Source of the DNA: Gammaproteobacteria bacterium RIFCSPHIGHO2_12_FULL_37_14
Lineage (GTDB): Bacteria > Pseudomonadota > Gammaproteobacteria > DSM-16500
Direction of reading: 5' to 3'
Assembly: GCA_001801485.1 (NCBI GenBank)
Contig: MGXV01000006.1
Location: forward strand, 9,977 to 73,976
DNA length: 64,000 nucleotides
In this document: positions 1 through 64,000 of the stretch, in pieces
How positions within the stretch are numbered: the first letter of the stretch is position 1
Layout of the letters: every line of letters begins with the position of its first letter
The notes under the pieces: generated by a model
Databases searched by the model: none
What the model was told of the DNA's origin: nothing
The model's input: the letters and a program-made list of their open reading frames with translations, nothing else
Program-made: the position numbers and the translations under genes

Positions 1-21
1 CAACTTTATATCTTTTTCAGC

Positions 22-50
22 TTGTTCCTAATTCATTTTGTGTATATAAT
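22..50 (+). promoter_or_regulatory. Predicted sigma70 promoter of the first gene
   Basis: TTGTTC at 22-27 and TATAAT at 45-50 are separated by 17 bases. A perfect -10 with this spacing suggests a housekeeping promoter firing at about 57. A 15-base perfect palindrome (TCCATTA-A-TAATGGA, 52-66) lies over the expected start site and could be an operator. Prediction from sequence only. Confidence 0.5.
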
Positions 51-103
51 GTCCATTAATAATGGATATGGCATAAAATAACAATTTATCAAACGAGGCA
101 CTG

Positions 104-1177
104 ATGACTAGCAACAGACAAATTCCTATGCTTAAAAAGTTAGCGCACAAATCATTAATAACCCATAGCCTATTTAAAATGAATGATGATGTCATTCACC
201 CCATGGTACGTGAAGAAGTCATGCGCCAATTTTTACAAGCTGTTATGAATGATAACAGCGATTTAGTGAAACAACTTTTAGATAAGCACCCGGAACTATT
301 GGTGGTTAAGCCGATAGCTTATGATGAAAAAGAATTTGTTATTGAAAGCCCATACACATGGCAACGATTTGATGTAGAAGATAAAGATGCATTAACCATC
401 GCTGTTAAGCGAAAACAATTTAAAATGATTGAATTACTGCTTTCCTATTATGACAAACTCGAACAAACAGAAGCTGTGATGACAGCGAAGACAGATGCAT
501 TATCAAAATGGTCTCATTATGAAATGCACAACGATGAAATTGTTATTCCTCGGGAATATGCAGCGTATCTTGAATCATTAATCGATGTATTTGCAAATGA
601 AACTTTTCCGAATGGCACAGCTATTGATAGCCCATTAGGTGAGCAAACAGAAGAAGCATTAAATTGGTTCCGCAAAATAACCCTGCCAAATAAGGCGGTT
701 AAATTAGATGATGATGCTCTTGATCCAGAGCTTTTTCTTTATGCGTTTTATAAACGGTATGTTAATCATTTTAATCGATTTCAAAATTGGGGTCAGCGAG
801 ATCATTTTTGTATAAAAGTCGGTGGTTGGATACAGAGCCTCCTCACACCTGAGACAGCGAAGATTTTTTGCGAAGGGTTGTATTATGTTGTTGAAGAAAA
901 TAGAGCGATCAATCATCGCGCGGAGTCTCTTAAGTTGCTTGATGGCGAGTCATTTTATCGTTCTTCTCGGGATTCTTTATCGGCTCTTGGTGGAAAATAT
1001 TTATGCGGGGGCCGGGCGGGCGAGGCGGTGCGGGGCGGTGCGGGCGAGGGGTGGCCTCTTAGCATGGAAAAATTATGTCAAACAAAAGCAGTAAATTTTC
1101 GGAACTTTACGCAGCAACCATTACAGCACAATCAGCTCCCTGCCTCTCGTAAGCTACTGGGTTGTGTGATTCTCTGA
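104..1177 (+). CDS. Ankyrin-like protein, candidate Dot/Icm effector, with aberrant GC-rich 3' region
   Basis: A 357-residue protein. Two ankyrin-like helical pairs are visible near residues 42-67 (FLQAVMNDNSDLVKQLL) and 95-120 (ALTIAVKRKQFKMIELLL). The remainder matches no domain I can name, and there is no signal peptide or membrane segment. Ankyrin proteins of this style are common among Dot/Icm substrates, and the apparatus is encoded in this window, so an effector role is a reasonable inference but unproven. A 52-base, extremely GC-rich tract (1005-1056) codes for a Gly/Arg/Ala-rich stretch from about residue 302. The sequence after it does not look like natural protein. In the +1 register the end reads ...WKNYVKQKQ and stops at 1094, so a frameshift or insertion at the tract is possible and the true C-terminus is uncertain. 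Confidence 0.6.
   Translation: MTSNRQIPMLKKLAHKSLITHSLFKMNDDVIHPMVREEVMRQFLQAVMNDNSDLVKQLLDKHPELLVVKPIAYDEKEFVIESPYTWQRFDVEDKDALTIAVKRKQFKMIELLLSYYDKLEQTEAVMTAKTDALSKWSHYEMHNDEIVIPREYAAYLESLIDVFANETFPNGTAIDSPLGEQTEEALNWFRKITLPNKAVKLDDDALDPELFLYAFYKRYVNHFNRFQNWGQRDHFCIKVGGWIQSLLTPETAKIFCEGLYYVVEENRAINHRAESLKLLDGESFYRSSRDSLSALGGKYLCGGRAGEAVRGGAGEGWPLSMEKLCQTKAVNFRNFTQQPLQHNQLPASRKLLGCVIL
1005..1056 (+). repeat. GC-rich, G-run-rich tract inside an AT-rich gene
   Basis: Six runs of three or more G (1007-1011, 1014-1016, 1018-1020, 1032-1035, 1042-1044, 1048-1051) fall within about 50 bases. The unit GGGCGAGG occurs twice and CGGTGCGGG twice. The surrounding gene is AT-rich, so this is a strong compositional outlier. 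It could form a G-quadruplex in the coding strand and could expand or slip by recombination. It may also be foreign or an assembly artefact. Confidence 0.7.
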
Positions 1178-1225
1178 TGTCGCGTAATAATAACCTGGCT
1201 GCATAGGCTGCGCGATAAAGTCAAA

Positions 1226-1252
1226 AGAGATAAATACACTATCTCTAGTTTT
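1226..1252 (+). terminator. Weak hairpin terminator after the ankyrin-like gene
   Basis: AGAGATA (1226-1232) pairs perfectly with TATCTCT (1240-1246) around a 7-base loop, with a short T-run at 1249-1252. The stem is AT-rich, so termination would be weak. The rest of the 250 bases before the next gene shows nothing else I can name. Confidence 0.3.
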
Positions 1253-1427
1253 ACTCACAACACTGATCCCATTTTTTTGGGTGCTTGTATGATAAATTTA
1301 AAACGAACATTTTAGATGGTCTCCGGCGATTTACTTAATTATATCGGGAATTTTATGCCTGTTAGGTCTAAAATATTTACAAAGTGCTAGCACAACTAAT
1401 AAATTTTCACAGAAAATGGATGAACTT

Positions 1428-2651
1428 TCATTTCAGAACATTTCCTAATGCACAACGATAATGAATTTTATTTTCTAATATATTATATAAACCAACAAGA
1501 GCCTCTCTTCCCACATTATTAAAACAAGCTTTAACTTTCTCGTCATCAAAGACGATATGATCATCTTTGTCTCTATTGAAAATAACAACTGGTGAGAGAA
1601 AAGGATTGGTATCGTTGGAAATGGTTTCGTTTGAAAGAATCGTTGTTATTAAATCAAACAGTTCTTTGCATTGTATGTCGGATAACTCTTCAATAATTCT
1701 TTGTATGTATACCTTGCCATTCAAAAGATGATCTAACTCGTGCAGCATGACTCTCGCATCACTGCTACTAAACATGTTTTCATGAATGTTGCCACTTAGA
1801 TCCTGATAGCGAACCGTCACGGTCTTGGGTCTTCTGACTAAGCCACGCAATGTGCCTTGCACACTTAAGCATCCTTCAGCAAAATCGTCAAATTCATTGT
1901 CTATCTTAACAATCACCGGATTAATACAAATTTTCAGTTGGGGGAATAGAGTATTTGGATATCTTGTCACTGCTTTAATAACATGTTCTAGATTAGTATA
2001 ATCGACTCCTGCGAGAATGATTTTAAGAGGCTCAATTATTTGAGAACACTGATTAGCTGCAATACCAACTCCACCTGTGGTCGTTAACATGCATTGAAGT
2101 AGTTTGACTTGTCTTTGTAGTTCATTAGACTCGTCGATGGAGAAATGATCTACTGTTTTGGCTTCTTGATGTAAAATCGTATCGCCAATTTGCCTAATGT
2201 TAGTTTCTGTACGTTTAGCTTGGCAGAACTGTTCATATAATTCTTTAAGATTATATTTATGTGTATATTTGTATTTTCCATCATCGATTTTAAAGAATGA
2301 TATTTCATGGATTGTTTCAGATACATCGCCAGATCGATAGGGGATTTTGTAAACGATAGCACAAAGGGTTCCATCACTTTTTTTTGCTAAAATGATAGGA
2401 ATATCCCAATGACTAATGTTTTTTACAAATTTTTCTTTTAAAGGAAAGTTATATTCATCTTCTGATTGAGTCATTGTTTCTAGCAAATATTTTTTTGCTT
2501 TCTCTTTTTTAGGCGAATCGTCACTAGCAATATACCTAAATGCAGATACTCGCGATAAAAATAATTCTGTCATATCATTAACCAGTAGCTGATTATTCAT
2601 TATATTTTTCCAGTAAGACTCATAGATATCAATTGCTTTATTTGAAAACAT
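1428..2651 (-). CDS. Peptide-deformylase-like protein with long N- and C-terminal extensions
   Basis: A 407-residue protein whose centre carries all three peptide deformylase motifs: GVGIAANQ (194-201), EGCLS (259-263) and HELDH (304-308). Cys261, His304 and His308 would bind the catalytic metal and Glu305 would be the general base. Deformylase removes the formyl group from nascent N-termini. Ordinary enzymes are about 170 residues long. Here about 180 residues precede the domain and about 80 follow it, with no domain I recognise. A monocistronic gene in accessory DNA next to a regulated cassette is not the usual def-fmt setting. It is more likely an accessory or resistance-type deformylase, or an effector built on the fold, than the housekeeping enzyme. 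Confidence 0.7.
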   Translation of the reverse strand: MFSNKAIDIYESYWKNIMNNQLLVNDMTELFLSRVSAFRYIASDDSPKKEKAKKYLLETMTQSEDEYNFPLKEKFVKNISHWDIPIILAKKSDGTLCAIVYKIPYRSGDVSETIHEISFFKIDDGKYKYTHKYNLKELYEQFCQAKRTETNIRQIGDTILHQEAKTVDHFSIDESNELQRQVKLLQCMLTTTGGVGIAANQCSQIIEPLKIILAGVDYTNLEHVIKAVTRYPNTLFPQLKICINPVIVKIDNEFDDFAEGCLSVQGTLRGLVRRPKTVTVRYQDLSGNIHENMFSSSDARVMLHELDHLLNGKVYIQRIIEELSDIQCKELFDLITTILSNETISNDTNPFLSPVVIFNRDKDDHIVFDDEKVKACFNNVGREALVGLYNILENKIHYRCALGNVLK

Positions 2652-2792
2652 TTAACACTCTCTCTTGTGGTATGGAATGAATAAATTCGCACATTGTCCT
2701 TTTCATATCTTACATATTAATATATTTCAGGCTCGTTACGTTCGAACTATTATAAAGAAACATTGAGTGGAGTTAAATCCTGTAGAATGTCT

Positions 2793-4127
2793 CTACTTGA
2801 ACATAAATTCAGTTTCAAGATCATTAACAGAGTCAGTGTTTGTTTTGCTTAAATATAGCAATCCAATAAAACCAATTAAAGTTGAGATTATTAATAAATA
2901 ACCTGGAGAATAGGGAATTTTTGTTTTTTTAACAAGATAATTTACAATCAAGGGTAATGTCCCCATCTCCAAGCTAACAATTATCTGATAAATCAAGGAT
3001 GCTGTCGTGCATCTGATTTTTGAAGGAAAATTTTCAGTAATGATTACAGGATAGAGGCTAAAAAAGCAAGAAGATGGGATTGAAATTAAAAGGCTTAAAA
3101 TTAAAATTTGATTATATGTGCCATATGCTGCGAGCCAAAAAAAAGGTAATGCTAAAATTAAAATTAAAAAACAGATTATTTTTAATAAATTAATTTTATT
3201 GCAATAATCAGATAATTTTCCAAATAATGGTATTAATATAACGATAATAAATAATGATAATACATTTAGGCTAAACACTTCATTTTGAGAAAAATTTCTA
3301 GTTATTAGTAGATGGATTGGAATATAAATATAGTAAATAAATGACAAACAAGTACCAAGTAATGTTAATGCGCTAATCGATAAGCATCGAGCAGGATTAT
3401 GTTTTATAAAAATAAAAGAGTTTTTTAATATATGCCATTTTTTTGTCGGATCAGTAGTAATGTTGTTCATAATAAAAGTTAGACTTTCAGGGATGGAATG
3501 ACGAATCCAAATTCCAAAGACGATTCCAATGAGTGAGAAAATAAAAATAAAACGCCAGCTCCATTCCGGAATTATTCCAGTAGCAATACCGTTCGAAATA
3601 ATGAGTGCCCCTAACGAAGCTAGTAAATAACCTCCGCTAATACCTACAGCAGACCATGAACCATAAAATCCACGATTTATTTTATCACTACTTTCGATTA
3701 AATAAGTTGTGGAATTTATATATTCAATTCCAGCAAAAAAATTTTGAAAAACTCGCAGTAAAATAAACAAAACAGTTGCCCATGTACCAATATAATAATA
3801 AGTAGGAAGCAATCCAATAAAGGCTGTTCCTAATCCCGTAAATACGAGCGATATGACCATTAGTTTCTTTCTACCAATTTGATCGGAAAACATACCCATT
3901 ATGATGTTGCCAATTGGCCTTACCAATAGGCTTATGAGAAAAATATATAAGATATCGATTACATGCGCATATGGATCAGTCGATGGAGGAAAAAAAACCC
4001 TACTCAATGTTGTTGCCATTAAAGAGATTAAAATCAAATCATAAGTTTCTATAATATTTCCAATGGCCCCACTTGCAAAAATCCGTTTGACCAGCTGTGG
4101 TGAATATTTCGCTGAAAAATTTGCCAT
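2793..4127 (-). CDS. MFS transporter, metabolite/H+ symporter (ProP-like) type
   Basis: A 444-residue, very hydrophobic protein with about twelve membrane segments. The cytoplasmic loop after TM2-3 carries the MFS signature (GMFSDQIGRKKLM, about residues 78-90), and a second related motif follows at the half-way loop (FGKLSDYCNKIN). The N-terminus (SGAIGNIIETYDLILISL) resembles the proline/betaine and shikimate symporter subfamily. The gene is last in a four-gene operon. Only 2 bases separate it from the hydrolase upstream, so the two probably act on one compound, for example import or export of a small amino acid or peptide derivative. The substrate cannot be told from sequence. Confidence 0.8.
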   Translation of the reverse strand: MANFSAKYSPQLVKRIFASGAIGNIIETYDLILISLMATTLSRVFFPPSTDPYAHVIDILYIFLISLLVRPIGNIIMGMFSDQIGRKKLMVISLVFTGLGTAFIGLLPTYYYIGTWATVLFILLRVFQNFFAGIEYINSTTYLIESSDKINRGFYGSWSAVGISGGYLLASLGALIISNGIATGIIPEWSWRFIFIFSLIGIVFGIWIRHSIPESLTFIMNNITTDPTKKWHILKNSFIFIKHNPARCLSISALTLLGTCLSFIYYIYIPIHLLITRNFSQNEVFSLNVLSLFIIVILIPLFGKLSDYCNKINLLKIICFLILILALPFFWLAAYGTYNQILILSLLISIPSSCFFSLYPVIITENFPSKIRCTTASLIYQIIVSLEMGTLPLIVNYLVKKTKIPYSPGYLLIISTLIGFIGLLYLSKTNTDSVNDLETEFMFK

Positions 4128-4129
4128 GA

Positions 4130-5026
4130 CTATGCGTAACCATTTTTCATTCTTAAGAAAAATGTAACCTCTTTGATATATTTATCCTTTGCATCTGTAG
4201 TTAATGCATGACCACATTTTTTAAATATTTTTAATTTCGAATCATAAATATTATTTTTTATAATCTGGGATTGCTTAGGACTACAAACCCAATCATCTTG
4301 ACCAGATAGAATTAGCGTAGGACAGGTAATTTTTTTAAGTTTAGGAATAAAATTAAAATGATGTAAGAAACCACCGAACCCTGCGTTTAGTACTTCATAG
4401 GATAATATATTTTTTAATTTTCCTAATTTTATTTTTTCAGAATTTGGTTTCTTGCGTTTCTTTTTCTTGTAATTATAAATATAAAGAGAATCCATTATTT
4501 TAAAATAATGATTGACTTCCCGATCGTTATTGAAGGTTCCATTCCATAAGTATTTGTTACAAACAGAAATCTGTTTAGTATTGCCAATTTTTTGAATATT
4601 TTCTTTGGCTTCATTTATAAAGTGGTAACTTGGTGCTGTAGAAATCAAAATTAATTTATTTACATTTTTACTATAACGAATTGCATATCCTTGTGCAACC
4701 ATACCGCCATAAGAGATACCTAATATACAAATTTGTTCTAAACCCAAATACTTTCGCAATGCTTCTATATCTTTGATATTATTGTCTAAAGTATAATCGG
4801 AATTTTTAGTTTTCTTGCTCCATCCACAACCTCGCTGATCAATAAAGACTAATTGTGCATATTGCTGTAATTTAATTGAATCATATTTAAAGTGTATATG
4901 ATTACCGCCAGGACCGCCGTGTATAAGAAATAAAACAGGTTTTTCTATAAGATTATTGCCATTTGGTACTATTTGCATGCCTGATATATCGAAATAAATT
5001 TCTGTACCGCGTATCTTTGCTTTCAT
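4130..5026 (-). CDS. Alpha/beta hydrolase, proline-iminopeptidase-like
   Basis: A 298-residue alpha/beta hydrolase. The oxyanion motif HGGPGG is near residues 37-42, followed by FIDQRGCGWS. The nucleophile elbow GISYGG (Ser about residue 106) is clear, with the late acid in LILSGQDDW and His in CGHAL. This HGGPGG plus DQRG combination is typical of proline iminopeptidases (S33) and of related amide or lactone hydrolases. It is the third gene of the operon, 9 bases downstream of the LuxR-sensor-like gene. In that setting it may instead cleave a signal or antibiotic-like amide. No signal peptide is present, so it acts in the cytoplasm. Confidence 0.75.
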   Translation of the reverse strand: MKAKIRGTEIYFDISGMQIVPNGNNLIEKPVLFLIHGGPGGNHIHFKYDSIKLQQYAQLVFIDQRGCGWSKKTKNSDYTLDNNIKDIEALRKYLGLEQICILGISYGGMVAQGYAIRYSKNVNKLILISTAPSYHFINEAKENIQKIGNTKQISVCNKYLWNGTFNNDREVNHYFKIMDSLYIYNYKKKKRKKPNSEKIKLGKLKNILSYEVLNAGFGGFLHHFNFIPKLKKITCPTLILSGQDDWVCSPKQSQIIKNNIYDSKLKIFKKCGHALTTDAKDKYIKEVTFFLRMKNGYA

Positions 5027-5035
5027 AATGAATTC

Positions 5036-5680
5036 TTATTTATTATTAACAACAAGTTTTAAAATAGGCTTTTTACGAGAGGGTTGTCTGCAAGTTATTG
5101 ACGGCAGAGAAAAGCTCGGATCACAATAATTTGCATAAATATTATGAATTAATTTATAACTATAATCGCCTAGTCCAAGCAACTCATTTGTATGATTACG
5201 ATAATAATCAAGCAAATCAATATTTTTGCTTCTAGTCGCATATGAATAAATCAAGTTAAAAGCACCTATTTTTTTTGAAGTATTAAATCCAAGAGTAAAT
5301 CCGTGTTTATGTTCTTTTATATATTTGATTTCATTGAAATATTGTTTTGAATAAGCTTTTTCCCAAGCATAAAAATAATTACTATTTTGAAATTTAATAG
5401 AAAAACTTTTATCGAATTTCCAGAGACCTTGAACAAGCAAGTTATATTCAACAGATGGTGTGATCGAAAAAATTAATATTTTTTTATTGGGATCAATAAT
5501 TTTTATTGCGATATGATCTATTAGAAATGTACCTCTTAAGTCAATTAATTTTTTATATATTTCTTCTTTGTGGTTAAAAAGAATATCTAGAATATCTTCA
5601 TGAAGAATGGTATCGTTACATTCACTATTGTTTAAAGTAACTTGATTGTGTTCGGTTTTAATCATTTCGTGTTTTTCCAT
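5036..5680 (-). CDS. Unknown protein resembling the ligand-binding half of LuxR-type regulators
   Basis: A 214-residue soluble protein. The stretch around residues 50-185 (IDHIAIKIIDP, ITPSVEYNLL, the aromatic LWKFDKSF and the later ATRSKN) reminds me of the N-terminal sensor domain of LuxR-family regulators found in Legionella relatives. The usual C-terminal LuxR helix-turn-helix is absent, and the tail (residues 185-214) is basic and unstructured. The gene starts 3 bases after the Xre regulator stops, so the sensor and DNA-binding functions may be split across the two proteins. This assignment rests on my reading of the pattern, not on a search. Confidence 0.4.
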   Translation of the reverse strand: MEKHEMIKTEHNQVTLNNSECNDTILHEDILDILFNHKEEIYKKLIDLRGTFLIDHIAIKIIDPNKKILIFSITPSVEYNLLVQGLWKFDKSFSIKFQNSNYFYAWEKAYSKQYFNEIKYIKEHKHGFTLGFNTSKKIGAFNLIYSYATRSKNIDLLDYYRNHTNELLGLGDYSYKLIHNIYANYCDPSFSLPSITCRQPSRKKPILKLVVNNK

Positions 5681-5683
5681 ATA

Positions 5684-6184
5684 TTAAATTCTTTTTTCCT
5701 TGTGAAGGTTGCTAAATTGCATTGCTGAGGACAACATCATATCGATTATTTTTAGAATAGTTTTATTATCGGCATTGATATGAGATGCGTCATAAATAAC
5801 GCCAACAATAAAATTAATAATCTTTTCCGCATTGTTAGTAGGTGGAAAAAGAACAATACTTTCATGTAGGATATATTTTAAAAGTTCGCTTTCAATTTCA
5901 ATTGATGAGGAAGGCTTATGTTTGGAAGGCATAGATTCATTTTCCCCAAATAGTAGCCAGCTTGGGGATGTATTTAGCCATTTTGCCATTTTAGGTATGA
6001 TGCTATAATCCGGCAAGGCCAAACCTAATGTATATTTTCGAGCCATTTGGTACGAAACATCTGCTGCAATAGCTAATTGTCTAATCTGGACTTTGGCTTT
6101 AGAGCGGTTAGAAAAATAGCCTTCTTTTTGTAGTAAGGAATTAAGTCTTTTGGAGAAATTGATTACAAAATCTGATCTTCCCAT
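5684..6184 (-). CDS. Xre-family helix-turn-helix regulator
   Basis: A 166-residue protein. Residues about 32-76 form a lambda-Cro/C1-type helix-turn-helix (IRQLAIAADVSYQMARKYTLGLALPDYSIIPKMAKWLN), followed by the typical SPSWLLFGE tail of phage-repressor-like regulators. The C-terminal half (about 95-166) is helical and may dimerise. It heads the minus-strand operon that continues into the LuxR-like, hydrolase and transporter genes. It faces the divergent gene at 6659 across an intergenic region full of repeats, and probably represses its own operon through those sites. Confidence 0.8.
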   Translation of the reverse strand: MGRSDFVINFSKRLNSLLQKEGYFSNRSKAKVQIRQLAIAADVSYQMARKYTLGLALPDYSIIPKMAKWLNTSPSWLLFGENESMPSKHKPSSSIEIESELLKYILHESIVLFPPTNNAEKIINFIVGVIYDASHINADNKTILKIIDMMLSSAMQFSNLHKEKRI

Positions 6185-6207
6185 TTTTAACTATCCAATT
6201 GAATCAT

Positions 6208-6230
6208 AAGTAAATTATTAAAAGTAAATT
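6208..6230. promoter_or_regulatory. Direct repeat in the Xre promoter region
   Basis: AAGTAAATT occurs at 6208-6216 and again at 6222-6230, 14 bases apart, directly upstream of the Xre gene. It could be part of the operator or promoter for that operon. Weak evidence in so AT-rich a region. Confidence 0.3.
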
Positions 6231-6246
6231 TTTTAAAATCATATCT

Positions 6247-6422
6247 AAATTTGTAACCCCCCAGGTTGTGGATAAATTAGGGTTATTTTTGTAACAAAAT
6301 ACGTGATTGTCATCCTGAGCACTGTTTTTTAGTGCGAAACATCTCGTTTTTTTAAACAAATCGAGATCCTTCGTCGCAAAAAGCGCTCCTCAGGATGACA
6401 CCTGGGGAGTTACCTAAATTTT
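6247..6422. mobile_element. MITE-like hairpin element, copy A
   Basis: The ends are imperfect terminal inverted repeats: AAATTTGTAACCCCCCAGGT on the left, and the complement of ACCTGGGGAGTTACCTAAATTT on the right. Inside are nested hairpins: TGTCATCCTGAG (6308-6319) pairs perfectly with CTCAGGATGACA (6389-6400), and GCACT/AGTGC and CTCG/CGAG stems lie within. A nearly identical core recurs at 44303-44438. No coding capacity, so a non-autonomous element or REP-type repeat. It lies between the Xre gene and the operator-like array and occupies much of the 474-base gap before the gene at 6659. Confidence 0.7.
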
Positions 6423-6475
6423 AAGAAGAATAAATATAACATAAATTTACTTAAAAACTAATTATTGATAAATTT

Positions 6476-6529
6476 AACTAGAAATATAAATTATACTTTT
6501 AGTTGATTTTAATTTAACTAAAAGTATAA
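6476..6529. promoter_or_regulatory. Operator-like array with perfect 14-base inverted repeat
   Basis: TTATACTTTTAGTT (6491-6504) and AACTAAAAGTATAA (6516-6529) are perfect inverted repeats. A third imperfect half-site, AACTAGAAATATAA, lies at 6476-6489. Three copies of one 14-base unit between divergent genes, one encoding an Xre regulator, look like a repressor operator. They could also form a transcript hairpin upstream of the gene at 6659. Confidence 0.5.
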
Positions 6530-6658
6530 TAACTGCGTTTGGTTTCAAAGTCACTTTATCCATCTGGTAATCCTATAAAAGCAGTACAGAGGTTATTTCT
6601 TTTTTTGCTGCTGATAGGTTGTTGGGTTACCTGTTTTTTTAATAGTAAGGATGCAATT

Positions 6659-7093
6659 ATGTCTGCCATGGAACCCTTGTGCCTTCTTGCGGGAATTGAC
6701 CCTAAGAGATTTTCAAAAGAAAAGAGATTGCTTTTAGAGGCTGAATTTTTTTCTCGAATATATAAAAAACTAGAAGACAATTTTAGAAAGCAATATACGA
6801 ATTACTTTAATTTATTTAGATTTACTTTAAACAGGGAGGATATAGCATTGGAAGAAAATTTCGTACGTTCACTCATTCAAAATATGTTGTCTTCGGGCGA
6901 TTATACTGTACAGGGAATAGCACGTTATACAAATACTCCAGAAGATGTTTTAATGGAAATTATAGTAGGATTAAATCCTTATCCCTCAGCAATATTTCTT
7001 CGAAGATTAATTGAGCTTGATCGAGCTCAACGCCGAGACTTTTATCATACTCTTGTCAAAGAATCATTAAATGAAGAAGAGTTAGATAGTTAA
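6659..7093 (+). CDS. Unknown 144-residue protein, possible DNA-binding
   Basis: I chose the ATG at 6659 because AAGGA precedes it at proper distance; reading upstream to a TTG at 6539 adds an implausible leader. The protein is soluble and helical. Residues about 85-120 (TVQGIARYTNTPEDVLMEIIVGL) could be a helix-turn-helix. It lies divergent from the Xre operon and shares its operator-rich intergenic region, so co-regulation is likely. I do not recognise the family. It resembles short conserved hypothetical proteins of Legionellales accessory regions, but I cannot give a function. Confidence 0.6.
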   Translation: MSAMEPLCLLAGIDPKRFSKEKRLLLEAEFFSRIYKKLEDNFRKQYTNYFNLFRFTLNREDIALEENFVRSLIQNMLSSGDYTVQGIARYTNTPEDVLMEIIVGLNPYPSAIFLRRLIELDRAQRRDFYHTLVKESLNEEELDS

Positions 7094-7137
7094 TGTAGGA
7101 AGAATTTTTTTTATCTTTCCATTACATTTTGTTTGCG

Positions 7138-9195
7138 TTATTTATTTTGTGGCGAGCAAGAAATAGCTTGGTTAATGTTTTTGCACAATAAACTTCTTCC
7201 AAAAAATCCATTAATTTGATAAGTTTTATGTTTCATTGAATGTAGCAATTGTTTGGTGTCAGGAGTAGTGTCAACAATAGCAAGTATTTCCTTCATATGC
7301 TGGCATCGCCGCGTAGAAGCGGCTCTGTCTTTATTTTTTAGATTATTCAATGTTAAGGTGGAATCAATATAGTTTTTTATTGCCAATCTAATTCTATTTT
7401 TAATGTGGGTAATGTCATTATCATCACTTTCAAAACCAAGTCGTTTTAGAATGTTTTCACAGGAAAGCAAGGGGATGATTTGCGTTTGAAGGAGTGCCAT
7501 TTTTTTATGTAAAGTAGATTTTTTCCAATAAAAACTTGTGTTGGCGTCGTTAATAATATCTAAGGTGATAGCACGATCTTTGTCATACATGATGGAATCA
7601 ATTTTATAAAGTTTATTGTCGATTTGAGCAAATAAATCCTTAAAACAATTTTTTAATTGATTATATAATGGAATATTTTTAATAATAAATAAATTTTCTT
7701 CATAGGCCTGAAAACAACTTTCAGCATCACAGCGTAGCGCTACAATTTCTTTAGTATGATTAAAAAAATCATTAATGATTTTTGAAGTCTTTTGTTTAAC
7801 TGCATTTTTAGTTTTTAGTTTACGAAATACTTTGATACCAAGCACATCAACAAATTCATTGATTGCGCAGGAAGAATGGCTGATGTTATTTAAAGCCTTA
7901 AATAGAACATCCTGAATTTTTTCAATTCGATTATCTTCTAAGGTTAATTTTCCTAATATTGAATAGGTGTCAATAGCAATCTGGTGAGCGTTAATGATCG
8001 CTGTACGTTTAGATGAAAAAAAAACCCAAGCTAACTTACGATCTAATTCGATTCGATCTAGAAGGTCAATGGCTTGGCCAGGTTCTAGGCGTTTCGTTGG
8101 GTCATTATCCATCATACTTAACATTGAATTGCGTAGTGCTATTTTATGTTGTGCTTTGAGATCATAAAGATAATTAAATAGTAGATTTAAATCTGGTATT
8201 TGAGAAATTTTGTTTGATTTGATTGCGCGTTTTTGTTCTTGAATTTGTTTTTCAATACTTTGATCGCTGAATAATAACCACCATACGACCGATAAAGAGA
8301 AAATATCAGATTTTTGATTGAGTGGAAATTTTTGTGTATAGGCTTCTGGTGGCAAAAAACCTAAAGAACCATGACAACTTTTACTTTCTTTATTTTGTTT
8401 TGTACTTAATCCAAAATCAATTATTTTCGCTTCTAAAGTACTTAAATCAATCAGGATGTTGTAAGGATTAATATCTAGATGGGCAATACCCTTGTCGTGT
8501 ATCTGTTCTTTTAAACAACGCGTGATATTTTTCGCTAAGCGAATGCGTTTAGTTGTATTTAATCTAGATAAATATCGATTTAATACAACATTCAGTGAGA
8601 CGCCACCTAGGTTTCTTAAAACTAAATAGCTCCTTATATTTTTTCCTTTCACATTTTCAATGGTTATTTTTTTGGCATGCAGATAGTCAATGTCACTCGA
8701 TATTTCAGCTTCACTTGTAGCCATTTTGTAAATTTCGTATGAAAAAGTTCCGGTGGCTTTATCTTTGAATTCCATGACTTTAATGACACGAGGTTTGCGT
8801 GATAGTTGTAAATTACCATCAGCTTGCATATGGTAGGTGCCAGCCAATTCTATTACTATGCTATACCCTCCTTTCCCTTTAGCAATTTTGCTGACGATTG
8901 AAAAGCTATCAGTAGCATAGCTTCGCCAAGTAATGTTAGCCTGCTCATTGAAGATAAGTTCATGATTGATTTTTTCTCTTTGAATCATCCAGTTGGTGAG
9001 CTTGATAGCAACATTGCTTAATTTGCCATTTTCATCCAGTATTTCAATGGGTGGATATTCATAGTCGCCATAAGAAACCACATGATCTTGTGTCAATTGA
9101 TGTTGTAAAAATTGCTTTAATACAGATAATTGCTTGGGTGGAAGCGAACTAGAATGGATTGATTTTTTAGGATGGTCATTATTCAATGATATCAA
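7138..9195 (-). CDS. Eukaryotic-like Ser/Thr protein kinase, candidate effector
   Basis: A 685-residue protein with a kinase domain at about residues 100-380. Visible parts are a glycine-rich loop (GKGGYSIV), the ATP-binding Lys in VIKVMEF, and the catalytic loop HLDINPYN (His239, Asp241; Leu replaces the usual Arg). DFG (Asp260) and a GFLPPEA segment equivalent to the APE motif follow. The last 300 residues are helical and of unknown fold. There is no membrane segment, unlike PknB-type bacterial kinases. With a Dot/Icm system nearby, an injected kinase like the LegK proteins of Legionella is plausible. Its start overlaps the upstream gene by 17 bases, so it is the last gene of a three-gene operon. 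Confidence 0.75.
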   Translation of the reverse strand: MISLNNDHPKKSIHSSSLPPKQLSVLKQFLQHQLTQDHVVSYGDYEYPPIEILDENGKLSNVAIKLTNWMIQREKINHELIFNEQANITWRSYATDSFSIVSKIAKGKGGYSIVIELAGTYHMQADGNLQLSRKPRVIKVMEFKDKATGTFSYEIYKMATSEAEISSDIDYLHAKKITIENVKGKNIRSYLVLRNLGGVSLNVVLNRYLSRLNTTKRIRLAKNITRCLKEQIHDKGIAHLDINPYNILIDLSTLEAKIIDFGLSTKQNKESKSCHGSLGFLPPEAYTQKFPLNQKSDIFSLSVVWWLLFSDQSIEKQIQEQKRAIKSNKISQIPDLNLLFNYLYDLKAQHKIALRNSMLSMMDNDPTKRLEPGQAIDLLDRIELDRKLAWVFFSSKRTAIINAHQIAIDTYSILGKLTLEDNRIEKIQDVLFKALNNISHSSCAINEFVDVLGIKVFRKLKTKNAVKQKTSKIINDFFNHTKEIVALRCDAESCFQAYEENLFIIKNIPLYNQLKNCFKDLFAQIDNKLYKIDSIMYDKDRAITLDIINDANTSFYWKKSTLHKKMALLQTQIIPLLSCENILKRLGFESDDNDITHIKNRIRLAIKNYIDSTLTLNNLKNKDRAASTRRCQHMKEILAIVDTTPDTKQLLHSMKHKTYQINGFFGRSLLCKNINQAISCSPQNK

Positions 9196-9958
9196 TATTC
9201 ATATCACCAAATACTTGTTCTACAGTTTCTTCTGCTGCTTCTGCCAGTGTATAACCTGTTTCACCAAACCAGCGTCGAATAGCGACCAGTTCACGACCAC
9301 GAAGAAAAATGTAAAACCCTAAAAAAACAACATCGGGATCGGCAGTGCTTTCTTGAAAAGAATAACGTTCTGCATAAGGCAAACGTTTTTTAGTTTCTGT
9401 ATTGGTATAATTGGAAAGAATAGTGAAAGCTTCTTCAGCAGTTTTGGCATGTTCAACTTTCTCATGTACATCTGCATAATCATGTATACGTTGTTCTACT
9501 ATTTTGGCAAGATCTTCTTCTTTAAATAGTTCAGAAAAGCCATGAGGTAAGCGTTCATCCAAGCCGAATACTTTATTGATAAAATCAGCGTGATCAACTT
9601 GTGCATAGGCAGAAGCAATGACACGATGAAAAAAAGGCACGGCTAAGCAGGCACGTTTAAAAGAAGGTAAATTTAGAAATAGTCCGTTCTCGCGAATAGT
9701 TAATGTGCCTAAACGTAGCGGGTATTCAGGATTTTTTTTGTAGGAATCTAGAGACTCAAAATGCAAATCCTCACATTCATCACGCCAAAACCAATTCCAA
9801 GAATTAGCGGCAGGATTTTTTTCACAACATTTTAATTTGTTCAATGCTTCGATGAGTTGATCTTTTTCAAATAAACCATAAGTAAGACGAATGGGCTGAT
9901 AAGCTTCTCCGGTTTCAACTGTTAGGAAAGGTTTTTGCAACCGTTCAAACATTGCCAT
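9179..9958 (-). CDS. Unknown 259-residue cytoplasmic protein
   Basis: I do not recognise this family. The protein is soluble with mixed helix and strand, is rich in aromatic residues, and lacks a signal peptide. Notable segments are NSWNWFWRDE near residue 55 and the well-ordered C-terminus (FLGFYIFLRGRELVAIRRWFGETG). A helical region at 130-170 (EEDLAKIVEQRIHDYADVHEKVEHAKTAEEAF) may be a protein-binding surface. It sits between a coiled-coil protein (16 bases upstream) and the kinase (overlapping), so a partner, regulator or substrate role for the kinase is a fair guess, no more. Confidence 0.6.
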   Translation of the reverse strand: MAMFERLQKPFLTVETGEAYQPIRLTYGLFEKDQLIEALNKLKCCEKNPAANSWNWFWRDECEDLHFESLDSYKKNPEYPLRLGTLTIRENGLFLNLPSFKRACLAVPFFHRVIASAYAQVDHADFINKVFGLDERLPHGFSELFKEEDLAKIVEQRIHDYADVHEKVEHAKTAEEAFTILSNYTNTETKKRLPYAERYSFQESTADPDVVFLGFYIFLRGRELVAIRRWFGETGYTLAEAAEETVEQVFGDMNIDIIE

Positions 9959-9974
9959 TGTTGCTCCTATTTAT

Positions 9975-10376
9975 TTACTTCCGTTTTCGAGTATGAAGAT
10001 CAGGCTCAATAACTGCATTTTTAGATTCTTTCTCCGCTTCATTCGTATTGAGACGAGATAAATTCTTAATAGCAGTCTCTTTAAGAGCGTCTTTCTTTGC
10101 TTCATTTGCATTCAAGTAATTATAGACGTCGCGCTCTACTACTTCTCGTGCCCGATTAATAAATTTTTTATTTTCCTTGATAAAGGTATTCTGTTCATCG
10201 GCTCCCATGAGAGAGATTTTCATCTGTGTGTCTAACATGAATCTATTGAATTTGTAAATTTGTTGAGTAAGTTTATCTAATTGTTCAGGAACATTTTTTA
10301 GAGCCTCTGTAATTTCAGTGGTAATCCCTAATAGAGCCTGACGAACCTCATTTAATTCTTGATTACGTGATTGCAT
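9975..10376 (-). CDS. Small coiled-coil protein of unknown function
   Basis: A 133-residue, highly charged protein predicted to be nearly all helix (NQELNEVRQALLGITTEITEALKNVPEQLDKL and following). The start is the ATG at 10376, because GGAG lies 9 bases before it; an ATG six codons earlier has a poorer site. The tail is basic (HTRKRK). It is first in the operon with the 259-residue protein and the kinase. I cannot assign a family. Confidence 0.6.
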   Translation of the reverse strand: MQSRNQELNEVRQALLGITTEITEALKNVPEQLDKLTQQIYKFNRFMLDTQMKISLMGADEQNTFIKENKKFINRAREVVERDVYNYLNANEAKKDALKETAIKNLSRLNTNEAEKESKNAVIEPDLHTRKRK

Positions 10377-10583
10377 GTTAGATTTTCTCCTCACTCAACA
10401 CTTTTATAAAGTATTTACTTTTTCTCTTTAAATTAATTATAAGTGGTTTTCCTTATAGCACACTTAAGGCTAAAATTAATAGTTTTTCTTATCGATATAT
10501 CGTTGTTTTGTTTACATTTTAAACATTTTTTGTTAAATTCTCAATTCATTAATCGTATTCATTCTCTTAACTTAGGATCTAAT

Positions 10584-11036
10584 ATGAAAAACCCAATCAA
10601 ATCAAAGAATTATAAGAAAATGGCCGGTTTTACTCTCATTGAAGTCATGGTGGTTGTGGTGATTCTAGGGATTTTAGCAGCGATTATTGTGCCAAAAATC
10701 ATGAGTCGTCCAGAACAAGCCAGAGTAATTAAAGTTAAACAAGATATTTTAGCGATTCAAAGCGCCTTAGATTTATATAAATTAGATAATGGTTTGTATC
10801 CTAGCACGGATCAAGGTTTACAAGCATTGGTGATGCAACCTACTATTGCGCCTATTCCTCGCAGTTGGAAATCAGATGGTTATTTGCAAGAAGTACCGAC
10901 TGATCCTTGGGGTCAAACCTATCAATATATGAATGATGATGAGAAACTTCGTATTTTCAGTTATGGCTCCAAGGGACGGGATAGCCACACGGAAATTGGC
11001 AACTGGAATATGAATGAAGTTGGAACGAATGCTTAA
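10584..11036 (+). CDS. gspG: Type II secretion major pseudopilin GspG
   Basis: A 150-residue pseudopilin. The short positive leader ends at Gly of AGFTLIEVMVVVVILG, with Phe+1 and Glu+5 as prepilin peptidase and assembly require. The rest is the standard GspG fold: KQDILAIQSALDLYKLDNGLYP, then DPWG and the calcium-loop region YGSKGRD. It forms the rod that pushes exoproteins through the outer-membrane secretin. The start at 10584 is chosen because upstream in-frame codons give an improbable leader. It is the first gene of gspGHIJKLM; the usual gspD, E and F are not next to it. Confidence 0.95.
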   Translation: MKNPIKSKNYKKMAGFTLIEVMVVVVILGILAAIIVPKIMSRPEQARVIKVKQDILAIQSALDLYKLDNGLYPSTDQGLQALVMQPTIAPIPRSWKSDGYLQEVPTDPWGQTYQYMNDDEKLRIFSYGSKGRDSHTEIGNWNMNEVGTNA

Positions 11037-11529
11037 GCAAGCTGGTTATACATTGGTTGAAATTTTAGTGGTGCTTTTTATTATTAGTATTGTGACGAGT
11101 GTTGCTTTGCTGAGTATACGATCCAATGCAGATAAACAAATAGAATCTTTTGCAAATACATTATCTGAGTTAGTGAAATTAGCTGAAGAGCAAGCCATGT
11201 TACAACCAAATGTCATGGGCTTATCTTTGGACAAACATATTTTTCAATTTTCTTCTTTGCAATTACAAGAGAATGGTAAGTTACAATGGTTTGCTAGCAA
11301 AGATAGTGTATTACATCAGCAAAATATTCCAGACAATATGCAAGTTTCTTTAGAAATACAAGGTAGTCGCATGGACTTCAATGATACAAGCAAAAACAAT
11401 CCGCAAATCATTATTTCGACCAATGGTGATATTACTCCTTTTACTATTTTTTTAGGAAAGGTAGGGGAAAAGCCGCGTTATGCAATTATTGGTGAGGCAG
11501 ATGGTTCCATTCATACAACGACAGTGTAG
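11014..11529 (+). CDS. gspH: Type II secretion minor pseudopilin GspH
   Basis: A 171-residue pseudopilin that begins inside the end of gspG (23-base overlap). The leader is followed by AGYTLVEILVVLFIIS with Glu+5. The GspH-type beta-rich globular domain follows, and part of it reads IIISTNGDITPFTIFLG, the conserved C-terminal strand region. GspH is part of the minor-pseudopilin group that starts pseudopilus assembly. An ATG five codons later (11029) is an alternative start. Confidence 0.9.
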   Translation: MKLERMLKQAGYTLVEILVVLFIISIVTSVALLSIRSNADKQIESFANTLSELVKLAEEQAMLQPNVMGLSLDKHIFQFSSLQLQENGKLQWFASKDSVLHQQNIPDNMQVSLEIQGSRMDFNDTSKNNPQIIISTNGDITPFTIFLGKVGEKPRYAIIGEADGSIHTTTV

Positions 11530-11896
11530 CGGCCTGACTCTCATCGAAGTACTGATTGGCATGGCGATTGTCAGTATTGCATTAGCAGCCATTATTAAAA
11601 CGACTACGCAAAATATTCAAGCTACTAAATATTTACAAGATAAAACAATGGCAACATGGGTGGGTCAGCAAGTACTGAATGAAGTACGGGTTGGGGTGCT
11701 GACTTTACCATCGACAAATGATTTAAAACAAAAAACAGTATTATTAGGTAGAGATTGGTATTGGGAATCTTCACAAGAAGAAACAGCAAATAGCCGTATA
11801 AAAAAAATCACGGTGAATGTATATGCTCACGAAAATGTAGATCAAGATGAATTTCCCTTGATAAATTTGGAGAGCTATATCTATGGGAAGGAATAA
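11501..11896 (+). CDS. gspI: Type II secretion minor pseudopilin GspI
   Basis: About 131 residues. The leader ends at SGLTLIEVLIGMAIVSIALA, with Leu+1 and Glu+5. GspI interacts with GspJ and GspK at the pseudopilus tip. I prefer the ATG at 11501 over 11480 because it gives a normal-length leader. The gene overlaps gspH by 29 bases and gspJ by 14, so translation of the block is coupled. Confidence 0.9.
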   Translation: MVPFIQRQCSGLTLIEVLIGMAIVSIALAAIIKTTTQNIQATKYLQDKTMATWVGQQVLNEVRVGVLTLPSTNDLKQKTVLLGRDWYWESSQEETANSRIKKITVNVYAHENVDQDEFPLINLESYIYGKE

Positions 11897-12482
11897 TAGA
11901 ATAAAAATTTCAGGTTTTACTCTACTGGAAATTTTAGTGGCTTTATTTATTTTTACTATTCTTTCTTTGTTGTTAGCAGGAGGATTGCATTCTGTTATTC
12001 AAGCGCAATCTATTACCTCACAGTCTGCGGAACGATTACATCAATTACAAGTAACTTTGCTGTTGATGTCGCGGGATATAGAACAAGCGATTAATCGGCC
12101 AATCATAGTTAGTTCTGGAAGAAATGAAAAAGCATTTATCGGTACTTATCGGATGTTTAGTTTTACACATGTGGGTCTTGCTAATCCAGAAAATATTGTT
12201 CGTAGTTCCATGCAACATACGCAATATCGTTTTGATCAAGGCGCGCTCTGGCGTACGACATGGCCAGTGGTAGATCAAGCGCCACAATCGCGAGCACATT
12301 CTCGTCAATTACTAGCGGCAACTCACGTGAGTTTTCAATATCTCGATAAACAAGGTCATTTTTACAATCATTGGCCGAAAGAGGTGGATAGTATTCGAGA
12401 ACCTTTACCTAAAGCTATACGGATATATTTTAAATTGCCTTCATGGGGCGAGATGAGTCAATTATATGTCATACCACAATAA
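11883..12482 (+). CDS. gspJ: Type II secretion minor pseudopilin GspJ
   Basis: A 199-residue pseudopilin with leader cleavage before GFTLLEILVALFIFT (Phe+1, Glu+5). The following helix carries LLMSRDIEQAINRPI, a segment typical of GspJ. The C-terminal beta domain contains LPKAIRIYFKLPSWGEM. It belongs to the IJK tip complex. The gene overlaps both neighbours. Confidence 0.9.
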   Translation: MGRNNRIKISGFTLLEILVALFIFTILSLLLAGGLHSVIQAQSITSQSAERLHQLQVTLLLMSRDIEQAINRPIIVSSGRNEKAFIGTYRMFSFTHVGLANPENIVRSSMQHTQYRFDQGALWRTTWPVVDQAPQSRAHSRQLLAATHVSFQYLDKQGHFYNHWPKEVDSIREPLPKAIRIYFKLPSWGEMSQLYVIPQ

Positions 12483-13464
12483 AAACTCATGCATGTTTGA
12501 AATATACCGACATCAACGCGATGCTTTTAGTTCGGGTTGTGTCTATAAAAAGCAAACTGGTGTGGTACTCGTTATTGCATTATTTATTGTGGCATTAGTG
12601 GCTGCAATGTCATTTGCAATGATGGGGCGTTTAGAGCGAGATACAAGACGTACTACTTTATTAATTCGCAATATTCAAGCTGAATTTGTTGCACAAGGAT
12701 CCATCGCATGGGCGATGGATCAATTGCGTAATGATTGGATAAGACAAAAAACTAATCGCGTCATTGATCCTACGCCTATTCAATCACCTATTAACGAGAT
12801 GAATGGGTATCAAATTAATAGTAAGATTTATGATATGCAAGCCCGTTTCAATCTTAACAATCTTACTGACTTACAAACTCATGAAGGATTTCAACATTTA
12901 CTCAAAACAATCGATCCAAAATTGAGTGAAGGGAAAATCAATGAAATTATAAGAGGAATAATAGATTGGATCACGCTAGATAAAAAACAAAATGATTATT
13001 ACGATTATTATTTATCTTTACCTACACCTTATCGAGCAGCGCATCGAGCCATGTGGAGCGTTGATGAATTAAGATTGATTAAAGGCATGACTCCGCAATT
13101 ATTTAATGCCTTAAAATCGTATATTGTGGCATTACCTGAATCAACTCTTGTTAATGTGCAAACAGCTTCAGCACCAGTATTAATGACCTTAAGTTCAACA
13201 TTAAATTTAGCTGCCGCACAATCCATTGTTGAAGCGCGCAAGCAAACACCTATCACCACGCCTCAACAATTTATTAATTTGAATGGTATTAAAAATCAGC
13301 CTATCACGGCTGATAAAATTAGTGTGGTCAGTAAATATTTTCTGGTTGAAACAAATGTGGTCATCGAGAAGCAGCATATTTTAATTTATACTCTGCTTGA
13401 ACGAAGAGTGACGAGTGGAAAAGTCGAGATGGTTGTTTGGTGGCAAAGTAAGGGTATTTGGTGA
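12466..13464 (+). CDS. gspK: Type II secretion atypical pseudopilin GspK
   Basis: A 332-residue protein. The N-terminal hydrophobic helix TGVVLVIALFIVALVAAMSFAM lacks Glu+5, as is normal for GspK, which caps the pseudopilus tip. The large SAM-like domain inserted in the fold is visible (LNNLTDLQTHEGFQHLL, DWITLDKKQNDYY). The calcium-binding region and the repeated VNVQTASAPVLMTLS segment follow. An ATG at 12490 is an alternative start that would shorten the unusual leader. Confidence 0.9.
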   Translation: MSYHNKNSCMFEIYRHQRDAFSSGCVYKKQTGVVLVIALFIVALVAAMSFAMMGRLERDTRRTTLLIRNIQAEFVAQGSIAWAMDQLRNDWIRQKTNRVIDPTPIQSPINEMNGYQINSKIYDMQARFNLNNLTDLQTHEGFQHLLKTIDPKLSEGKINEIIRGIIDWITLDKKQNDYYDYYLSLPTPYRAAHRAMWSVDELRLIKGMTPQLFNALKSYIVALPESTLVNVQTASAPVLMTLSSTLNLAAAQSIVEARKQTPITTPQQFINLNGIKNQPITADKISVVSKYFLVETNVVIEKQHILIYTLLERRVTSGKVEMVVWWQSKGIW

Positions 13465-14711
13465 TGCAAGAGAAATTAATTATTTATATTAATGAGAATA
13501 ATGATCAGAGAGTCAGTTGGGCAGTCATTACTGCTGATGGCATTGTTCGACAAAGTGCCATGTATGATGTTCCGCAAGGCCTGGTAGGCGTTGCTCAGGA
13601 TAAACACATTCTAGTGATTGTTCCTGCCGAAGATGTATTGCTGCTTACCGGTCAACTTCCTAAAATGAATCGTTCGCGCTTGTTACAATCGCTTCCTTAT
13701 GCATTGGAAGAACAACTTATTGATGATGTTGAAACCTTACATTTTGCTATTGCAGACTATCAGCCAAATGGTGATTTACCAGTTGCAATTGTAGGGCATC
13801 ACAAAATGCGACAATGGCTTGCCGTGTTACAAGATTGGGGTATACAAGCGGATGTGTTGCTTCCCGCATCATTTGCTATACCTGTTGCGACTGGAAAGTG
13901 GAGTATATCAGTCAATACTACTGCGATAATACGTACGAGTATGTATCAAGGATTTAGTTGTGACAAAAGCAGTTTGCATGAATTTTTCAAGCTTGCATTA
14001 GCTGCTGCTGCAGAAAAGCCCGAGCAGATTACCATTAGAAATTATACGAATGACAGGTTATCTTGTGTGCTAGCCGATATTCATCACTCAACACTAAGTG
14101 AAGCGAGTCATTCACATAACAAACAATTTTTGAGTGAAGAAGTAAGACAACCTGAACAACTCATCAATGATTTAGCTCTTGAGGTAGCGAATACTATACC
14201 GATTAATCTCTTACAAGGGCCATATGCAGTAAAAAAATCAACATTATTGCAAGCGAATAAAATATGGCAAGCGATGACTTATTTAGCGCTTACTTTCAGC
14301 ACGATACTAATTTTATATCCAGCGGTGTCTTATATATTACTTAAAGAGAAACTAATTACAATTGATAATCAAATTACTGCAATTTATAAACGCCAATTTC
14401 CACAAGCTAGTACTGTGGTTGCACCAAAACAACGCATAGAAGAAAAATTAACGCGCTTACAACGACAAGGAGCGGGCAGTCGATTTTTGTCGTTAGCAGG
14501 TTCAGTCGGAAAGGCTATGCAAGATTCGTCAGGTATTGCTTTAAAGCGTATGGATTTTCAAAATAGCCAGCTCACAGTAGAACTGACAGCCACAACATCT
14601 GAAAGTTTTGCAAAATTAAATGATAGGTTAATCGCACAAGGATTACACGTCAAACAGCAAAATACAAATTTAGTGAATTCTCATATTAGCGTCACACTGG
14701 TGATAGAATGA
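13464..14711 (+). CDS. gspL: Type II secretion assembly-platform protein GspL
   Basis: About 415 residues with a cytoplasmic actin-like domain first (LLTGQLPKMNRSRLLQSLPYALEEQLIDDVE is the conserved signature). One membrane helix follows near residue 272 (MTYLALTFSTILILYPAVSYILL), then a periplasmic ferredoxin-like domain. GspL couples the GspE ATPase to the platform. The start at the ATG in the TGATG overlap with gspK is more likely than a TTG two codons upstream. Confidence 0.9.
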   Translation: MQEKLIIYINENNDQRVSWAVITADGIVRQSAMYDVPQGLVGVAQDKHILVIVPAEDVLLLTGQLPKMNRSRLLQSLPYALEEQLIDDVETLHFAIADYQPNGDLPVAIVGHHKMRQWLAVLQDWGIQADVLLPASFAIPVATGKWSISVNTTAIIRTSMYQGFSCDKSSLHEFFKLALAAAAEKPEQITIRNYTNDRLSCVLADIHHSTLSEASHSHNKQFLSEEVRQPEQLINDLALEVANTIPINLLQGPYAVKKSTLLQANKIWQAMTYLALTFSTILILYPAVSYILLKEKLITIDNQITAIYKRQFPQASTVVAPKQRIEEKLTRLQRQGAGSRFLSLAGSVGKAMQDSSGIALKRMDFQNSQLTVELTATTSESFAKLNDRLIAQGLHVKQQNTNLVNSHISVTLVIE

Positions 14712-15238
14712 ATTTTAAATTGATATGGTCCAATGAAATAGTGCGACTAAAATGGATGAAGATAAAAGAGTGGTGGTCAGGTTTAGCAGCACGCGAACGA
14801 AAAATTTTTGCATTTGGTAGTTGCGCTGTCGTCATTTTAGTCATTTATCAATTCATTTGGTCGCCATGGTTATATAATATTATTGCTATGCGTGAGCGCA
14901 TAAAAACCAATCAAGCAATATTAGTTTGGATGCAATCTGCGGATCAAGAAATTCAAAAAATAGATAATACATCGGGTCAACAAAAAATAATTTCGCCTAT
15001 TATTCTTTTAGAGTTTTTACAAAAACAAATTAACCAACTAGGTTTAGAGAAAGCACTCACTCAGTTAAAACAATCAGGCAATGAAACGATCGAAATGCAT
15101 TTTCAAAAAGTTGAATTCGACCAGTTGATACGTTTATTATTGTTAGTCGCTCGACAACATGTGATCATATCCCAAGCGACTATAGTTGCTGAAGGTATGC
15201 CTGGCATGGTCAATGCAGATATAGTGTTGAAGTTTTAG
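14708..15238 (+). CDS. gspM: Type II secretion assembly-platform protein GspM
   Basis: A 176-residue inner-membrane protein. A cytoplasmic N-terminus with WWSGLAARERKIFAFG is the GspM signature. One membrane helix follows (about 30-50), then a periplasmic coiled segment and small ferredoxin-like domain ending in VNADIVLKF. It overlaps gspL by four bases (ATGA). GspM binds GspL. It is the last gene of the forward block. Confidence 0.9.
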   Translation: MNFKLIWSNEIVRLKWMKIKEWWSGLAARERKIFAFGSCAVVILVIYQFIWSPWLYNIIAMRERIKTNQAILVWMQSADQEIQKIDNTSGQQKIISPIILLEFLQKQINQLGLEKALTQLKQSGNETIEMHFQKVEFDQLIRLLLLVARQHVIISQATIVAEGMPGMVNADIVLKF

Positions 15239-15241
15239 GCG

Positions 15242-15664
15242 TCATTTTCTCAGTTTATCTTTGTCTATCATAGCGAGTGCTTGAATAGCGGGTTTGAAAT
15301 TTTGATCAGCTGCGCGCTTAATCCAAAAATGGCCGACATCCGTATCTTGTGAGACGCCATAGCCATAATAATACATGTAACCTACAGCATATTGCGCTTC
15401 AGCATTGCCATTTGTCGCTAAAGGCAAGAGATCATGCATGGCACTTTTATAATAGCCTGCTTCAAAATATCGTTTCCCTTGTTGTAATTCGGATGTTGTT
15501 GCGAGTGTGCTTGAGCAGCTACACAAGAAAAGGAATAGGGAAATAATTAATAAATATCCAGTCGTTTCCAAAAACGAAGAAGCCTTTCTGAGTGCCGAGT
15601 CGCGACGAGGGATCGAAGGATCAATAGCAATAGCTGATAAATGTCGATAGAATTTTTTCATCAA
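15242..15664 (-). CDS. Sel1-repeat lipoprotein with a repeat-derived N-terminal insertion
   Basis: A 140-residue protein. A lipobox-like LFLCSC follows the hydrophobic segment at about 35-50. The mature part contains Sel1/TPR-type repeats (RYFEAGYYKSAMHDLLPLATNGNAEAQYAVGYMYYYGYGVSQD and a second repeat). The 20-30 residues before the signal sequence (AIDPSIPRRDSALRKAS) are unusual and are encoded by DNA that resembles the hairpin repeat seen elsewhere in this window (15581-15622). It overlaps gspC by four bases, so it may be an accessory lipoprotein of the secretion system. Confidence 0.7.
   Translation of the reverse strand: MMKKFYRHLSAIAIDPSIPRRDSALRKASSFLETTGYLLIISLFLFLCSCSSTLATTSELQQGKRYFEAGYYKSAMHDLLPLATNGNAEAQYAVGYMYYYGYGVSQDTDVGHFWIKRAADQNFKPAIQALAMIDKDKLRK
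15581..15622 (-). repeat. Repeat remnant inside a coding sequence
   Basis: Read on the plus strand, the string CTGAGTGC..GTCGCGACGA..GAAGGATC matches the core logic of the 6308-6400 and 44332-44424 hairpins (CTGAG, then a CGAAGGATC unit). It has inserted in frame in the 5' part of the Sel1 lipoprotein gene and adds about 14 residues. The match is partial. Confidence 0.4.
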
Positions 15665-16149
15665 TATTCTCTGAGATTTCTGGATTTAAATTTTAATTTT
15701 TCACGAGGTAAGGGTAATTTTTCAATATGGTTGTCATTTTCCAAAATTACCGCATCGGCAGTAATATCATAAATTTTCACTCCATAGCCAAGCGTGTCGC
15801 CTATCTGATAAATTTTGCTAGGTTGTGCAGCCATAGAAATGTAAGCTTTAGAATAAGTATGTTCCTGATCGTTTTCTATTCTAACGATGCCAGTGACACG
15901 TAGTTGTAGATTAGTGATAGGCATCATGCCAGTAGAAGATTGGCCAAAAATATGCTCATTTGGTAATGAGTTTTCTATCTCAAGATTAACCGTTCTAAGC
16001 AAGGGGGTGGCCGATGTTTGAGCATGCGTTAACGTCCAATCACTTTGCCATTGCTTAAATGAATAAATAATGAAAAATAAAATTAGTATCGAAAATATGA
16101 TGCAGCTGCCAACTAAAGATTGTTGTTTATTAAGAGAAAATGTGACCAT
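15661..16149 (-). CDS. gspC: Type II secretion protein GspC (HR-domain form, no PDZ)
   Basis: A 162-residue inner-membrane protein. A short cytoplasmic N-terminus and one membrane helix (about 13-30) are followed by a periplasmic homology region: NLQLRVTGIV, KAYISMAAQPSKIYQIGDTL, VKIYDITADAVILENDNHIEKLPLPRE. This segment contacts the secretin GspD. The protein ends after the HR domain, so it lacks the PDZ or coiled-coil end of longer GspC proteins. It is on the opposite strand to gspG-M, immediately downstream, an arrangement that separates it from gspD. Confidence 0.85.
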   Translation of the reverse strand: MVTFSLNKQQSLVGSCIIFSILILFFIIYSFKQWQSDWTLTHAQTSATPLLRTVNLEIENSLPNEHIFGQSSTGMMPITNLQLRVTGIVRIENDQEHTYSKAYISMAAQPSKIYQIGDTLGYGVKIYDITADAVILENDNHIEKLPLPREKLKFKSRNLREY

Positions 16150-16242
16150 ATTTTACTTACGATTATGAATAATTTGTCTATTATATAGTATTTTAAGAAA
16201 ATAAACTGGCTGATGGAATAAACAAGTATTGGAAGAACCCTC

Positions 16243-16725
16243 ATGACCTATCTGGATAAAAATCTAATCAAAGATGAACATATTTTATTTCGGACGAAGA
16301 AACATTTAATTATCTTTTTTTTACCGATTGTTTGGACTATTTTTTCTCAATATGCTGCCACTTATATGTCCGCAGATGCCATTTTGCGTACAGTTTACTG
16401 GGCACCTTGGTTGTTGGCTTTAATTTTTTGGTCATATGTTGGTCTAGATTATTTGACATCGGAATTTGCAGTAACAAACAAGCGTGTTATGATGCGTGAA
16501 GGTTTTTTTTATCGGCATATGAATGAGACAAGATTGGCGACAATTTCCCAGGTAAATGTCAATCAAAGCTTGCTGGGTCATGTGCTCAACTATGGTACAG
16601 TCTCTATTCATGCGTTTGGTGCCTCGGATGCCTTCTCAACACTTGCTCAACCGATTACCTTTCAAAAATATGTGAATGAACAATTAGATCAATTGATACA
16701 GAATCATGCCACCACTCAAAAATGA
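16243..16725 (+). CDS. Membrane protein with bacterial PH domain (bPH2/YdbT type)
   Basis: A 160-residue protein. Two hydrophobic segments (about 23-40 and 50-65) are followed by a PH-like domain with the conserved YLTSEFAVTNKRVMMREGFFYRHMNETRLATISQVNV and GTVSIHAFG. Such proteins are common but functionally unclear. GGAA at a normal distance supports the start. The end overlaps hemE by 20 bases. Confidence 0.8.
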   Translation: MTYLDKNLIKDEHILFRTKKHLIIFFLPIVWTIFSQYAATYMSADAILRTVYWAPWLLALIFWSYVGLDYLTSEFAVTNKRVMMREGFFYRHMNETRLATISQVNVNQSLLGHVLNYGTVSIHAFGASDAFSTLAQPITFQKYVNEQLDQLIQNHATTQK

Positions 16726-17791
16726 TCGTTTATTAAAAGCAATCTGGCAGGAGCCTCTTGATAGGACTCCCGTGTGGATTATGCGTCAAGCGGGGCGTTA
16801 CTTGCCAGAGTATCGAGCGACTCGAGCCCGGGCGGGTAGTTTTATGAATTTATGTAAAACTCCAGAATTAGCCTGCGAAGTCACTCTGCAACCTATACAA
16901 CGATACGCTCTTGATGCTGCTATTATTTTTTCTGATATTTTGACTATCCCCGATGCGATGGGTTTGGAATTGCAATTTATTGATAATCACGGGCCAGTGT
17001 TTGCTCGTTCTGTTGTTTGTGATAAAGATATCAAAAATCTAGAACTTGATTTGGAGCGATTATCTTACGTTTATGAGGCGATTCGTTTGGTTAAGCATGA
17101 ATTAACAGGACGTATTCCTTTAATTGGCTTTTGCGGTAGTCCCTGGACGCTGGCAGCTTATATGATTGAGGGCCAGGCCCAACCGGGTTTTCCTAAAATT
17201 GAAAAAATGCGAAAGGCTGAGCCAACATTACTGCATCATTTATTGAATATATTATCCACATCTGTTTATTCACATTTACATGCGCAAATTCAAGCAGGTG
17301 TAGAGGTTGTCATGATATTTGATACCTGGGGTGGATTATTAGATACGGAAGATTACGAAAAATTTTCCTTATTTTATATTAAGCAAATTATTACTAGACT
17401 CCAGTCCAACGATTATAATAAAAGAATACCAGTAATACTTTTTACCAAAGGTGGTTATCGATGGATAAAACAAATGGCTGAAGCAGGTTGTGATGTTGTG
17501 GGCCTTGATTGGGAAATTTCTCTGCAAGAGGCACGTGAACAAATAGGCTCTCAAGTTGCTATACAAGGTAATATGAATCCACAATGGTTGATTGAATCAC
17601 CTGAAGTGATGCGTCGTGAAGTATTAAAAATAATAGCTTCATATGGTTATGGTTCTGGGCACATATTTAATTTAGGTCATGGAATTACACCAGATGTTTC
17701 GCCTGAACAGGTGAAAGAATTAATTAATGCAGTTCATGAATTTAGCATGCCATATCATCAACGAGGTGACTCGTGCGAAAAAAACGACTAG
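16706..17791 (+). CDS. hemE: Uroporphyrinogen decarboxylase
   Basis: A 361-residue enzyme of haem synthesis. It converts uroporphyrinogen III to coproporphyrinogen III by removing four carboxyl groups, in the cytoplasm. The first signature PVWIMRQAGRYLPEYR (residues 21-36) and second signature GFCGSPWTLAAYMIEG are intact, and the FDTWGG and GNMNP segments are also present. The length matches the family. The gene overlaps its upstream neighbour and the following dsbD by 19 bases, so it is in one transcript with them. Confidence 0.97.
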   Translation: MPPLKNDRLLKAIWQEPLDRTPVWIMRQAGRYLPEYRATRARAGSFMNLCKTPELACEVTLQPIQRYALDAAIIFSDILTIPDAMGLELQFIDNHGPVFARSVVCDKDIKNLELDLERLSYVYEAIRLVKHELTGRIPLIGFCGSPWTLAAYMIEGQAQPGFPKIEKMRKAEPTLLHHLLNILSTSVYSHLHAQIQAGVEVVMIFDTWGGLLDTEDYEKFSLFYIKQIITRLQSNDYNKRIPVILFTKGGYRWIKQMAEAGCDVVGLDWEISLQEAREQIGSQVAIQGNMNPQWLIESPEVMRREVLKIIASYGYGSGHIFNLGHGITPDVSPEQVKELINAVHEFSMPYHQRGDSCEKND

Positions 17792-19518
17792 AGATAATAA
17801 TATTATTTGTATGGCTAGCATTAGCCTGTAGTGCTATTCCAGTGCTCGCTGCGCCTTCACCCTTGCCGGCTGAACAAGCATTTATTTTTTCTGCAAATTT
17901 TAATCGCCCAAATGAAATAGTAACTGAATGGCAAATCGCTCCAGGTTACTACCTTTATAGTAAAAAAATACATTTTTCTTTTCATCCTAATGTGATAGCG
18001 GATATTCAACTTCCACAAGGCGAATATCAATACGATAAAGATCGGGAACGATATGAAGCATTTTCAGGCAATCTAAGTGTTCCAATTTTATTAAAGACCA
18101 CTCTTCCTAGTTTACAAATGAATGTCGATTATCAAGGATGTTCAAAAGATGGATTTTGTTATCCACCCATACGCCAATCAATAGCAATCAATTTCACCAA
18201 TCAATCTATTAACAAAATAAATGATCAGCCATCTTCAGCACAAACATCATTTACTAACTTATTAACAAACCAAAATGCAGTAAACACTTTATTACAAAAT
18301 CAGAGCTTAGGTTTTTCCTTATTAATCTTTATTGCATTGGGAGTATTATTGGCGTTCACACCTTGTGTTTGGCCAATGGTACCAATATTGGCAACGATTA
18401 TTGTTGGTCAACAGGATAAATTGAATATCAGCAAAGCGTTGCTGTTATCGATCATGTATGTATTAGGCATGGCAATCATTTATGCTATGGTGGGTTTAAT
18501 CGCTGCGTCACTGGGTCATTCCATACAAGTATGGTTGCAGCAACCATGGGCTATCACGATTACTAGCATAGTATTTGTTTTGCTCGCGCTTTCATTATTT
18601 GGCTATTATGATTTGCAGCTACCACGAAGCTGGCAAAATCGTATTGCCAGTTGGAATCGCGCACAACATGGTGGATCCTATGCGGGTTCTTTTTTGATGG
18701 GTGCTATCTCAACATTAATCGTTTCTCCTTGTGTGACAGCACCATTGGTGGGTGTGTTGATGTATATTGCTCATACAGGAGATAGGATTTTAGGAGCAAG
18801 TGCATTGTTTGCGATGGGGATAGGGATGGGTCTTCCTTTGATATTCATTGGTATCTCAGCAGGTAAATGGTTGCCTAAAAGCGGTCCGTGGATGGAAGTA
18901 GCAAAAAAAATATTTGGTATTCTCATGTTAGGCATGGCGATTTGGTTATTGTCGAGAGTGACTTCGCCAATGATAACGAAAGTTTTAATTGGCATGTTAA
19001 TATTTGGAATAATATTTTATTATCTGCGGAATTTATCTTGGTGGAATCGGGGACTTGGATTGTTAGCTGGTTGTTCAGTGATGGTAGCAATGTTTGCTGG
19101 AGTAGCTATCATGGATATCAGTAACCAACCGAGCTCTTCTTCTGCTTATCAAACCCAACCAGCCTTTGTGATCGTGCGTAATACGAGTGAATTTATCCAG
19201 CAATTACAATCAGCACAAGTGATGAGTAAACCAGTGATTTTAGATTTTTATGCAGATTGGTGTGAATCTTGTGTTATGATGGACAAACATGTTTTTCACC
19301 GTTCGGATGTTAAACAGGCTCTCGCAGATTATGTTTTGTTACGTGCAGATCTTTCAAACAATACTGCAGAAGATGAAGCTTTATTAAAATACTTTAACGT
19401 GATTGCACCGCCAACAGTTTTATTTTTTAACAAAAATGGTTTGGAACTTACTTCACAACGAATAGTCGGTGAAGTGAATGCAAAGGAATTTTTAAACCGC
19501 GTAGCTAGTACAAAATAG
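17773..19518 (+). CDS. dsbD: Thiol:disulfide interchange protein DsbD
   Basis: A 581-residue protein in three parts. A signal peptide is followed by a periplasmic domain with paired cysteines (CSKDGFC). The eight-helix membrane domain carries two redox cysteines (TPCVWP and SPCVTA). The C-terminal thioredoxin-like domain has WCESC. All six redox cysteines are therefore present. DsbD passes electrons from cytoplasmic thioredoxin to periplasmic DsbC/DsbG or cytochrome c maturation proteins. The start is GTG at 17773 with GAGGTG ahead of it. Likely translated from the hemE transcript. Confidence 0.95.
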   Translation: MRKKRLEIIILFVWLALACSAIPVLAAPSPLPAEQAFIFSANFNRPNEIVTEWQIAPGYYLYSKKIHFSFHPNVIADIQLPQGEYQYDKDRERYEAFSGNLSVPILLKTTLPSLQMNVDYQGCSKDGFCYPPIRQSIAINFTNQSINKINDQPSSAQTSFTNLLTNQNAVNTLLQNQSLGFSLLIFIALGVLLAFTPCVWPMVPILATIIVGQQDKLNISKALLLSIMYVLGMAIIYAMVGLIAASLGHSIQVWLQQPWAITITSIVFVLLALSLFGYYDLQLPRSWQNRIASWNRAQHGGSYAGSFLMGAISTLIVSPCVTAPLVGVLMYIAHTGDRILGASALFAMGIGMGLPLIFIGISAGKWLPKSGPWMEVAKKIFGILMLGMAIWLLSRVTSPMITKVLIGMLIFGIIFYYLRNLSWWNRGLGLLAGCSVMVAMFAGVAIMDISNQPSSSSAYQTQPAFVIVRNTSEFIQQLQSAQVMSKPVILDFYADWCESCVMMDKHVFHRSDVKQALADYVLLRADLSNNTAEDEALLKYFNVIAPPTVLFFNKNGLELTSQRIVGEVNAKEFLNRVASTK

Positions 19519-19560
19519 ATTGTTTTGCAGTATGACCATCAAGCTCTTAAGAGGATTCTC

Positions 19561-20859
19561 ATGATCACCCAACCTCACGTAATGCCACAGCTCAATTCAA
19601 CCAATATTGAGCCAGTTCATTTGCTCGAAAAGCATTTATTGCAACAATGCAATCATATTAACGAATGGTTTGCAATGGAATGGCAGAAAACGTCACCACC
19701 CGTGTATGGATCAGTAGATTTACGAAATGCTGGTTTTAAGCTCGCACCAATCGATATGAATTTATTTCCTGCTGGATTTAATAATCTGAATCCAAATTTT
19801 TTAACTTATGCAATTTCTGCAGCGAAAAAAAATATTTTACAAATGATGCCACAGGCTAAACGCATTTTAATTATTCCTGAAAATCATACTCGCAATCTTT
19901 TTTATTGGGAAAATATTAAAACATTACGATCTATTTTAGAAAATGCTGACTTTCAAGTGAGATTTGGCAGTTTATCCGAAGAAATAAAAGTTTCCCAAGA
20001 TATTAGTTTGGCATCAGGTGAAAAAATTACTATCGAACCTTTATTACGAAAAGAAGATAAACTACAACTTAACAATTTTTTACCCGATGCTATTTTATTG
20101 AATAATGATCTTTCTGACGGCATTCCAGAGATGTTGCAAAATCTCAATCAACTGATTATGCCACCAGCTTCCCTTGGGTGGAGTCAACGATTGAAATCAG
20201 AACATTTTCAATATTATGCAAAAGTAGCACGTGATTTTGCAAAAACATTTGATATCGATCCTTGGTTAATTTCACCTTTATTTCGGCATTGTGGCCAGAT
20301 TGATTTTATGCATCAATTAGGATTGGAATGTTTAATCATTAATGCAGAAATATTATTTGAAGAAATTGAGAAGAAATATGCTCAGTATGGTATTTCACAT
20401 CCACCTTTTTTAGTGGTGAAAGCAGATGCCGGAACGTATGGAATGGCGGTGATGACCGTGCGTCATGCCGATGAACTAAAATCATTGAATCGTAAACAGC
20501 GTACTCGGATGTCGGTCAGCAAAGGAGGGCAACCTGTTAATCGCGTCATCATACAAGAAGGTGTTTATACCTTTGAAATGGTCGGTTCTGAGCAAGCCGT
20601 TGCTGAACCTGTCGTTTATTTATGGGGTGATTCGGTTGTAGGTGGTTTCTATCGAGTTCATAAAGAGCGTGGTATTGACGAAAACTTGAATGCGCCAGGA
20701 ATGCATTTTGAACCAATAGCGTTTTCACAACCTTGTCATGAGCCTTGTCGTGCAACAGAACCGGAAGCATGTCAGAATCGATTCTATTTATATGGTATCG
20801 TTGCCAAGCTAAGCATGTTGGCTGCGGCTCGTGAAATTCACGATCAAATTAATCAGTAA
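19561..20859 (+). CDS. gshA: Glutamate-cysteine ligase, proteobacterial GshA type
   Basis: About 432 residues. The enzyme joins glutamate and cysteine, the first step of glutathione synthesis. It belongs to the GshA type of many proteobacteria, not the E. coli fold. Segments such as GSVDLRNAGFKLAPIDMNLFPAGFNNL, VVKADAGTYGMAVM and GFYRVHKERG are typical. An earlier TTG at 19525 is in frame, but the ATG at 19561 has AAGAGGA upstream and is chosen. gshB follows after 38 bases. Confidence 0.9.
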   Translation: MITQPHVMPQLNSTNIEPVHLLEKHLLQQCNHINEWFAMEWQKTSPPVYGSVDLRNAGFKLAPIDMNLFPAGFNNLNPNFLTYAISAAKKNILQMMPQAKRILIIPENHTRNLFYWENIKTLRSILENADFQVRFGSLSEEIKVSQDISLASGEKITIEPLLRKEDKLQLNNFLPDAILLNNDLSDGIPEMLQNLNQLIMPPASLGWSQRLKSEHFQYYAKVARDFAKTFDIDPWLISPLFRHCGQIDFMHQLGLECLIINAEILFEEIEKKYAQYGISHPPFLVVKADAGTYGMAVMTVRHADELKSLNRKQRTRMSVSKGGQPVNRVIIQEGVYTFEMVGSEQAVAEPVVYLWGDSVVGGFYRVHKERGIDENLNAPGMHFEPIAFSQPCHEPCRATEPEACQNRFYLYGIVAKLSMLAAAREIHDQINQ

Positions 20860-20897
20860 ACTGTATTTTTTATTTATTCACTACATAAAGGTTGATT

Positions 20898-21854
20898 ATG
20901 AAACTAGGCGTTATCATGGATCCAATTGGATCCATTCGGTATACCAAAGATAGCACGCTTGCTATGTTATGGGAGGCACAAGCTCGGCATTGGGAAATAT
21001 ATTATTTTGAAGCCCATGATTTGTTTTTGCGTGATGGAATAGCATATGGTGATGGAAAGCGACTAACAGTTTTTAGAGATCCACAAAAATGGTTTTCAGG
21101 GACAGAAAAAAATACCATTACTCTTACTGATCTTGATATCATTCTCATGCGTAAGGATCCGCCATTTGGGGATGAATATATTTATATCACCTATTTATTG
21201 GATCATGCAGAACGCGGTGGCGTATTGGTGGTTAACAAGCCACAAGCTTTGCGGGATGCAAATGAAAAAGTATTTGCAATGTTTTTTCCACAATGTTGTC
21301 CGCCTAGTTTAGTCACGCAATCAATGCAAAAACTGCATGATTTTTTTGAGGAGCAGCAAGACATTGTTTGTAAACCATTACATTCAATGGGAGGTGCATC
21401 GGTATTTCGTTTACGTGCTAATGATGTGAACGCTAATGTAATTTTTGATGCTCTGACACATAGCGGGACTAAACACATTATGGCACAGCGGTTTATTCCA
21501 GAGATTGAATTAGGGGATAAACGTATTTTAATGATAAACGGTGAACCTGTTTTACATGTTTTGTCGCGAGTTCCTCAGCAGGGTGATTGGCGCGGTAATT
21601 TGGCTGTCGGTGCTAAAGGAATCGTTCAAGCGCTTTCTGAAAGAGATCATTGGATTTGTTCGCAAGTTGGGCCTCAATTGCGAGAGCATGGTTTATATTT
21701 TGTTGGATTAGATATCATTGGCGATTATCTAACAGAAATTAATGTTACTAGTCCTACGGGTATTCGTGAGATAGACGCAGAAACAGGCTCGAATGTGAGC
21801 GCCATGTTGTTAGATTGTATGAACAGACTTCATGAAAGACTTCATGAAACCTAA
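20898..21854 (+). CDS. gshB: Glutathione synthetase
   Basis: About 318 residues, ATP-grasp fold. It adds glycine to gamma-glutamylcysteine. The N-terminal GVIMDPIGSI, VVNKPQALRDANEK, the glycine-rich ATP loop KPLHSMGGASVFRL and the metal-binding segment ITEINVTSPTGIREID are intact. The ATG at 20898 has AAAGG before it and is preferred to a TTG two codons upstream. The gene forms a two-step glutathione unit with gshA, and its end overlaps dprA by 23 bases. Confidence 0.95.
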   Translation: MKLGVIMDPIGSIRYTKDSTLAMLWEAQARHWEIYYFEAHDLFLRDGIAYGDGKRLTVFRDPQKWFSGTEKNTITLTDLDIILMRKDPPFGDEYIYITYLLDHAERGGVLVVNKPQALRDANEKVFAMFFPQCCPPSLVTQSMQKLHDFFEEQQDIVCKPLHSMGGASVFRLRANDVNANVIFDALTHSGTKHIMAQRFIPEIELGDKRILMINGEPVLHVLSRVPQQGDWRGNLAVGAKGIVQALSERDHWICSQVGPQLREHGLYFVGLDIIGDYLTEINVTSPTGIREIDAETGSNVSAMLLDCMNRLHERLHET

Positions 21855-22953
21855 TGTAGCTTATTGGCTAGCTCTACATCATTTACCTATTCAGCCGCGG
21901 AAAATTTTGCGTTGGTTAGAAAAATTATCTACGCCAGAAAATTTATTATTAGCCAATCAAGAAAAATTACTAATGATTGGTGCATCTAAAGAAGAAATTT
22001 TTGCTATACAAAAACCAAATTGGCTTGCGGTTGAAAAAGATTTGGCATGGGCTGAAATGGCTGATCATGCCATTTTATCATTGAGTGATGAAGATTATCC
22101 TTCTTTATTAAAACAAATTATTCATCCTCCGCTCGTATTATATGTGATGGGAAACAAGAAAGCGCTTTTACGTAAACAATTGGCTATAGTTGGTTCACGT
22201 CAGGCGAGTCCTACTGGTATTAAAAATGCGGAACAATTTGCCTATCAGTTATCTTTAGCCGGATTAGCTATTACTAGTGGTTTAGCATTGGGTGTGGATG
22301 CTGCTAGTCATCAGGGGGCAATTGCTGCAAAAGGCGAGACAATTAGTGTTTTTGGTACAGGGTTGAATCATATTTACCCTCGAAGTAATCGACGATTAGC
22401 CCATGAAATATTGGAGCACCAGGGGGTGATTATTTCTGAATTTCCACTCGATACTCCCCCAAAAGCCATGAACTTTCCATTACGTAATCGGATTATTGCG
22501 GGCTTGAGTGTGGGTGTATTGATCATTGAAGCAGCTCACAAAAGTGGTTCATTGATTACTGCTAATTATGCATTGGAGCAAGGGAAAGAAATCTTTGCTA
22601 TTCCTGGATCTATCCAAAACCAAACTAGCAAAGGATGTCATTATCTCATTAAGCAAGGCGCAAAATTAGTTGAATGCATTGAAGATATCCTTGAGGAGTT
22701 AAATATTTTTACTGTCGAGCCTACATTAAAGATAGCCACTCAACAAACGAACAAGCAAATTGTTAAGTTTGGTACAAAACTAACTGATCAAGAAAAGTGT
22801 TTATTTGAGCAAATAGGATATGAAATTTCACCAATCGATGTGATAATATTGCGCACCGGATTGACTAGAAGTGAAGTTTCCTCCATTCTTTTATCATTGG
22901 AGTTGCAAGGTTATATCCAAACAGTGTCCGGTGGCGTGATTCGGGTGACCTAA
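21832..22953 (+). CDS. dprA: DNA processing protein DprA
   Basis: A 373-residue protein (369 if it starts at the ATG at 21844). The Rossmann-like SMF core carries IVGSRQASPTGIKNAEQFAYQL, TSGLALGVDAASHQGAI and GTGLNHIYPRSNRRLAHEI. A C-terminal winged-helix domain (about 305-373, EKCLFEQIGYEISPIDVIILRTGLTRSEV) is present. DprA protects incoming single-stranded DNA and loads RecA during natural transformation. It is followed by smg and topA, the classic neighbourhood. Confidence 0.95.
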   Translation: MKDFMKPNVAYWLALHHLPIQPRKILRWLEKLSTPENLLLANQEKLLMIGASKEEIFAIQKPNWLAVEKDLAWAEMADHAILSLSDEDYPSLLKQIIHPPLVLYVMGNKKALLRKQLAIVGSRQASPTGIKNAEQFAYQLSLAGLAITSGLALGVDAASHQGAIAAKGETISVFGTGLNHIYPRSNRRLAHEILEHQGVIISEFPLDTPPKAMNFPLRNRIIAGLSVGVLIIEAAHKSGSLITANYALEQGKEIFAIPGSIQNQTSKGCHYLIKQGAKLVECIEDILEELNIFTVEPTLKIATQQTNKQIVKFGTKLTDQEKCLFEQIGYEISPIDVIILRTGLTRSEVSSILLSLELQGYIQTVSGGVIRVT

Positions 22954-22978
22954 TATTTAAATAGTAGGAATATTATTG

Positions 22979-23446
22979 ATGTTTGAAGTTTTGATGTATC
23001 TATTTGAAAATTATATGGATGGTAGTGTGTCTTTGAATGCTGATCAAGATACCATTGTCAGTGAACTTGAACTTGCTGGCTTTCATCGTAGTGAAATTGG
23101 CCGAGCATTAGATTGGTTAGAAGGTTTAAATAAAGTGCAGGAAACAGTCCAAGCTGGTCCTGGTCTTACTCCTCATGCTATACGTCATTATTCTTCAGAG
23201 GAAAGTGAGCGTTTAGGTCTTCAAGGAAGAGGTTTTTTGCTCTATCTTGAACAATTGAGCATTTTAGATCCAATGACACGAGAAGTTGTGATTGATAGAA
23301 TCATGGCATTAGATCCTCGTGAAATTGATTTAGGCCGGGTTAAGTGGGTCGTTTTGATTGCTTTATTTAACCAACCAGACAAAAAATCAGCACTTTCTCT
23401 ATTACAGGATATGATTTTATCAGATGCCTTTGATATCCTACATTGA
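22979..23446 (+). CDS. smg: Smg protein (DUF494)
   Basis: About 155 residues. The conserved start MFEVLMYLFENYMDG and the later LDRIMALDP-type segment (DRIMALDPREIDLGRVKWVVLIALFNQP) identify the Smg family, of unclear function, found next to dprA and topA. The ATG at 22979 is taken; the codon before it is a TTG. TAGGA precedes it. Confidence 0.9.
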   Translation: MFEVLMYLFENYMDGSVSLNADQDTIVSELELAGFHRSEIGRALDWLEGLNKVQETVQAGPGLTPHAIRHYSSEESERLGLQGRGFLLYLEQLSILDPMTREVVIDRIMALDPREIDLGRVKWVVLIALFNQPDKKSALSLLQDMILSDAFDILH

Positions 23447-23512
23447 ACAACCCTATTCTTATCAAAATTTACGCTATAGTTTCTTAAAGAACATTATTAT
23501 TAAGGAATCTGG

Positions 23513-25813
23513 ATGGCCCATAATCTAGTTATTGTAGAATCACCTGCAAAAGCAAAAACGATTAAAAAATATTTAGGTGCTGGATTTGAAATCATTGCCT
23601 CATATGGTCATGTACGTGATTTATTGCCCAAAGAAGGAGCTGTAGATCCAGAAAACCATTTTGCTATGAGATATGAATTGATAGAAAAAAATGAGAAGCA
23701 TGTAGCTACTATTATTGCTGCGATGAAAAAATCCGATGCTTTGTATCTTGCTACTGACCCGGATCGTGAAGGCGAGGCAATTTCGTGGCATATTTATACT
23801 ATTCTAAAAACTAAAAAAGCATTAGGCAAAAAACCTGTGCACAGAATAGTTTTTAACGAAATAACAAAATCAGCTATTCAAGCCGCAGTGAAAAATCCTC
23901 GGGAAATTTCTATGGATTTGGTCAATGCACAACAGGCTCGGCGTGCATTAGATTATCTGGTTGGTTTTAATTTATCGCCACTTCTATGGAAAAAAATTCG
24001 TTATGGGCTTTCCGCAGGTCGGGTGCAAAGCCCCGCTTTACGTATGATTGTTGAGCGTGAAGAAGCGATAGAGAAATTTGTTACCCAGGAATATTGGAAT
24101 CTTGAAGCAGCTGTTGTTGCACATGCTAAGACATTTGTCGCTAAGCTGGTAGTTTATGAAGGCACTAAACTTGAACAGTTTTCTATTACCAGTGCTTCAC
24201 AAGCAGAGGCAGCAAAAACCCATCTTTTAAAGGATGCAAAAGGCAAATTACTTGTTTCACAAGTGGAAAAGAAACAACGTAAACGTCATCCTGCCATGCC
24301 ATTTATTACCTCAACCTTGCAACAAGAAGCAGCACGTAAGCTTGGATTTACTGTTCAACGTACCATGCGATTTGCTCAGCAATTATATGAAGGTGTTGAA
24401 TTAGAAGCTGGCTCAGTCGGGCTGATCTCTTATATGCGTACCGATTCAGTAAACTTAGCACAAGAAGCTATCAATGAACTTCGAGATTTAATTGCAGAGC
24501 GTTATGGTAAGGAAAATGTTCCAGATGAACCTCGTATCTATCGCACTAAAGCCAAAAATGCGCAAGAGGCTCATGAAGCTATCCGTCCTACTTCAGCTAT
24601 GCGTACGCCTGAATCGATTAAATCATTTTTATCGCCTGAACAATTTAAACTGTATGATTTAATTTGGAAACGTACAGTAGCATCGCAAATGATTTCTGCA
24701 ACGATTGATACCATGACGATAGATTTAATTATCAATAAAGGGCATCAATTTCGGGCTTCAGGATCGATTGTGGTTGATCCAGGCTTTATGCGGGTTTATC
24801 AAGAAGGCATGGATGATCAAATATCCGAAGAATTAGGGAATGAACACTTACTTCCTCAACTTAAAGAAGGTGATGAAGTTGATTTAAATGAGATTACCTG
24901 TCATCAGCATTTTACTGAACCTCCACCACGTTATTCAGAAGCCAGTTTGATTAAAGATTTGGAAGAGCATGGCATTGGTCGTCCTTCAACTTATGCCGCT
25001 ATTGTATCGACATTACAAACACGCGAATATGTTTTACTGGAAAATAAGCGATTTTATCCTACTGATATTGGTCGTATAGTGAATCGATTTCTTACGCTAT
25101 ATTTTACAAAATATGTTGATTATGATTTCACTGCTAAATTAGAAGATGAACTTGATGAAATTTCCCGCGGCGAAAAAGAGTGGGTTCCTTTATTAGAGGA
25201 TTTTTGGGATCCGTTCAAAGATCGTGTAGATCATATTAATGAAAGTGTCAAAAAGAAAGATGTGACACAAGAGAAGCTCGATGAAAAATGTCCTTTGTGC
25301 GGACAGCCACTCTCTATTCGATTAGGTAAGCGTGATCGATTTATTGGTTGTACGGCGTATCCTGATTGTACTTATACGAGAGCAATGGTAGAGAAAGCTG
25401 AAGATGCGTCTCATGATGCTGAATTGGTAGAAGGACGACAATGCCCTGATTGTGGGGGTGCGCTGAAAATCAAACATGGACGCTATGGTAAATTTATTGG
25501 ATGTAGTAATTATCCTAAGTGTAAATTTATTGAATCATTAAACAAACCTCAAGATACAGGCATTGAATGTCCAGAATGTCATCAAGGAAAAATGGTTAAG
25601 CGACAATCGCGACGTGGACGGATATTCTTCTCTTGTTCTCGTTATCCAGATTGTAAATATGCTGTTTGGAATCAGCCAACAGCGCAGAGTTGTCCAAAGT
25701 GTGCATGGCCAATGTTAACCATTAAAATAACTAAAAAACGAGGTAAAGAACTTGTTTGCCCACGACAAACTTGTGGCTATGCAGAGCAGGCGGTGGATAC
25801 TGAAAGTAAATAA
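23513..25813 (+). CDS. topA: DNA topoisomerase I
   Basis: A 766-residue type IA topoisomerase that relaxes negative supercoils. The TOPRIM domain has IVESPAKAKTI and DPDREGE. The active-site tyrosine is Tyr307 in ISYMRTDSV. Four C-terminal zinc-finger-like units follow (CPLCG..C..C, CPDCGG..C..C, CPECHQ..C..C, CPKCAW..CPRQTC). The protein is about 100 residues shorter than E. coli TopA, mainly at the C-terminus, where the non-zinc DNA-binding part seems absent. A likely promoter lies just upstream. Confidence 0.97.
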   Translation: MAHNLVIVESPAKAKTIKKYLGAGFEIIASYGHVRDLLPKEGAVDPENHFAMRYELIEKNEKHVATIIAAMKKSDALYLATDPDREGEAISWHIYTILKTKKALGKKPVHRIVFNEITKSAIQAAVKNPREISMDLVNAQQARRALDYLVGFNLSPLLWKKIRYGLSAGRVQSPALRMIVEREEAIEKFVTQEYWNLEAAVVAHAKTFVAKLVVYEGTKLEQFSITSASQAEAAKTHLLKDAKGKLLVSQVEKKQRKRHPAMPFITSTLQQEAARKLGFTVQRTMRFAQQLYEGVELEAGSVGLISYMRTDSVNLAQEAINELRDLIAERYGKENVPDEPRIYRTKAKNAQEAHEAIRPTSAMRTPESIKSFLSPEQFKLYDLIWKRTVASQMISATIDTMTIDLIINKGHQFRASGSIVVDPGFMRVYQEGMDDQISEELGNEHLLPQLKEGDEVDLNEITCHQHFTEPPPRYSEASLIKDLEEHGIGRPSTYAAIVSTLQTREYVLLENKRFYPTDIGRIVNRFLTLYFTKYVDYDFTAKLEDELDEISRGEKEWVPLLEDFWDPFKDRVDHINESVKKKDVTQEKLDEKCPLCGQPLSIRLGKRDRFIGCTAYPDCTYTRAMVEKAEDASHDAELVEGRQCPDCGGALKIKHGRYGKFIGCSNYPKCKFIESLNKPQDTGIECPECHQGKMVKRQSRRGRIFFSCSRYPDCKYAVWNQPTAQSCPKCAWPMLTIKITKKRGKELVCPRQTCGYAEQAVDTESK

Positions 25814-25929
25814 ACGACGTACTAATCTTCCTGTGTTTGCAATTGATAGTTTTGCTTATACATTAATCTTGCAAAATAGATCATCGTGGTATAGTTTTCT
25901 ATTCTAAATTTTAGCAAAAAGGATGTGTT

Positions 25930-27444
25930 GTGGACACTCGTCGGTATGATCATGCTCCAAAAACTATTTTTGATTTACCTCTAGCAGATATTCCCTTAGC
26001 AGATATGGCGCATTTTCAATTGGAAATGCATAAAAAACATTCTACTTTTAGATTTATGTTAGGTGATAGAATTGCAATTTCTACTACTGATATTGTTGCA
26101 CTAAAAAAACATGCTCAAACCGCTGAAAAACCTGCTGAGATGTATCATTTTCTTCAACCTTTACTGGGCAAAGTAATTTTTCATGATATCGAACAAACGA
26201 AAAAACGAAGAAATTTTGAATTAAAACACATTTCTGCAAATCTTGTAGAAACTAATTTTGATTTTTTTTCACAATTATTAGATCAAGAAATAGCCGAATG
26301 GTTAAGATTAGGCAAGCAAAATAATGGGATTGTATCTATTCAAGATAGGTTAAAAACACTATCAATGCGAATGACAATCGCCTGGGCTTGTGGAAAGGAT
26401 TTTCCTGAGAGTGAAAAGCTTGCTTTCGCATTTCATGCTGTTTTAGCAGGTTTCATTAGTTTACAACACCAAAGTAATTCAGAGCTTGAAAGGGAAGTAA
26501 ACTCCCATCTTGACTATATAAAAAAAACAGTTGGTAACTTTGTTAATGAAAGGCGATCTATTGCGGGATTAAAATCAGAAAACCGAATTTATCTGGATGA
26601 ATTAATATCCATATCAAGTAAAGATGATGCATTGGATGAACTCATCACCTTAATACTTCTAGCGGGTTATCATACTACCGCTGCTTCCTCTTCTTGGGTG
26701 CTTTATGCTTTGTCTCAACATCCAGATATTGCGAAAAAAGTCCACGATGAAATTGACATGGTGATCCATCACAATTTATTTGATTATTCGATGCTTGCTA
26801 AATTACCGTATCTTTCTAAAGTGATTAGAGAAACCTTGCGTAGATATACACCAGGACCTTACACAGTCAGAGAAACTGATCAAGAATCTGAAATTGATGA
26901 TTACGTCATCCCACCAAAAACGATGGTATTTTATCCTATATGGGCAGTCCATATGGATCCACTTTATTGGCATCAACCAGAAAAATTTGATCCTGACCGC
27001 AGGTTTAACTTACGCGCTTACTTTCCATTTGGGTTAGGAGCAAGAAATTGCACCGGACAAACTATGGCCAATGCTGAGATCTTATTAATTATTTCGAAAA
27101 TTATGCAGAAAATAGTTATTAAAGCTGCTCCTAATTTTAATCCTGAACCAGCAGATAATTTTGTATTAATATCTAAGAATGGAATGGAATTAAACATATC
27201 TCCACGTAAAGAAAATATAAATAAAAATATTATTGCCGGATGCGCAGGATTAGGTACGTTTGCATTGACTAGCGCCTTAAATATTTCTAATGATAAACGG
27301 CTTTCTTTAATAATAGCTTTTATTGTGACAGTCATGGCTCTTTACTATAGCGATCAATTGATCAGTAAAAGGGATCGGTTTTTCAAAAAAAATATTTTTG
27401 ATAAAAAAAGTGAAGCCACTCCCCAAGTATCATTCCGCATGTGA
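25930..27444 (+). CDS. Cytochrome P450 with a C-terminal hydrophobic tail
   Basis: A 504-residue protein. All P450 marks are visible: the I-helix LLAGYHTTAASSSW, the K-helix ETLRRY, and the haem-binding loop FPFGLGARNCTG with Cys374 as iron ligand. P450s insert oxygen into lipids, steroids or secondary metabolites. Beyond the normal end (about residue 430), two hydrophobic segments occur (IIAGCAGLGTFALTSAL and SLIIAFIVTVMALYYS), followed by a charged tail. Bacterial P450s are usually soluble, so this looks like an unusual membrane anchor. The start is GTG at 25930. No redox partner gene is adjacent. Confidence 0.9.
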   Translation: MDTRRYDHAPKTIFDLPLADIPLADMAHFQLEMHKKHSTFRFMLGDRIAISTTDIVALKKHAQTAEKPAEMYHFLQPLLGKVIFHDIEQTKKRRNFELKHISANLVETNFDFFSQLLDQEIAEWLRLGKQNNGIVSIQDRLKTLSMRMTIAWACGKDFPESEKLAFAFHAVLAGFISLQHQSNSELEREVNSHLDYIKKTVGNFVNERRSIAGLKSENRIYLDELISISSKDDALDELITLILLAGYHTTAASSSWVLYALSQHPDIAKKVHDEIDMVIHHNLFDYSMLAKLPYLSKVIRETLRRYTPGPYTVRETDQESEIDDYVIPPKTMVFYPIWAVHMDPLYWHQPEKFDPDRRFNLRAYFPFGLGARNCTGQTMANAEILLIISKIMQKIVIKAAPNFNPEPADNFVLISKNGMELNISPRKENINKNIIAGCAGLGTFALTSALNISNDKRLSLIIAFIVTVMALYYSDQLISKRDRFFKKNIFDKKSEATPQVSFRM

Positions 27445-27513
27445 CTATTAAGTCTGCTGACATTGCCGCTAGTTAAATATAACCTCGTGAACGTACGACT
27501 GGAGTGATTACAG

Positions 27514-27546
27514 CAAAAAAAAGGCGGTACTTCGAAAAGTACCGCC
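27514..27546 (-). terminator. Strong intrinsic terminator of the sRNA
   Basis: GGCGGTACTT (27523-27532) pairs perfectly with AAGTACCGCC (27537-27546) around a 4-base loop. On the minus strand it is followed by eight or more T residues (27514-27522). Confidence 0.9.
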
Positions 27547-27684
27547 ATACATGCTCAACTCAGGTTGGCAATCCATGCCACAAATACCGTCCCTGAACAC
27601 ACAAAACGAGGAGTGGTTGCACAAGTCCTTTTTTGCGAGAGTAGTCAATCCGTGACTACGAGATCCATTGTACTTAAGATTTTG
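27514..27684 (-). ncRNA. RsmY/CsrB-type small RNA (candidate CsrA antagonist)
   Basis: On the minus strand five ANGGA motifs occur in 100 bases (plus-strand TCCNT at 27572, 27590, 27626, 27649 and 27664). Two sit exactly in hairpin loops: a 7-bp perfect stem at 27641-27647/27653-27659 with loop CGGAT, and a 4-bp stem at 27567-27570/27576-27579 with loop TGGAT. The transcript ends in a 10-bp perfect hairpin and a T-run. A -10 hexamer TATAGC reads at 27691-27696. This is the design of the sRNAs that titrate CsrA. Family assignment is inference. A 70-residue ORF across it is considered spurious. Confidence 0.75.
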
Positions 27685-27762
27685 TTTTTCGCTATAGGCA
27701 ATTAATGATTTAAAAAACAAAATGGGGTAAAAATAAAAATCAGATAAACAAATATTTCAAAT

Positions 27763-27776
27763 AAAAATATTTCTAA
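27763..27776 (-). promoter_or_regulatory. Possible LetA/GacA-like upstream element of the sRNA
   Basis: On the minus strand TTAGAAATATTTTT lies about 85 bases before the predicted sRNA start. Its left half matches the TNAGAAA half of the palindromic element I recall upstream of Legionella rsmY and rsmZ; the right half is degenerate. Weak. The rest of 27697-27985 is AT-rich and holds only the argS promoter. Confidence 0.25.
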
Positions 27777-27926
27777 TCAAGTATATACATGTTATTTGCC
27801 GCTCCTTTCTAAGATGAAACCTAGAGCATCTCTAGCTAAATTCCTCTATTTTTTGTGAGCAATAGCTTACACAATTTATGGCAAAAAGGATGTTAATAAG
27901 CTAATTTTTGTATCTCAGTTTACTTC

Positions 27927-27954
27927 TTGCAAGTTATTGGCAACGAGAGATAAT
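27927..27954 (+). promoter_or_regulatory. Predicted promoter of argS
   Basis: TTGCAA (27927-27932) and GATAAT (27949-27954) with a 16-base spacer, about 30 bases before argS. Confidence 0.4.
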
Positions 27955-27985
27955 GTGGTTTGCGTATTTTTAGCATAGGAAAATC

Positions 27986-29740
27986 ATGAAACAGCACATA
28001 GAGAGTCTTTTACAATTAGCAGTTCAAAAACTGCAAACGATGGGCGAATTGCCGGCTATTCCTGCTTTTATTCAAATCAATGCGACCAAAGATAAGACAC
28101 ATGGGGATTTTGCCTCAAATATTGCGATGATTTTAGCTAAACCAGCAAAAAAAGCACCTCGAGAAATTGCTTTACGAATTATTCAAGTATTACAGACTTC
28201 CCAATATTTGCAAAAGGTTGAGATAGCCGATCCTGGTTTTATTAATTTCTTTTTAGCACCGCATGCTTTAACTGATGTAGTTGTTCGGATTTTAAAATCG
28301 AATGATAAATATGGGGTATCTAATATTGGTCGAAATAAACGCGTACTGATTGAATTTGTTTCATCCAATCCAACGGGTCCCCTTCATGTTGGTCATGGTC
28401 GTCATGCAGCATTTGGTGCTGTATTGGCCAATCTCTTGAAAGCAGTTGGTTTCCAAGTTTACCAAGAATATTACATTAATGACGCTGGTCGGCAAATGGA
28501 TATTCTTGCGACTAGTGTTTGGTTGCGTTATTTAGCTTTATGCGGCGAGAAAATTATTTTACCAGCTAATGCCTATCGGGGTGATTATGTAATTGATATT
28601 GCTCGTGGTTTATTTGAAAAATATCAACGTCAGTTTCATTCACCAGCAGACACTGTTTTTACAGACTTACCACCTGATGAAGTAGATAGTGGAGATAAAG
28701 AAATTTATATTGATGCCATTATTGCACGCGCTAAACTTTTATTGCATGACAATTATCAAATTATTTTTGACGACAGTTTAAAAAATATTTTAGCCGATAT
28801 CCACGAAGATTTATCTGAATTTGGAGTGGAGTTTGACAATTGGTTTTCTGAGCGAGCATTTGTGAAAACTCACGCTGTCGATACTTTACTTGAAAAATTA
28901 GTAGCGAGTAATCATGTTTATGAACGTGAAAAAGCTTTATGGTTTCGTTCAACTGATTTTGGCGATGAGAAAGATAGAGTGTTAGTGAGATCAAATGGGC
29001 AGCGAACCTATTTTACTAATGATGCAGCTTATCATTTCAATAAATTTGAGCGTGGTTTTGATCTTGCAATCGATATTTTTGGTGCTGATCATCACGGCTA
29101 TATTCCTCGGATAAAAGCAGCAATACAAGCTATTAATATAGATCCTGAACGATTGATTTATTTACTTGTGCAGTTTGTAACACTCTACCGTAATGGTAAA
29201 CAAGTTCAAATGTCTACCAGAGGAGGCAATTTTGTTACGCTTCGGGAGTTACGTCACGAGGTAGGAAACGATGCAGCTCGTTTTTTTTATGTGATGCGAA
29301 AATCGGAACAACACATGGATTTCGATTTGGATCTTGCTAAAGCTCAATCGAACGAAAATCCGGTTTATTATGTTCAGTATGCTTATGCACGTATCTGTAG
29401 TGTGTTTAAACAATTAGCTGAAAAAGGCAGAACCTATAATCAGGCAAATGGATTAGCTCATCTTGATATGTTAACACAAGACCATGAGCGTCAATTATTA
29501 AATACTTTAGCGCATTATACTGATATGATTGTTGACGCTGCTTTGCAATATGGCCCACATATTTTAACAAATTATATGCGGGAATTAGCCGCAGATTTTC
29601 ATGCTTATTACACTTCCCACCAGTTTATAGTTGACGATATTGCTTTGTGCGATGCGCGTTTAACTCTCATTGCTGCAACTCGACAAATTTTATTAAACGG
29701 ATTTAAGTTATTAGGAATTAGAGCACCGGAAAGCATGTAA
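27986..29740 (+). CDS. argS: Arginyl-tRNA synthetase
   Basis: A 584-residue class I synthetase that charges tRNA-Arg. The signature PTGPLHVGHGRHA contains the HIGH-type motif (HVGH), and the KMSKS equivalent is QMSTRGG. The N-terminal Add-1 domain and the C-terminal anticodon-binding domain (DALV, residues about 460-584) are complete. The end overlaps the next start by one base. Confidence 0.97.
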   Translation: MKQHIESLLQLAVQKLQTMGELPAIPAFIQINATKDKTHGDFASNIAMILAKPAKKAPREIALRIIQVLQTSQYLQKVEIADPGFINFFLAPHALTDVVVRILKSNDKYGVSNIGRNKRVLIEFVSSNPTGPLHVGHGRHAAFGAVLANLLKAVGFQVYQEYYINDAGRQMDILATSVWLRYLALCGEKIILPANAYRGDYVIDIARGLFEKYQRQFHSPADTVFTDLPPDEVDSGDKEIYIDAIIARAKLLLHDNYQIIFDDSLKNILADIHEDLSEFGVEFDNWFSERAFVKTHAVDTLLEKLVASNHVYEREKALWFRSTDFGDEKDRVLVRSNGQRTYFTNDAAYHFNKFERGFDLAIDIFGADHHGYIPRIKAAIQAINIDPERLIYLLVQFVTLYRNGKQVQMSTRGGNFVTLRELRHEVGNDAARFFYVMRKSEQHMDFDLDLAKAQSNENPVYYVQYAYARICSVFKQLAEKGRTYNQANGLAHLDMLTQDHERQLLNTLAHYTDMIVDAALQYGPHILTNYMRELAADFHAYYTSHQFIVDDIALCDARLTLIAATRQILLNGFKLLGIRAPESM

Positions 29741-30381
29741 TGAACAAGAAAAAACAGTTGAAACAAAATCGAACGTCTTTAGTGACGTATCGCTGGATTG
29801 TGACGATGAGTGTGCTGATATTGATCGTTTTTGGCGGTGGAGTTTTTGTCTTTTATGAGAGCATACAATTTAAATTATCAGTTCCATTAGCCACTTCTTT
29901 TATTCAAATTAAATCTTGGCTATTAACACATAAATCTAATAATAAAAATGAAAGAAAATCTAAAACGATTGCTGGAGATCAACAAGATATTCCGATACCT
30001 ATTCGCTTTGAATTTTATACAACTTTACCAGCCATGCGAATAGCCAATCCACCAGAAACTATCCAGAAGGTAGCAGAAAATTTACAACAGAAAACGGCTA
30101 TAGTCGTTAATACGCATGAGTTAGAACAATCATTGTTAGCGGCTATTAACCAGGATTTATATATTGTTCAATTGAAAACTTTTCAAAATACTTCGCTTGC
30201 AATGCGGTATCAAAAAAAATTGCTTAAATTAGGATATAAAGCGAAGGTAGTAAAAATAATATTGAGTCAAAAAATTGCTTATCGTGTTCAATTAGGTCCG
30301 TTTTTAAATAAAGAACAAGCGAATACTCTACTATTCCGATTACAAAAAGCAGGTTATGATGGAATGGTGCAAAAGAGTTGA
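29740..30381 (+). CDS. SPOR-domain cell-division protein, FtsN-like
   Basis: A 213-residue protein. A basic cytoplasmic start and one membrane helix (about residues 20-40) are followed by a linker. A C-terminal SPOR domain covers about residues 137-211 (YIVQLKTFQNTSLAMRYQKKLLKLGYKAKV, YRVQLGPFLNKEQANTLLFRLQKAGYDG). SPOR domains bind denuded septal peptidoglycan. argS followed by an ftsN-like gene is a classic gammaproteobacterial arrangement, so this is likely the FtsN equivalent, though short and poorly conserved outside SPOR. Confidence 0.8.
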   Translation: MNKKKQLKQNRTSLVTYRWIVTMSVLILIVFGGGVFVFYESIQFKLSVPLATSFIQIKSWLLTHKSNNKNERKSKTIAGDQQDIPIPIRFEFYTTLPAMRIANPPETIQKVAENLQQKTAIVVNTHELEQSLLAAINQDLYIVQLKTFQNTSLAMRYQKKLLKLGYKAKVVKIILSQKIAYRVQLGPFLNKEQANTLLFRLQKAGYDGMVQKS

Positions 30382-30423
30382 GTGGTAAATAACACTCAAA
30401 TTGAAGTTAGAAAAAGGATGCGT

Positions 30424-32526
30424 ATGTTCAGATATTTTAGGAACAAGACACGCGGTTATGTGGTCACCTTACGTTTTAGTCTGCTCTCTATTTTTATTTC
30501 ATTATTCGTAACAATGATGTTGGTGTTATTTAGCCTTTTCTATTTTCACATGCAAGGAATTTTACTTCAAGCGGGCTTATTGCTGATGGAAAAAGATTCT
30601 CATGCAATCATGCATGAGCTCGATTTACAACTACAACCCGTAGCATCTACCAGTGAAGTATCAGCAAACAATATTCGTGAACATATTGTCGATCCAAAAA
30701 ATGAAACGGAATTAATGCGATATTTAATGCATGTACTCAAGCAGCTTCCTTTAACATATGCAGTATATTGGGGAGGAACTACCGGCGATTTTTATTATGC
30801 TAGGCGTGAGCCACAAGGTAAATTCATGATGGCAATTGTTAATCGACATGGCGCCACTCCTACGAATACTTATTTTTATTTAGATAAACATCATCATGAA
30901 CTTAAACGGATAGTGGTTCCACTAGATTATGATCCTCGATCACGTCTTTGGTTTCAGCTAGCGCTTGCCAAGAAAAAAACCATCTGGACAGATGCTTATA
31001 TTTACTCTGATGCTCCTCTGCAACTGGGCATTACAGTTGCTACGCCAGTGTTTCAAAGTAAGCAAGCAATAGGCGTTTTTGGTATAGATGTACGTTTAGA
31101 TGCGTTAAATAATTATTTGAGTGGCCAAGTTTCCAATCAACATTCTGAAATATTTATAGTAGATAAAACGGGCAGAGTAGTTGTTCCGCCAGCGTTTATA
31201 AAATCTGTATTATTACCAATTCAAAATTATGAACTCAAAAATGTACGCAATCTTGATAAGCCATGGGTGGAACAAGCATTTGATGAGTATATAAAAAATC
31301 CGCGAACATTTTTCGCTTTTGAAAATACTGGAAAAGACTATCTAGCTTCTTTCACACCGATTCCAATTTTAGCGGACAATGGTTGGTTATTAGGTATAGT
31401 TGATCAGGCTGCTGATTTTACTAAAGCCTTACATAAAACAGAATTAATGTATGTTTCACTGGTGCTGGCTGTTTTTATCATTGGTATTGTATTGATATTG
31501 TATTTGGTTACGCGGATTGTGACACCGATTAAAAAATTGGTCAAAGAGACTGAAAAAATTAAAATGTTTAATTTGGAAGGCACGGAACATGTGGAGTCTC
31601 GGATTAAAGAAGTCATCGAGATATCTGATGCTATTTATTCTATGAAGATGGGATTGCGTTCATTTCAAAAATATGTGCCTGCAAGTTTAGTGCGACAACT
31701 TATTCGCGCGGGAGAAGATGTTAGGATTGGTGGAAAAAAAGAAGAATTAGCTATCTTCTTTTCAGACATTAAAGATTTTACTGCTATTACTGAGAAAACT
31801 GACTCTAACCAATTAATGAAGCAAGTTTGTGATTATCTCGATACCTTTTCACATATCATTATTATGGATAATGGAACAATCGATAAATTTATTGGTGACG
31901 CTATTATGGCATTTTGGGGCGCGCCAATGGCTGTCAAACATCCTTGTGAACATGCGGCTCATGCCGCGTTACATTGTATGCAGCAACTGAAAATATTGAA
32001 TGAAAAATGGACTAAGGAAGACAAACCTAATTTTGCCACTCGAATTGGGCTACACTATGGTGTTGCAATTGTTGGAAATTTAGGCTCATCTGAGCGATTA
32101 AACTATACAGTGTTGGGAGATGCCGTTAATATTGCTAGCCGATTAGTGAATGCTAATAAATTGTATAGCACCTCGATTTTAGTGAGCGAATCTGTTTATG
32201 ATAAGATCAAGAACACATTTGTTTTGCGTATAGTTGATAAAGTTACTCTCAAAGGTAAAGCTGAGAGTGTGACTATTTATGAGTTGCTTGCTGAAACCAA
32301 AGATCAACTTACTTTTGATATTGATGCTTATCAGCAACAATATATTGAGGCTTTTTCAGCCTATCAACAGCAAAAATGGGCTACCGCTATTAAACTCTTT
32401 GGGAATTGTTTGACAATTTATTCTGAAGATACATTGGCTCCCGTGTTTATACATCGTTGCCATGAATTTGTGACACATCCTCCAATTAAAGATTGGGATG
32501 GTATATGGCATTCAATTGAAAAATAA
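30424..32526 (+). CDS. Membrane-bound class III adenylate/guanylate cyclase with sensor domain
   Basis: About 701 residues (715 if a GTG at 30382 is used). A first membrane helix (about 35-60), a periplasmic Cache-like sensor, and a second helix near residue 355 are followed by a HAMP linker. The cyclase domain follows. Its metal-binding Asp is in FFSDIKDFT (Asp462 counted from the GTG), the second in GDAIMAFWG, and the substrate region is TVLGDAVNIASR. It would make cAMP (or cGMP) in response to an extracellular ligand. The C-terminal 60 residues look like a TPR. I prefer the ATG at 30424, which has AAAAAGGA ahead. Confidence 0.9.
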   Translation: MFRYFRNKTRGYVVTLRFSLLSIFISLFVTMMLVLFSLFYFHMQGILLQAGLLLMEKDSHAIMHELDLQLQPVASTSEVSANNIREHIVDPKNETELMRYLMHVLKQLPLTYAVYWGGTTGDFYYARREPQGKFMMAIVNRHGATPTNTYFYLDKHHHELKRIVVPLDYDPRSRLWFQLALAKKKTIWTDAYIYSDAPLQLGITVATPVFQSKQAIGVFGIDVRLDALNNYLSGQVSNQHSEIFIVDKTGRVVVPPAFIKSVLLPIQNYELKNVRNLDKPWVEQAFDEYIKNPRTFFAFENTGKDYLASFTPIPILADNGWLLGIVDQAADFTKALHKTELMYVSLVLAVFIIGIVLILYLVTRIVTPIKKLVKETEKIKMFNLEGTEHVESRIKEVIEISDAIYSMKMGLRSFQKYVPASLVRQLIRAGEDVRIGGKKEELAIFFSDIKDFTAITEKTDSNQLMKQVCDYLDTFSHIIIMDNGTIDKFIGDAIMAFWGAPMAVKHPCEHAAHAALHCMQQLKILNEKWTKEDKPNFATRIGLHYGVAIVGNLGSSERLNYTVLGDAVNIASRLVNANKLYSTSILVSESVYDKIKNTFVLRIVDKVTLKGKAESVTIYELLAETKDQLTFDIDAYQQQYIEAFSAYQQQKWATAIKLFGNCLTIYSEDTLAPVFIHRCHEFVTHPPIKDWDGIWHSIEK

Positions 32527-32589
32527 AAAATTGGCCGTTCATAGATACACTCAGAACGGCTAATCGTTTGCTGAGATTGGAGTGATAAA

Positions 32590-33459
32590 ATGATTTATAG
32601 TATGACAGCATTTGCACGTAGTGACGTGAGTGGAGACTGGGGAAATTTAGTTTGTGAAATACGTTCGATTAACCATCGTTATTTGGAATTAGTATTATAT
32701 TTACCGGATGTGTTACGTGCTCTTGAGATGTCAATGCGAGATACTATTCGGAAATTTGTAAAACGAGGAAAGATTGAATGTAGTATTCGTTACCAGCCAA
32801 ATGCAAATGCTGCTCATTCTTTATTTACTGTTAACGAAGCGCTTGTTCAAGCGTTATGCCAAGCGAATGAAAAAATTAGCGCTTATTTTCCTGCAACTTC
32901 ATTAGTTAGCCCGACAGATATTTTACGCTTTCCTGGTGTGCTTGAAGCTAAAGAAGCAGATATATCCACTCTACGAAAACAAGTTTTTCATTTGCTAGAA
33001 AAAACGCTTAAAGAATTAGTCCTCTCACGTGAGCGCGAAGGAGCTGAACTGAAACAATTATTTTTTCAACGTATGGATTTAATTCAATTAGAATTAGCAA
33101 AAGTTCGTACCCGTTTACCTCAAGTCATTCAAGAACAACAAGAACGTTTGGTGAAACGTTTTACTGATGCTAAAGTGGAATTAGATCCTAATCGACTAGA
33201 ACAAGAAATGGTGGTATTTGCCCAAAAAATTGATGTTGCTGAGGAAGTCGATCGTATTGAAACACATATTACTGAAATTCGACGTATTTTGAATCAAGGC
33301 GGTGCAGCAGGACGTCGTTTAGATTTTCTATTACAAGAATTGAATCGAGAATCAAATACATTAGGTTCTAAATCAGTGGATAATGTTTTGATGCATGCAG
33401 CGGTTGAAATGAAAGTATTAATCGAACAAGTTAGGGAGCAAGTTCAAAATGTGGAGTAA
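32590..33459 (+). CDS. yicC: YicC-family endoribonuclease
   Basis: A 289-residue protein. The YicC start MIYSMTAFARSD, EIRSINHRYLEL and the C-terminal AGRRLDFLLQELNRESNTLGSKS are diagnostic. The family is known as a stress- and sRNA-linked endoribonuclease. In most relatives gmk follows; here a YbjQ-type gene does instead. GGAG lies 8 bases before the ATG. Confidence 0.95.
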   Translation: MIYSMTAFARSDVSGDWGNLVCEIRSINHRYLELVLYLPDVLRALEMSMRDTIRKFVKRGKIECSIRYQPNANAAHSLFTVNEALVQALCQANEKISAYFPATSLVSPTDILRFPGVLEAKEADISTLRKQVFHLLEKTLKELVLSREREGAELKQLFFQRMDLIQLELAKVRTRLPQVIQEQQERLVKRFTDAKVELDPNRLEQEMVVFAQKIDVAEEVDRIETHITEIRRILNQGGAAGRRLDFLLQELNRESNTLGSKSVDNVLMHAAVEMKVLIEQVREQVQNVE

Positions 33460-33464
33460 CTAAC

Positions 33465-33800
33465 ATGATAATCATCACAACAACTTTTGATATACAGGGT
33501 TACCGCATAGTGGAGTATCGTGGGATCGTTCGTGGTTTGATTGTTCGCTCTCCTACCATTGTTCAAGGATGGATGGGTGGATTAAAAAATTTAGTCGGCG
33601 GTAACATCGGGGCTTTTACTAAAATGTGTGAAACGGCTAGAAAACAAGCTTTCGATTCTTTGATAGAGCATGGTAAAGAGTTAGGCGCAAACGCGATTGT
33701 TGGTATGCGCTATGATGCTTCGCAAATAGCAGCCGAACGATTTTCAGCTACAGAAATTTTATGTTATGGTACAGCGGTTATTATTGAACAGTTAAAGTAA
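33465..33800 (+). CDS. YbjQ-like protein (UPF0145)
   Basis: A 111-residue protein covering the whole UPF0145 domain: EYRGIVRGLIVRSP near the start and LGANAIVGMRYD near the end. The function of the family is unknown; it forms oligomeric rings. It is 5 bases downstream of yicC, so co-transcribed with it. Confidence 0.85.
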   Translation: MIIITTTFDIQGYRIVEYRGIVRGLIVRSPTIVQGWMGGLKNLVGGNIGAFTKMCETARKQAFDSLIEHGKELGANAIVGMRYDASQIAAERFSATEILCYGTAVIIEQLK

Positions 33801-33940
33801 TTCTGTTGATTTTATAAAAGAGCAATTTTTACCCACTTTTTTCTCCTTTTTATCAAACTTTTTAAGAGTATTTTCAATTTTTGAGTAAAAACAACAAGTT
33901 ATTATATTGCCTTGTTTAAAATAAATTCAAGTAAGATCCC

Positions 33941-33954
33941 TATAGTTAACTATA
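33941..33954. promoter_or_regulatory. Perfect 14-base palindrome before the tad locus
   Basis: TATAGTTAACTATA is perfectly self-complementary and lies 56 bases before tadG, with a TTGACA at 33976-33981. A regulator site for the Tad locus is possible. Nothing else stands out between 33801 and 34009. Confidence 0.35.
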
Positions 33955-34009
33955 ATTAGTACATATAACAAAAAGTTGACATTAATTTATATGAATTACA
34001 GGGGATGGT

Positions 34010-35443
34010 ATGCTACTGAATCTACTCAAAAATAAAATGCTCTCTTTATCCTATCACCGCTCTACCGGTTCTTTTATGGTGATAGGTCCCATGCTTATCA
34101 TTGTTTTCCTTTCCTTTTCTGCAATTTTTATTGATACAGGCATGTCGAGCGTGGCACGAGCGCAATTACGTAGCGCAACCGATGCAGCAGCAACGGCAGG
34201 TGTTGGCGTTCTGGCAAATGGTCATGGTGAGGCGATTCAAGCAGCGACTGATGCCGCCAACCAAAATAGTAGTGTTGGAAATATTATGGTTGAAAATGTT
34301 GTGATTGAAATTGGTTTTTGGGACAAAACAACGAAAACATTTACTCCAAATGATCCAGCGGGTCCTCCTGGTAATATTGACAATGCAGTAAGAGTCACAG
34401 CAGAAGCGACTCCTTCGTTGTTGATGAATCAACTCATTTCAAAAGCAGTCACAGTGCGACACTCTTCGATAGCTACTTTAGCTACTAAGCCACGAGATAT
34501 TGTCTTAGTACTTGATGTATTGCCAGTCACATCGCGTTTCAGCCGACTGGAAGGCTATACAACCTTACCAGTAGAAACATTAATTAACAATTTACAAGCC
34601 GTCTATACTGCACTCAATCTTCCACAATTGGGTAATATGGTTTGGACACCGCAGTTATTAATGGGTTCTAATGCTTCTATTATTACTGCTTTAGGATTAA
34701 ATTCAGTGTCTTATCCTTATCCAGGAGGTTCATGGAATAATTATGTTAACTATGTCAAAACAAATGCTGTGCTGGCAGCGAATGGTTATGCAAATCGCTA
34801 TGGTTATCTAACATTTGTCAATTACTTACAAACCAGACAATTTCGTTATGCAGATACACCAGAATTATGGAAAACACCTCAAGAACCTCTAACCACCATG
34901 AAAAATAGCATCGTCGCTTTTTTTGATACATTAACTGCAGATGATAGGGTTGTTCTTTTTTTAGAATATGGTGGTAGTTCAAATCAGTACGTTCCATTCC
35001 AATTACAAAATGATACGACAGAAATTAAAAATCTTATTCTTGGCAATATTCCTCTTAATCGACCAGGTCGGCAAGCAGGGCACATTTATCCTGGAACAGA
35101 TGTAGTTGGGATAGCAGGTGGAATTTGGTTCCAATTGAATCTATATGGACGAGAAGAAGCGAGTTGGACTGCCGTGTTTATTACTCCAGCACAGTTGTCG
35201 GCAGCAAGTATTAGTAACTTAAAAGCGGATGTCAATTTATTAAAATTGAATAATGATTTTAATGATCATAAGATTACACTACATACCATCGTTGTCGATC
35301 CGTCAGGTGATAGCGCAAGCATGCAGGAAGTGGCTGCTGTAACGGGGGGAACCAATACCGTTGTGACACCAATGACCCTATTTGATAATGTGCTTGAGAA
35401 CATCACAGCGAATTATGCAAATGAAACTGAAATTGTTGAATGA
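34010..35443 (+). CDS. tadG: TadG-like pseudopilin-related Tad protein with degenerate VWA domain
   Basis: A 477-residue protein. The N-terminal membrane helix and SVARAQLRSATDAAATAGVGVLA are the TadE/TadG-like Flp-assembly signature. The remaining 300 residues follow a von Willebrand A outline (DIVLVLDV..., later TAVFITPAQL and HTIVVDPSGD), but the metal-site DxSxS reads LDVLPVTS, so it has no ordinary metal site. It is probably secreted or surface exposed and aids pilus assembly. It is followed by reversed tadE. Confidence 0.8.
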   Translation: MLLNLLKNKMLSLSYHRSTGSFMVIGPMLIIVFLSFSAIFIDTGMSSVARAQLRSATDAAATAGVGVLANGHGEAIQAATDAANQNSSVGNIMVENVVIEIGFWDKTTKTFTPNDPAGPPGNIDNAVRVTAEATPSLLMNQLISKAVTVRHSSIATLATKPRDIVLVLDVLPVTSRFSRLEGYTTLPVETLINNLQAVYTALNLPQLGNMVWTPQLLMGSNASIITALGLNSVSYPYPGGSWNNYVNYVKTNAVLAANGYANRYGYLTFVNYLQTRQFRYADTPELWKTPQEPLTTMKNSIVAFFDTLTADDRVVLFLEYGGSSNQYVPFQLQNDTTEIKNLILGNIPLNRPGRQAGHIYPGTDVVGIAGGIWFQLNLYGREEASWTAVFITPAQLSAASISNLKADVNLLKLNNDFNDHKITLHTIVVDPSGDSASMQEVAAVTGGTNTVVTPMTLFDNVLENITANYANETEIVE

Positions 35444-35486
35444 GAAGAAGAAAGATTGTTTGAACTCATGTCAGGAATAGGTACTT

Positions 35487-35897
35487 CTAAATTTCCTTGT
35501 TCATTGTTGCTTGAGCTTCTAAATCAAGACCATTGAAAACGATAGGTGTAGCAATAATGCTGACTCTATTATCGTAAGGTAAGGTGACCGATACAGTAAT
35601 CGGTGTTCCGCGTTCCACTGTAGATGGTTCAGGTGTTGTGACGACGACTAACCCATCAGTTGAAGCGACCATGTTATCCATATAAGATCTAACACTGGCT
35701 TCGATGGTATCAGAGCTAGCTTCCTGGGTGACGGCCATACGAGCCCCTAAGCGAGAGGCATCGACTAAAGCATTTTGAATGTAAAGTGCCCAGCCAATTT
35801 CTAGGCTTCCCATGACTAATAGCATGAAAGTAGGAATAACCAAGGCAAATTCTAATGCTGCTGAGCCTCTGTTTGTTTTGAGACTAGTAAAAAACAT
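35487..35897 (-). CDS. tadE: TadE-type minor pseudopilin
   Basis: A 136-residue protein. A short leader ends at NRGSAALEFALVIPTFMLLVMG. The Gly cleavage site is followed by Glu+5 and Phe+6, the pattern of TadE pseudopilins processed by the Tad prepilin peptidase. The rest is a beta-rich periplasmic domain. It is transcribed opposite to the rest of the tad locus, convergent with tadG. Confidence 0.85.
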   Translation of the reverse strand: MFFTSLKTNRGSAALEFALVIPTFMLLVMGSLEIGWALYIQNALVDASRLGARMAVTQEASSDTIEASVRSYMDNMVASTDGLVVVTTPEPSTVERGTPITVSVTLPYDNRVSIIATPIVFNGLDLEAQATMNKEI

Positions 35898-36064
35898 GCT
35901 ATTATCCTCGTATATATATCTTAAGTTTAGCAGTGAATCGATAAAAAAAATCCCTTTAAATTCATAGGGTTTGAATCAAGAAAAGAAAATATTTCCGAAA
36001 GGTACGATAAAAACGGCAGCAGGGGCATCACGAGTTACAAGGATTGGAATGTTAAGGAAATAGC

Positions 36065-36844
36065 ATGAATCAACGGACAATGTATATATTAGGTGCCTTA
36101 ATCCTTGCCATTATTGTTACCTTAGTTATTTTCAAGCAAAAAAAAACCAAAACCACCTCAACAAGAGCGACTGTTAGCATATTATTTGCTACTAAAGACA
36201 TCAGCGCAGGAAAAGCATTACAAGCCGGAGATTTTGATTGGCGAGCTTTATCTAAAAATGATGTGCTATCGCCAGATTTAATTGTTAAAGGATCTCGTCG
36301 CGATCAAGATCTTATCGGTTCGAAAATTTTAATTCCACTCATTGCTGATCAGCCCATTAAAAGTAATATGATTGTAGCGAAGGGCGTGTTAAGCCCTTTA
36401 GCCAGCATTCTTAAGCCTGGCATGCGTGCTTTTACCGTTGATATTAGCGTAGCCTCGGCACTCGCTGGGTTGATTAAGCCAGGTGATATTGTCGATATTA
36501 TTTTAACTTATAAAAAGTCAGTCACGGGCAGAGAACCTGTTACCCTGACGGATACCATCATTCATAATGTTCATGTGATCGCGGTGGATGATCGCATTCT
36601 CTACTTAAAACCAGATGAAGTAAAAAGCGATAGAGCTTCACAACGTAGTACCGTTAAACACATTACATTAGAACTCATGCCTAAACAGGCAGAAGCGTTA
36701 GCTACCGCAAAAGCAATGGGAACGATTTCGTTAAGTTTAACGGTGCCCACTGATTTACAACAACCAATCGAAGCAGAAGGCGAGAACGCTGAAGAACAAA
36801 CTGGAATTTCTTTATACCATGGTGAAAAAGTTGAAGAATATTAA
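36065..36844 (+). CDS. rcpC: Flp pilus assembly protein RcpC/CpaB
   Basis: A 259-residue protein with an N-terminal membrane helix. The SAF-like domain is centred on VSILFATKDISAGKALQAGDFDWR. The CpaB segment MRAFTVDISVASALAGLIKPGDIVDIIL is characteristic, and the C-terminal beta segment ends near residue 240. RcpC helps the secretin and is thought to bind the periplasmic pilus channel. The first gene of the forward tad operon. Confidence 0.9.
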   Translation: MNQRTMYILGALILAIIVTLVIFKQKKTKTTSTRATVSILFATKDISAGKALQAGDFDWRALSKNDVLSPDLIVKGSRRDQDLIGSKILIPLIADQPIKSNMIVAKGVLSPLASILKPGMRAFTVDISVASALAGLIKPGDIVDIILTYKKSVTGREPVTLTDTIIHNVHVIAVDDRILYLKPDEVKSDRASQRSTVKHITLELMPKQAEALATAKAMGTISLSLTVPTDLQQPIEAEGENAEEQTGISLYHGEKVEEY

Positions 36845-38176
36845 ATGGATCAACAATCTATGATGCGAAAAGCAATCGGTATTTTCTTGATAATTTTTGT
36901 TTCACTGTCATGTTTTTTAGCGAAGGCAGATTGGAATCAACGAAATTCTCGAATTCTTAATTTAGAATTATTAAAAGGTATGATCATCAACGTGGGTGGT
37001 GATATCGGTTCTGTTTTTATAGCCGACCCGAATATCGTTGATTATCACCTTAAATCTCCTGGCCTTTTGTATCTTTATGCAAAGAAAGCCGGGTCAACAA
37101 CATTATATGTTGCCAATAAACAAGGTAAAATTAAATTTAAATATACTATTCGAGTGACGCAAAATGTTAGCGAGTTAGCTTCGATTATGAAAACTATTCT
37201 CCCTGGTGCGAGAATTAAAATATTATCTTTAGGAGACAATATTGTTTTGCGTGGGACAGTCAGGTCAGCAGCTCAGGCGCAAGATGCAAAAGTATTAGTC
37301 GAGAAATACATGGGTGATCCCGCAAAAATATTAACTTTTTTACATGTGGAAGCACCAACGCAAGTCAATTTACGTGTACAAGTAGTAGAAATGTCGCGTG
37401 ATGCAATTCGTGCGGTAGGAATAAATTGGTCTGCTAATTTTACGACGCCTAATACAGTCTTTAATATTAATCCAGTTCTTATTCCTACCGATTTTGTGCA
37501 ACAATCGGCTAATGCAGTTAGTTTAACTGGAAATCTGCTTAATCGAGGTAACTTTAATCTTAGCTCACTGATTCAATTGCTAGAACAAAATGGGTTAGTG
37601 ACCGTCTTATCTGAGCCTAATCTCACCGCACTTTCAGGCGAAAAAGCTTCGTTTTTAGTGGGTGGCGAATTTCCGATTCCAGTACCGCAGGGTGTTTCAG
37701 GAGCAGTCACCATCATATTTAAAAAATTTGGTGTATCGCTAGCATTTGTACCGACTATTTTGGAAGATGGAAAAATTAATCTTCAAGTGCGACCTGAAGT
37801 AAGCCAGTTGTCTGATCAGGGAGCAGTGATTATCAGTGGTTTTCAAGTACCTTCATTAACGACTCGACAAGCGCAAACGACAGTAGAATTAAGAAGTGGT
37901 CAGAGTTTTGCAATTGCTGGATTATTGCAAAATAATGCGACTAAGCTCATCCAGCAATTTCCTGGAATGGGAAATATTCCTATTTTAGGAAGATTGTTCC
38001 GATCTGAAAGATTTAAACGTTCAGAAACAGAATTAGTGATTATTGTGACTCCTTATATTGTGCAACCAGGAGGCAATGACTCATTTCTCTATGCAACGGA
38101 TAATGCGAATGCAGACATTACTGCTTCATATAGTCGCAAATCAGCTACACCAAATGTTGGATTTATTCTCGATTAA
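36845..38176 (+). CDS. rcpA: Tad secretin RcpA/CpaC
   Basis: A 443-residue outer-membrane secretin. A signal sequence is followed by the pilus N-terminal domain (LNLELLKGMIINVGGDIGSVFIADPNIVDYHL) and a BON-like domain. The secretin core carries VLSEPNLTALSGEKASFLVGGEFPIPVPQG and the C-terminal signature VELRSGQSFAIAGLLQNN. It forms the exit pore for Flp pili. It starts one base after rcpC stops. Confidence 0.95.
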   Translation: MDQQSMMRKAIGIFLIIFVSLSCFLAKADWNQRNSRILNLELLKGMIINVGGDIGSVFIADPNIVDYHLKSPGLLYLYAKKAGSTTLYVANKQGKIKFKYTIRVTQNVSELASIMKTILPGARIKILSLGDNIVLRGTVRSAAQAQDAKVLVEKYMGDPAKILTFLHVEAPTQVNLRVQVVEMSRDAIRAVGINWSANFTTPNTVFNINPVLIPTDFVQQSANAVSLTGNLLNRGNFNLSSLIQLLEQNGLVTVLSEPNLTALSGEKASFLVGGEFPIPVPQGVSGAVTIIFKKFGVSLAFVPTILEDGKINLQVRPEVSQLSDQGAVIISGFQVPSLTTRQAQTTVELRSGQSFAIAGLLQNNATKLIQQFPGMGNIPILGRLFRSERFKRSETELVIIVTPYIVQPGGNDSFLYATDNANADITASYSRKSATPNVGFILD

Positions 38177-38188
38177 GGACATATCAGA

Positions 38189-38845
38189 ATGGTTTTTAAT
38201 AGAATTTTTTTCACTATGATGATGTTAATGATGCTGGTTGGTTGTGCGGCAACAGAAGAAGTTTGGACTGGTCGAAATCAAAATCCTATTCAAGTCGTTT
38301 GTGGTCAATCGTGTAAGACTATTTATTTTAGGAATAATTCAGCCTATTTATCACCAGAGCAACGTTATCGAATTAATGAATTCGTCTATCAATCAAAAAG
38401 ACATCAACCTATTTTTATATCTTTATGCAACACAAATCCTCCGAATTTAGCATTAAACAGCTATCGTCTTCGCTTAATTATCAGACAAGTTAAAAATCTT
38501 GGTTTTACTCCTGTTACGCTTAAGCCAACGTTACCTGAAGATTTATCTTCTAAAAATTGTGCTAATCTTGTAAGAGGAAAGTTAAAACTTTACGTGCAGA
38601 AATGTCCTAATAATACGATTACGCCAAGCGTTCATAATGTAGGTAGCGATTTTGGTTGTACGACGAATTATAATCTTGCACAAATGATTATTAATCCTTG
38701 GAATTTATTGGCGCGGCCAGGGGACAATGGCACAGAGGGTGATCGAGTAGCAATAGGAATTAAAAACTATCGAACAGCAAAACCTGTTGATTTAAATACG
38801 GTAGGTAGTGATAGTGGTAGCAGTGCATCTGATTTAGCGCAATAA
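38189..38845 (+). CDS. CpaD/RcpB-like pilus lipoprotein
   Basis: A 218-residue protein. The signal peptide ends in the lipobox LVGCAA. The C-terminal segment DFGCTTNYNLAQMIINPWNLLARPG matches the CpaD signature. Such proteins support secretin assembly at the outer membrane. The gene lies between rcpA and tadZ as in known loci. The Ser/Gly-rich tail is low-complexity. Confidence 0.75.
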   Translation: MVFNRIFFTMMMLMMLVGCAATEEVWTGRNQNPIQVVCGQSCKTIYFRNNSAYLSPEQRYRINEFVYQSKRHQPIFISLCNTNPPNLALNSYRLRLIIRQVKNLGFTPVTLKPTLPEDLSSKNCANLVRGKLKLYVQKCPNNTITPSVHNVGSDFGCTTNYNLAQMIINPWNLLARPGDNGTEGDRVAIGIKNYRTAKPVDLNTVGSDSGSSASDLAQ

Positions 38846-38883
38846 AGTAAACTTGGGTAGATCACTCAAGCAGAGGTAATTAT

Positions 38884-40131
38884 ATGACTATGTCTGAAAA
38901 TTCAGGTAGTTTATCCTCGATAGAAGCAGTGGGTAAAAGCCCTCGGTGGTTTGCTGTTGTTTCTGAAGAATCATTATATGAGTTATTCGGACAGATGGCA
39001 TTAAAAGATAATTGTCCTCTGGCTTGCGTGCAAAAAGGTGATATAACAGCATTGCGAACCTTTTTATCTGAAGGCATGGAACCACAAGTCATCATTTTAG
39101 ATTTATCTACTTCATCTAGTTTACTCGATGATGCAAAACGAGCTCTCGCATTATCTACCGAAAATACTCGCTTGATTATCATTGGTAAAGATGATCATGT
39201 TTCAATTTTTCGAGAATTAAAACATATAGGTGTTACCGATTATTTAATTTTACCAGCAACAGAAAAAGATATTCGCCATGCGCTAGATGAAGCTAGTCTT
39301 GTTCCCAGAGTGACAGCAGAATCGGCGGTTAAAAATGCTAGACCTTTTACGGCTGTTATTGGTGTGAGAGGTGGCGTGGGCGCTTCAACTATCGTAGTCA
39401 ATTCTGCTTGGCTAACCTTTAATAAATTTAAGAAAAAAGTTTGCATTTTTGATCTTGATTTATATAACAGTACCGTTTGTATTTTATTAGATTTGATTCC
39501 TAATACGGGCTTAAATGATGCAGTGAGCGAGATTTCTCGCGTAGATGAAGTATTTTTAAAACGTGTGTTATTACAAAAAGAAGAAGGTTTTTCTGTTCTG
39601 ACTGGGCAATTAGGCTTTGAACATGAAATCAATTTTCCTGTCGATGCTGTTTCCATGCTAATGGATATTTTGCGCGACAGCTTTGAATATGTGTATCTTG
39701 ATGTTCCTTTTTCTACTCTGCACACACCTTTTACACAAACAATTTTAAGTACAGTAGATAATGTCATTATTGTGACGGATCTTACATTAGTCTCTGTACA
39801 AGCTCTATTACGCTTACGATCTTTTTTAGCTACTTTTTTCCCGCATTTACAAAGCAAAGTCATTGCTAATAATATTTTTCCAAATGGCGGAACAATTTCA
39901 AAAGAAATGCTAGAAAAATCAACTAATTTAACTTTACAAACCATTTTTCCATATTGTAAAGCAAATATATTAGAGGGAATTAATAGCGGAGAGCCATTTG
40001 TTAAAGCATATCCTTCACACGCCTATACGAATCAATTGAATACTTTTATTACTTCGCTATATCCGCAGTTAAAACCAGTAGAACAAACTAAATCGTTTTC
40101 CTTTCAGAAGTGGTTGAGGTTGGGTAAATGA
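38884..40131 (+). CDS. tadZ: TadZ/CpaE pilus localisation ATPase
   Basis: A 415-residue protein. A receiver-like N-terminal domain (about 1-145) precedes a MinD/ParA-type ATPase. The deviant Walker A reads GVRGGVGAST, where the usual first Lys is Arg and the terminal Lys is absent, as in CpaE-type proteins. FDLDLYNSTV is the Walker A' region. TadZ sets the polar site of the Tad machine. The end overlaps tadA by four bases. Confidence 0.9.
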   Translation: MTMSENSGSLSSIEAVGKSPRWFAVVSEESLYELFGQMALKDNCPLACVQKGDITALRTFLSEGMEPQVIILDLSTSSSLLDDAKRALALSTENTRLIIIGKDDHVSIFRELKHIGVTDYLILPATEKDIRHALDEASLVPRVTAESAVKNARPFTAVIGVRGGVGASTIVVNSAWLTFNKFKKKVCIFDLDLYNSTVCILLDLIPNTGLNDAVSEISRVDEVFLKRVLLQKEEGFSVLTGQLGFEHEINFPVDAVSMLMDILRDSFEYVYLDVPFSTLHTPFTQTILSTVDNVIIVTDLTLVSVQALLRLRSFLATFFPHLQSKVIANNIFPNGGTISKEMLEKSTNLTLQTIFPYCKANILEGINSGEPFVKAYPSHAYTNQLNTFITSLYPQLKPVEQTKSFSFQKWLRLGK

Positions 40132-41660
40132 ATGGTACGGGAAAATTTGATCAATTAATCCGGCAAGTCATACAAACATTTGGGTTTATGGCGGAACCTG
40201 AACGATCAGATTATATTGCTATTTTAATTAGCGAGATGGTGCAGCAATTAGCTGATAAACAGCATCTAGAATTAAAAGAAGCAGAAAAACAAGAATTAAT
40301 TAAACAGATCATTGCTGAAATATCTAGTTCTCGATCGCAATTAAGCTCGGAAATTTATTATCCAAAACCCACGCATAAACCTGGATATCCTGTTGTGAGT
40401 GCTGCATCAGAGGAGCGCGTTTATAAAGCACTGTACCGTGTTCATGTGTCCGTTATGGATGCGATTGATATTAAAGAAGCATCCAGCATGTCTACTGATC
40501 GCTTGGTAGTCTATTTATCTCCCATTATTAATCGAGTATTAGATGAATGTAATATTCAATTAAATAATATAGAGCAAACATTATTACAAAGCATGTTATT
40601 TGATGAGATAACAGGTTTTGGTCCGCTTGAACCCTTATTAGCAGATGAAACAATCACGGATATTTTAGTGAATGCCCCTAATAAAATATATGTAGAGCGT
40701 AGTGGTAAACTTCAACCTTGCAGTATTCGTTTTCGTGATGCGGCACACTTATTGCATGTCATCAGCCGTATTGTGACAAAGATTGGTCGTCGTATTGATG
40801 AAACTACACCTTATGTCGATGCAAGATTGAAAGATGGTAGTCGTGTGAATGCCATTATTCCACCACTGGCATTAGATTCTCCCACACTATCGATACGAAA
40901 ATTTAACAAACAATCCATTACCTTGGGAAAAATGGTTGCTCAAAAAAACTTATCTGCTGCTATGGCAGCGCTATTATCTATTGCTGTGCGATCACGTTTA
41001 AATATTGTAATTTCAGGCGGAACGGGTTCAGGAAAAACGACTTTGCTAAATGCGATGTCTCGAGCCATTCCTCACGATGAACGTATTGTGACAATTGAAG
41101 ATTCAGCTGAATTACGTTTACAGCAGGATCATATTGTACGCTTGGAAACACGTCACGCTAATATTGAGGGATTAGGTGCCATTACCGAACGTGACCTAGT
41201 TAAGAATTCTTTACGAATGCGTCCCGATCGTATCATTGTTGGTGAGGTTCGTGGTCCTGAAGCATTCGATATGCTGCAAGCGATGAATACTGGTCATGAT
41301 GGTTCGATGTGTACTATCCATGCCAATAAGCCAATCGAAGTACCAACGCGATTAGTCAATATGGTAACGATGGCAAATATAGGGATGTCGACAGAAAGCA
41401 TCATTCAACAAGTAGCTTCTTCCATCATTCTAATTGTACAAATTAATCGTATGCAAGATGGCAAACGTCGAGTGATTGCGATTTCCGAAATCGAAGAAGA
41501 AAACAAAAGCCTAAAACTGCGAAATTTATTTGAATTTAAATATACGATGAAAGAAGGAACCACCGAAATTTCGGGTGAATTTGTTCCTGGCGTGAGACCA
41601 TTATTTGTTGAGCGAGCTGCCCAATTTGGTTTAGATAAAGCATTAGAAGAGGTTTACTAA
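40128..41660 (+). CDS. tadA: Tad pilus secretion ATPase TadA/CpaF
   Basis: A 510-residue hexameric ATPase. A long N-terminal domain is followed by [28 protein letters not shown]. The Walker A box [11 protein letters not shown] is at about 296-306. The Asp box TIEDSAEL, the Walker B-like [31 protein letters not shown] and the His box are all intact. It drives pilus extension and possibly retraction. The upstream overlap shows coupled translation. Confidence 0.95.
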
Positions 41661-42560
41661 TTGGACATCAATTTTATTATCGTTTTATTGATGATTTTTT
41701 TATTGATAGTTGGTCCATTTATCGGCATCATGCATCTACGAGATAAGGCTAGAAATCAGCAATTAGCGTATCGTTTAAATACTATCAACAGAGTCAGAGC
41801 AACTCCTCAAAATAATAAAATTCCAATAATAAAAAAACAAGATAATGCCTCATGGATAATATTGCGTAATATTATTTTATTTTTTATTATTCCCATCCCC
41901 GCTTTATTTATGATCTTGCTAAACGATTCAATTTTTTTTATGTTTGTCCAAGTCAGTATTTATTTTGGAATTATTTTTGTAATTTATTTTAGTATTATTA
42001 AAATTCGTGAAAATAATTATAAGAAGGCATTTAATGATGAATTTCCAAATGCGATTGATCAAGTCATTCGTAATTTGCGAGCAGGAAGAACAATTATTGA
42101 TTCCATTAAAACGGCTGGTGAAGACATCAAAGGTCCGGTATCAGAACAATTCCGATCGATTGTTGATCAAGTTGGATTGGGCAAAGATTTTATTCTGGTA
42201 ATTAATGACCTTTCAGCGCAATTAAACATTCCTGAGTTTACTTTTTTTGGTATTGTTCTTTCGGTGCAGCAGGAAACTGGTGGAAATATTATTAAAACAC
42301 TGAGCAGCTTAGTAACGATGTTAAGGGGTCGTCATCTCATGCGTTTAAAAGTTAAAGCGCTTTCATCAGAAGGTATTATGAGCGCTATTGTTATGGGAGG
42401 CTTACCATTTGTTGCTGCCGGAGTTATTTATTTAATCAGACCAGATTATTTCGACGTTTTATTTATTACCTCAGCGGGGCAAAAAATGCTAATTATTAGT
42501 ATTTTGTGTGAACTGATAGGGTGTATTGTCATTCTTCGCACCTTACATATAGAGGTATAA
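41661..42560 (+). CDS. tadB: Tad platform protein TadB
   Basis: A 299-residue inner-membrane protein of the type II/IV secretion F-domain family. Two membrane segments near residues 75-110, the cytoplasmic GspF-like domain (DEFPNAIDQVIRNLRAGRTIIDSIKTAGED; LSVQQETGGNIIKTLSSL) and two C-terminal helices are visible. The start codon is TTG directly after the tadA stop. TadB and TadC form the pilus base. Confidence 0.9.
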   Translation: MDINFIIVLLMIFLLIVGPFIGIMHLRDKARNQQLAYRLNTINRVRATPQNNKIPIIKKQDNASWIILRNIILFFIIPIPALFMILLNDSIFFMFVQVSIYFGIIFVIYFSIIKIRENNYKKAFNDEFPNAIDQVIRNLRAGRTIIDSIKTAGEDIKGPVSEQFRSIVDQVGLGKDFILVINDLSAQLNIPEFTFFGIVLSVQQETGGNIIKTLSSLVTMLRGRHLMRLKVKALSSEGIMSAIVMGGLPFVAAGVIYLIRPDYFDVLFITSAGQKMLIISILCELIGCIVILRTLHIEV

Positions 42561-42571
42561 GAGGCAATGAG

Positions 42572-43522
42572 ATGAATAGTGTTTTTGCTTTTATTTTAGT
42601 GATGTTGATCACAAGCGTATTTGTTGTTATTTATTACTCCGTCAGGCGTTATCTTACTTTAAAACAACGTGTTGATAAAATGGCTTCAACTTACATAACA
42701 AATATTAGTGAAGAAGAAGCAATTCAAAAACAAGAAGACTTTAGGAAACATTTTTTATCGAGCGTTATTCGTACTTTGCATCGATTTCGTATTGTAAGCT
42801 ATGATACGACCAAAACTCATGCTAAAAAATTAGCGAATGCAGGTTGGATATCAAAAAATTCTTTAGTAATTTTTGTTAGCATTCAATTGCTAGTCTTTTT
42901 TGTTGCTTTTTTATGGGCGTTAATATTAGTGATGTTTGTTCCGTGGTTTGCTACTAAATCATTTGTCTTTAAAGGTATTGTTGTGATTGTTTTGATGTGG
43001 ATAGGTTATCGTTTACCCGAAATATATTTAAGTAAAGCAACTAATCGTTATCGACGCAAGTTACGCCGATCATTTTTAGATTTTTTAGATCTTTTTTTAA
43101 TTTGTGTTGAAGCTGGTTTTAGTAACGACAAAGCACTGGCGCGAGTATGCAAAGAGTTAAAGCAATTACATCCGGAATTTATGGAACAAGTTAATCTTCT
43201 GATTACTGAACTACGAATTTTACCGCAACGTAAGGTAGCATGGGAAAACTTTGCTGAACGCACTGGTATAGAGGAGACCAAAGTAATTGCCCAAATTATC
43301 AATCAAAGTGAGCAACTGGGAAGTTCTATTAGTCAGACATTACGAGCACAAGCCGATATGTTTCGTGGTGAGAAATTATCTTTTATTGAGCAAAAGGCGA
43401 TGCGTTTGCCTACTTTATTGACGTTACCATTAGTTGTTTTTATTTTACCCGCTTTATTGATCATACTTTTAGGACCAACAATCTTATCAATCATTGATAC
43501 GTTTAGAGGTTTAAAACAATAG
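42572..43522 (+). CDS. tadC: Tad platform protein TadC
   Basis: About 316 residues, paralogous to TadB. A membrane segment at the start, two more near 110-150, an F-domain (FLDLFLICVEAGFSNDKALARVC; IAQIINQSEQLGSSISQTLRAQADMFRGEKL), and a terminal helix are clear. I take the ATG at 42572, preceded by GAGGCAATGAG; an in-frame ATG at 42521 would overlap tadB by 40 bases. Three bases after its stop the gene for TadD's leader region begins nearby. Confidence 0.9.
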   Translation: MNSVFAFILVMLITSVFVVIYYSVRRYLTLKQRVDKMASTYITNISEEEAIQKQEDFRKHFLSSVIRTLHRFRIVSYDTTKTHAKKLANAGWISKNSLVIFVSIQLLVFFVAFLWALILVMFVPWFATKSFVFKGIVVIVLMWIGYRLPEIYLSKATNRYRRKLRRSFLDFLDLFLICVEAGFSNDKALARVCKELKQLHPEFMEQVNLLITELRILPQRKVAWENFAERTGIEETKVIAQIINQSEQLGSSISQTLRAQADMFRGEKLSFIEQKAMRLPTLLTLPLVVFILPALLIILLGPTILSIIDTFRGLKQ

Positions 43523-43539
43523 TATAAAAGGAAATTTTC

Positions 43540-44289
43540 ATGCTTCGCTTAGTAATTCTGTTTTTATTTATCGCAGTGAATAGTTGTACGACAACGCCGC
43601 CTGCTACACAATCACCTACCATGTATGCAGGTTTGGGTGATATGTATGCTCAAGCTAATCATTTCGCTGAGGCAGAAAATTATTATGCTAAAGCACATAT
43701 ACTTGAACCTAATAAGGTAGATATCTCATTTAAATTAGCAGATACACAAATTCAACAAGATAAATTTGATCGTGCGACAGAAACCTATCAACAAGTTTTA
43801 TCGGCTAATCCGGAAAATCATAAAGCTCGCTATCGTTTAGCTCGCGTACAAATGTTGCGGGGTGAATTAGTAGCTGCTTTATCTCAGTATCAATTACTGT
43901 TAAAAGTAAATAAACAAGATCCTCAAGCTCTAAATGGGTTGGGTGTTTTATTAGATAATCTTTCACAATTTAGTTTTGCCAAGAGTTGTTATCAACATGG
44001 ATTAATGCATGCTGCTAAAGATTATGCATTGTTGAATAATTTAGGTGTTTCTTATGCTCTCAGTGGAAATCTTGTACAAGCAAAATTATTGCTGGATCAG
44101 TCAGGAAATCAGGCAGTGACTTCTCGTCCTAAAGATAATCTTATCCTGATTAATTATTATTTCGCTAAAATTAAAGATCCCACTGAACGGCAACATCTTT
44201 TGAAAAAGTCATTATTATTGAAAAATGTTTCTTCTACACAGGATTTAGTTAATCATGCAATTTTTGCTGCTAAACAATGGTGTGCTTGA
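43540..44289 (+). CDS. tadD: TadD-type TPR lipoprotein
   Basis: A 249-residue protein. A signal peptide with lipobox-like VNSC is followed by about four TPR repeats (GDMYAQANHFAEAENYYAKAHILEPNK, DTQIQQDKFDRATETYQQVLSANPEN, and others). TadD pilotin-like lipoproteins help the secretin RcpA. It is the last forward gene of the locus. Confidence 0.85.
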   Translation: MLRLVILFLFIAVNSCTTTPPATQSPTMYAGLGDMYAQANHFAEAENYYAKAHILEPNKVDISFKLADTQIQQDKFDRATETYQQVLSANPENHKARYRLARVQMLRGELVAALSQYQLLLKVNKQDPQALNGLGVLLDNLSQFSFAKSCYQHGLMHAAKDYALLNNLGVSYALSGNLVQAKLLLDQSGNQAVTSRPKDNLILINYYFAKIKDPTERQHLLKKSLLLKNVSSTQDLVNHAIFAAKQWCA

Positions 44290-44302
44290 ATTGATTGAAT
44301 CT

Positions 44303-44438
44303 AGGGTTATTTTTGCAAAAAAATACGTGATTGTCATCCTGAGCACTGTTTTTTAGTGCGAAGGATCTCGTTTTTTTAAACAAATCGAGATCCTTCGTTG
44401 CAAAAAAACACTCCTCAGGTTGACAACCCTGAGGAGTC
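44303..44438. mobile_element. MITE-like hairpin repeat, copy B
   Basis: The core from AGGGTTATTTTTG through CAGGTTGACA matches copy A (6279-6400) with few changes. It keeps the outer pair TGTCATCCTGAG (44332-44343) with CTCAGGTTGACA (44413-44424). Copy B lacks the AAATTT..CCCCAGGT left end. It finishes in its own perfect hairpin, CTCCTCAGG/CCTGAGGAG. The gap 44290-44598 otherwise holds AT-rich DNA only; the hairpin may stop read-through between the convergent tadD and flp genes. Confidence 0.7.
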
Positions 44439-44598
44439 AAAATAAAACTAAATAAAACTAAAAACTAACACAAAACAATATCAAACCTTTTTTCTAAAAC
44501 TTTTTCTAAAACTAACTAAGCACTCCTTCTTTTTCTTTTATCAATCCTTTCATACAAAGACCCGGGATCTTATTTAAATTTACTGTAGCTGTAGCACT

Positions 44599-44772
44599 TT
44601 AACCTACAGCATCTATGTCGCCACCTACTCGACCAAGAAATTCAGTGATATCTGTGGCCAATAAGGTTAATGATCCCATTACGACAAGTGCGACTAACGC
44701 GATCACTAAGGCATATTCTACTGCTGATGCGCCTTGTTGACGTCGCAAGGAGCGATGTTTAATGGTAGTCAT
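44599..44772 (-). CDS. flp: Flp pilin (short form)
   Basis: A 57-residue prepilin, too short for many gene callers. The leader is MTTIKHRSLRRQQG, then mature ASAVEYALVIALVALVVMG. Gly is the cleavage site, with Glu+5 and Tyr+6, the diagnostic Flp motif. The C-terminus is SLTLLATDITEFLGRVGGDIDAVG. GGAGG lies 9-10 bases before the ATG. It is the likely main subunit of the Tad pilus. Confidence 0.9.
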   Translation of the reverse strand: MTTIKHRSLRRQQGASAVEYALVIALVALVVMGSLTLLATDITEFLGRVGGDIDAVG

Positions 44773-44916
44773 GATTACCTTCCTCCAATTTTTGTTTAAA
44801 AAATAATCAACATATTAAGCATAGCACAAGATAAAAAAAACGAAGGCAAAGAAGATTAAAAGATATAACTATATGAATCAATTACATTATAAATATGAAA
44901 GTTCTATAGCCTGGAG

Positions 44917-45108
44917 TCATCCGCCTGCAGGATCACCACTGCCAATATTATCTATTCCGCCGCCAACTCTAGTAAAAAACTCAGTAATATCAGTGGCTAA
45001 TAAACTAATGCCACCCATCACAGCTAAAGCTACTAATACAATCGCCATAGCATATTCAATAGCGGAGGCACCAAATTGAGTTCGTAATGGACGAGTCTTC
45101 ATCATCAT
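44917..45108 (-). CDS. flp: Flp pilin paralogue
   Basis: About 63 residues. Mature ASAIEYAMAIVLVALAVMGG follows Gly with Glu+5 and Tyr+6. The C-terminal half (LATDITEFFTRVGGGID) is almost the same as in the first flp gene, so the two arose by duplication. The tail GSGDPAGG differs. Three ATG codons in a row at the start make the exact start uncertain. It lies upstream of the short flp gene on the same strand. Confidence 0.85.
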   Translation of the reverse strand: MMMKTRPLRTQFGASAIEYAMAIVLVALAVMGGISLLATDITEFFTRVGGGIDNIGSGDPAGG

Positions 45109-45350
45109 TGCAATCTCTGTCAAGTATTCATACAAAGCATAGCTTATAAATATAAAAAAGAACAGATTGGGTTTTGTAAGTCAATGAATAAATTGAATTT
45201 ATGTAGCAAGAGAAGAAAAACAAAGCTTCCAAATAAGAAAAAGAGCAAGTAGTTTTAAAAGAATAATAAGGGTTATTTCTTTACGGAAAGTGTTCCCTAG
45301 AAAAAAAGGTTGAATAATTTGCAATCGGGTTGTTATCCAGCGCAGCATCA

Positions 45351-45788
45351 TTATTCCAGTATTTTTAATACCGACTCTAATCGTTCAGGTGAAAAGACAC
45401 GGGAAAGCAAACGTAATCGTTCAAAGACAATATTTCGTCGTAAAAATAATCCTGCCATAATATTTTCGGGATTATTATTTTCTTCCGCATACATTAATAG
45501 CTTTGAAGCTGAACCCGGATCAATCGTATCAATGGCTTGTAAGAGACGTAAAATTCGTGATGTTTTTAAATGAGCGCATAGTATTACAAACTGATTTTCT
45601 TTTCCTAATTCGAAGCTAGTTAATTTGTCTAAGGCATTGCCAATGGTATCGATCACTTGCTCAATGTGTGGATTTCCATCAAAAGTAAAATTTTCAACAG
45701 TTTCCATAAATGCAATGACCCGATAAATCATCGGATCATCATAATTTTTCCAAAACTCATGTGAAGAAGCTAAATCTAATTTAGGCAT
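45351..45788 (-). CDS. icmW: Dot/Icm chaperone IcmW
   Basis: A 145-residue small acidic protein. The pattern SHEFWKNYDDPMIYRVIAFMETVENFTFDG and the ICAHLKTSRILRLLQAIDTIDPGSASKLLMYAEE region are IcmW hallmarks. With IcmS it forms an adaptor that delivers many effectors to the coupling complex. It follows icmX by 11 bases. The overlapping opposite-strand reading frame is noise. Confidence 0.9.
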   Translation of the reverse strand: MPKLDLASSHEFWKNYDDPMIYRVIAFMETVENFTFDGNPHIEQVIDTIGNALDKLTSFELGKENQFVILCAHLKTSRILRLLQAIDTIDPGSASKLLMYAEENNNPENIMAGLFLRRNIVFERLRLLSRVFSPERLESVLKILE

Positions 45789-45799
45789 ATAGGTAAACT

Positions 45800-46711
45800 C
45801 TACGGCGTGATAGGTACGCCAGCTGCTTTTTGAAATAATTTCTTTTCATTGGACTGGTTATTTAAAATCAATAAAGTGTTAGTCATTGCTTGAGCCGCTA
45901 CCATTTGTTTGGAAGTTTGTAATAATTGAGACATCAGCACAAATGATTGTGATTCATACAGTAGCATTTGTCGTAACACATAGCCAATAGGCTGGGAATT
46001 CAGTTGATCTGTCCAGGTTTTATTATTGGCTTGTTTAAATAGCTCCAGTTGATCAGGAGGAGTTTTATTTAAATAATCGACATAGTAGCCACTTAAAACA
46101 TAGGCATCAAACGTTTCTATTGCCATCAGAGTATTGTAATTAGCAGCATAAATGGATTGATCAGTAACATTTTTATTCTGAAATTTATACGTCCATGGTG
46201 GATAATGGATAATACTCAGCCCAGCAGCATTTTTCACAAAACCAAAAGCTGGATCCGTGTTAGCAGGTTGCTGTGTGCCGGGCAAGCTATAGGGCAGTTT
46301 TAATAAAGTGGTATAAGTTAAATTATTAACGGATGGTATTTCTTTCGAGGTCACGCCAGAAAATAATTCGTTTAGCAATTGTGTTTGGATTTCAACTCCT
46401 TTGCCATCTTTATCGAGTCCACGTTGCACTAAAAGATTATTTCCGATGGCGGTGGTATAAGCAGATAAATTTTTGATAGGTTCAACACTGGTATCAGGCT
46501 GTGTCCAGTTTGTCATGTAAGTAGCAAAGTTTTTCGATAGAGTAAAAACATTGGCATCTATCTTTTGTAAGACTTGATAAATTTGTTGTAATAGTGCATC
46601 TGTGCTGCCACTGCTTTGCGCTTGAGAAGATGAAGCGACGCTAATGACAACGAAGATCGCAAATATGAAAATAAATGGTTTTTTAAATTTGCTAAAAATT
46701 AGCATAAACAC
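45800..46711 (-). CDS. icmX: Dot/Icm protein IcmX
   Basis: A 303-residue exported protein. A signal peptide (about 1-30) is followed by a helical periplasmic domain with NNLTYTTLLKLPYSLPGTQQ, SIIHYPPWTYKF and FDAYVLSGYYVDYLNK. The gene pair icmX-icmW matches Legionella and Coxiella order. IcmX is secreted or periplasmic and needed for the secretion system. It is shorter than the roughly 460-residue Legionella form; the missing N-terminal part may correspond to the separate proline-rich gene upstream. Confidence 0.85.
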   Translation of the reverse strand: MFMLIFSKFKKPFIFIFAIFVVISVASSSQAQSSGSTDALLQQIYQVLQKIDANVFTLSKNFATYMTNWTQPDTSVEPIKNLSAYTTAIGNNLLVQRGLDKDGKGVEIQTQLLNELFSGVTSKEIPSVNNLTYTTLLKLPYSLPGTQQPANTDPAFGFVKNAAGLSIIHYPPWTYKFQNKNVTDQSIYAANYNTLMAIETFDAYVLSGYYVDYLNKTPPDQLELFKQANNKTWTDQLNSQPIGYVLRQMLLYESQSFVLMSQLLQTSKQMVAAQAMTNTLLILNNQSNEKKLFQKAAGVPITP

Positions 46712-46726
46712 TCCAAAATATTTTTG

Positions 46727-47266
46727 TTAATAATTGATATCCCATCCACTTCCTCCGGATGGCGTAGACGGTTTTGGTGCCGCATTAGGGGGGCTTTTTC
46801 CTTGAAAGCCGCTGTAAACAGGCTCTTGACGTGTTTGTTCCTCTGGTTTGCCAGTAGTGGTTGGAGTATTAACAGAGTAAGCTTCCGGGGGTAGTTCAGG
46901 GCTGGGTAGTGGTGGTGGAACATTTTGTACACTAGGCGCTGAGCTGGGAAGAGAGGGGCTCACTAAAGAGGGTGTTTGGCTAGCTGATATTTCGGGTACT
47001 TTAGGTGGCGGTGGCAATAATTGCTTGGCTTGATTAGCAGTTTCTTGTTGATATTGTTGATAGCGCGCTTCAATAGAGCTTTTATAGTCTTGTGAAGTTG
47101 GTACGATAGGTTGTAGTAAATCTTGCGAAGTTTGCGGAGCTTGAACGGTTGGGCTAGTTTTATTTGTATTATTGCCAAACGTTCCGAAGTAGGTTTGAGC
47201 TTTAGTAGCGATTGAGGTTGTATAAAGAGCAATCACTATGAGGCTGCAAAGTATTAGTTTAAACAT
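46727..47266 (-). CDS. Proline-rich exported protein upstream of icmX
   Basis: A 179-residue protein with a signal peptide (about 1-22). The remainder is low-complexity and rich in Pro, Gln and Ser (LLPPPPKVP, PSLPSSAP, PPPLPSPELPPEA). It is first in a minus-strand operon with icmX and icmW, 15 bases before icmX. The position and composition suggest a periplasm-spanning linker or envelope partner of the Dot/Icm machine. It could also be the separated N-terminal part of IcmX. I recognise no family. Confidence 0.6.
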   Translation of the reverse strand: MFKLILCSLIVIALYTTSIATKAQTYFGTFGNNTNKTSPTVQAPQTSQDLLQPIVPTSQDYKSSIEARYQQYQQETANQAKQLLPPPPKVPEISASQTPSLVSPSLPSSAPSVQNVPPPLPSPELPPEAYSVNTPTTTGKPEEQTRQEPVYSGFQGKSPPNAAPKPSTPSGGSGWDINY

Positions 47267-47434
47267 AATCGCTCCAGCAAAGGTTGCAATAGAAATGCTA
47301 ACACTCGTTTGGCATAGAGAGCAAGTTACTCCTCATCTTCGCTCGATAACAAAAGCTCGTGAATACACTCCAGTGTTGTAATTCGTCTCTACCTCAATAA
47401 TAATAGGTATTCTACTTGTTTTAAGGAACAAGGC

Positions 47435-47881
47435 ATGGCGGTAAGGCAAGCATTCAAAATTTCTCGCAAAACTTTTTTTAATCCCCGCGCTTGGTTTGGT
47501 TACGATTCGCTGAAAGAAGATAATAAAACAATTTGGGTTTTACTAGCAGAATTGTTTTCGCCACCAGGGGTTGTTAGAGAAGAAACTTTCGAAGAAGCGA
47601 TGCAACGTTTAAATTTATCAGAAAAAGATTTGCAACTAACTGCACGTAACTATTATCTCTATGCATTATTTTTTGTTGTTTTAGGTAGCAGTGTTCTTGT
47701 ATATGCTTTTTATCTCATGATTCAGTATCGATTATTTTGGGCCTGGTTATTGGCGATGAGCATTGCTAGTTTATTTTATGCAAATGCTTTTCGTTATCAT
47801 TTTTGGTTCTTTCAAATTAAACATCGAAAATTGGGTTGCACTTTTGCAGAATGGCGAGCGGGTAAACCTCTAAGAGAATGA
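47435..47881 (+). CDS. icmV: Dot/Icm protein IcmV
   Basis: A 148-residue membrane protein with two hydrophobic segments at about 72-120 (YYLYALFFVVLGSSVLVYAFYLMI and LFWAWLLAMSIASLFYA). The start, FKISRKTFFNPRAWFGYD, and the end, KHRKLGCTFAEWRAGKPLRE, are typical of IcmV. It directly precedes dotA, with 3 bases between, as in Legionella and Coxiella. The divergent 168-base region upstream probably contains promoters for both this operon and the icmX operon; I see no convincing PmrA box. Confidence 0.9.
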   Translation: MAVRQAFKISRKTFFNPRAWFGYDSLKEDNKTIWVLLAELFSPPGVVREETFEEAMQRLNLSEKDLQLTARNYYLYALFFVVLGSSVLVYAFYLMIQYRLFWAWLLAMSIASLFYANAFRYHFWFFQIKHRKLGCTFAEWRAGKPLRE

Positions 47882-47884
47882 TGC

Positions 47885-50416
47885 ATGGCGATTAACATCC
47901 CTTTTTTTACTCCCCCCCTTAAAGATCAATCAGTTTATTATTTAGGACAAATCTTTGGGACAATGGGGAGTATCCTTACTCCTGATCCAGCACCTTTAAT
48001 TCTTGGAGAAATGTTTAAAACCTTAAATACGATTATTTTGACAATTGGCGTCATGATTGTTTTATATATAACAATTGTAGGAGTAATAAAAACAGCGCAT
48101 GAAGGCGAGCCTTTAGGAAAACAGTGGAGTACCTTATGGCTACCTATACGCATGGTGATGGGAATTGCTTCCTTGGTGCCCAGTACCTCTGGTTATTCAT
48201 TTTTACAAATTTTGATTATGTGGGTGATTATCCAAGGCATAGGTGCAGCCGATTCTATTTGGACAACGACGCTGCAATACTATTCTGCCTTTGGATCATT
48301 AACAGCTAAAGTAACCACAGCTTCTGGTTTGCAAGCGAGTTCGGCTATGCAAACTTTATTTCAGATGATGGTTTGTCAGGCAAGTGCTGATTATCCTTCA
48401 TCTTATACGGCGGCACAGGGGAAAGGACCGTATTGTTCGGGTAATTTGCGAGACTGTAGCCGTACGCAATCTTCAGCAGGAAATATTACCACCATCAAAT
48501 TTGCGCTAAATGGTGCATGTGGGAAAATGACGGTATGCTATCCTACATCATTTTGTGCCGATACATCTGGGGCAGGTCAAATTGCTTGTGCTGCATGCAC
48601 AGCACAAAATGATGCAATTGGGAAAATCATGGGGAATCAAACAGTCAATGCTACCATTAATGGTCAATCCAAATCTTTTGTTGGTTTTGGAAAAGTTGCC
48701 GAGCAATTTGTGCTTGCTGATTACGATTATCGAGTATTCTTCGATAATCTTTTAGATCCAGCAAAAACCAGACCCGGGGTGGTAGACAATTATTGTAATG
48801 GCCCTGGTGGAATACCTGATGTGAATCAATGTTGTGGTAAACCTTCACTTGAATCTGTTTTAAGTTTAAGTAGCGATGTGAAGGCTTGCGAATTGCCCAA
48901 TCGAGGCTTACTTTCTTCTGATGACTCACTTCCTAGCGGTGGTTTTGATGGTCCGCCTCAATCGACAGTCACGATGGTATATTGGCCGTATTTGTTAAAA
49001 GAAATTCCCGATCTTTCTCCTTCCTTTATTCAAGATGCTGCAGATTATTACACGTCAGCGATTACGACAGCAGTGGATGACAAGGTTCAACAACTCATTG
49101 CTGGCGCGAGTACAAAATCATCATCAACAATAGATGAAACTGAAAAACAAAAAGCTATCGATGCGGGGTGGATCTATGCAGGAGCTTTTTATTATACCTT
49201 GTCTAACTATAATAATAAAAATCAATATTCGGCTACTCCTAATCTAACCGTCATGGGTAATGATCCAGCAACAGCATTAAGTACTTCAAAAAATCCTTTG
49301 TATGGTTATCGTAATAATTATACTGCTGCGGGATATTTGGTAGATTACGTGACTCAACTTGCCCAACAAGCGCAACCTGGAAGTACTGGCGGGGCTACTA
49401 CCGGTTATTCTTTTAGTAGTACATCGCTTCCTTCATCAGTAAGTGGCTTGGGGAAAATTACGGATGGATTTAATAGTTTAGCCAGTTGGGCGATGAATAC
49501 TTTCCAAAAAATGTTTACTGGTTCGAGTGGTGAAGCTACGAATCCACTGGTGAGTTTGCAGTCGTTTGGCCAAGGAATGCTGATTGCCTTACAAATTATT
49601 TTTGCTGTGATACTGGTGGTGATGGTGGCAGCTGGACTCATTGGATTTGCTGGTGGTTCTGCGCTTGGTACAACAATAGAAAATCCAATTGGACCGACCT
49701 TAACATTACTTTCGATTATTTTTACCCCATTGTTTTCAGTGCTTTTAGGTGGCTTGTTTATGTTTGCGGCTATGTTAGCTATTTACACTCCGCTGATTCC
49801 TTATATTATTTTTACGGTGGGTGTTTTAGCTTGGTTTATATTAGTGATAGAAGCAATCATTGCTGGTCCACTGGTCGCATTGGGATTATTAATGCCTGGC
49901 GGACAAAGTGAGTTATGGGGAAAATCAGAACAAGCTTTAATGTTATTGTTTAGCATATTTTTGCGCCCTGGTTTGATGATTTTTGGTATGGTGGCAGCGA
50001 TGTTGTTATCCATCGTTGCGGTATCAGTGGTGAATTATGCGTTCGTCACCGTTGCAGGAGCGGCGATGAGCAATCCTGGTCCAATAGAATTATTATTATT
50101 TATTGCAGCCTATGCCACGCTGATTCTCTCAGTATTAAATAAAAGTTTTGCATTGATTCATATTGTTCCCGATCAACTATTGCGTTGGATAGGACATCAT
50201 CCGGGACAAGAAGGATCACCCGAACAAGCTCTTGGACAAGTGAAAGGAGGGGTAGAATCAGGTGCGGGTGCAGCTAAAGGAGCGGGTGGTGGTGCATTAG
50301 GTTCCGCGGATACGAAGGGTACGCAGGCACGTAAGGAATATGAGGAGGAACTAACGAAGAAGCAAAACAAAGCTAAAGGGCCACCGGGTTCTGCTAGCGA
50401 TGCAGATAAAAAATAA
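47885..50416 (+). CDS. dotA: Dot/Icm inner-membrane protein DotA
   Basis: A polytopic protein of 843 residues. Membrane segments lie near residues 45-110 and again at about 560-770 (QIIFAVILVVMVAAGLIGFAGGSALG, MFAAMLAIYTPLIPYIIFTVGVLAWFILVIEAIIAGPLVALGL). A Cys-rich periplasmic part between them (CQASADYPSSY, CCGKPS) can form disulfides. A Lys/Gly tail ends the protein. DotA is essential for Dot/Icm function. It is shorter than the roughly 1,050-residue Legionella form. Confidence 0.95.
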   Translation: MAINIPFFTPPLKDQSVYYLGQIFGTMGSILTPDPAPLILGEMFKTLNTIILTIGVMIVLYITIVGVIKTAHEGEPLGKQWSTLWLPIRMVMGIASLVPSTSGYSFLQILIMWVIIQGIGAADSIWTTTLQYYSAFGSLTAKVTTASGLQASSAMQTLFQMMVCQASADYPSSYTAAQGKGPYCSGNLRDCSRTQSSAGNITTIKFALNGACGKMTVCYPTSFCADTSGAGQIACAACTAQNDAIGKIMGNQTVNATINGQSKSFVGFGKVAEQFVLADYDYRVFFDNLLDPAKTRPGVVDNYCNGPGGIPDVNQCCGKPSLESVLSLSSDVKACELPNRGLLSSDDSLPSGGFDGPPQSTVTMVYWPYLLKEIPDLSPSFIQDAADYYTSAITTAVDDKVQQLIAGASTKSSSTIDETEKQKAIDAGWIYAGAFYYTLSNYNNKNQYSATPNLTVMGNDPATALSTSKNPLYGYRNNYTAAGYLVDYVTQLAQQAQPGSTGGATTGYSFSSTSLPSSVSGLGKITDGFNSLASWAMNTFQKMFTGSSGEATNPLVSLQSFGQGMLIALQIIFAVILVVMVAAGLIGFAGGSALGTTIENPIGPTLTLLSIIFTPLFSVLLGGLFMFAAMLAIYTPLIPYIIFTVGVLAWFILVIEAIIAGPLVALGLLMPGGQSELWGKSEQALMLLFSIFLRPGLMIFGMVAAMLLSIVAVSVVNYAFVTVAGAAMSNPGPIELLLFIAAYATLILSVLNKSFALIHIVPDQLLRWIGHHPGQEGSPEQALGQVKGGVESGAGAAKGAGGGALGSADTKGTQARKEYEEELTKKQNKAKGPPGSASDADKK

Positions 50417-50437
50417 GCAACCATTTACTCGCGAATA

Positions 50438-51577
50438 CTACATCCCAGCACTATCTTTTTCTTCTCGCTGGGTTTGTTCCATAATCAAGCGATATTGACG
50501 TTCTGAAATCATGTTGGCTTTGAATTTTTCTTGTGCGTCCGTTTGTATCGTTCGTCCATGCTCTCTGACTAATTTACGGATAACATTAGTCAGATTAAGA
50601 ATATCGGTTTCCAATAAAATATCGCGAATCTTTTCATCAAATACTAAATATTCACGAAGTGCAACGCGCTTACCTTCAGGTGTCGGTATTAAGCGTTGTG
50701 AAATCACTAAGCGCACGGTTTCGATAATGTCCACCGTTCGTCCTTGGCGTTCATCAGGGGGGAAGGTAATGACTAAACGGCGTATCGTTTCTGCCACACT
50801 GTTACTATGTAGAGTGGTATACACGGGGTGGCCTGTCATGGCTGCTTCCATGACTGCAGCGATAGTTTCAGGATCTCTAGCTTCACCTACTAATATTAAG
50901 CGAGGTTTACGACGTAGCGCATTACGCACACCTGCTGCAAAACTGGGTAAGTGACGCGGAATTTCAGATTGGCTCACAATGCTCGATATTTTTTCCACGC
51001 TGTCATAAACAAATTCAATAGGTGCTTCATAGGTTAAAATTTTTCGATGGCTTTCAGAATTTTCTGCAATATGACGAATGATAGCGGCTAGTAAAGTACT
51101 TTTTCCTGAACCGGTAGCACCAGTAACATATACCACACCTTGCTCGGGAGCAATCGCATCCAGAATAACTTGAGGTAAGTCCATGCTTTCTAGTGTGGGT
51201 GGATCGGTTGGGATGGTTCGCGCGGTAATTTGAATACCATCGTGTCCTTCCACCATGCATCCTGTGCCATTGATACGAAATCGATAGCGATCTGCTCGAT
51301 TAGGTCGAATTTCATAATGGGTATCGATATCTTTTCCAGACATGACGATGGCAGTAGCGTTTGGTCCGTAAATTGCATTCAGCACATCGCCTATTTCAGT
51401 ATTAGATAATCGTCTACGAGTAATTTTATTTAATCGACCATAAATTTCTGCAAAAATGGGTTCACCCGTTTGGAATGTGATATCTGATGCGCCTAGTTTT
51501 ACGCTATGCATCAGAATTTCATTGGCTGAATCAATTGATAAACGAATAGGTTCTTGTGGATATAAAAAATCAGTCAT
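50438..51577 (-). CDS. dotB: Dot/Icm ATPase DotB
   Basis: A 379-residue PilT-like ATPase. The Walker A box GATGSGKST is at 153-161, and RLILVGEARDPETI is the Walker B/Asp-box region, with the His-box TGHPVYTTLHSNSV. DotB docks on the cytoplasmic face and energises effector export with DotO. It is in one operon after dotC (8-base overlap). It faces dotA convergently. Confidence 0.95.
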   Translation of the reverse strand: MTDFLYPQEPIRLSIDSANEILMHSVKLGASDITFQTGEPIFAEIYGRLNKITRRRLSNTEIGDVLNAIYGPNATAIVMSGKDIDTHYEIRPNRADRYRFRINGTGCMVEGHDGIQITARTIPTDPPTLESMDLPQVILDAIAPEQGVVYVTGATGSGKSTLLAAIIRHIAENSESHRKILTYEAPIEFVYDSVEKISSIVSQSEIPRHLPSFAAGVRNALRRKPRLILVGEARDPETIAAVMEAAMTGHPVYTTLHSNSVAETIRRLVITFPPDERQGRTVDIIETVRLVISQRLIPTPEGKRVALREYLVFDEKIRDILLETDILNLTNVIRKLVREHGRTIQTDAQEKFKANMISERQYRLIMEQTQREEKDSAGM

Positions 51578-52409
51578 GTTTGATCACCACTGCTCGCCAG
51601 CCCCTGCTATTAATTTGCAATTTTGGATGTTCAACGATACGTAATACTTGATCGTTTACCCGCATATCAGTGCCATCGCCCGTCACACCTAATTCTGTTC
51701 GCGATACAAAAGGCGGGCTGATCATTTTTTCTTGTAATAACTTTCGGTACAATATCATTCCACGAAAATCACGCTTCAAGCGAGCAAGATTTTGCTGAAA
51801 AATAGTGGCGGCTTGTTCAATTCCTTTATCCCAACCGGTATGTATCCCACTTTTCCAAATTTTTTGTTCTTCTTCCGTTCGTGGTAATAAGGTTTTGTCA
51901 GGTAGGCTGGGTTTAGAAAAATTAAACCACAAATATTCACGCCAATTGGGCGGCGTGGTAGCGAATCTTGCTTGTTGGACAATTTTGAAAGTTTTATCCG
52001 CGACTCGAATAGTATTTGGATCATTGAGATTCAAGCTATTATCACCTTCTTCCAATACGGGAGGAAGCACACCATGACTGAGCACCATGGCATAAAAATT
52101 ATAAGTGCTATCAAGATATTTTCCATCTTGTTCCATGCGATTATTCATTTGATTAGATGCCCACGCCAAGCCGCCTTGTGCGCCAATACTCATAGCAGAA
52201 TCTTGCAATGATTTAATTCGCATCTGGCTGAGTTCAGTTTTAGCGGTAGATGCAGCAAGCGGTGCTACTTTGACATTTTCTAGTTGTGAAATATTGGCCG
52301 TATCTACCTTGTCGAGACTTTGTTGATACGTGCTACAGGCAGCAAGCAAGATGAAAATAAAACTAAGAAAGAGCAGTTCATAGTTAATTTTTGGCATATC
52401 GTAACTCAA
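51570..52409 (-). CDS. dotC: Dot/Icm outer-membrane lipoprotein DotC
   Basis: A 279-residue lipoprotein. The signal sequence ends in LLAACSTYQ. The DotC segments SAMSIGAQGGLAWASNQMN, LDSTYNFYAMVLSHGVLPPVLEEG, TPPNWREYLWFNF and HTGWDKGIEQAATIFQQNLARLKRDFRGMILYR are clear. It forms the outer-membrane core with DotD and DotH. The start overlaps the end of dotD by about 26 bases. Confidence 0.95.
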   Translation of the reverse strand: MSYDMPKINYELLFLSFIFILLAACSTYQQSLDKVDTANISQLENVKVAPLAASTAKTELSQMRIKSLQDSAMSIGAQGGLAWASNQMNNRMEQDGKYLDSTYNFYAMVLSHGVLPPVLEEGDNSLNLNDPNTIRVADKTFKIVQQARFATTPPNWREYLWFNFSKPSLPDKTLLPRTEEEQKIWKSGIHTGWDKGIEQAATIFQQNLARLKRDFRGMILYRKLLQEKMISPPFVSRTELGVTGDGTDMRVNDQVLRIVEHPKLQINSRGWRAVVIKHD

Positions 52410-52854
52410 TGACGCGACTCTCAGGGAAAACAGTTACGGAGCCGCGTCTTCCGCATTGATAGCCTACATCTCGCAAAATATCACCTAGCATCGTATTTTT
52501 TGAATATATAGTGACTAATAAAGGAATGGCTGGTGCTGTTCCTAATACACGGACACGATAATTTGCAGCATAAGCAATTTGTTTAACCAGCGGTTCGACA
52601 GGACCTGACCAATCGACGGTCGTTAATCCAGCCATCCCATAAGTGGCGGGACTGGGGGGTGGCGCTAAACTAGGGAGTGGATGCGCAGCTTGTGCTGTTT
52701 CAGCAAGATCAACAACAGAGCGGCTGACTGAATAGGATGCTTCGGCTAGAGAAGCTTCATTTTTAGTAATATCAAATCCTTTGGGAGGGGTCGGTGAAGC
52801 ACATGCATATAATAGGCAGGTCACTAAAATGATGCAGCCAATTTTATTATTCAT
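52384..52854 (-). CDS. dotD: Dot/Icm outer-membrane lipoprotein DotD
   Basis: About 156 residues. The signal peptide ends in a lipobox (LLYACAS). The DotD core TTVDWSGPVEPLVKQIAYAANYRVRVLG and TIYSKNTMLGDILRDVGYQCGRRGSV (secretin N0-like) is complete. The ATG at 52854 gives a normal signal peptide and has a GGGA element near; an upstream ATG adds 11 residues. First gene of dotDCB. Confidence 0.95.
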   Translation of the reverse strand: MNNKIGCIILVTCLLYACASPTPPKGFDITKNEASLAEASYSVSRSVVDLAETAQAAHPLPSLAPPPSPATYGMAGLTTVDWSGPVEPLVKQIAYAANYRVRVLGTAPAIPLLVTIYSKNTMLGDILRDVGYQCGRRGSVTVFPESRVIELRYAKN

Positions 52855-52959
52855 AGTTTGAATCCCTATAGCCGGATGAAAAAACACCCTTCACCATGGT
52901 ATAACGTTAGCTCGTAAATTTGAATAGATTTCAACTACCGAATCCAGGATAATCTACTC

Positions 52960-53202
52960 ATGGCACATTGGCGCGATTCAGCACGAAATGTAAGATTTTT
53001 TTTTATCGACTTTAGAGCAACGTTTCCTTTGCTTATTCTCTTTTTGCATCTTCGCATTTATACATTTGTTTTTGCATTGTTAGCGATGGTATTTTTTATT
53101 ATTCTTGAACGTTTTGGATTTACTCCTATGGTTTTCTTGCGTTGGTTACGAGCTTATGTTGCAGGACCACGTAAAATCGCTCAGCCTTGGTGGAAAAATT
53201 AA
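52960..53202 (+). CDS. icmT: Dot/Icm protein IcmT
   Basis: An 80-residue membrane protein. The start HWRDSARNVRFFFIDFRATFPLLILFLHLRIYTFVFALLAMVFFIILERFGFTP is the IcmT signature with its two adjacent membrane segments, and it ends RAYVAGPRK. The gene is divergent from dotD. It overlaps icmS by one base (TAATG). Confidence 0.95.
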   Translation: MAHWRDSARNVRFFFIDFRATFPLLILFLHLRIYTFVFALLAMVFFIILERFGFTPMVFLRWLRAYVAGPRKIAQPWWKN

Positions 53203-53549
53203 TGGCAAACGTAGACATTTCACAATTAATGATAAAAATAGCTCGCCAAAAGAATGCGCAATTTAGTTTGAATGGGCGTCCCATGACCATGGAAGAAGTA
53301 TTTTCTTCTACGGGATTACTAGCGGGGATGGCTAGACGTGCTGATCAGTTAGCATCGTTGTGCCTCGGATATGGAATAGGCGTCACGTTTGAAGAGGCTG
53401 AAGGCTCAGCTTTAGGAGTAAAAGTTATTTTTGACGATATTACTCCCAATGTATTGAGGCTTCTTTGCTTGATCGATGTGATGAGCGAATTGATGAAGGG
53501 AACACCCCGCGGAGAAGTCGCAGCGTTGGATCAGTTGATGTATGACTAA
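53202..53549 (+). CDS. icmS: Dot/Icm chaperone IcmS
   Basis: About 115 residues of a small acidic chaperone. VDISQLMIKIARQKNAQFSLNGRPMTMEEVFSSTGLLAGMARRADQLASLCLGYGIGVTFEEAEGSALGVKVIFDD identifies IcmS. It pairs with IcmW or LvgA to present effectors. I take ATG 53202, one base within the icmT stop. In Legionella icmR and icmQ follow directly; here a tRNA follows, and icmQ lies on the other strand 4.5 kb on. Confidence 0.92.
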   Translation: MANVDISQLMIKIARQKNAQFSLNGRPMTMEEVFSSTGLLAGMARRADQLASLCLGYGIGVTFEEAEGSALGVKVIFDDITPNVLRLLCLIDVMSELMKGTPRGEVAALDQLMYD

Positions 53550-53562
53550 ATTATCTCAGCCG

Positions 53563-53590
53563 TTGACAAACTTTCATTAGCATGTCTAAA
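53563..53590 (+). promoter_or_regulatory. Predicted promoter of tRNA-Leu
   Basis: TTGACA (53563-53568) is a perfect -35, with TCTAAA (53585-53590) 16 bases on. Transcription would begin about 15 bases before the tRNA. Confidence 0.55.
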
Positions 53591-53612
53591 TGCCACGATC
53601 ATGTCATCTCCG

Positions 53613-55024
<1,412 letters not shown>

Positions 55025-55222
55025 TCAAAAAAAATTATGTACGATAGAAACGATCATTAGTCCAATTAACATGCTCATTAATCCAGCAATTCGTAACGCG
55101 CGGTTACTTTGAAGCATCATTTGTTGTACGACGCGACGATAAAATGGCGGTGATAAAAAAGGCATTATTCCTTCAAAAACGAGTAATAATCCTATTGCGC
55201 TGATGAAAATCGACCAGTTCAT
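55025..55222 (-). CDS. DUF2065 small membrane protein (YjeT-like)
   Basis: A 65-residue protein with two hydrophobic stretches (FISAIGLLLVFEGIMPFLSP and ALRIAGLMSMLIGLMIVSIVHNFF). Its place between hflX and purA matches YjeT in E. coli. The role is unknown, though the family is often linked to the HflKC neighbourhood. Confidence 0.85.
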   Translation of the reverse strand: MNWSIFISAIGLLLVFEGIMPFLSPPFYRRVVQQMMLQSNRALRIAGLMSMLIGLMIVSIVHNFF

Positions 55223-55311
55223 GTTTATCGCTCCAAACTCGATAGATAGATGATTTATCGCCAGTATAGTAGAAATGTTAGCAGGCCATGAAGGCCTTTA
55301 CTGGTAGTATA

Positions 55312-56562
55312 CTACCGAAAAATTTTATCCAACTCCACTCGAGGTAAACGAACGACCAGATGATAATTCCCATCATCATCCACTTTTTCTGAAACAACGG
55401 CAGCTTTAGCATATAAATTTGCGCGTAATTTTGCCTGCTTAGGAGATAAAATTATTTGTTTTTCGATAATGTCGGTAGTGAGCGTTTCTTTGACTGCTTC
55501 CATTAGTTCGAATATGCCTAGGTTCTCTTTAGCAGAAATGAATACACGCATAATTGAATGACCTTCATCACGAACGATGCTTGGTTGCAAATTTTGCATC
55601 AAATCAATTTTATTATAAACAAGAAAACGTGGAACCAATTCAGCATGAATACTCTCTAATACTTGATTAACTTGTTCGATATGTGTTTCTCTTTGTTCAC
55701 TATTAGCATCTACGACATGCAGGATTAAATCAGCCTCGCTAACTTCTTCAAGCGTAGCATGGAAGGCTTCTACCAGATGGTGTGGTAAATGTTGTATAAA
55801 TCCAACGGTATCAGCCAGAATAATATTACCAATACCCGGATAATTGATGCGTCGTAAAGTGGGATCAAGCGTAGCAAATAATTGATCGGCAACGTAAGTA
55901 GAAGATCCAGTCAGATGATTAAATAAAGTGGATTTACCTGCATTGGTATAACCTACTAATGCCACGGTAGGAATAATGGCTTTGCGTCTGGCTTGTCTTG
56001 CTAATTCACGCTGCTGTTTGATTTTAGTCAATCGAGCAGTAATGACTTTAATTTTATTTCGAATTAATCGTTTATCGGTTTCCAATTGCGTTTCACCAGG
56101 GCCTCGCAAGCCGATGCCACCGCGCTGTCTTTCAAGATGTGTCCATCCGCGGATGAGTCGCGTAGAAAAATGTTTTAATTGCGCTAATTCAACCTGCAAC
56201 TTTCCCTCAAAGCTACGCGCACGTTGCGCAAAAATATCAAGAATTAATCCAGTGCGATTAAGTACACGGCATTTTAATAATTTTTCTAAATTACGTTCTT
56301 GAGCAGGAGTGAGCACATGATTAAATAGGACAAGTTGAGCTTGATGAGCGACGACCAGTTCGCGAATTTCTTCAGCTTTGCCCGAGCCTATAAAATATTT
56401 TGCGTCAGGCGCGCGTCGTGTAGTGGTTACCACGTTAACGATTATTGCTCCAGCAGAAGTAGCAAGTTCATTAAGTTCATGAAGATCTTCCTGCATCTTC
56501 CCGCTAGGAAAGTTCACATGAACGAGTACGACGCGTTCTCCACCACGTGTGCGATCATTCAA
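55312..56562 (-). CDS. hflX: Ribosome-rescuing GTPase HflX
   Basis: A 416-residue GTPase. The N-terminal HflX domain and the Gly-rich GGIGLRGPGETQLETDKR linker precede the G domain. G1 is GYTNAGKST (204-212), G3 is DTVGFI, and G4 is NKID. HflX splits stalled 70S ribosomes under stress. hflK and hflC, which normally follow, are absent here, and DUF2065 follows directly. Confidence 0.95.
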   Translation of the reverse strand: MNDRTRGGERVVLVHVNFPSGKMQEDLHELNELATSAGAIIVNVVTTTRRAPDAKYFIGSGKAEEIRELVVAHQAQLVLFNHVLTPAQERNLEKLLKCRVLNRTGLILDIFAQRARSFEGKLQVELAQLKHFSTRLIRGWTHLERQRGGIGLRGPGETQLETDKRLIRNKIKVITARLTKIKQQRELARQARRKAIIPTVALVGYTNAGKSTLFNHLTGSSTYVADQLFATLDPTLRRINYPGIGNIILADTVGFIQHLPHHLVEAFHATLEEVSEADLILHVVDANSEQRETHIEQVNQVLESIHAELVPRFLVYNKIDLMQNLQPSIVRDEGHSIMRVFISAKENLGIFELMEAVKETLTTDIIEKQIILSPKQAKLRANLYAKAAVVSEKVDDDGNYHLVVRLPRVELDKIFR

Positions 56563-56576
56563 TCATCGCGTCCTCA

Positions 56577-56698
56577 CTAGTACAGTCTCTCTTGAATACG
56601 CATTTTTATCCCACTATTGTGAGTTGCGACTCGAACATGGATCGACAAAATTAAGCCATGATCACTCACGTTTATGTCGATTAGAAGTACTGTACTAG
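56577..56698. repeat. 122-base inverted-repeat segment between hflX and hfq
   Basis: CTAGTACAGT (56577-56586) and its exact complement ACTGTACTAG (56689-56698) bracket 102 bases. Inside, TCGACA (56642-56647) pairs with TGTCGA near 56675-56680. It could fold as a long structured mRNA segment between the genes, or be a short mobile remnant. It has no coding. Confidence 0.45.
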
Positions 56699-56713
56699 AC
56701 TTGCCAAAAAAAA

Positions 56714-57019
56714 TCACTCTTGTGGAAATCCTTGTTTGCTATGATTCCCATTGTTTTTGGTGAGATGTCCTACATTCGTACTTTGATACCCATTATTATA
56801 CTCAAAGGCTGAAGAAACATTTCGTGCGGGAACAATGGTGGAAATAGCATGTTTATAAACCATCTGACTGACAGTGTTTTTCAACAAAACAACAAATTGA
56901 TCAAATGATTCTATTACTCCTTGTAACTTAATACCATTAACTAAATAAATCGATACAGGGATCTTTTCCTTGCGCAATGAATTCAAGAAAGGATCTTGTA
57001 AAGAGGGTCCTTTTGTCAT
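56714..57019 (-). CDS. hfq: RNA chaperone Hfq
   Basis: A 101-residue Sm-like protein. The start [41 protein letters not shown] contains Sm1, and [12 protein letters not shown] is Sm2. The C-terminal 35 residues are Asn/Gly-rich. Hfq hexamers match sRNAs to mRNAs. The first gene of the hfq-hflX block. The gap 57020-57312 is AT-rich, with two 6-bp hairpins (TATCAA..TTGATA near 57092, GCCATT..AATGGC near 57136) and the promoter of the next gene. Confidence 0.97.
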
Positions 57020-57251
57020 ATTTCTTATTCTCCAATATTAATTGTTAACTTAAATACTTAACGAAAACACATGAGCATATCGAATATGACCTTATCAAGC
57101 AAGGTTGATATAAATTTAATTTTTCCTGGGGATTTGCCATTGGCATGTAGGTAATGGCGTTATCAAGCCTATGAATATACTTGTATAGAGCTTCTCTTAC
57201 ATAGATTTGAGAAAACGTAGGTATGAATCTATCTTAAAACAACTGATCATT

Positions 57252-57260
57252 TGCTATACT
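57252..57260 (+). promoter_or_regulatory. Predicted extended -10 promoter
   Basis: TGCTATACT is an extended -10 element (TGnTATAnT type) at 57252-57260, about 50 bases before the gene at 57313. No clear -35. Confidence 0.4.
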
Positions 57261-57312
57261 AATGGTAATAGTATGATATTATTGAGCTCGAAATTTTTCT
57301 GGAGTGATTTAC

Positions 57313-58035
57313 TTGCAAACCAATTCAGCGTTGACAAAACTATGTAGTAGTTGTGGGTTACAAAAACCACTGTCAGCTTTTTTAGAATTCTCAAGTTCTG
57401 AAGGAACTTTTTACAGTAATATTTGCTCGACGTGTCGAAAAACAAATATTGAGGAAGGTCAAAACAAAGAAACAACTGACATTGTAACAACAACATCTGG
57501 CGGTAAGATTGATGCTAAAGCAAAAATGCATAGTGATATTGCAAAAAAACAAGAACATCAAAATGTTGGAGAGCTTTACCAAGAAGAAAGAGAAAAAACG
57601 GATGAAAAACTTTATCAACAAATTATAAAAACCAATAAAATTGCTACGGATGAAAAAAAACATCGCCGAGATTTTTTGGGAAAATCTTCCTTTTTAAGTG
57701 AAACTAGAAGAGACAAGCAAGGGGCAGTCGATCCTGCATCTCCTGAATTTAAAGAAGAATTAGAAAAACAAATTAATTTTACTGTACCATTTCAAGATAC
57801 ACAGATTGTCAAACAAAAACATGGCGCTGAATATCAAAAAGTAAAAGCGGGATTAGGCGGTCTTGGCGCTGAATTTGATAGAATGAAGCGTTGGTTAAAT
57901 AGCGGTTCACCTATTATTCAACAAGCTGAGCTCGCATTGCGAAACAAGCAACAAAAAGAAAATCAGGATAAAAATAAAAAAACAGATGAAAATATTGAAA
58001 AACCGTCAGGATCACAACCATCCAGGCGAAAGTAA
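57313..58035 (+). CDS. Unknown basic protein with a Cys4 zinc-finger-like N-terminus
   Basis: About 240 residues. Near the N-terminus CSSCGLQKPLSAF and, about 20 residues on, CSTCRK form a CxxC-CxxC zinc site. The remaining sequence is highly charged and likely disordered or helical (KKQEHQNVGELYQEEREKTDEKLYQQ), ending in Lys/Gln-rich repeats. TTG at 57313 follows a TGGAG site at normal distance; a GTG at 57304 is an alternative. It is convergent with icmQ. I do not recognise the family; a nucleic-acid or protein-scaffold role is possible. Confidence 0.55.
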   Translation: MQTNSALTKLCSSCGLQKPLSAFLEFSSSEGTFYSNICSTCRKTNIEEGQNKETTDIVTTTSGGKIDAKAKMHSDIAKKQEHQNVGELYQEEREKTDEKLYQQIIKTNKIATDEKKHRRDFLGKSSFLSETRRDKQGAVDPASPEFKEELEKQINFTVPFQDTQIVKQKHGAEYQKVKAGLGGLGAEFDRMKRWLNSGSPIIQQAELALRNKQQKENQDKNKKTDENIEKPSGSQPSRRK

Positions 58036-58054
58036 TTCGAATATTAGGTCCCCA

Positions 58055-58627
58055 TTATTTTTTAACTAATTCACCAGTAGCATTTAATTGATAATCTTGT
58101 TCGTTATGCGTTAGAGAAATTAATTTATCAAAATGCAGGCAACCTTCTTTTACTTTAATCAGTATATTTCCAATCGCATCTTTGGAGATTTCTAATTCAG
58201 GTATTTTAATCAAATCATGGGTTTTAACAACGATAGTCAAATAGCCATGTTGTAATTTGTTAGGCTTGCTTCTAATCAGAGCTTCTATATGAGACTTTTC
58301 AGAGTAGATGGGGCGATTAACGCTATATTCATAAAAAACTGCTGGATTTAGCATTTTTAGCCATGTTTTTAAAACATTTCCTTGTGCATTATAAATATGT
58401 ACATAGACTAATGTATCATCTGCCATTATTTCATGTGTCGTTTGAAGATGAGTTTGTTCAAGTGACGTGAGTTTCGTTTCTACTTCAGTCAGTATATTTT
58501 GCAAACGTTCGCGAATAAAACAAAATTTATTGCCAATATTATATTTTTCTCGTAGGTCGCTATCCATTTTTAAAGCGGTACGAACCAATTCTAGAAGTTT
58601 TTTTTGTGGATCAGTATCGTTAGTCAT
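58055..58627 (-). CDS. icmQ: Dot/Icm protein IcmQ
   Basis: A 190-residue protein that lines up with Legionella IcmQ: helical N-terminal domain (about 1-65), then the segment VYVHIYNAQGNVLKTWLKML, NRPIYSEKSHIEALIRSKPNKLQHGYLTIVVKTHDLI, and the end NATGELVKK. In Legionella, IcmQ inserts into membranes, binds NAD through its C-terminal domain, and is held by the small partner IcmR. Its start overlaps the small gene upstream by 8 bases. Identity is by remembered alignment, but the middle segment is convincing. Confidence 0.85.
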   Translation of the reverse strand: MTNDTDPQKKLLELVRTALKMDSDLREKYNIGNKFCFIRERLQNILTEVETKLTSLEQTHLQTTHEIMADDTLVYVHIYNAQGNVLKTWLKMLNPAVFYEYSVNRPIYSEKSHIEALIRSKPNKLQHGYLTIVVKTHDLIKIPELEISKDAIGNILIKVKEGCLHFDKLISLTHNEQDYQLNATGELVKK

Positions 58628-58862
58628 GGTTTTTTTGAGTATCTCTGTATTGCATGCTTAAGAGAGTCAACTCCTCGCATTTTTTGGCTATATCAGCAAG
58701 AGCATCCGAAATATCTAATAAATACTGGACAGAATTGCTTGGATTACCATTTTTGTTTCCCGGCGCAGCATTTTGTAATCCTGTACCTAACGCAGTAGTT
58801 TGTTTGGATAACTCATTTAGACTAATTGTAGTAGTTGAAATTAATTGTGCAATGTCTATCAT
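58620..58862 (-). CDS. Putative IcmR functional homologue (FIR), new type
   Basis: An 80-residue protein immediately upstream of icmQ, overlapping its start by 8 bases. No known family is visible. A first helix (AQLISTTTISLNELSKQTTALGTGLQN), a Gly/Asn linker and a second amphipathic helix (SVQYLLDISDALADIAKKCEELTLLSMQYRD) fit the small helical chaperone expected. In the Legionellales, the gene before icmQ encodes IcmR or an unrelated-looking FIR protein that binds IcmQ and controls its membrane activity. This gene is in exactly that place and size. Function is inferred from context. Confidence 0.7.
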   Translation of the reverse strand: MIDIAQLISTTTISLNELSKQTTALGTGLQNAAPGNKNGNPSNSVQYLLDISDALADIAKKCEELTLLSMQYRDTQKNHD

Positions 58863-58969
58863 TATTTTCCTCGTTTACTGTCTTTTCTGAATTTCGTAGA
58901 ATCTCAGCCAAATTGTTCAGTGCAAAAAAAAGCACGTCACGATGAGACTGAAACCTTAGCATGTCGAGG

Positions 58970-59764
58970 CTAGTCAGCATTGCTGCTATTTTGATTGCTT
59001 ATTTCTGCCTCAATTGCATAAGGTTCTACAGAAATCGCTGATCGCGCATCATAACCGAGATGAAGATTGTCTTCAATCTGAGAAGCGCGTCCTTGCATAT
59101 AAATATGGCGCATGAAAATATATTTATCAAATGTCGCTTCTTCTAGCATAGGCTGTAATTCCAACAATTGTGCTCGTCTATCGACAACACCTAAACCATA
59201 TAATGCATATCGAGCTCGTAGAGGATGAATATGTGGATAAACAGAAAATACATAATAATCAAATACTCCACCAAAGCCATCTCTCAATGTGCTAGGTCCC
59301 CAGAATGGCCAGACAATGTAAGTGGACTCTGTATAACCCCAGCGTGCTAAGGTTAAACCAAAATCATTCGTATAAAGAGGCAAGTTCATTCGCTCAGCCA
59401 CATCAAATAGTCCACCGATGCCAATGGTCGTATTGATGAGTAAGCGCCAAGAATCATTTGCGGCTTGTCCAAAATGTAATTGTAATAAATCGTTGGCAAT
59501 ATTTGGTAGATTATGGATATTGTTAAAAAAATTATTAATTCCTTGGTTAAGTGGTTTAGGAATAATTTTGTTATATAGGGTGGCAATAGGTTTTAAGATG
59601 GTGATATCAATTCTTTCATTAAAATCTAACATGATTCGATTAAAGCCGATCAAGGGATCGTTAATCTTTTTTTCATTAGCATAATTTGCGGGACTGATAA
59701 AAACCACAGTAATCAAAAATATAAAGATCCGAATCGAGGCAGTTGGCAATTTCCATTTTTTCAT
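58970..59764 (-). CDS. mlaA: Phospholipid-transport protein MlaA (VacJ), non-lipidated form
   Basis: About 264 residues. The MlaA core is clear: DPLIGFNRIMLDFNERID, NFFNNIHNLPNIANDLLQ, ANDSWRLLINTTIGIGGLFDVA, FGLTLARWGYTESTYIVWPFWGPSTLRDGFG. MlaA removes misplaced phospholipid from the outer leaflet of the outer membrane. The signal sequence (RIFIFLITVVFISPANYAN) has no lipobox Cys, and the protein contains no Cys at all, so it is not a lipoprotein here. AGGA before ATG 59764 supports that start over 59794. Confidence 0.9.
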   Translation of the reverse strand: MKKWKLPTASIRIFIFLITVVFISPANYANEKKINDPLIGFNRIMLDFNERIDITILKPIATLYNKIIPKPLNQGINNFFNNIHNLPNIANDLLQLHFGQAANDSWRLLINTTIGIGGLFDVAERMNLPLYTNDFGLTLARWGYTESTYIVWPFWGPSTLRDGFGGVFDYYVFSVYPHIHPLRARYALYGLGVVDRRAQLLELQPMLEEATFDKYIFMRHIYMQGRASQIEDNLHLGYDARSAISVEPYAIEAEISNQNSSNAD

Positions 59765-59923
59765 TAAAATTATCCTAAATTTGCTTTTAACCAAAATAAA
59801 CTATTTTTAGTAGGGAAACTAGAGCTAGTTCGACTATTTCACTTGATCGCTACGGCAATGAAAATATCTGGCTAGTATAGCATGCGAATTTTTGCAATAA
59901 TGGCAATTTATTGGCTTCTCGAT

Positions 59924-61477
59924 ATGACTATTCATCGCCCTGTTGGCCCGCTTATTTTAGTGATTCTCGATGGATGGGGATATCGAGAAGATGCCACCTT
60001 TAATGCAATCGCAGCGGCTCGTAAGCCAAATTGGGATTATCTTTGGCAGCATTATCCTCATACTCTGTTAGCTGGTTCAGGTTGTTCAGTTGGGTTACCT
60101 GCAGGTCAAATGGGAAATTCTGAAGTTGGGCATTTGACCATGGGTGCAGGTCGAATTATTCATCAAGATTTAACTCGTATTGATCAAGCAATTGAAAGCG
60201 GAGAATTTTTTAATAATCCTATATTAATTTCAGCGCTAAATCAGGTAAAAAATAGTAAACAATCTCTACATATTATGGGTTTGCTTTCACCAGGAGGAGT
60301 TCATAGCCATGAGAAACATATAGTTGCTTTAGTGACATTAGCAGCTTCGCTAGGCTTATCTCGTGTTTATTTACATGTTTTTCTGGATGGTCGCGATACA
60401 CCACCTCGAAGTGCCAAAGGATCAATTGAAAATTTAAATCGTTATTGTCAGGAATTAGCTTGTGGGCAAATTGTTTCTATCATTGGACGCTATTATGCAA
60501 TGGATAGGGATAAACGTTGGGAAAGAATACAGCCAGCTTACGATTTGTTGACAGCAGGTAAAGCTGCCTATCATGTTGATAACGTATCAGAGGCGCTCGC
60601 ATTAGCATATGCTCGTGGTGAAAATGACGAATTTGTTCAAGCAACTAGTATCCATTTAGAAAATAAATTGCCGGTTACCATAAGTGATGGGGATGTCGTT
60701 ATATTTGCAAACTTTCGCTCAGATCGTGCTCGCGAAATAACACAAGCATTGACAGAATCAAATTTTCAAGGCTTTAAAAGAGAAAAATGGCCGCAACTTC
60801 ATCAATTTGTTTGCTTATCTGAATATGATAATCAATTTGATTTACCAGTCGTTTTTACGCCGCAATCGTTGAAACATATTTTGGCCGAATGTATTAGCCA
60901 TCATCAGTTAAAACAATTACGCATGGCTGAAACTGAGAAATATGCTCATGTTACATTTTTTTTTAATGGTGGAGTTGAATCACCGTATCCGGGTGAAGAA
61001 AGAATACTCATTCCTTCTCCTAAAATTTCAACTTATGACTTACAACCTGAGATGAGTGCGAGAGAATTGACGGAGCGTCTCATTCAAGAGATGGATTCAA
61101 AGCGATACGATTTGATTATTTGCAACTTTGCGAATCCGGATATGGTAGGGCATAGTGGTAATTTTCAAGCAACTATCCAGGCAATTGAAGTGATAGATGA
61201 ATGCATAGGAAAACTAGTGAGAGCATCCCAGGCTATAGAAGGTGAAATATTAATTACCGCTGATCATGGCAATGCAGAACAACTATTTGATTTTACAATT
61301 AATCAACCTCATACGGCTCATACTAGTGAGCCAGTGCCTTTTTTATATATTGGTCGGAAAGCTAAAATTTGTAGAAAGAATGGGGATTTATCTGATATTG
61401 CTCCAACGATTTTGTACCTGATGAGTCTACCTCAACCAGATGAAATGACTGGTCAGCGACTAGTTGAATTAATATAA
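59924..61477 (+). CDS. gpmI: Cofactor-independent phosphoglycerate mutase
   Basis: About 517 residues, normal for the manganese-dependent enzyme. It swaps the phosphate between 3- and 2-phosphoglycerate in glycolysis. Motifs include LVILDGWG near the start, the catalytic Ser in QMGNSEVGHLTMGAGR, FLDGRDTPP, GRYYAMDRDKRWERI and ITADHGNAEQ. The ATG at 59924 starts the usual sequence; ATGs at 59882 and 59900 add a hydrophobic leader that is probably not made. Confidence 0.95.
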   Translation: MTIHRPVGPLILVILDGWGYREDATFNAIAAARKPNWDYLWQHYPHTLLAGSGCSVGLPAGQMGNSEVGHLTMGAGRIIHQDLTRIDQAIESGEFFNNPILISALNQVKNSKQSLHIMGLLSPGGVHSHEKHIVALVTLAASLGLSRVYLHVFLDGRDTPPRSAKGSIENLNRYCQELACGQIVSIIGRYYAMDRDKRWERIQPAYDLLTAGKAAYHVDNVSEALALAYARGENDEFVQATSIHLENKLPVTISDGDVVIFANFRSDRAREITQALTESNFQGFKREKWPQLHQFVCLSEYDNQFDLPVVFTPQSLKHILAECISHHQLKQLRMAETEKYAHVTFFFNGGVESPYPGEERILIPSPKISTYDLQPEMSARELTERLIQEMDSKRYDLIICNFANPDMVGHSGNFQATIQAIEVIDECIGKLVRASQAIEGEILITADHGNAEQLFDFTINQPHTAHTSEPVPFLYIGRKAKICRKNGDLSDIAPTILYLMSLPQPDEMTGQRLVELI

Positions 61478-61549
61478 GCTAAAATGCTTGATATTTATTG
61501 TTTTTTACTCAAAAATCTTCTCTAATTTGCCTCCGAGTAGCGTTTGAAA

Positions 61550-61558
61550 TGCTATAAT
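61550..61558 (+). promoter_or_regulatory. Extended -10 promoter of ctpA
   Basis: TGCTATAAT (61550-61558) is a consensus extended -10 element, about 30 bases before ctpA. No good -35 is seen at standard spacing. Confidence 0.5.
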
Positions 61559-61587
61559 TAGATTAATTAAATACCTAGGCATAGCCA

Positions 61588-63006
61588 ATGAACATACGAT
61601 TAAATTTGACGATTTTGAGTCTATCCATTGTTCTTGCAAGCTTTTGTATGCCTGCATTTGCTCAACCCTATATGGGTCTCGGTTCACAAGCAACTTCCAC
61701 TACGCAAGCTCAAAAAACTGCTGATAAAGAAAAGGGATCCGTAGATGAAGGTGACGTTAATCGTTTTACCAATACGATCGTTCTTATTAAAGATTTTTAT
61801 GTCCAACAAGTTGGTGATAAGGTTTTACTAGATGATGCTATTCGCGGAATGGTGAGCGGCCTTGATCCTCATTCTGAATATCTTGATCAAGAAGCGTATA
61901 AAACGTTATTAATGGCAACCAGTGGCGAATTCGGTGGAGTTGGCATTGAAGTCACTCCTGAATTTGGCGTGCTCAAAATTGTTGCGCCCATGGATGATAC
62001 TCCCGCTTCTAAAGCCGGAATAAAATCGAGTGATTATATCGTTGCTATCGATGGAAAATTAGTTAGTGAAATGACCTTACAAGAAGCAGTCGATATTATG
62101 CGTGGCAAACCTGGCTCACTCGTGACACTGACTGTCTTACGAAAAGGCGAAAAAACACCACTCATCTTTAAGCTAACTCGGGAAACGATTCATATTGCCA
62201 GTGTCAAAAGTAAGATTATGGAAAATGATTTTGGCTATATTCGAATTTCACAATTTCAAGAACCTACCGCAAAAATAATGCGTGATGCTATTTTAGAGTT
62301 AAAAAGTAAAAATCAAGGGCGCTTAAATGGAATCATTCTTGATTTACGAAATAATCCAGGCGGATTATTAGAAACAGCAGTACAAGTAGTCGATAATTTT
62401 TTAGATAGTAAAAAATTAAAAAAATTCAATGAAGTAATTGTGTATACAGAAGGTAGACTTCCAGAGGCACAATACAGCGCTAAAGCATCCGGCAAAGATA
62501 TTTTAAATGGTGCGCCAATTGTTGTTCTAATTAATGGCGGATCAGCATCCGCATCTGAAATTGTCGCAGGTGCGCTACAAGATTATCAACGTGCTATCGT
62601 TGTTGGCACGACTAGTTTTGGTAAAGGTTCTGTGCAAACAGTTATTCCACTAGATAAGAATCACGCTTTGAAATTAACGACAGCACTTTACCACACGCCT
62701 TCTGGACGAGTTATTCAAAACATTGGTATCGTACCAGATGTTCAAGTGGATGATTTAAAAATTGCGAGAAATAAAGGCGATGAAGAAATAGCGATGATAG
62801 AACCAATCAAAGAATATCAATTGAAAAATCATCTCAAGTTCTCTGGAGATAATACCAAACCAGTGAATCCTATTTTGAATAGCGATCTCACACTCGCTTA
62901 TGAAGATTTTCAATTGTTTGAAGCATTAAAAATTCTGCGTACTATGCACATGCTTAACCAAGCCCAAGCTGGAAAAGTCATCGTCACCGAAACCGCAAAG
63001 AACTGA
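61588..63006 (+). CDS. ctpA: Carboxy-terminal processing protease CtpA (S41)
   Basis: A 472-residue exported protease. The signal peptide ends near residue 25 (MPAFAQP). A PDZ domain (about 100-185: TPEFGVLKIVAPMDDTPASKAGIKSSDYIVAIDG) precedes the S41 core, with catalytic Ser in GGSASASEIVAG and Lys in TSFGKGSVQT. It trims periplasmic proteins from the C-terminus. In relatives a murein hydrolase activator (EnvC) gene lies between gpmI and ctpA; it is not here. Confidence 0.95.
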   Translation: MNIRLNLTILSLSIVLASFCMPAFAQPYMGLGSQATSTTQAQKTADKEKGSVDEGDVNRFTNTIVLIKDFYVQQVGDKVLLDDAIRGMVSGLDPHSEYLDQEAYKTLLMATSGEFGGVGIEVTPEFGVLKIVAPMDDTPASKAGIKSSDYIVAIDGKLVSEMTLQEAVDIMRGKPGSLVTLTVLRKGEKTPLIFKLTRETIHIASVKSKIMENDFGYIRISQFQEPTAKIMRDAILELKSKNQGRLNGIILDLRNNPGGLLETAVQVVDNFLDSKKLKKFNEVIVYTEGRLPEAQYSAKASGKDILNGAPIVVLINGGSASASEIVAGALQDYQRAIVVGTTSFGKGSVQTVIPLDKNHALKLTTALYHTPSGRVIQNIGIVPDVQVDDLKIARNKGDEEIAMIEPIKEYQLKNHLKFSGDNTKPVNPILNSDLTLAYEDFQLFEALKILRTMHMLNQAQAGKVIVTETAKN

Positions 63007-63065
63007 TTGAATCTTACTCTATAGAGAATTAGAATCACCATTGGATTTTTTTAGGATGGATTCAA

Positions 63066-64000
63066 ATGCAGTTGGAAATGTTTAAGCAACTTATAGTTGA
63101 TGCGATTAAAAAAGATGATTCTTCTTCCAATCCAATTTTAGTATCTCTAAATAATCAATTAATCATTTATTTAGAATCTATTTATCATTCTAGTTTTGAT
63201 ATGGATTTAAAAATGACCCGCATGACTATTCTATTTGAAGGTTTTTATCGCATGCTGGCTCATAAAGATACTTTAAAAGCACATTTTATAGAAATACGTA
63301 TAAAACGTTGGCAGAACCATTTTGGTACTCCAACCATAACATTTTTACTTACTTTTAATAATCAGATTGAACAAACTCAAAAGGTTTTTAGTCAGATTGC
63401 TCCTTCAACATCTGTTAGTGTTAGGCCGTGGGAAGTTGAAGATCAAATAAATCTTAAAAGAGATATAGGAAACCATGTGATGGTGGATGAAAAATCAACT
63501 TTTAAAGTCGATATGCCATCTTCAGATGAAAAAATTGGCGAGTTACTTAAAACTCATAATCCGATTGGTGGATTTACCACAGTACCATGTGATATATACT
63601 CACAAAAGTTTGTTCAATATGCAAATACTGTTGCAAAAAACGGCGGGAAAGTTCTTGAAATTGGCGCTGCATTTGGTTCAGCTTCGTTAGAAGCATTAGC
63701 ACGAGGAGCAACTGTATTTTGCAATGATATTGATTCAAATAATCTTGCGGTGATAAGAAATCGCTATCTAAAAAAAATAAAAAATCCTCAATATACTGTT
63801 ACAGGGGATGATAAAAAGTTAGTTTTGGTACCCGGGTCATTTCCTGAAGAGTTAGCGAGTTTACCAGAAAATTTTTTTGATGCGATTTTAATCTGCCGTG
63901 TATTGCATTTTTTTAAGGGTGAACAAATTGAGAAATCTTTGGAGAAATTATTTACTTGTTTAAAAGAAGACGGAAAGTTATTTGTTATATGTGAGACGCC
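63066..64000 (+). CDS. SAM-dependent methyltransferase (3' end beyond window)
   Basis: An open frame of at least 311 codons starting at ATG 63066, with AGGAT ahead. An unrecognised helical N-terminal region (about 1-150) is followed by a class I methyltransferase: motif I VLEIGAAFGSAS, an acidic strand end FCNDID, and FDAILICRVLHFF as motif IV. The C-terminus lies outside the window. Target unknown; similar proteins occur among Legionellales accessory genes and effectors. Confidence 0.75.
   Translation, partial: MQLEMFKQLIVDAIKKDDSSSNPILVSLNNQLIIYLESIYHSSFDMDLKMTRMTILFEGFYRMLAHKDTLKAHFIEIRIKRWQNHFGTPTITFLLTFNNQIEQTQKVFSQIAPSTSVSVRPWEVEDQINLKRDIGNHVMVDEKSTFKVDMPSSDEKIGELLKTHNPIGGFTTVPCDIYSQKFVQYANTVAKNGGKVLEIGAAFGSASLEALARGATVFCNDIDSNNLAVIRNRYLKKIKNPQYTVTGDDKKLVLVPGSFPEELASLPENFFDAILICRVLHFFKGEQIEKSLEKLFTCLKEDGKLFVICET

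What the first reader, a model, noticed from the sequence alone, without database searches (positions are those of the whole stretch)
58055..58862. Unnamed IcmR-equivalent (FIR) gene directly before icmQ
The 190-residue protein at 58055-58627 reads as IcmQ (segments VYVHIYNAQGN, NRPIYSEKSHIEALI, ending LVKK). The 80-residue gene at 58620-58862 overlaps its start and shows no family I recognise. Known FIR proteins are highly divergent between genera, yet always sit before icmQ and bind it. This looks like a new FIR type with a two-helix design. The icmQ pair is also detached from icmTS by 5 kb and inverted.
Basis: partly seen in the sequence, partly recalled or inferred. Interest (0 to 1): 0.85.

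Follow-up and report, generated by a model that had tools for sequence, protein, structure and literature searches.

The report
Conserved IcmQ partner, sometimes fused
The small gene before icmQ is very probably the helper protein of IcmQ, a part of a protein-injection machine in a relative of amoeba-infecting bacteria; unlike the fast-changing helpers described elsewhere it is conserved across a bacterial order, and in some relatives it is fused to IcmQ as one protein.

Summary
In detail: icmQ lies at 58055-58627(-) and an 80-codon gene at 58620-58862(-) overlaps its start by 8 nt. The FIR (functional IcmR homologue) reading is well supported, though by indirect evidence. The gene belongs to an unnamed family (536 database members). 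In the order of the nearest relative it occurs in exactly the 30 of 36 genomes that carry IcmQ, always beside it. In 6 of the 30 it is fused in frame to IcmQ; a protein search added three fusions. The window protein is predicted as a two-helix hairpin. In one fusion this hairpin and IcmQ's N-terminal hairpin are predicted as four helices, bundle-like, pLDDT 94; the best PDB match is IcmQ of the Legionella IcmR-IcmQ complex. No significant similarity to IcmR or to FIR-position genes elsewhere was found. One correction: this FIR is not hypervariable. At 40-50% IcmQ identity 182 of 183 in-order FIR pairs are clearly related, against 0 of 9 outside. Binding is not measured and the window's genome is not held. 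Likely mechanism: a 1:1 four-helix cap on IcmQ's N-terminus, made by coupled translation and covalent in some relatives.

The parts
58620..58862 (-). FIR-type gene, 80 aa, likely IcmQ partner
   Evidence: ORF; family; beside or fused to icmQ in 30 of 30 IcmQ-bearing genomes of the order
58868..58872 (-). Shine-Dalgarno-like GAGGA before the FIR start
   Evidence: sequence; inference
58767..58853 (-). codons of predicted helix 1 (residues 4-32)
   Evidence: AlphaFold2 model mcead64e685f5
58719..58790 (-). most conserved stretch (residues 25-48, LGTGLQNAAPG...SVQYL), around the turn
   Evidence: alignment A3: L25, L29, P34, Y47, L48 invariant in 29 sequences
58629..58736 (-). codons of predicted helix 2 (residues 43-78)
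58620..58627 (-). 8-nt overlap of FIR stop and icmQ start; no Shine-Dalgarno-like site seen in the 30 nt before the icmQ ATG (translational coupling)
   Evidence: coupling is inference
58055..58627 (-). icmQ, 190 aa
   Evidence: Pfam PF09475; PDB 4eyy_Q
58442..58612 (-). approximate IcmQ N-terminal helical hairpin (Qn), the expected FIR-binding part
   Evidence: by alignment with L013; boundaries approximate, inference
58970..59794 (-). mlaA, directly upstream; neighbour, not part of the mechanism
   Evidence: Pfam PF04333; same neighbour in L001
52960..53202 (+). icmT
   Evidence: NCBIfam NF038220
53187..53549 (+). icmS
   Evidence: Pfam PF12608

Best explanation
The 80-aa protein is the IcmQ partner (a FIR) of this Dot/Icm system. 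It folds as a helical hairpin and pairs with the helical hairpin at IcmQ's N-terminus to form one four-helix bundle, so that IcmQ is kept soluble, is prevented from self-associating and inserts into membrane only in a controlled way. The two are made together: the FIR has its own ribosome-binding site, icmQ shows none and starts inside the FIR stop region. In several relatives the two are one polypeptide, so the working unit is probably a lasting 1:1 FIR-IcmQ unit. Shown here: gene pair, family, co-occurrence, fusions, purifying selection. Predicted here: hairpin and bundle. Inferred from Legionella work: chaperone action and control of membrane insertion; that IcmR binds IcmQ's N-terminal domain is recalled.
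Confidence: 0.88

Rival explanations
1. A stronger version, not exclusive of the best explanation: the small protein is a lasting structural half of IcmQ rather than a chaperone, and the four-helix bundle is needed for IcmQ's action.
For: Fused rows in several branches and FIR divergence at about IcmQ's own rate fit a fixed subunit better than an exchangeable chaperone.
Against: The order's IcmQ profile aligns to 4eyy_Q residues 6-189 (the window sequence alone aligns from its residue 30), so the FIR is an addition, not a piece split from IcmQ. A fused chaperone can still open and close.
Confidence: 0.3
2. The gene is an unrelated small Dot/Icm protein (effector adaptor or assembly factor) that only shares an operon with icmQ.
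For: No match to a named family above chance; names given by sources are almost all 'hypothetical protein' (120 of 536 listed).
Against: In-frame fusions to IcmQ's N-terminus and matching presence and absence. The gene further upstream varies (mlaA or a SpoU-type methylase) and is not fused in the 23 motif loci viewed.
Confidence: 0.07
3. Spurious open reading frame, or a piece of IcmQ cut off by a start-codon or frame error.
For: Short; overlaps icmQ.
Against: Conserved protein sequence in many genomes, dN/dS 0.09 to 0.15 in three of four pairs; 536 family members; window IcmQ is of full length, 190 aa against 191 in 4eyy_Q.
Confidence: 0.01

Closest known systems
Legionella IcmR and FIRs (functional homologues of IcmR)
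   Same: Small gene immediately 5' of icmQ on the same strand; helical by prediction; no detected similarity to IcmR, as among known FIRs (PMC8528123, passages); expected to bind the IcmQ N-terminus.
   Different: Own sequence family; conserved across an order rather than hypervariable; pair lies away from icmS; natural fusions to IcmQ; a near-invariant turn motif.
IcmR-IcmQ complex, PDB 4eyy
   Same: The fusion model's best structural match is chain Q; the IcmQ part aligns over its full length by profile.
   Different: There the partner is a separate IcmR chain; the FIR profile lists no IcmR chain in the PDB.
FIR-position genes in another order, 3 genomes searched (L055-L057)
   Same: Small ORF directly before icmQ.
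   Different: No significant profile similarity (0.2 to 2.5 bits, reached by 1 to 16 of 200 shuffles each); icmT-icmS-FIR-icmQ look contiguous in L056 and L057 by eye.
WXG100/ESAT-6 type helical hairpins
   Same: Two-helix hairpins; appear among structural matches (EsxA, EsxOP); that they pair into four-helix bundles is recalled.

Membership tests
FIR (functional homologue of IcmR) | Encoded immediately 5' of icmQ, same strand | tested here: met
   8-nt overlap in window; 24 of 24 separate-gene loci of the order have it before icmQ, median gap 18.5 nt, range -11 to 187
FIR (functional homologue of IcmR) | Small helical protein | tested here: met
   80 aa, predicted helices 4-32 and 43-78, mean pLDDT 85; prediction only
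FIR (functional homologue of IcmR) | Not homologous to L. pneumophila IcmR by sequence | tested here: met
   A3 profile lists no IcmR chain in the PDB at E<=10; I did not confirm separately that the IcmR chain is in that library
FIR (functional homologue of IcmR) | Binds IcmQ | not testable with these tools
   Indirect only: natural fusions and predicted intramolecular bundle
FIR (functional homologue of IcmR) | Prevents IcmQ multimers and controls its membrane activity | not testable with these tools
   Needs biochemistry
IcmR proper | Detectable sequence homology to IcmR | tested here: not met
   not filed as IcmR
IcmQ, Pfam PF09475 | Score above the curated cut-off | tested here: met
   66.5 bits against 25
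IcmQ, NCBIfam TIGR02527 equivalog naming rule | Score above the curated cut-off | tested here: not met
   72.9 bits against 99.1; three relatives tested also stay below it (70.7, 64.6, 64.7). A naming threshold; filed under PF09475 instead

The most novel reading that the evidence does not exclude
In this order the IcmQ chaperone has stopped being an exchangeable, fast-evolving helper and become a fixed 1:1 subunit. FIR and IcmQ form a permanent four-helix module whose two conserved turns (FIR LxxGLQxAAP...S.QYL and IcmQ GxKFRFIRxRL) sit at the same pole and together contact a third Dot/Icm component or the membrane. The fusions would then be natural proof that IcmQ can work without releasing its chaperone.
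Probability: 0.35. Interest if true: 0.8.

Novelty: new variant of a known kind. Interest (0 to 1): 0.62.

Why it matters
FIRs are described as hypervariable (PMC8528123), which makes their mode of action hard to read from sequence. Here is a FIR-type family with many members, a clear conserved motif and natural fusions to IcmQ. That allows alignment-based mapping of the interface, gives natural single-chain material for structure work, and turns an open question (does IcmQ have to shed its chaperone to act?) into a testable one. It also proposes a function for a family now listed as hypothetical, including AQUSIP_03990 of Aquicella siphonis, from a genus that can be grown in the laboratory (PMC11338181, passages).

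Tried and rejected
Remote homology between this family and 23 FIR-position ORFs outside the order: scores from -1.4 to 3.1 bits in 21 of 23 and no reported score in 2; none exceeds the best of its own 200 shuffles, and hhalign probabilities are below 1%. Against a flat 'nothing there': 10 of 23 reach the top 5% of their own shuffles where about 1 is expected. Shuffling removes helical periodicity, so this may only mean shared amphipathic helices; distant kinship is unproven, not disproven.

Counts and what was dropped. One search used 24 in-order gene pairs (separate FIR only; six fusions and L052 left out) and 19 outside; L060, L069, L071, L072, L077, L078 and L080 were left out because IcmQ or the FIR ORF was broken, fused-looking or not clearly delimited. 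Outside the order I chose the FIR-position ORF by eye from the ORFs before icmQ, so some may be wrong. Results there by IcmQ identity, related FIR pairs of all: 20-30% 1 of 81, 30-40% 0 of 73, 40-50% 0 of 9, 50-60% 2 of 3, 60-80% 2 of 3, above 80% 1 of 2; in the order: 30-40% 5 of 5, 40-50% 182 of 183, 50-60% 80 of 80, 60-80% 8 of 8. The mirror-tree used 14 loci with MlaA upstream; weak evidence. In one search, 3 of 4 IcmQ comparisons and 1 of 4 FIR comparisons of separate genes were saturated; three fused pairs gave FIR-domain dN 0.19-0.22 and dS 0.85-1.47 (ratios 0.13 to 0.24). That the window belongs to it is inferred from 61% IcmQ identity to L001.

Papers: passages were read of PMC8528123, PMC11338181, PMC9803151, PMC6617341, PMC12039232, PMC12754634, PMC9300119 and PMC9965269; all others were seen only in search listings. 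Searches and 88 of the held open-licence library listed no title or abstract start on a FIR in Aquicella or on an IcmQ fusion; listed papers were not read through and most subscription papers are not held, so this is no proof of absence. The FIR coevolution paper of 2005 and the IcmR-IcmQ structure paper of 2009 were not held and are known to me only from reference lists and recall.

Full report
What is there. The window carries icmQ at 58055-58627 on the minus strand and an 80-codon gene at 58620-58862 directly before it, overlapping by 8 nt. IcmQ is confirmed by Pfam PF09475 (66.5 bits, cut-off 25) and by PDB 4eyy_Q, although NCBI's equivalog model scores below its cut-off. The 80-aa protein matches no Pfam or NCBIfam family and no PDB chain at E below 1. 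The FIR start is preceded by GAGGA, while the 30 nt before the icmQ ATG show no such site, which suggests that icmQ is translated by coupling to the FIR. The FIR name and its meaning (functional homologue of IcmR; [quoted passage not shown] hypervariable) come from passages of PMC8528123.

A real family. A search of 5.8 billion proteins with the single sequence found 8 relatives besides itself. With a profile of 29 sequences (A3) it found 536 at E<=0.01, of which 120 are listed. None of the 120 has a Pfam domain; where a source gives a name it is 'hypothetical protein', except one JGI label naming an unrelated enzyme (P0131). One is AQUSIP_03990 of Aquicella siphonis. The core is LxxGLQxAAP...S.QYL; L25, L29, P34, Y47 and L48 are invariant in the 29. 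dN/dS of the separate gene is 0.09 (L004/L005), 0.15 (L003/L045) and 0.10 (L003/L009), at dS of 1.4, 1.5 and 2.8, so the ratios are rough; the fourth pair is saturated.

Tied to IcmQ. A genome-collection scan with an IcmQ alignment gave 24 loci; 23 of 24 carry the motif protein before, or fused to, IcmQ; the exception, L024, lies outside the order. In the order of the nearest relative (36 genomes) IcmQ is found in 30 and the FIR profile in the same 30, one match each, with the other 6 lacking both. 24 of these 30 contributed to the profile, so their matches are expected; the six fused ones did not. Three of the six that lack both still have IcmS (G009, G033, G035). In a class-wide draw of 369 genomes the profile matches 3, all of them also in the order set, while 26 other IcmQ-bearing genomes in that draw have none.

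Natural fusions. In 6 of the 30 (loci L013, L014, L018, L022, L053, L054) the FIR is the N-terminal domain of IcmQ, about 250 aa in all. All six, and P0091, P0099 and P0118, match PF09475 above cut-off in their C-terminal part, and the separate-gene FIR profile finds the N-terminal part of the six at E 2.2e-12 to 2.8e-22. In L022 no in-frame start codon lies between residues 50 and 97, and in L054 none between 50 and 100, so a second protein is not started there; in L013, L014, L018 and L053 alternative starts exist and are not excluded. On a tree of 33 FIR+IcmQ rows the fused or separate state needs 6 changes, at least 3 of them forced by well-supported branches; changes may be gains or losses, and L053 and L054 are long branches whose place is unsure. 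L021, with separate genes, sits next to four fused rows.

Layout. Where icmS and icmQ lie on one contig in the order (7 of 24 genomes with both matches: G001, G003, G004, G010, G011, G014, G015) they are 4.6 to 26.6 kb apart; G001 has the window's own layout, about 4.6 kb and inverted. Before the pair, mlaA comes first in 14 of the 23 motif loci viewed and a SpoU-type methylase gene in 9, by reading the ORFs (Pfam checked for the window, L001 and L013 only). In L056 and L057, of another order, icmT-icmS-FIR-icmQ look contiguous by eye.

Verdict. The FIR reading is supported at about 0.88. What is new is not only one more unnamed FIR but a conserved, order-wide FIR family that is sometimes fused to its client. 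The mechanism (four-helix cap on the IcmQ N-terminus, limiting self-association and membrane insertion) is inferred from Legionella work and from predictions, not measured here.

Noticed in passing
window 53613-53696 and 53678-55012: tRNA-Leu(CAG) on + overlaps the 3' end of purA on - by 19 nt.
   Followed up: no
window 45351-53549: Dot/Icm block icmW, two unassigned ORFs (45800-46711, 46727-47266), icmV, dotA, dotB, a T4SS_TraI-domain protein (DotC by recall), dotD, icmT, icmS in one stretch.
   Followed up: partly
window 57304-58035: ORF convergent to icmQ with two CxxC pairs near its start (zinc-ribbon-like by eye) and a charged C-terminal part; only sub-threshold family matches.
   Followed up: no
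L065, L067, L068: Three genomes with IcmQ 75-81% identical but, in two of three pairs, FIR-position ORFs that do not look related: perhaps FIR replacement caught early.
   Followed up: partly
[not shown]
   Followed up: partly
23 FIR-position ORFs outside the order: 10 of 23 score in the top 5% of their own shuffles against the A3 profile (about 1 expected): shared helix periodicity or very distant kinship.
   Followed up: partly
L052 and L060: IcmQ reading frame interrupted in these two genomes; could be decay or assembly error. Described only.
   Followed up: no
L078, reverse-strand ORF 1140-1334: A very short FIR-position ORF (64 aa stop to stop) between an icmS-like ORF and an N-extended IcmQ.
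   Followed up: no
window 7138-9195 and 25930-27444: By eye, an ORF with protein-kinase-like motifs and an ORF with a cytochrome-P450-like heme motif.
   Followed up: no
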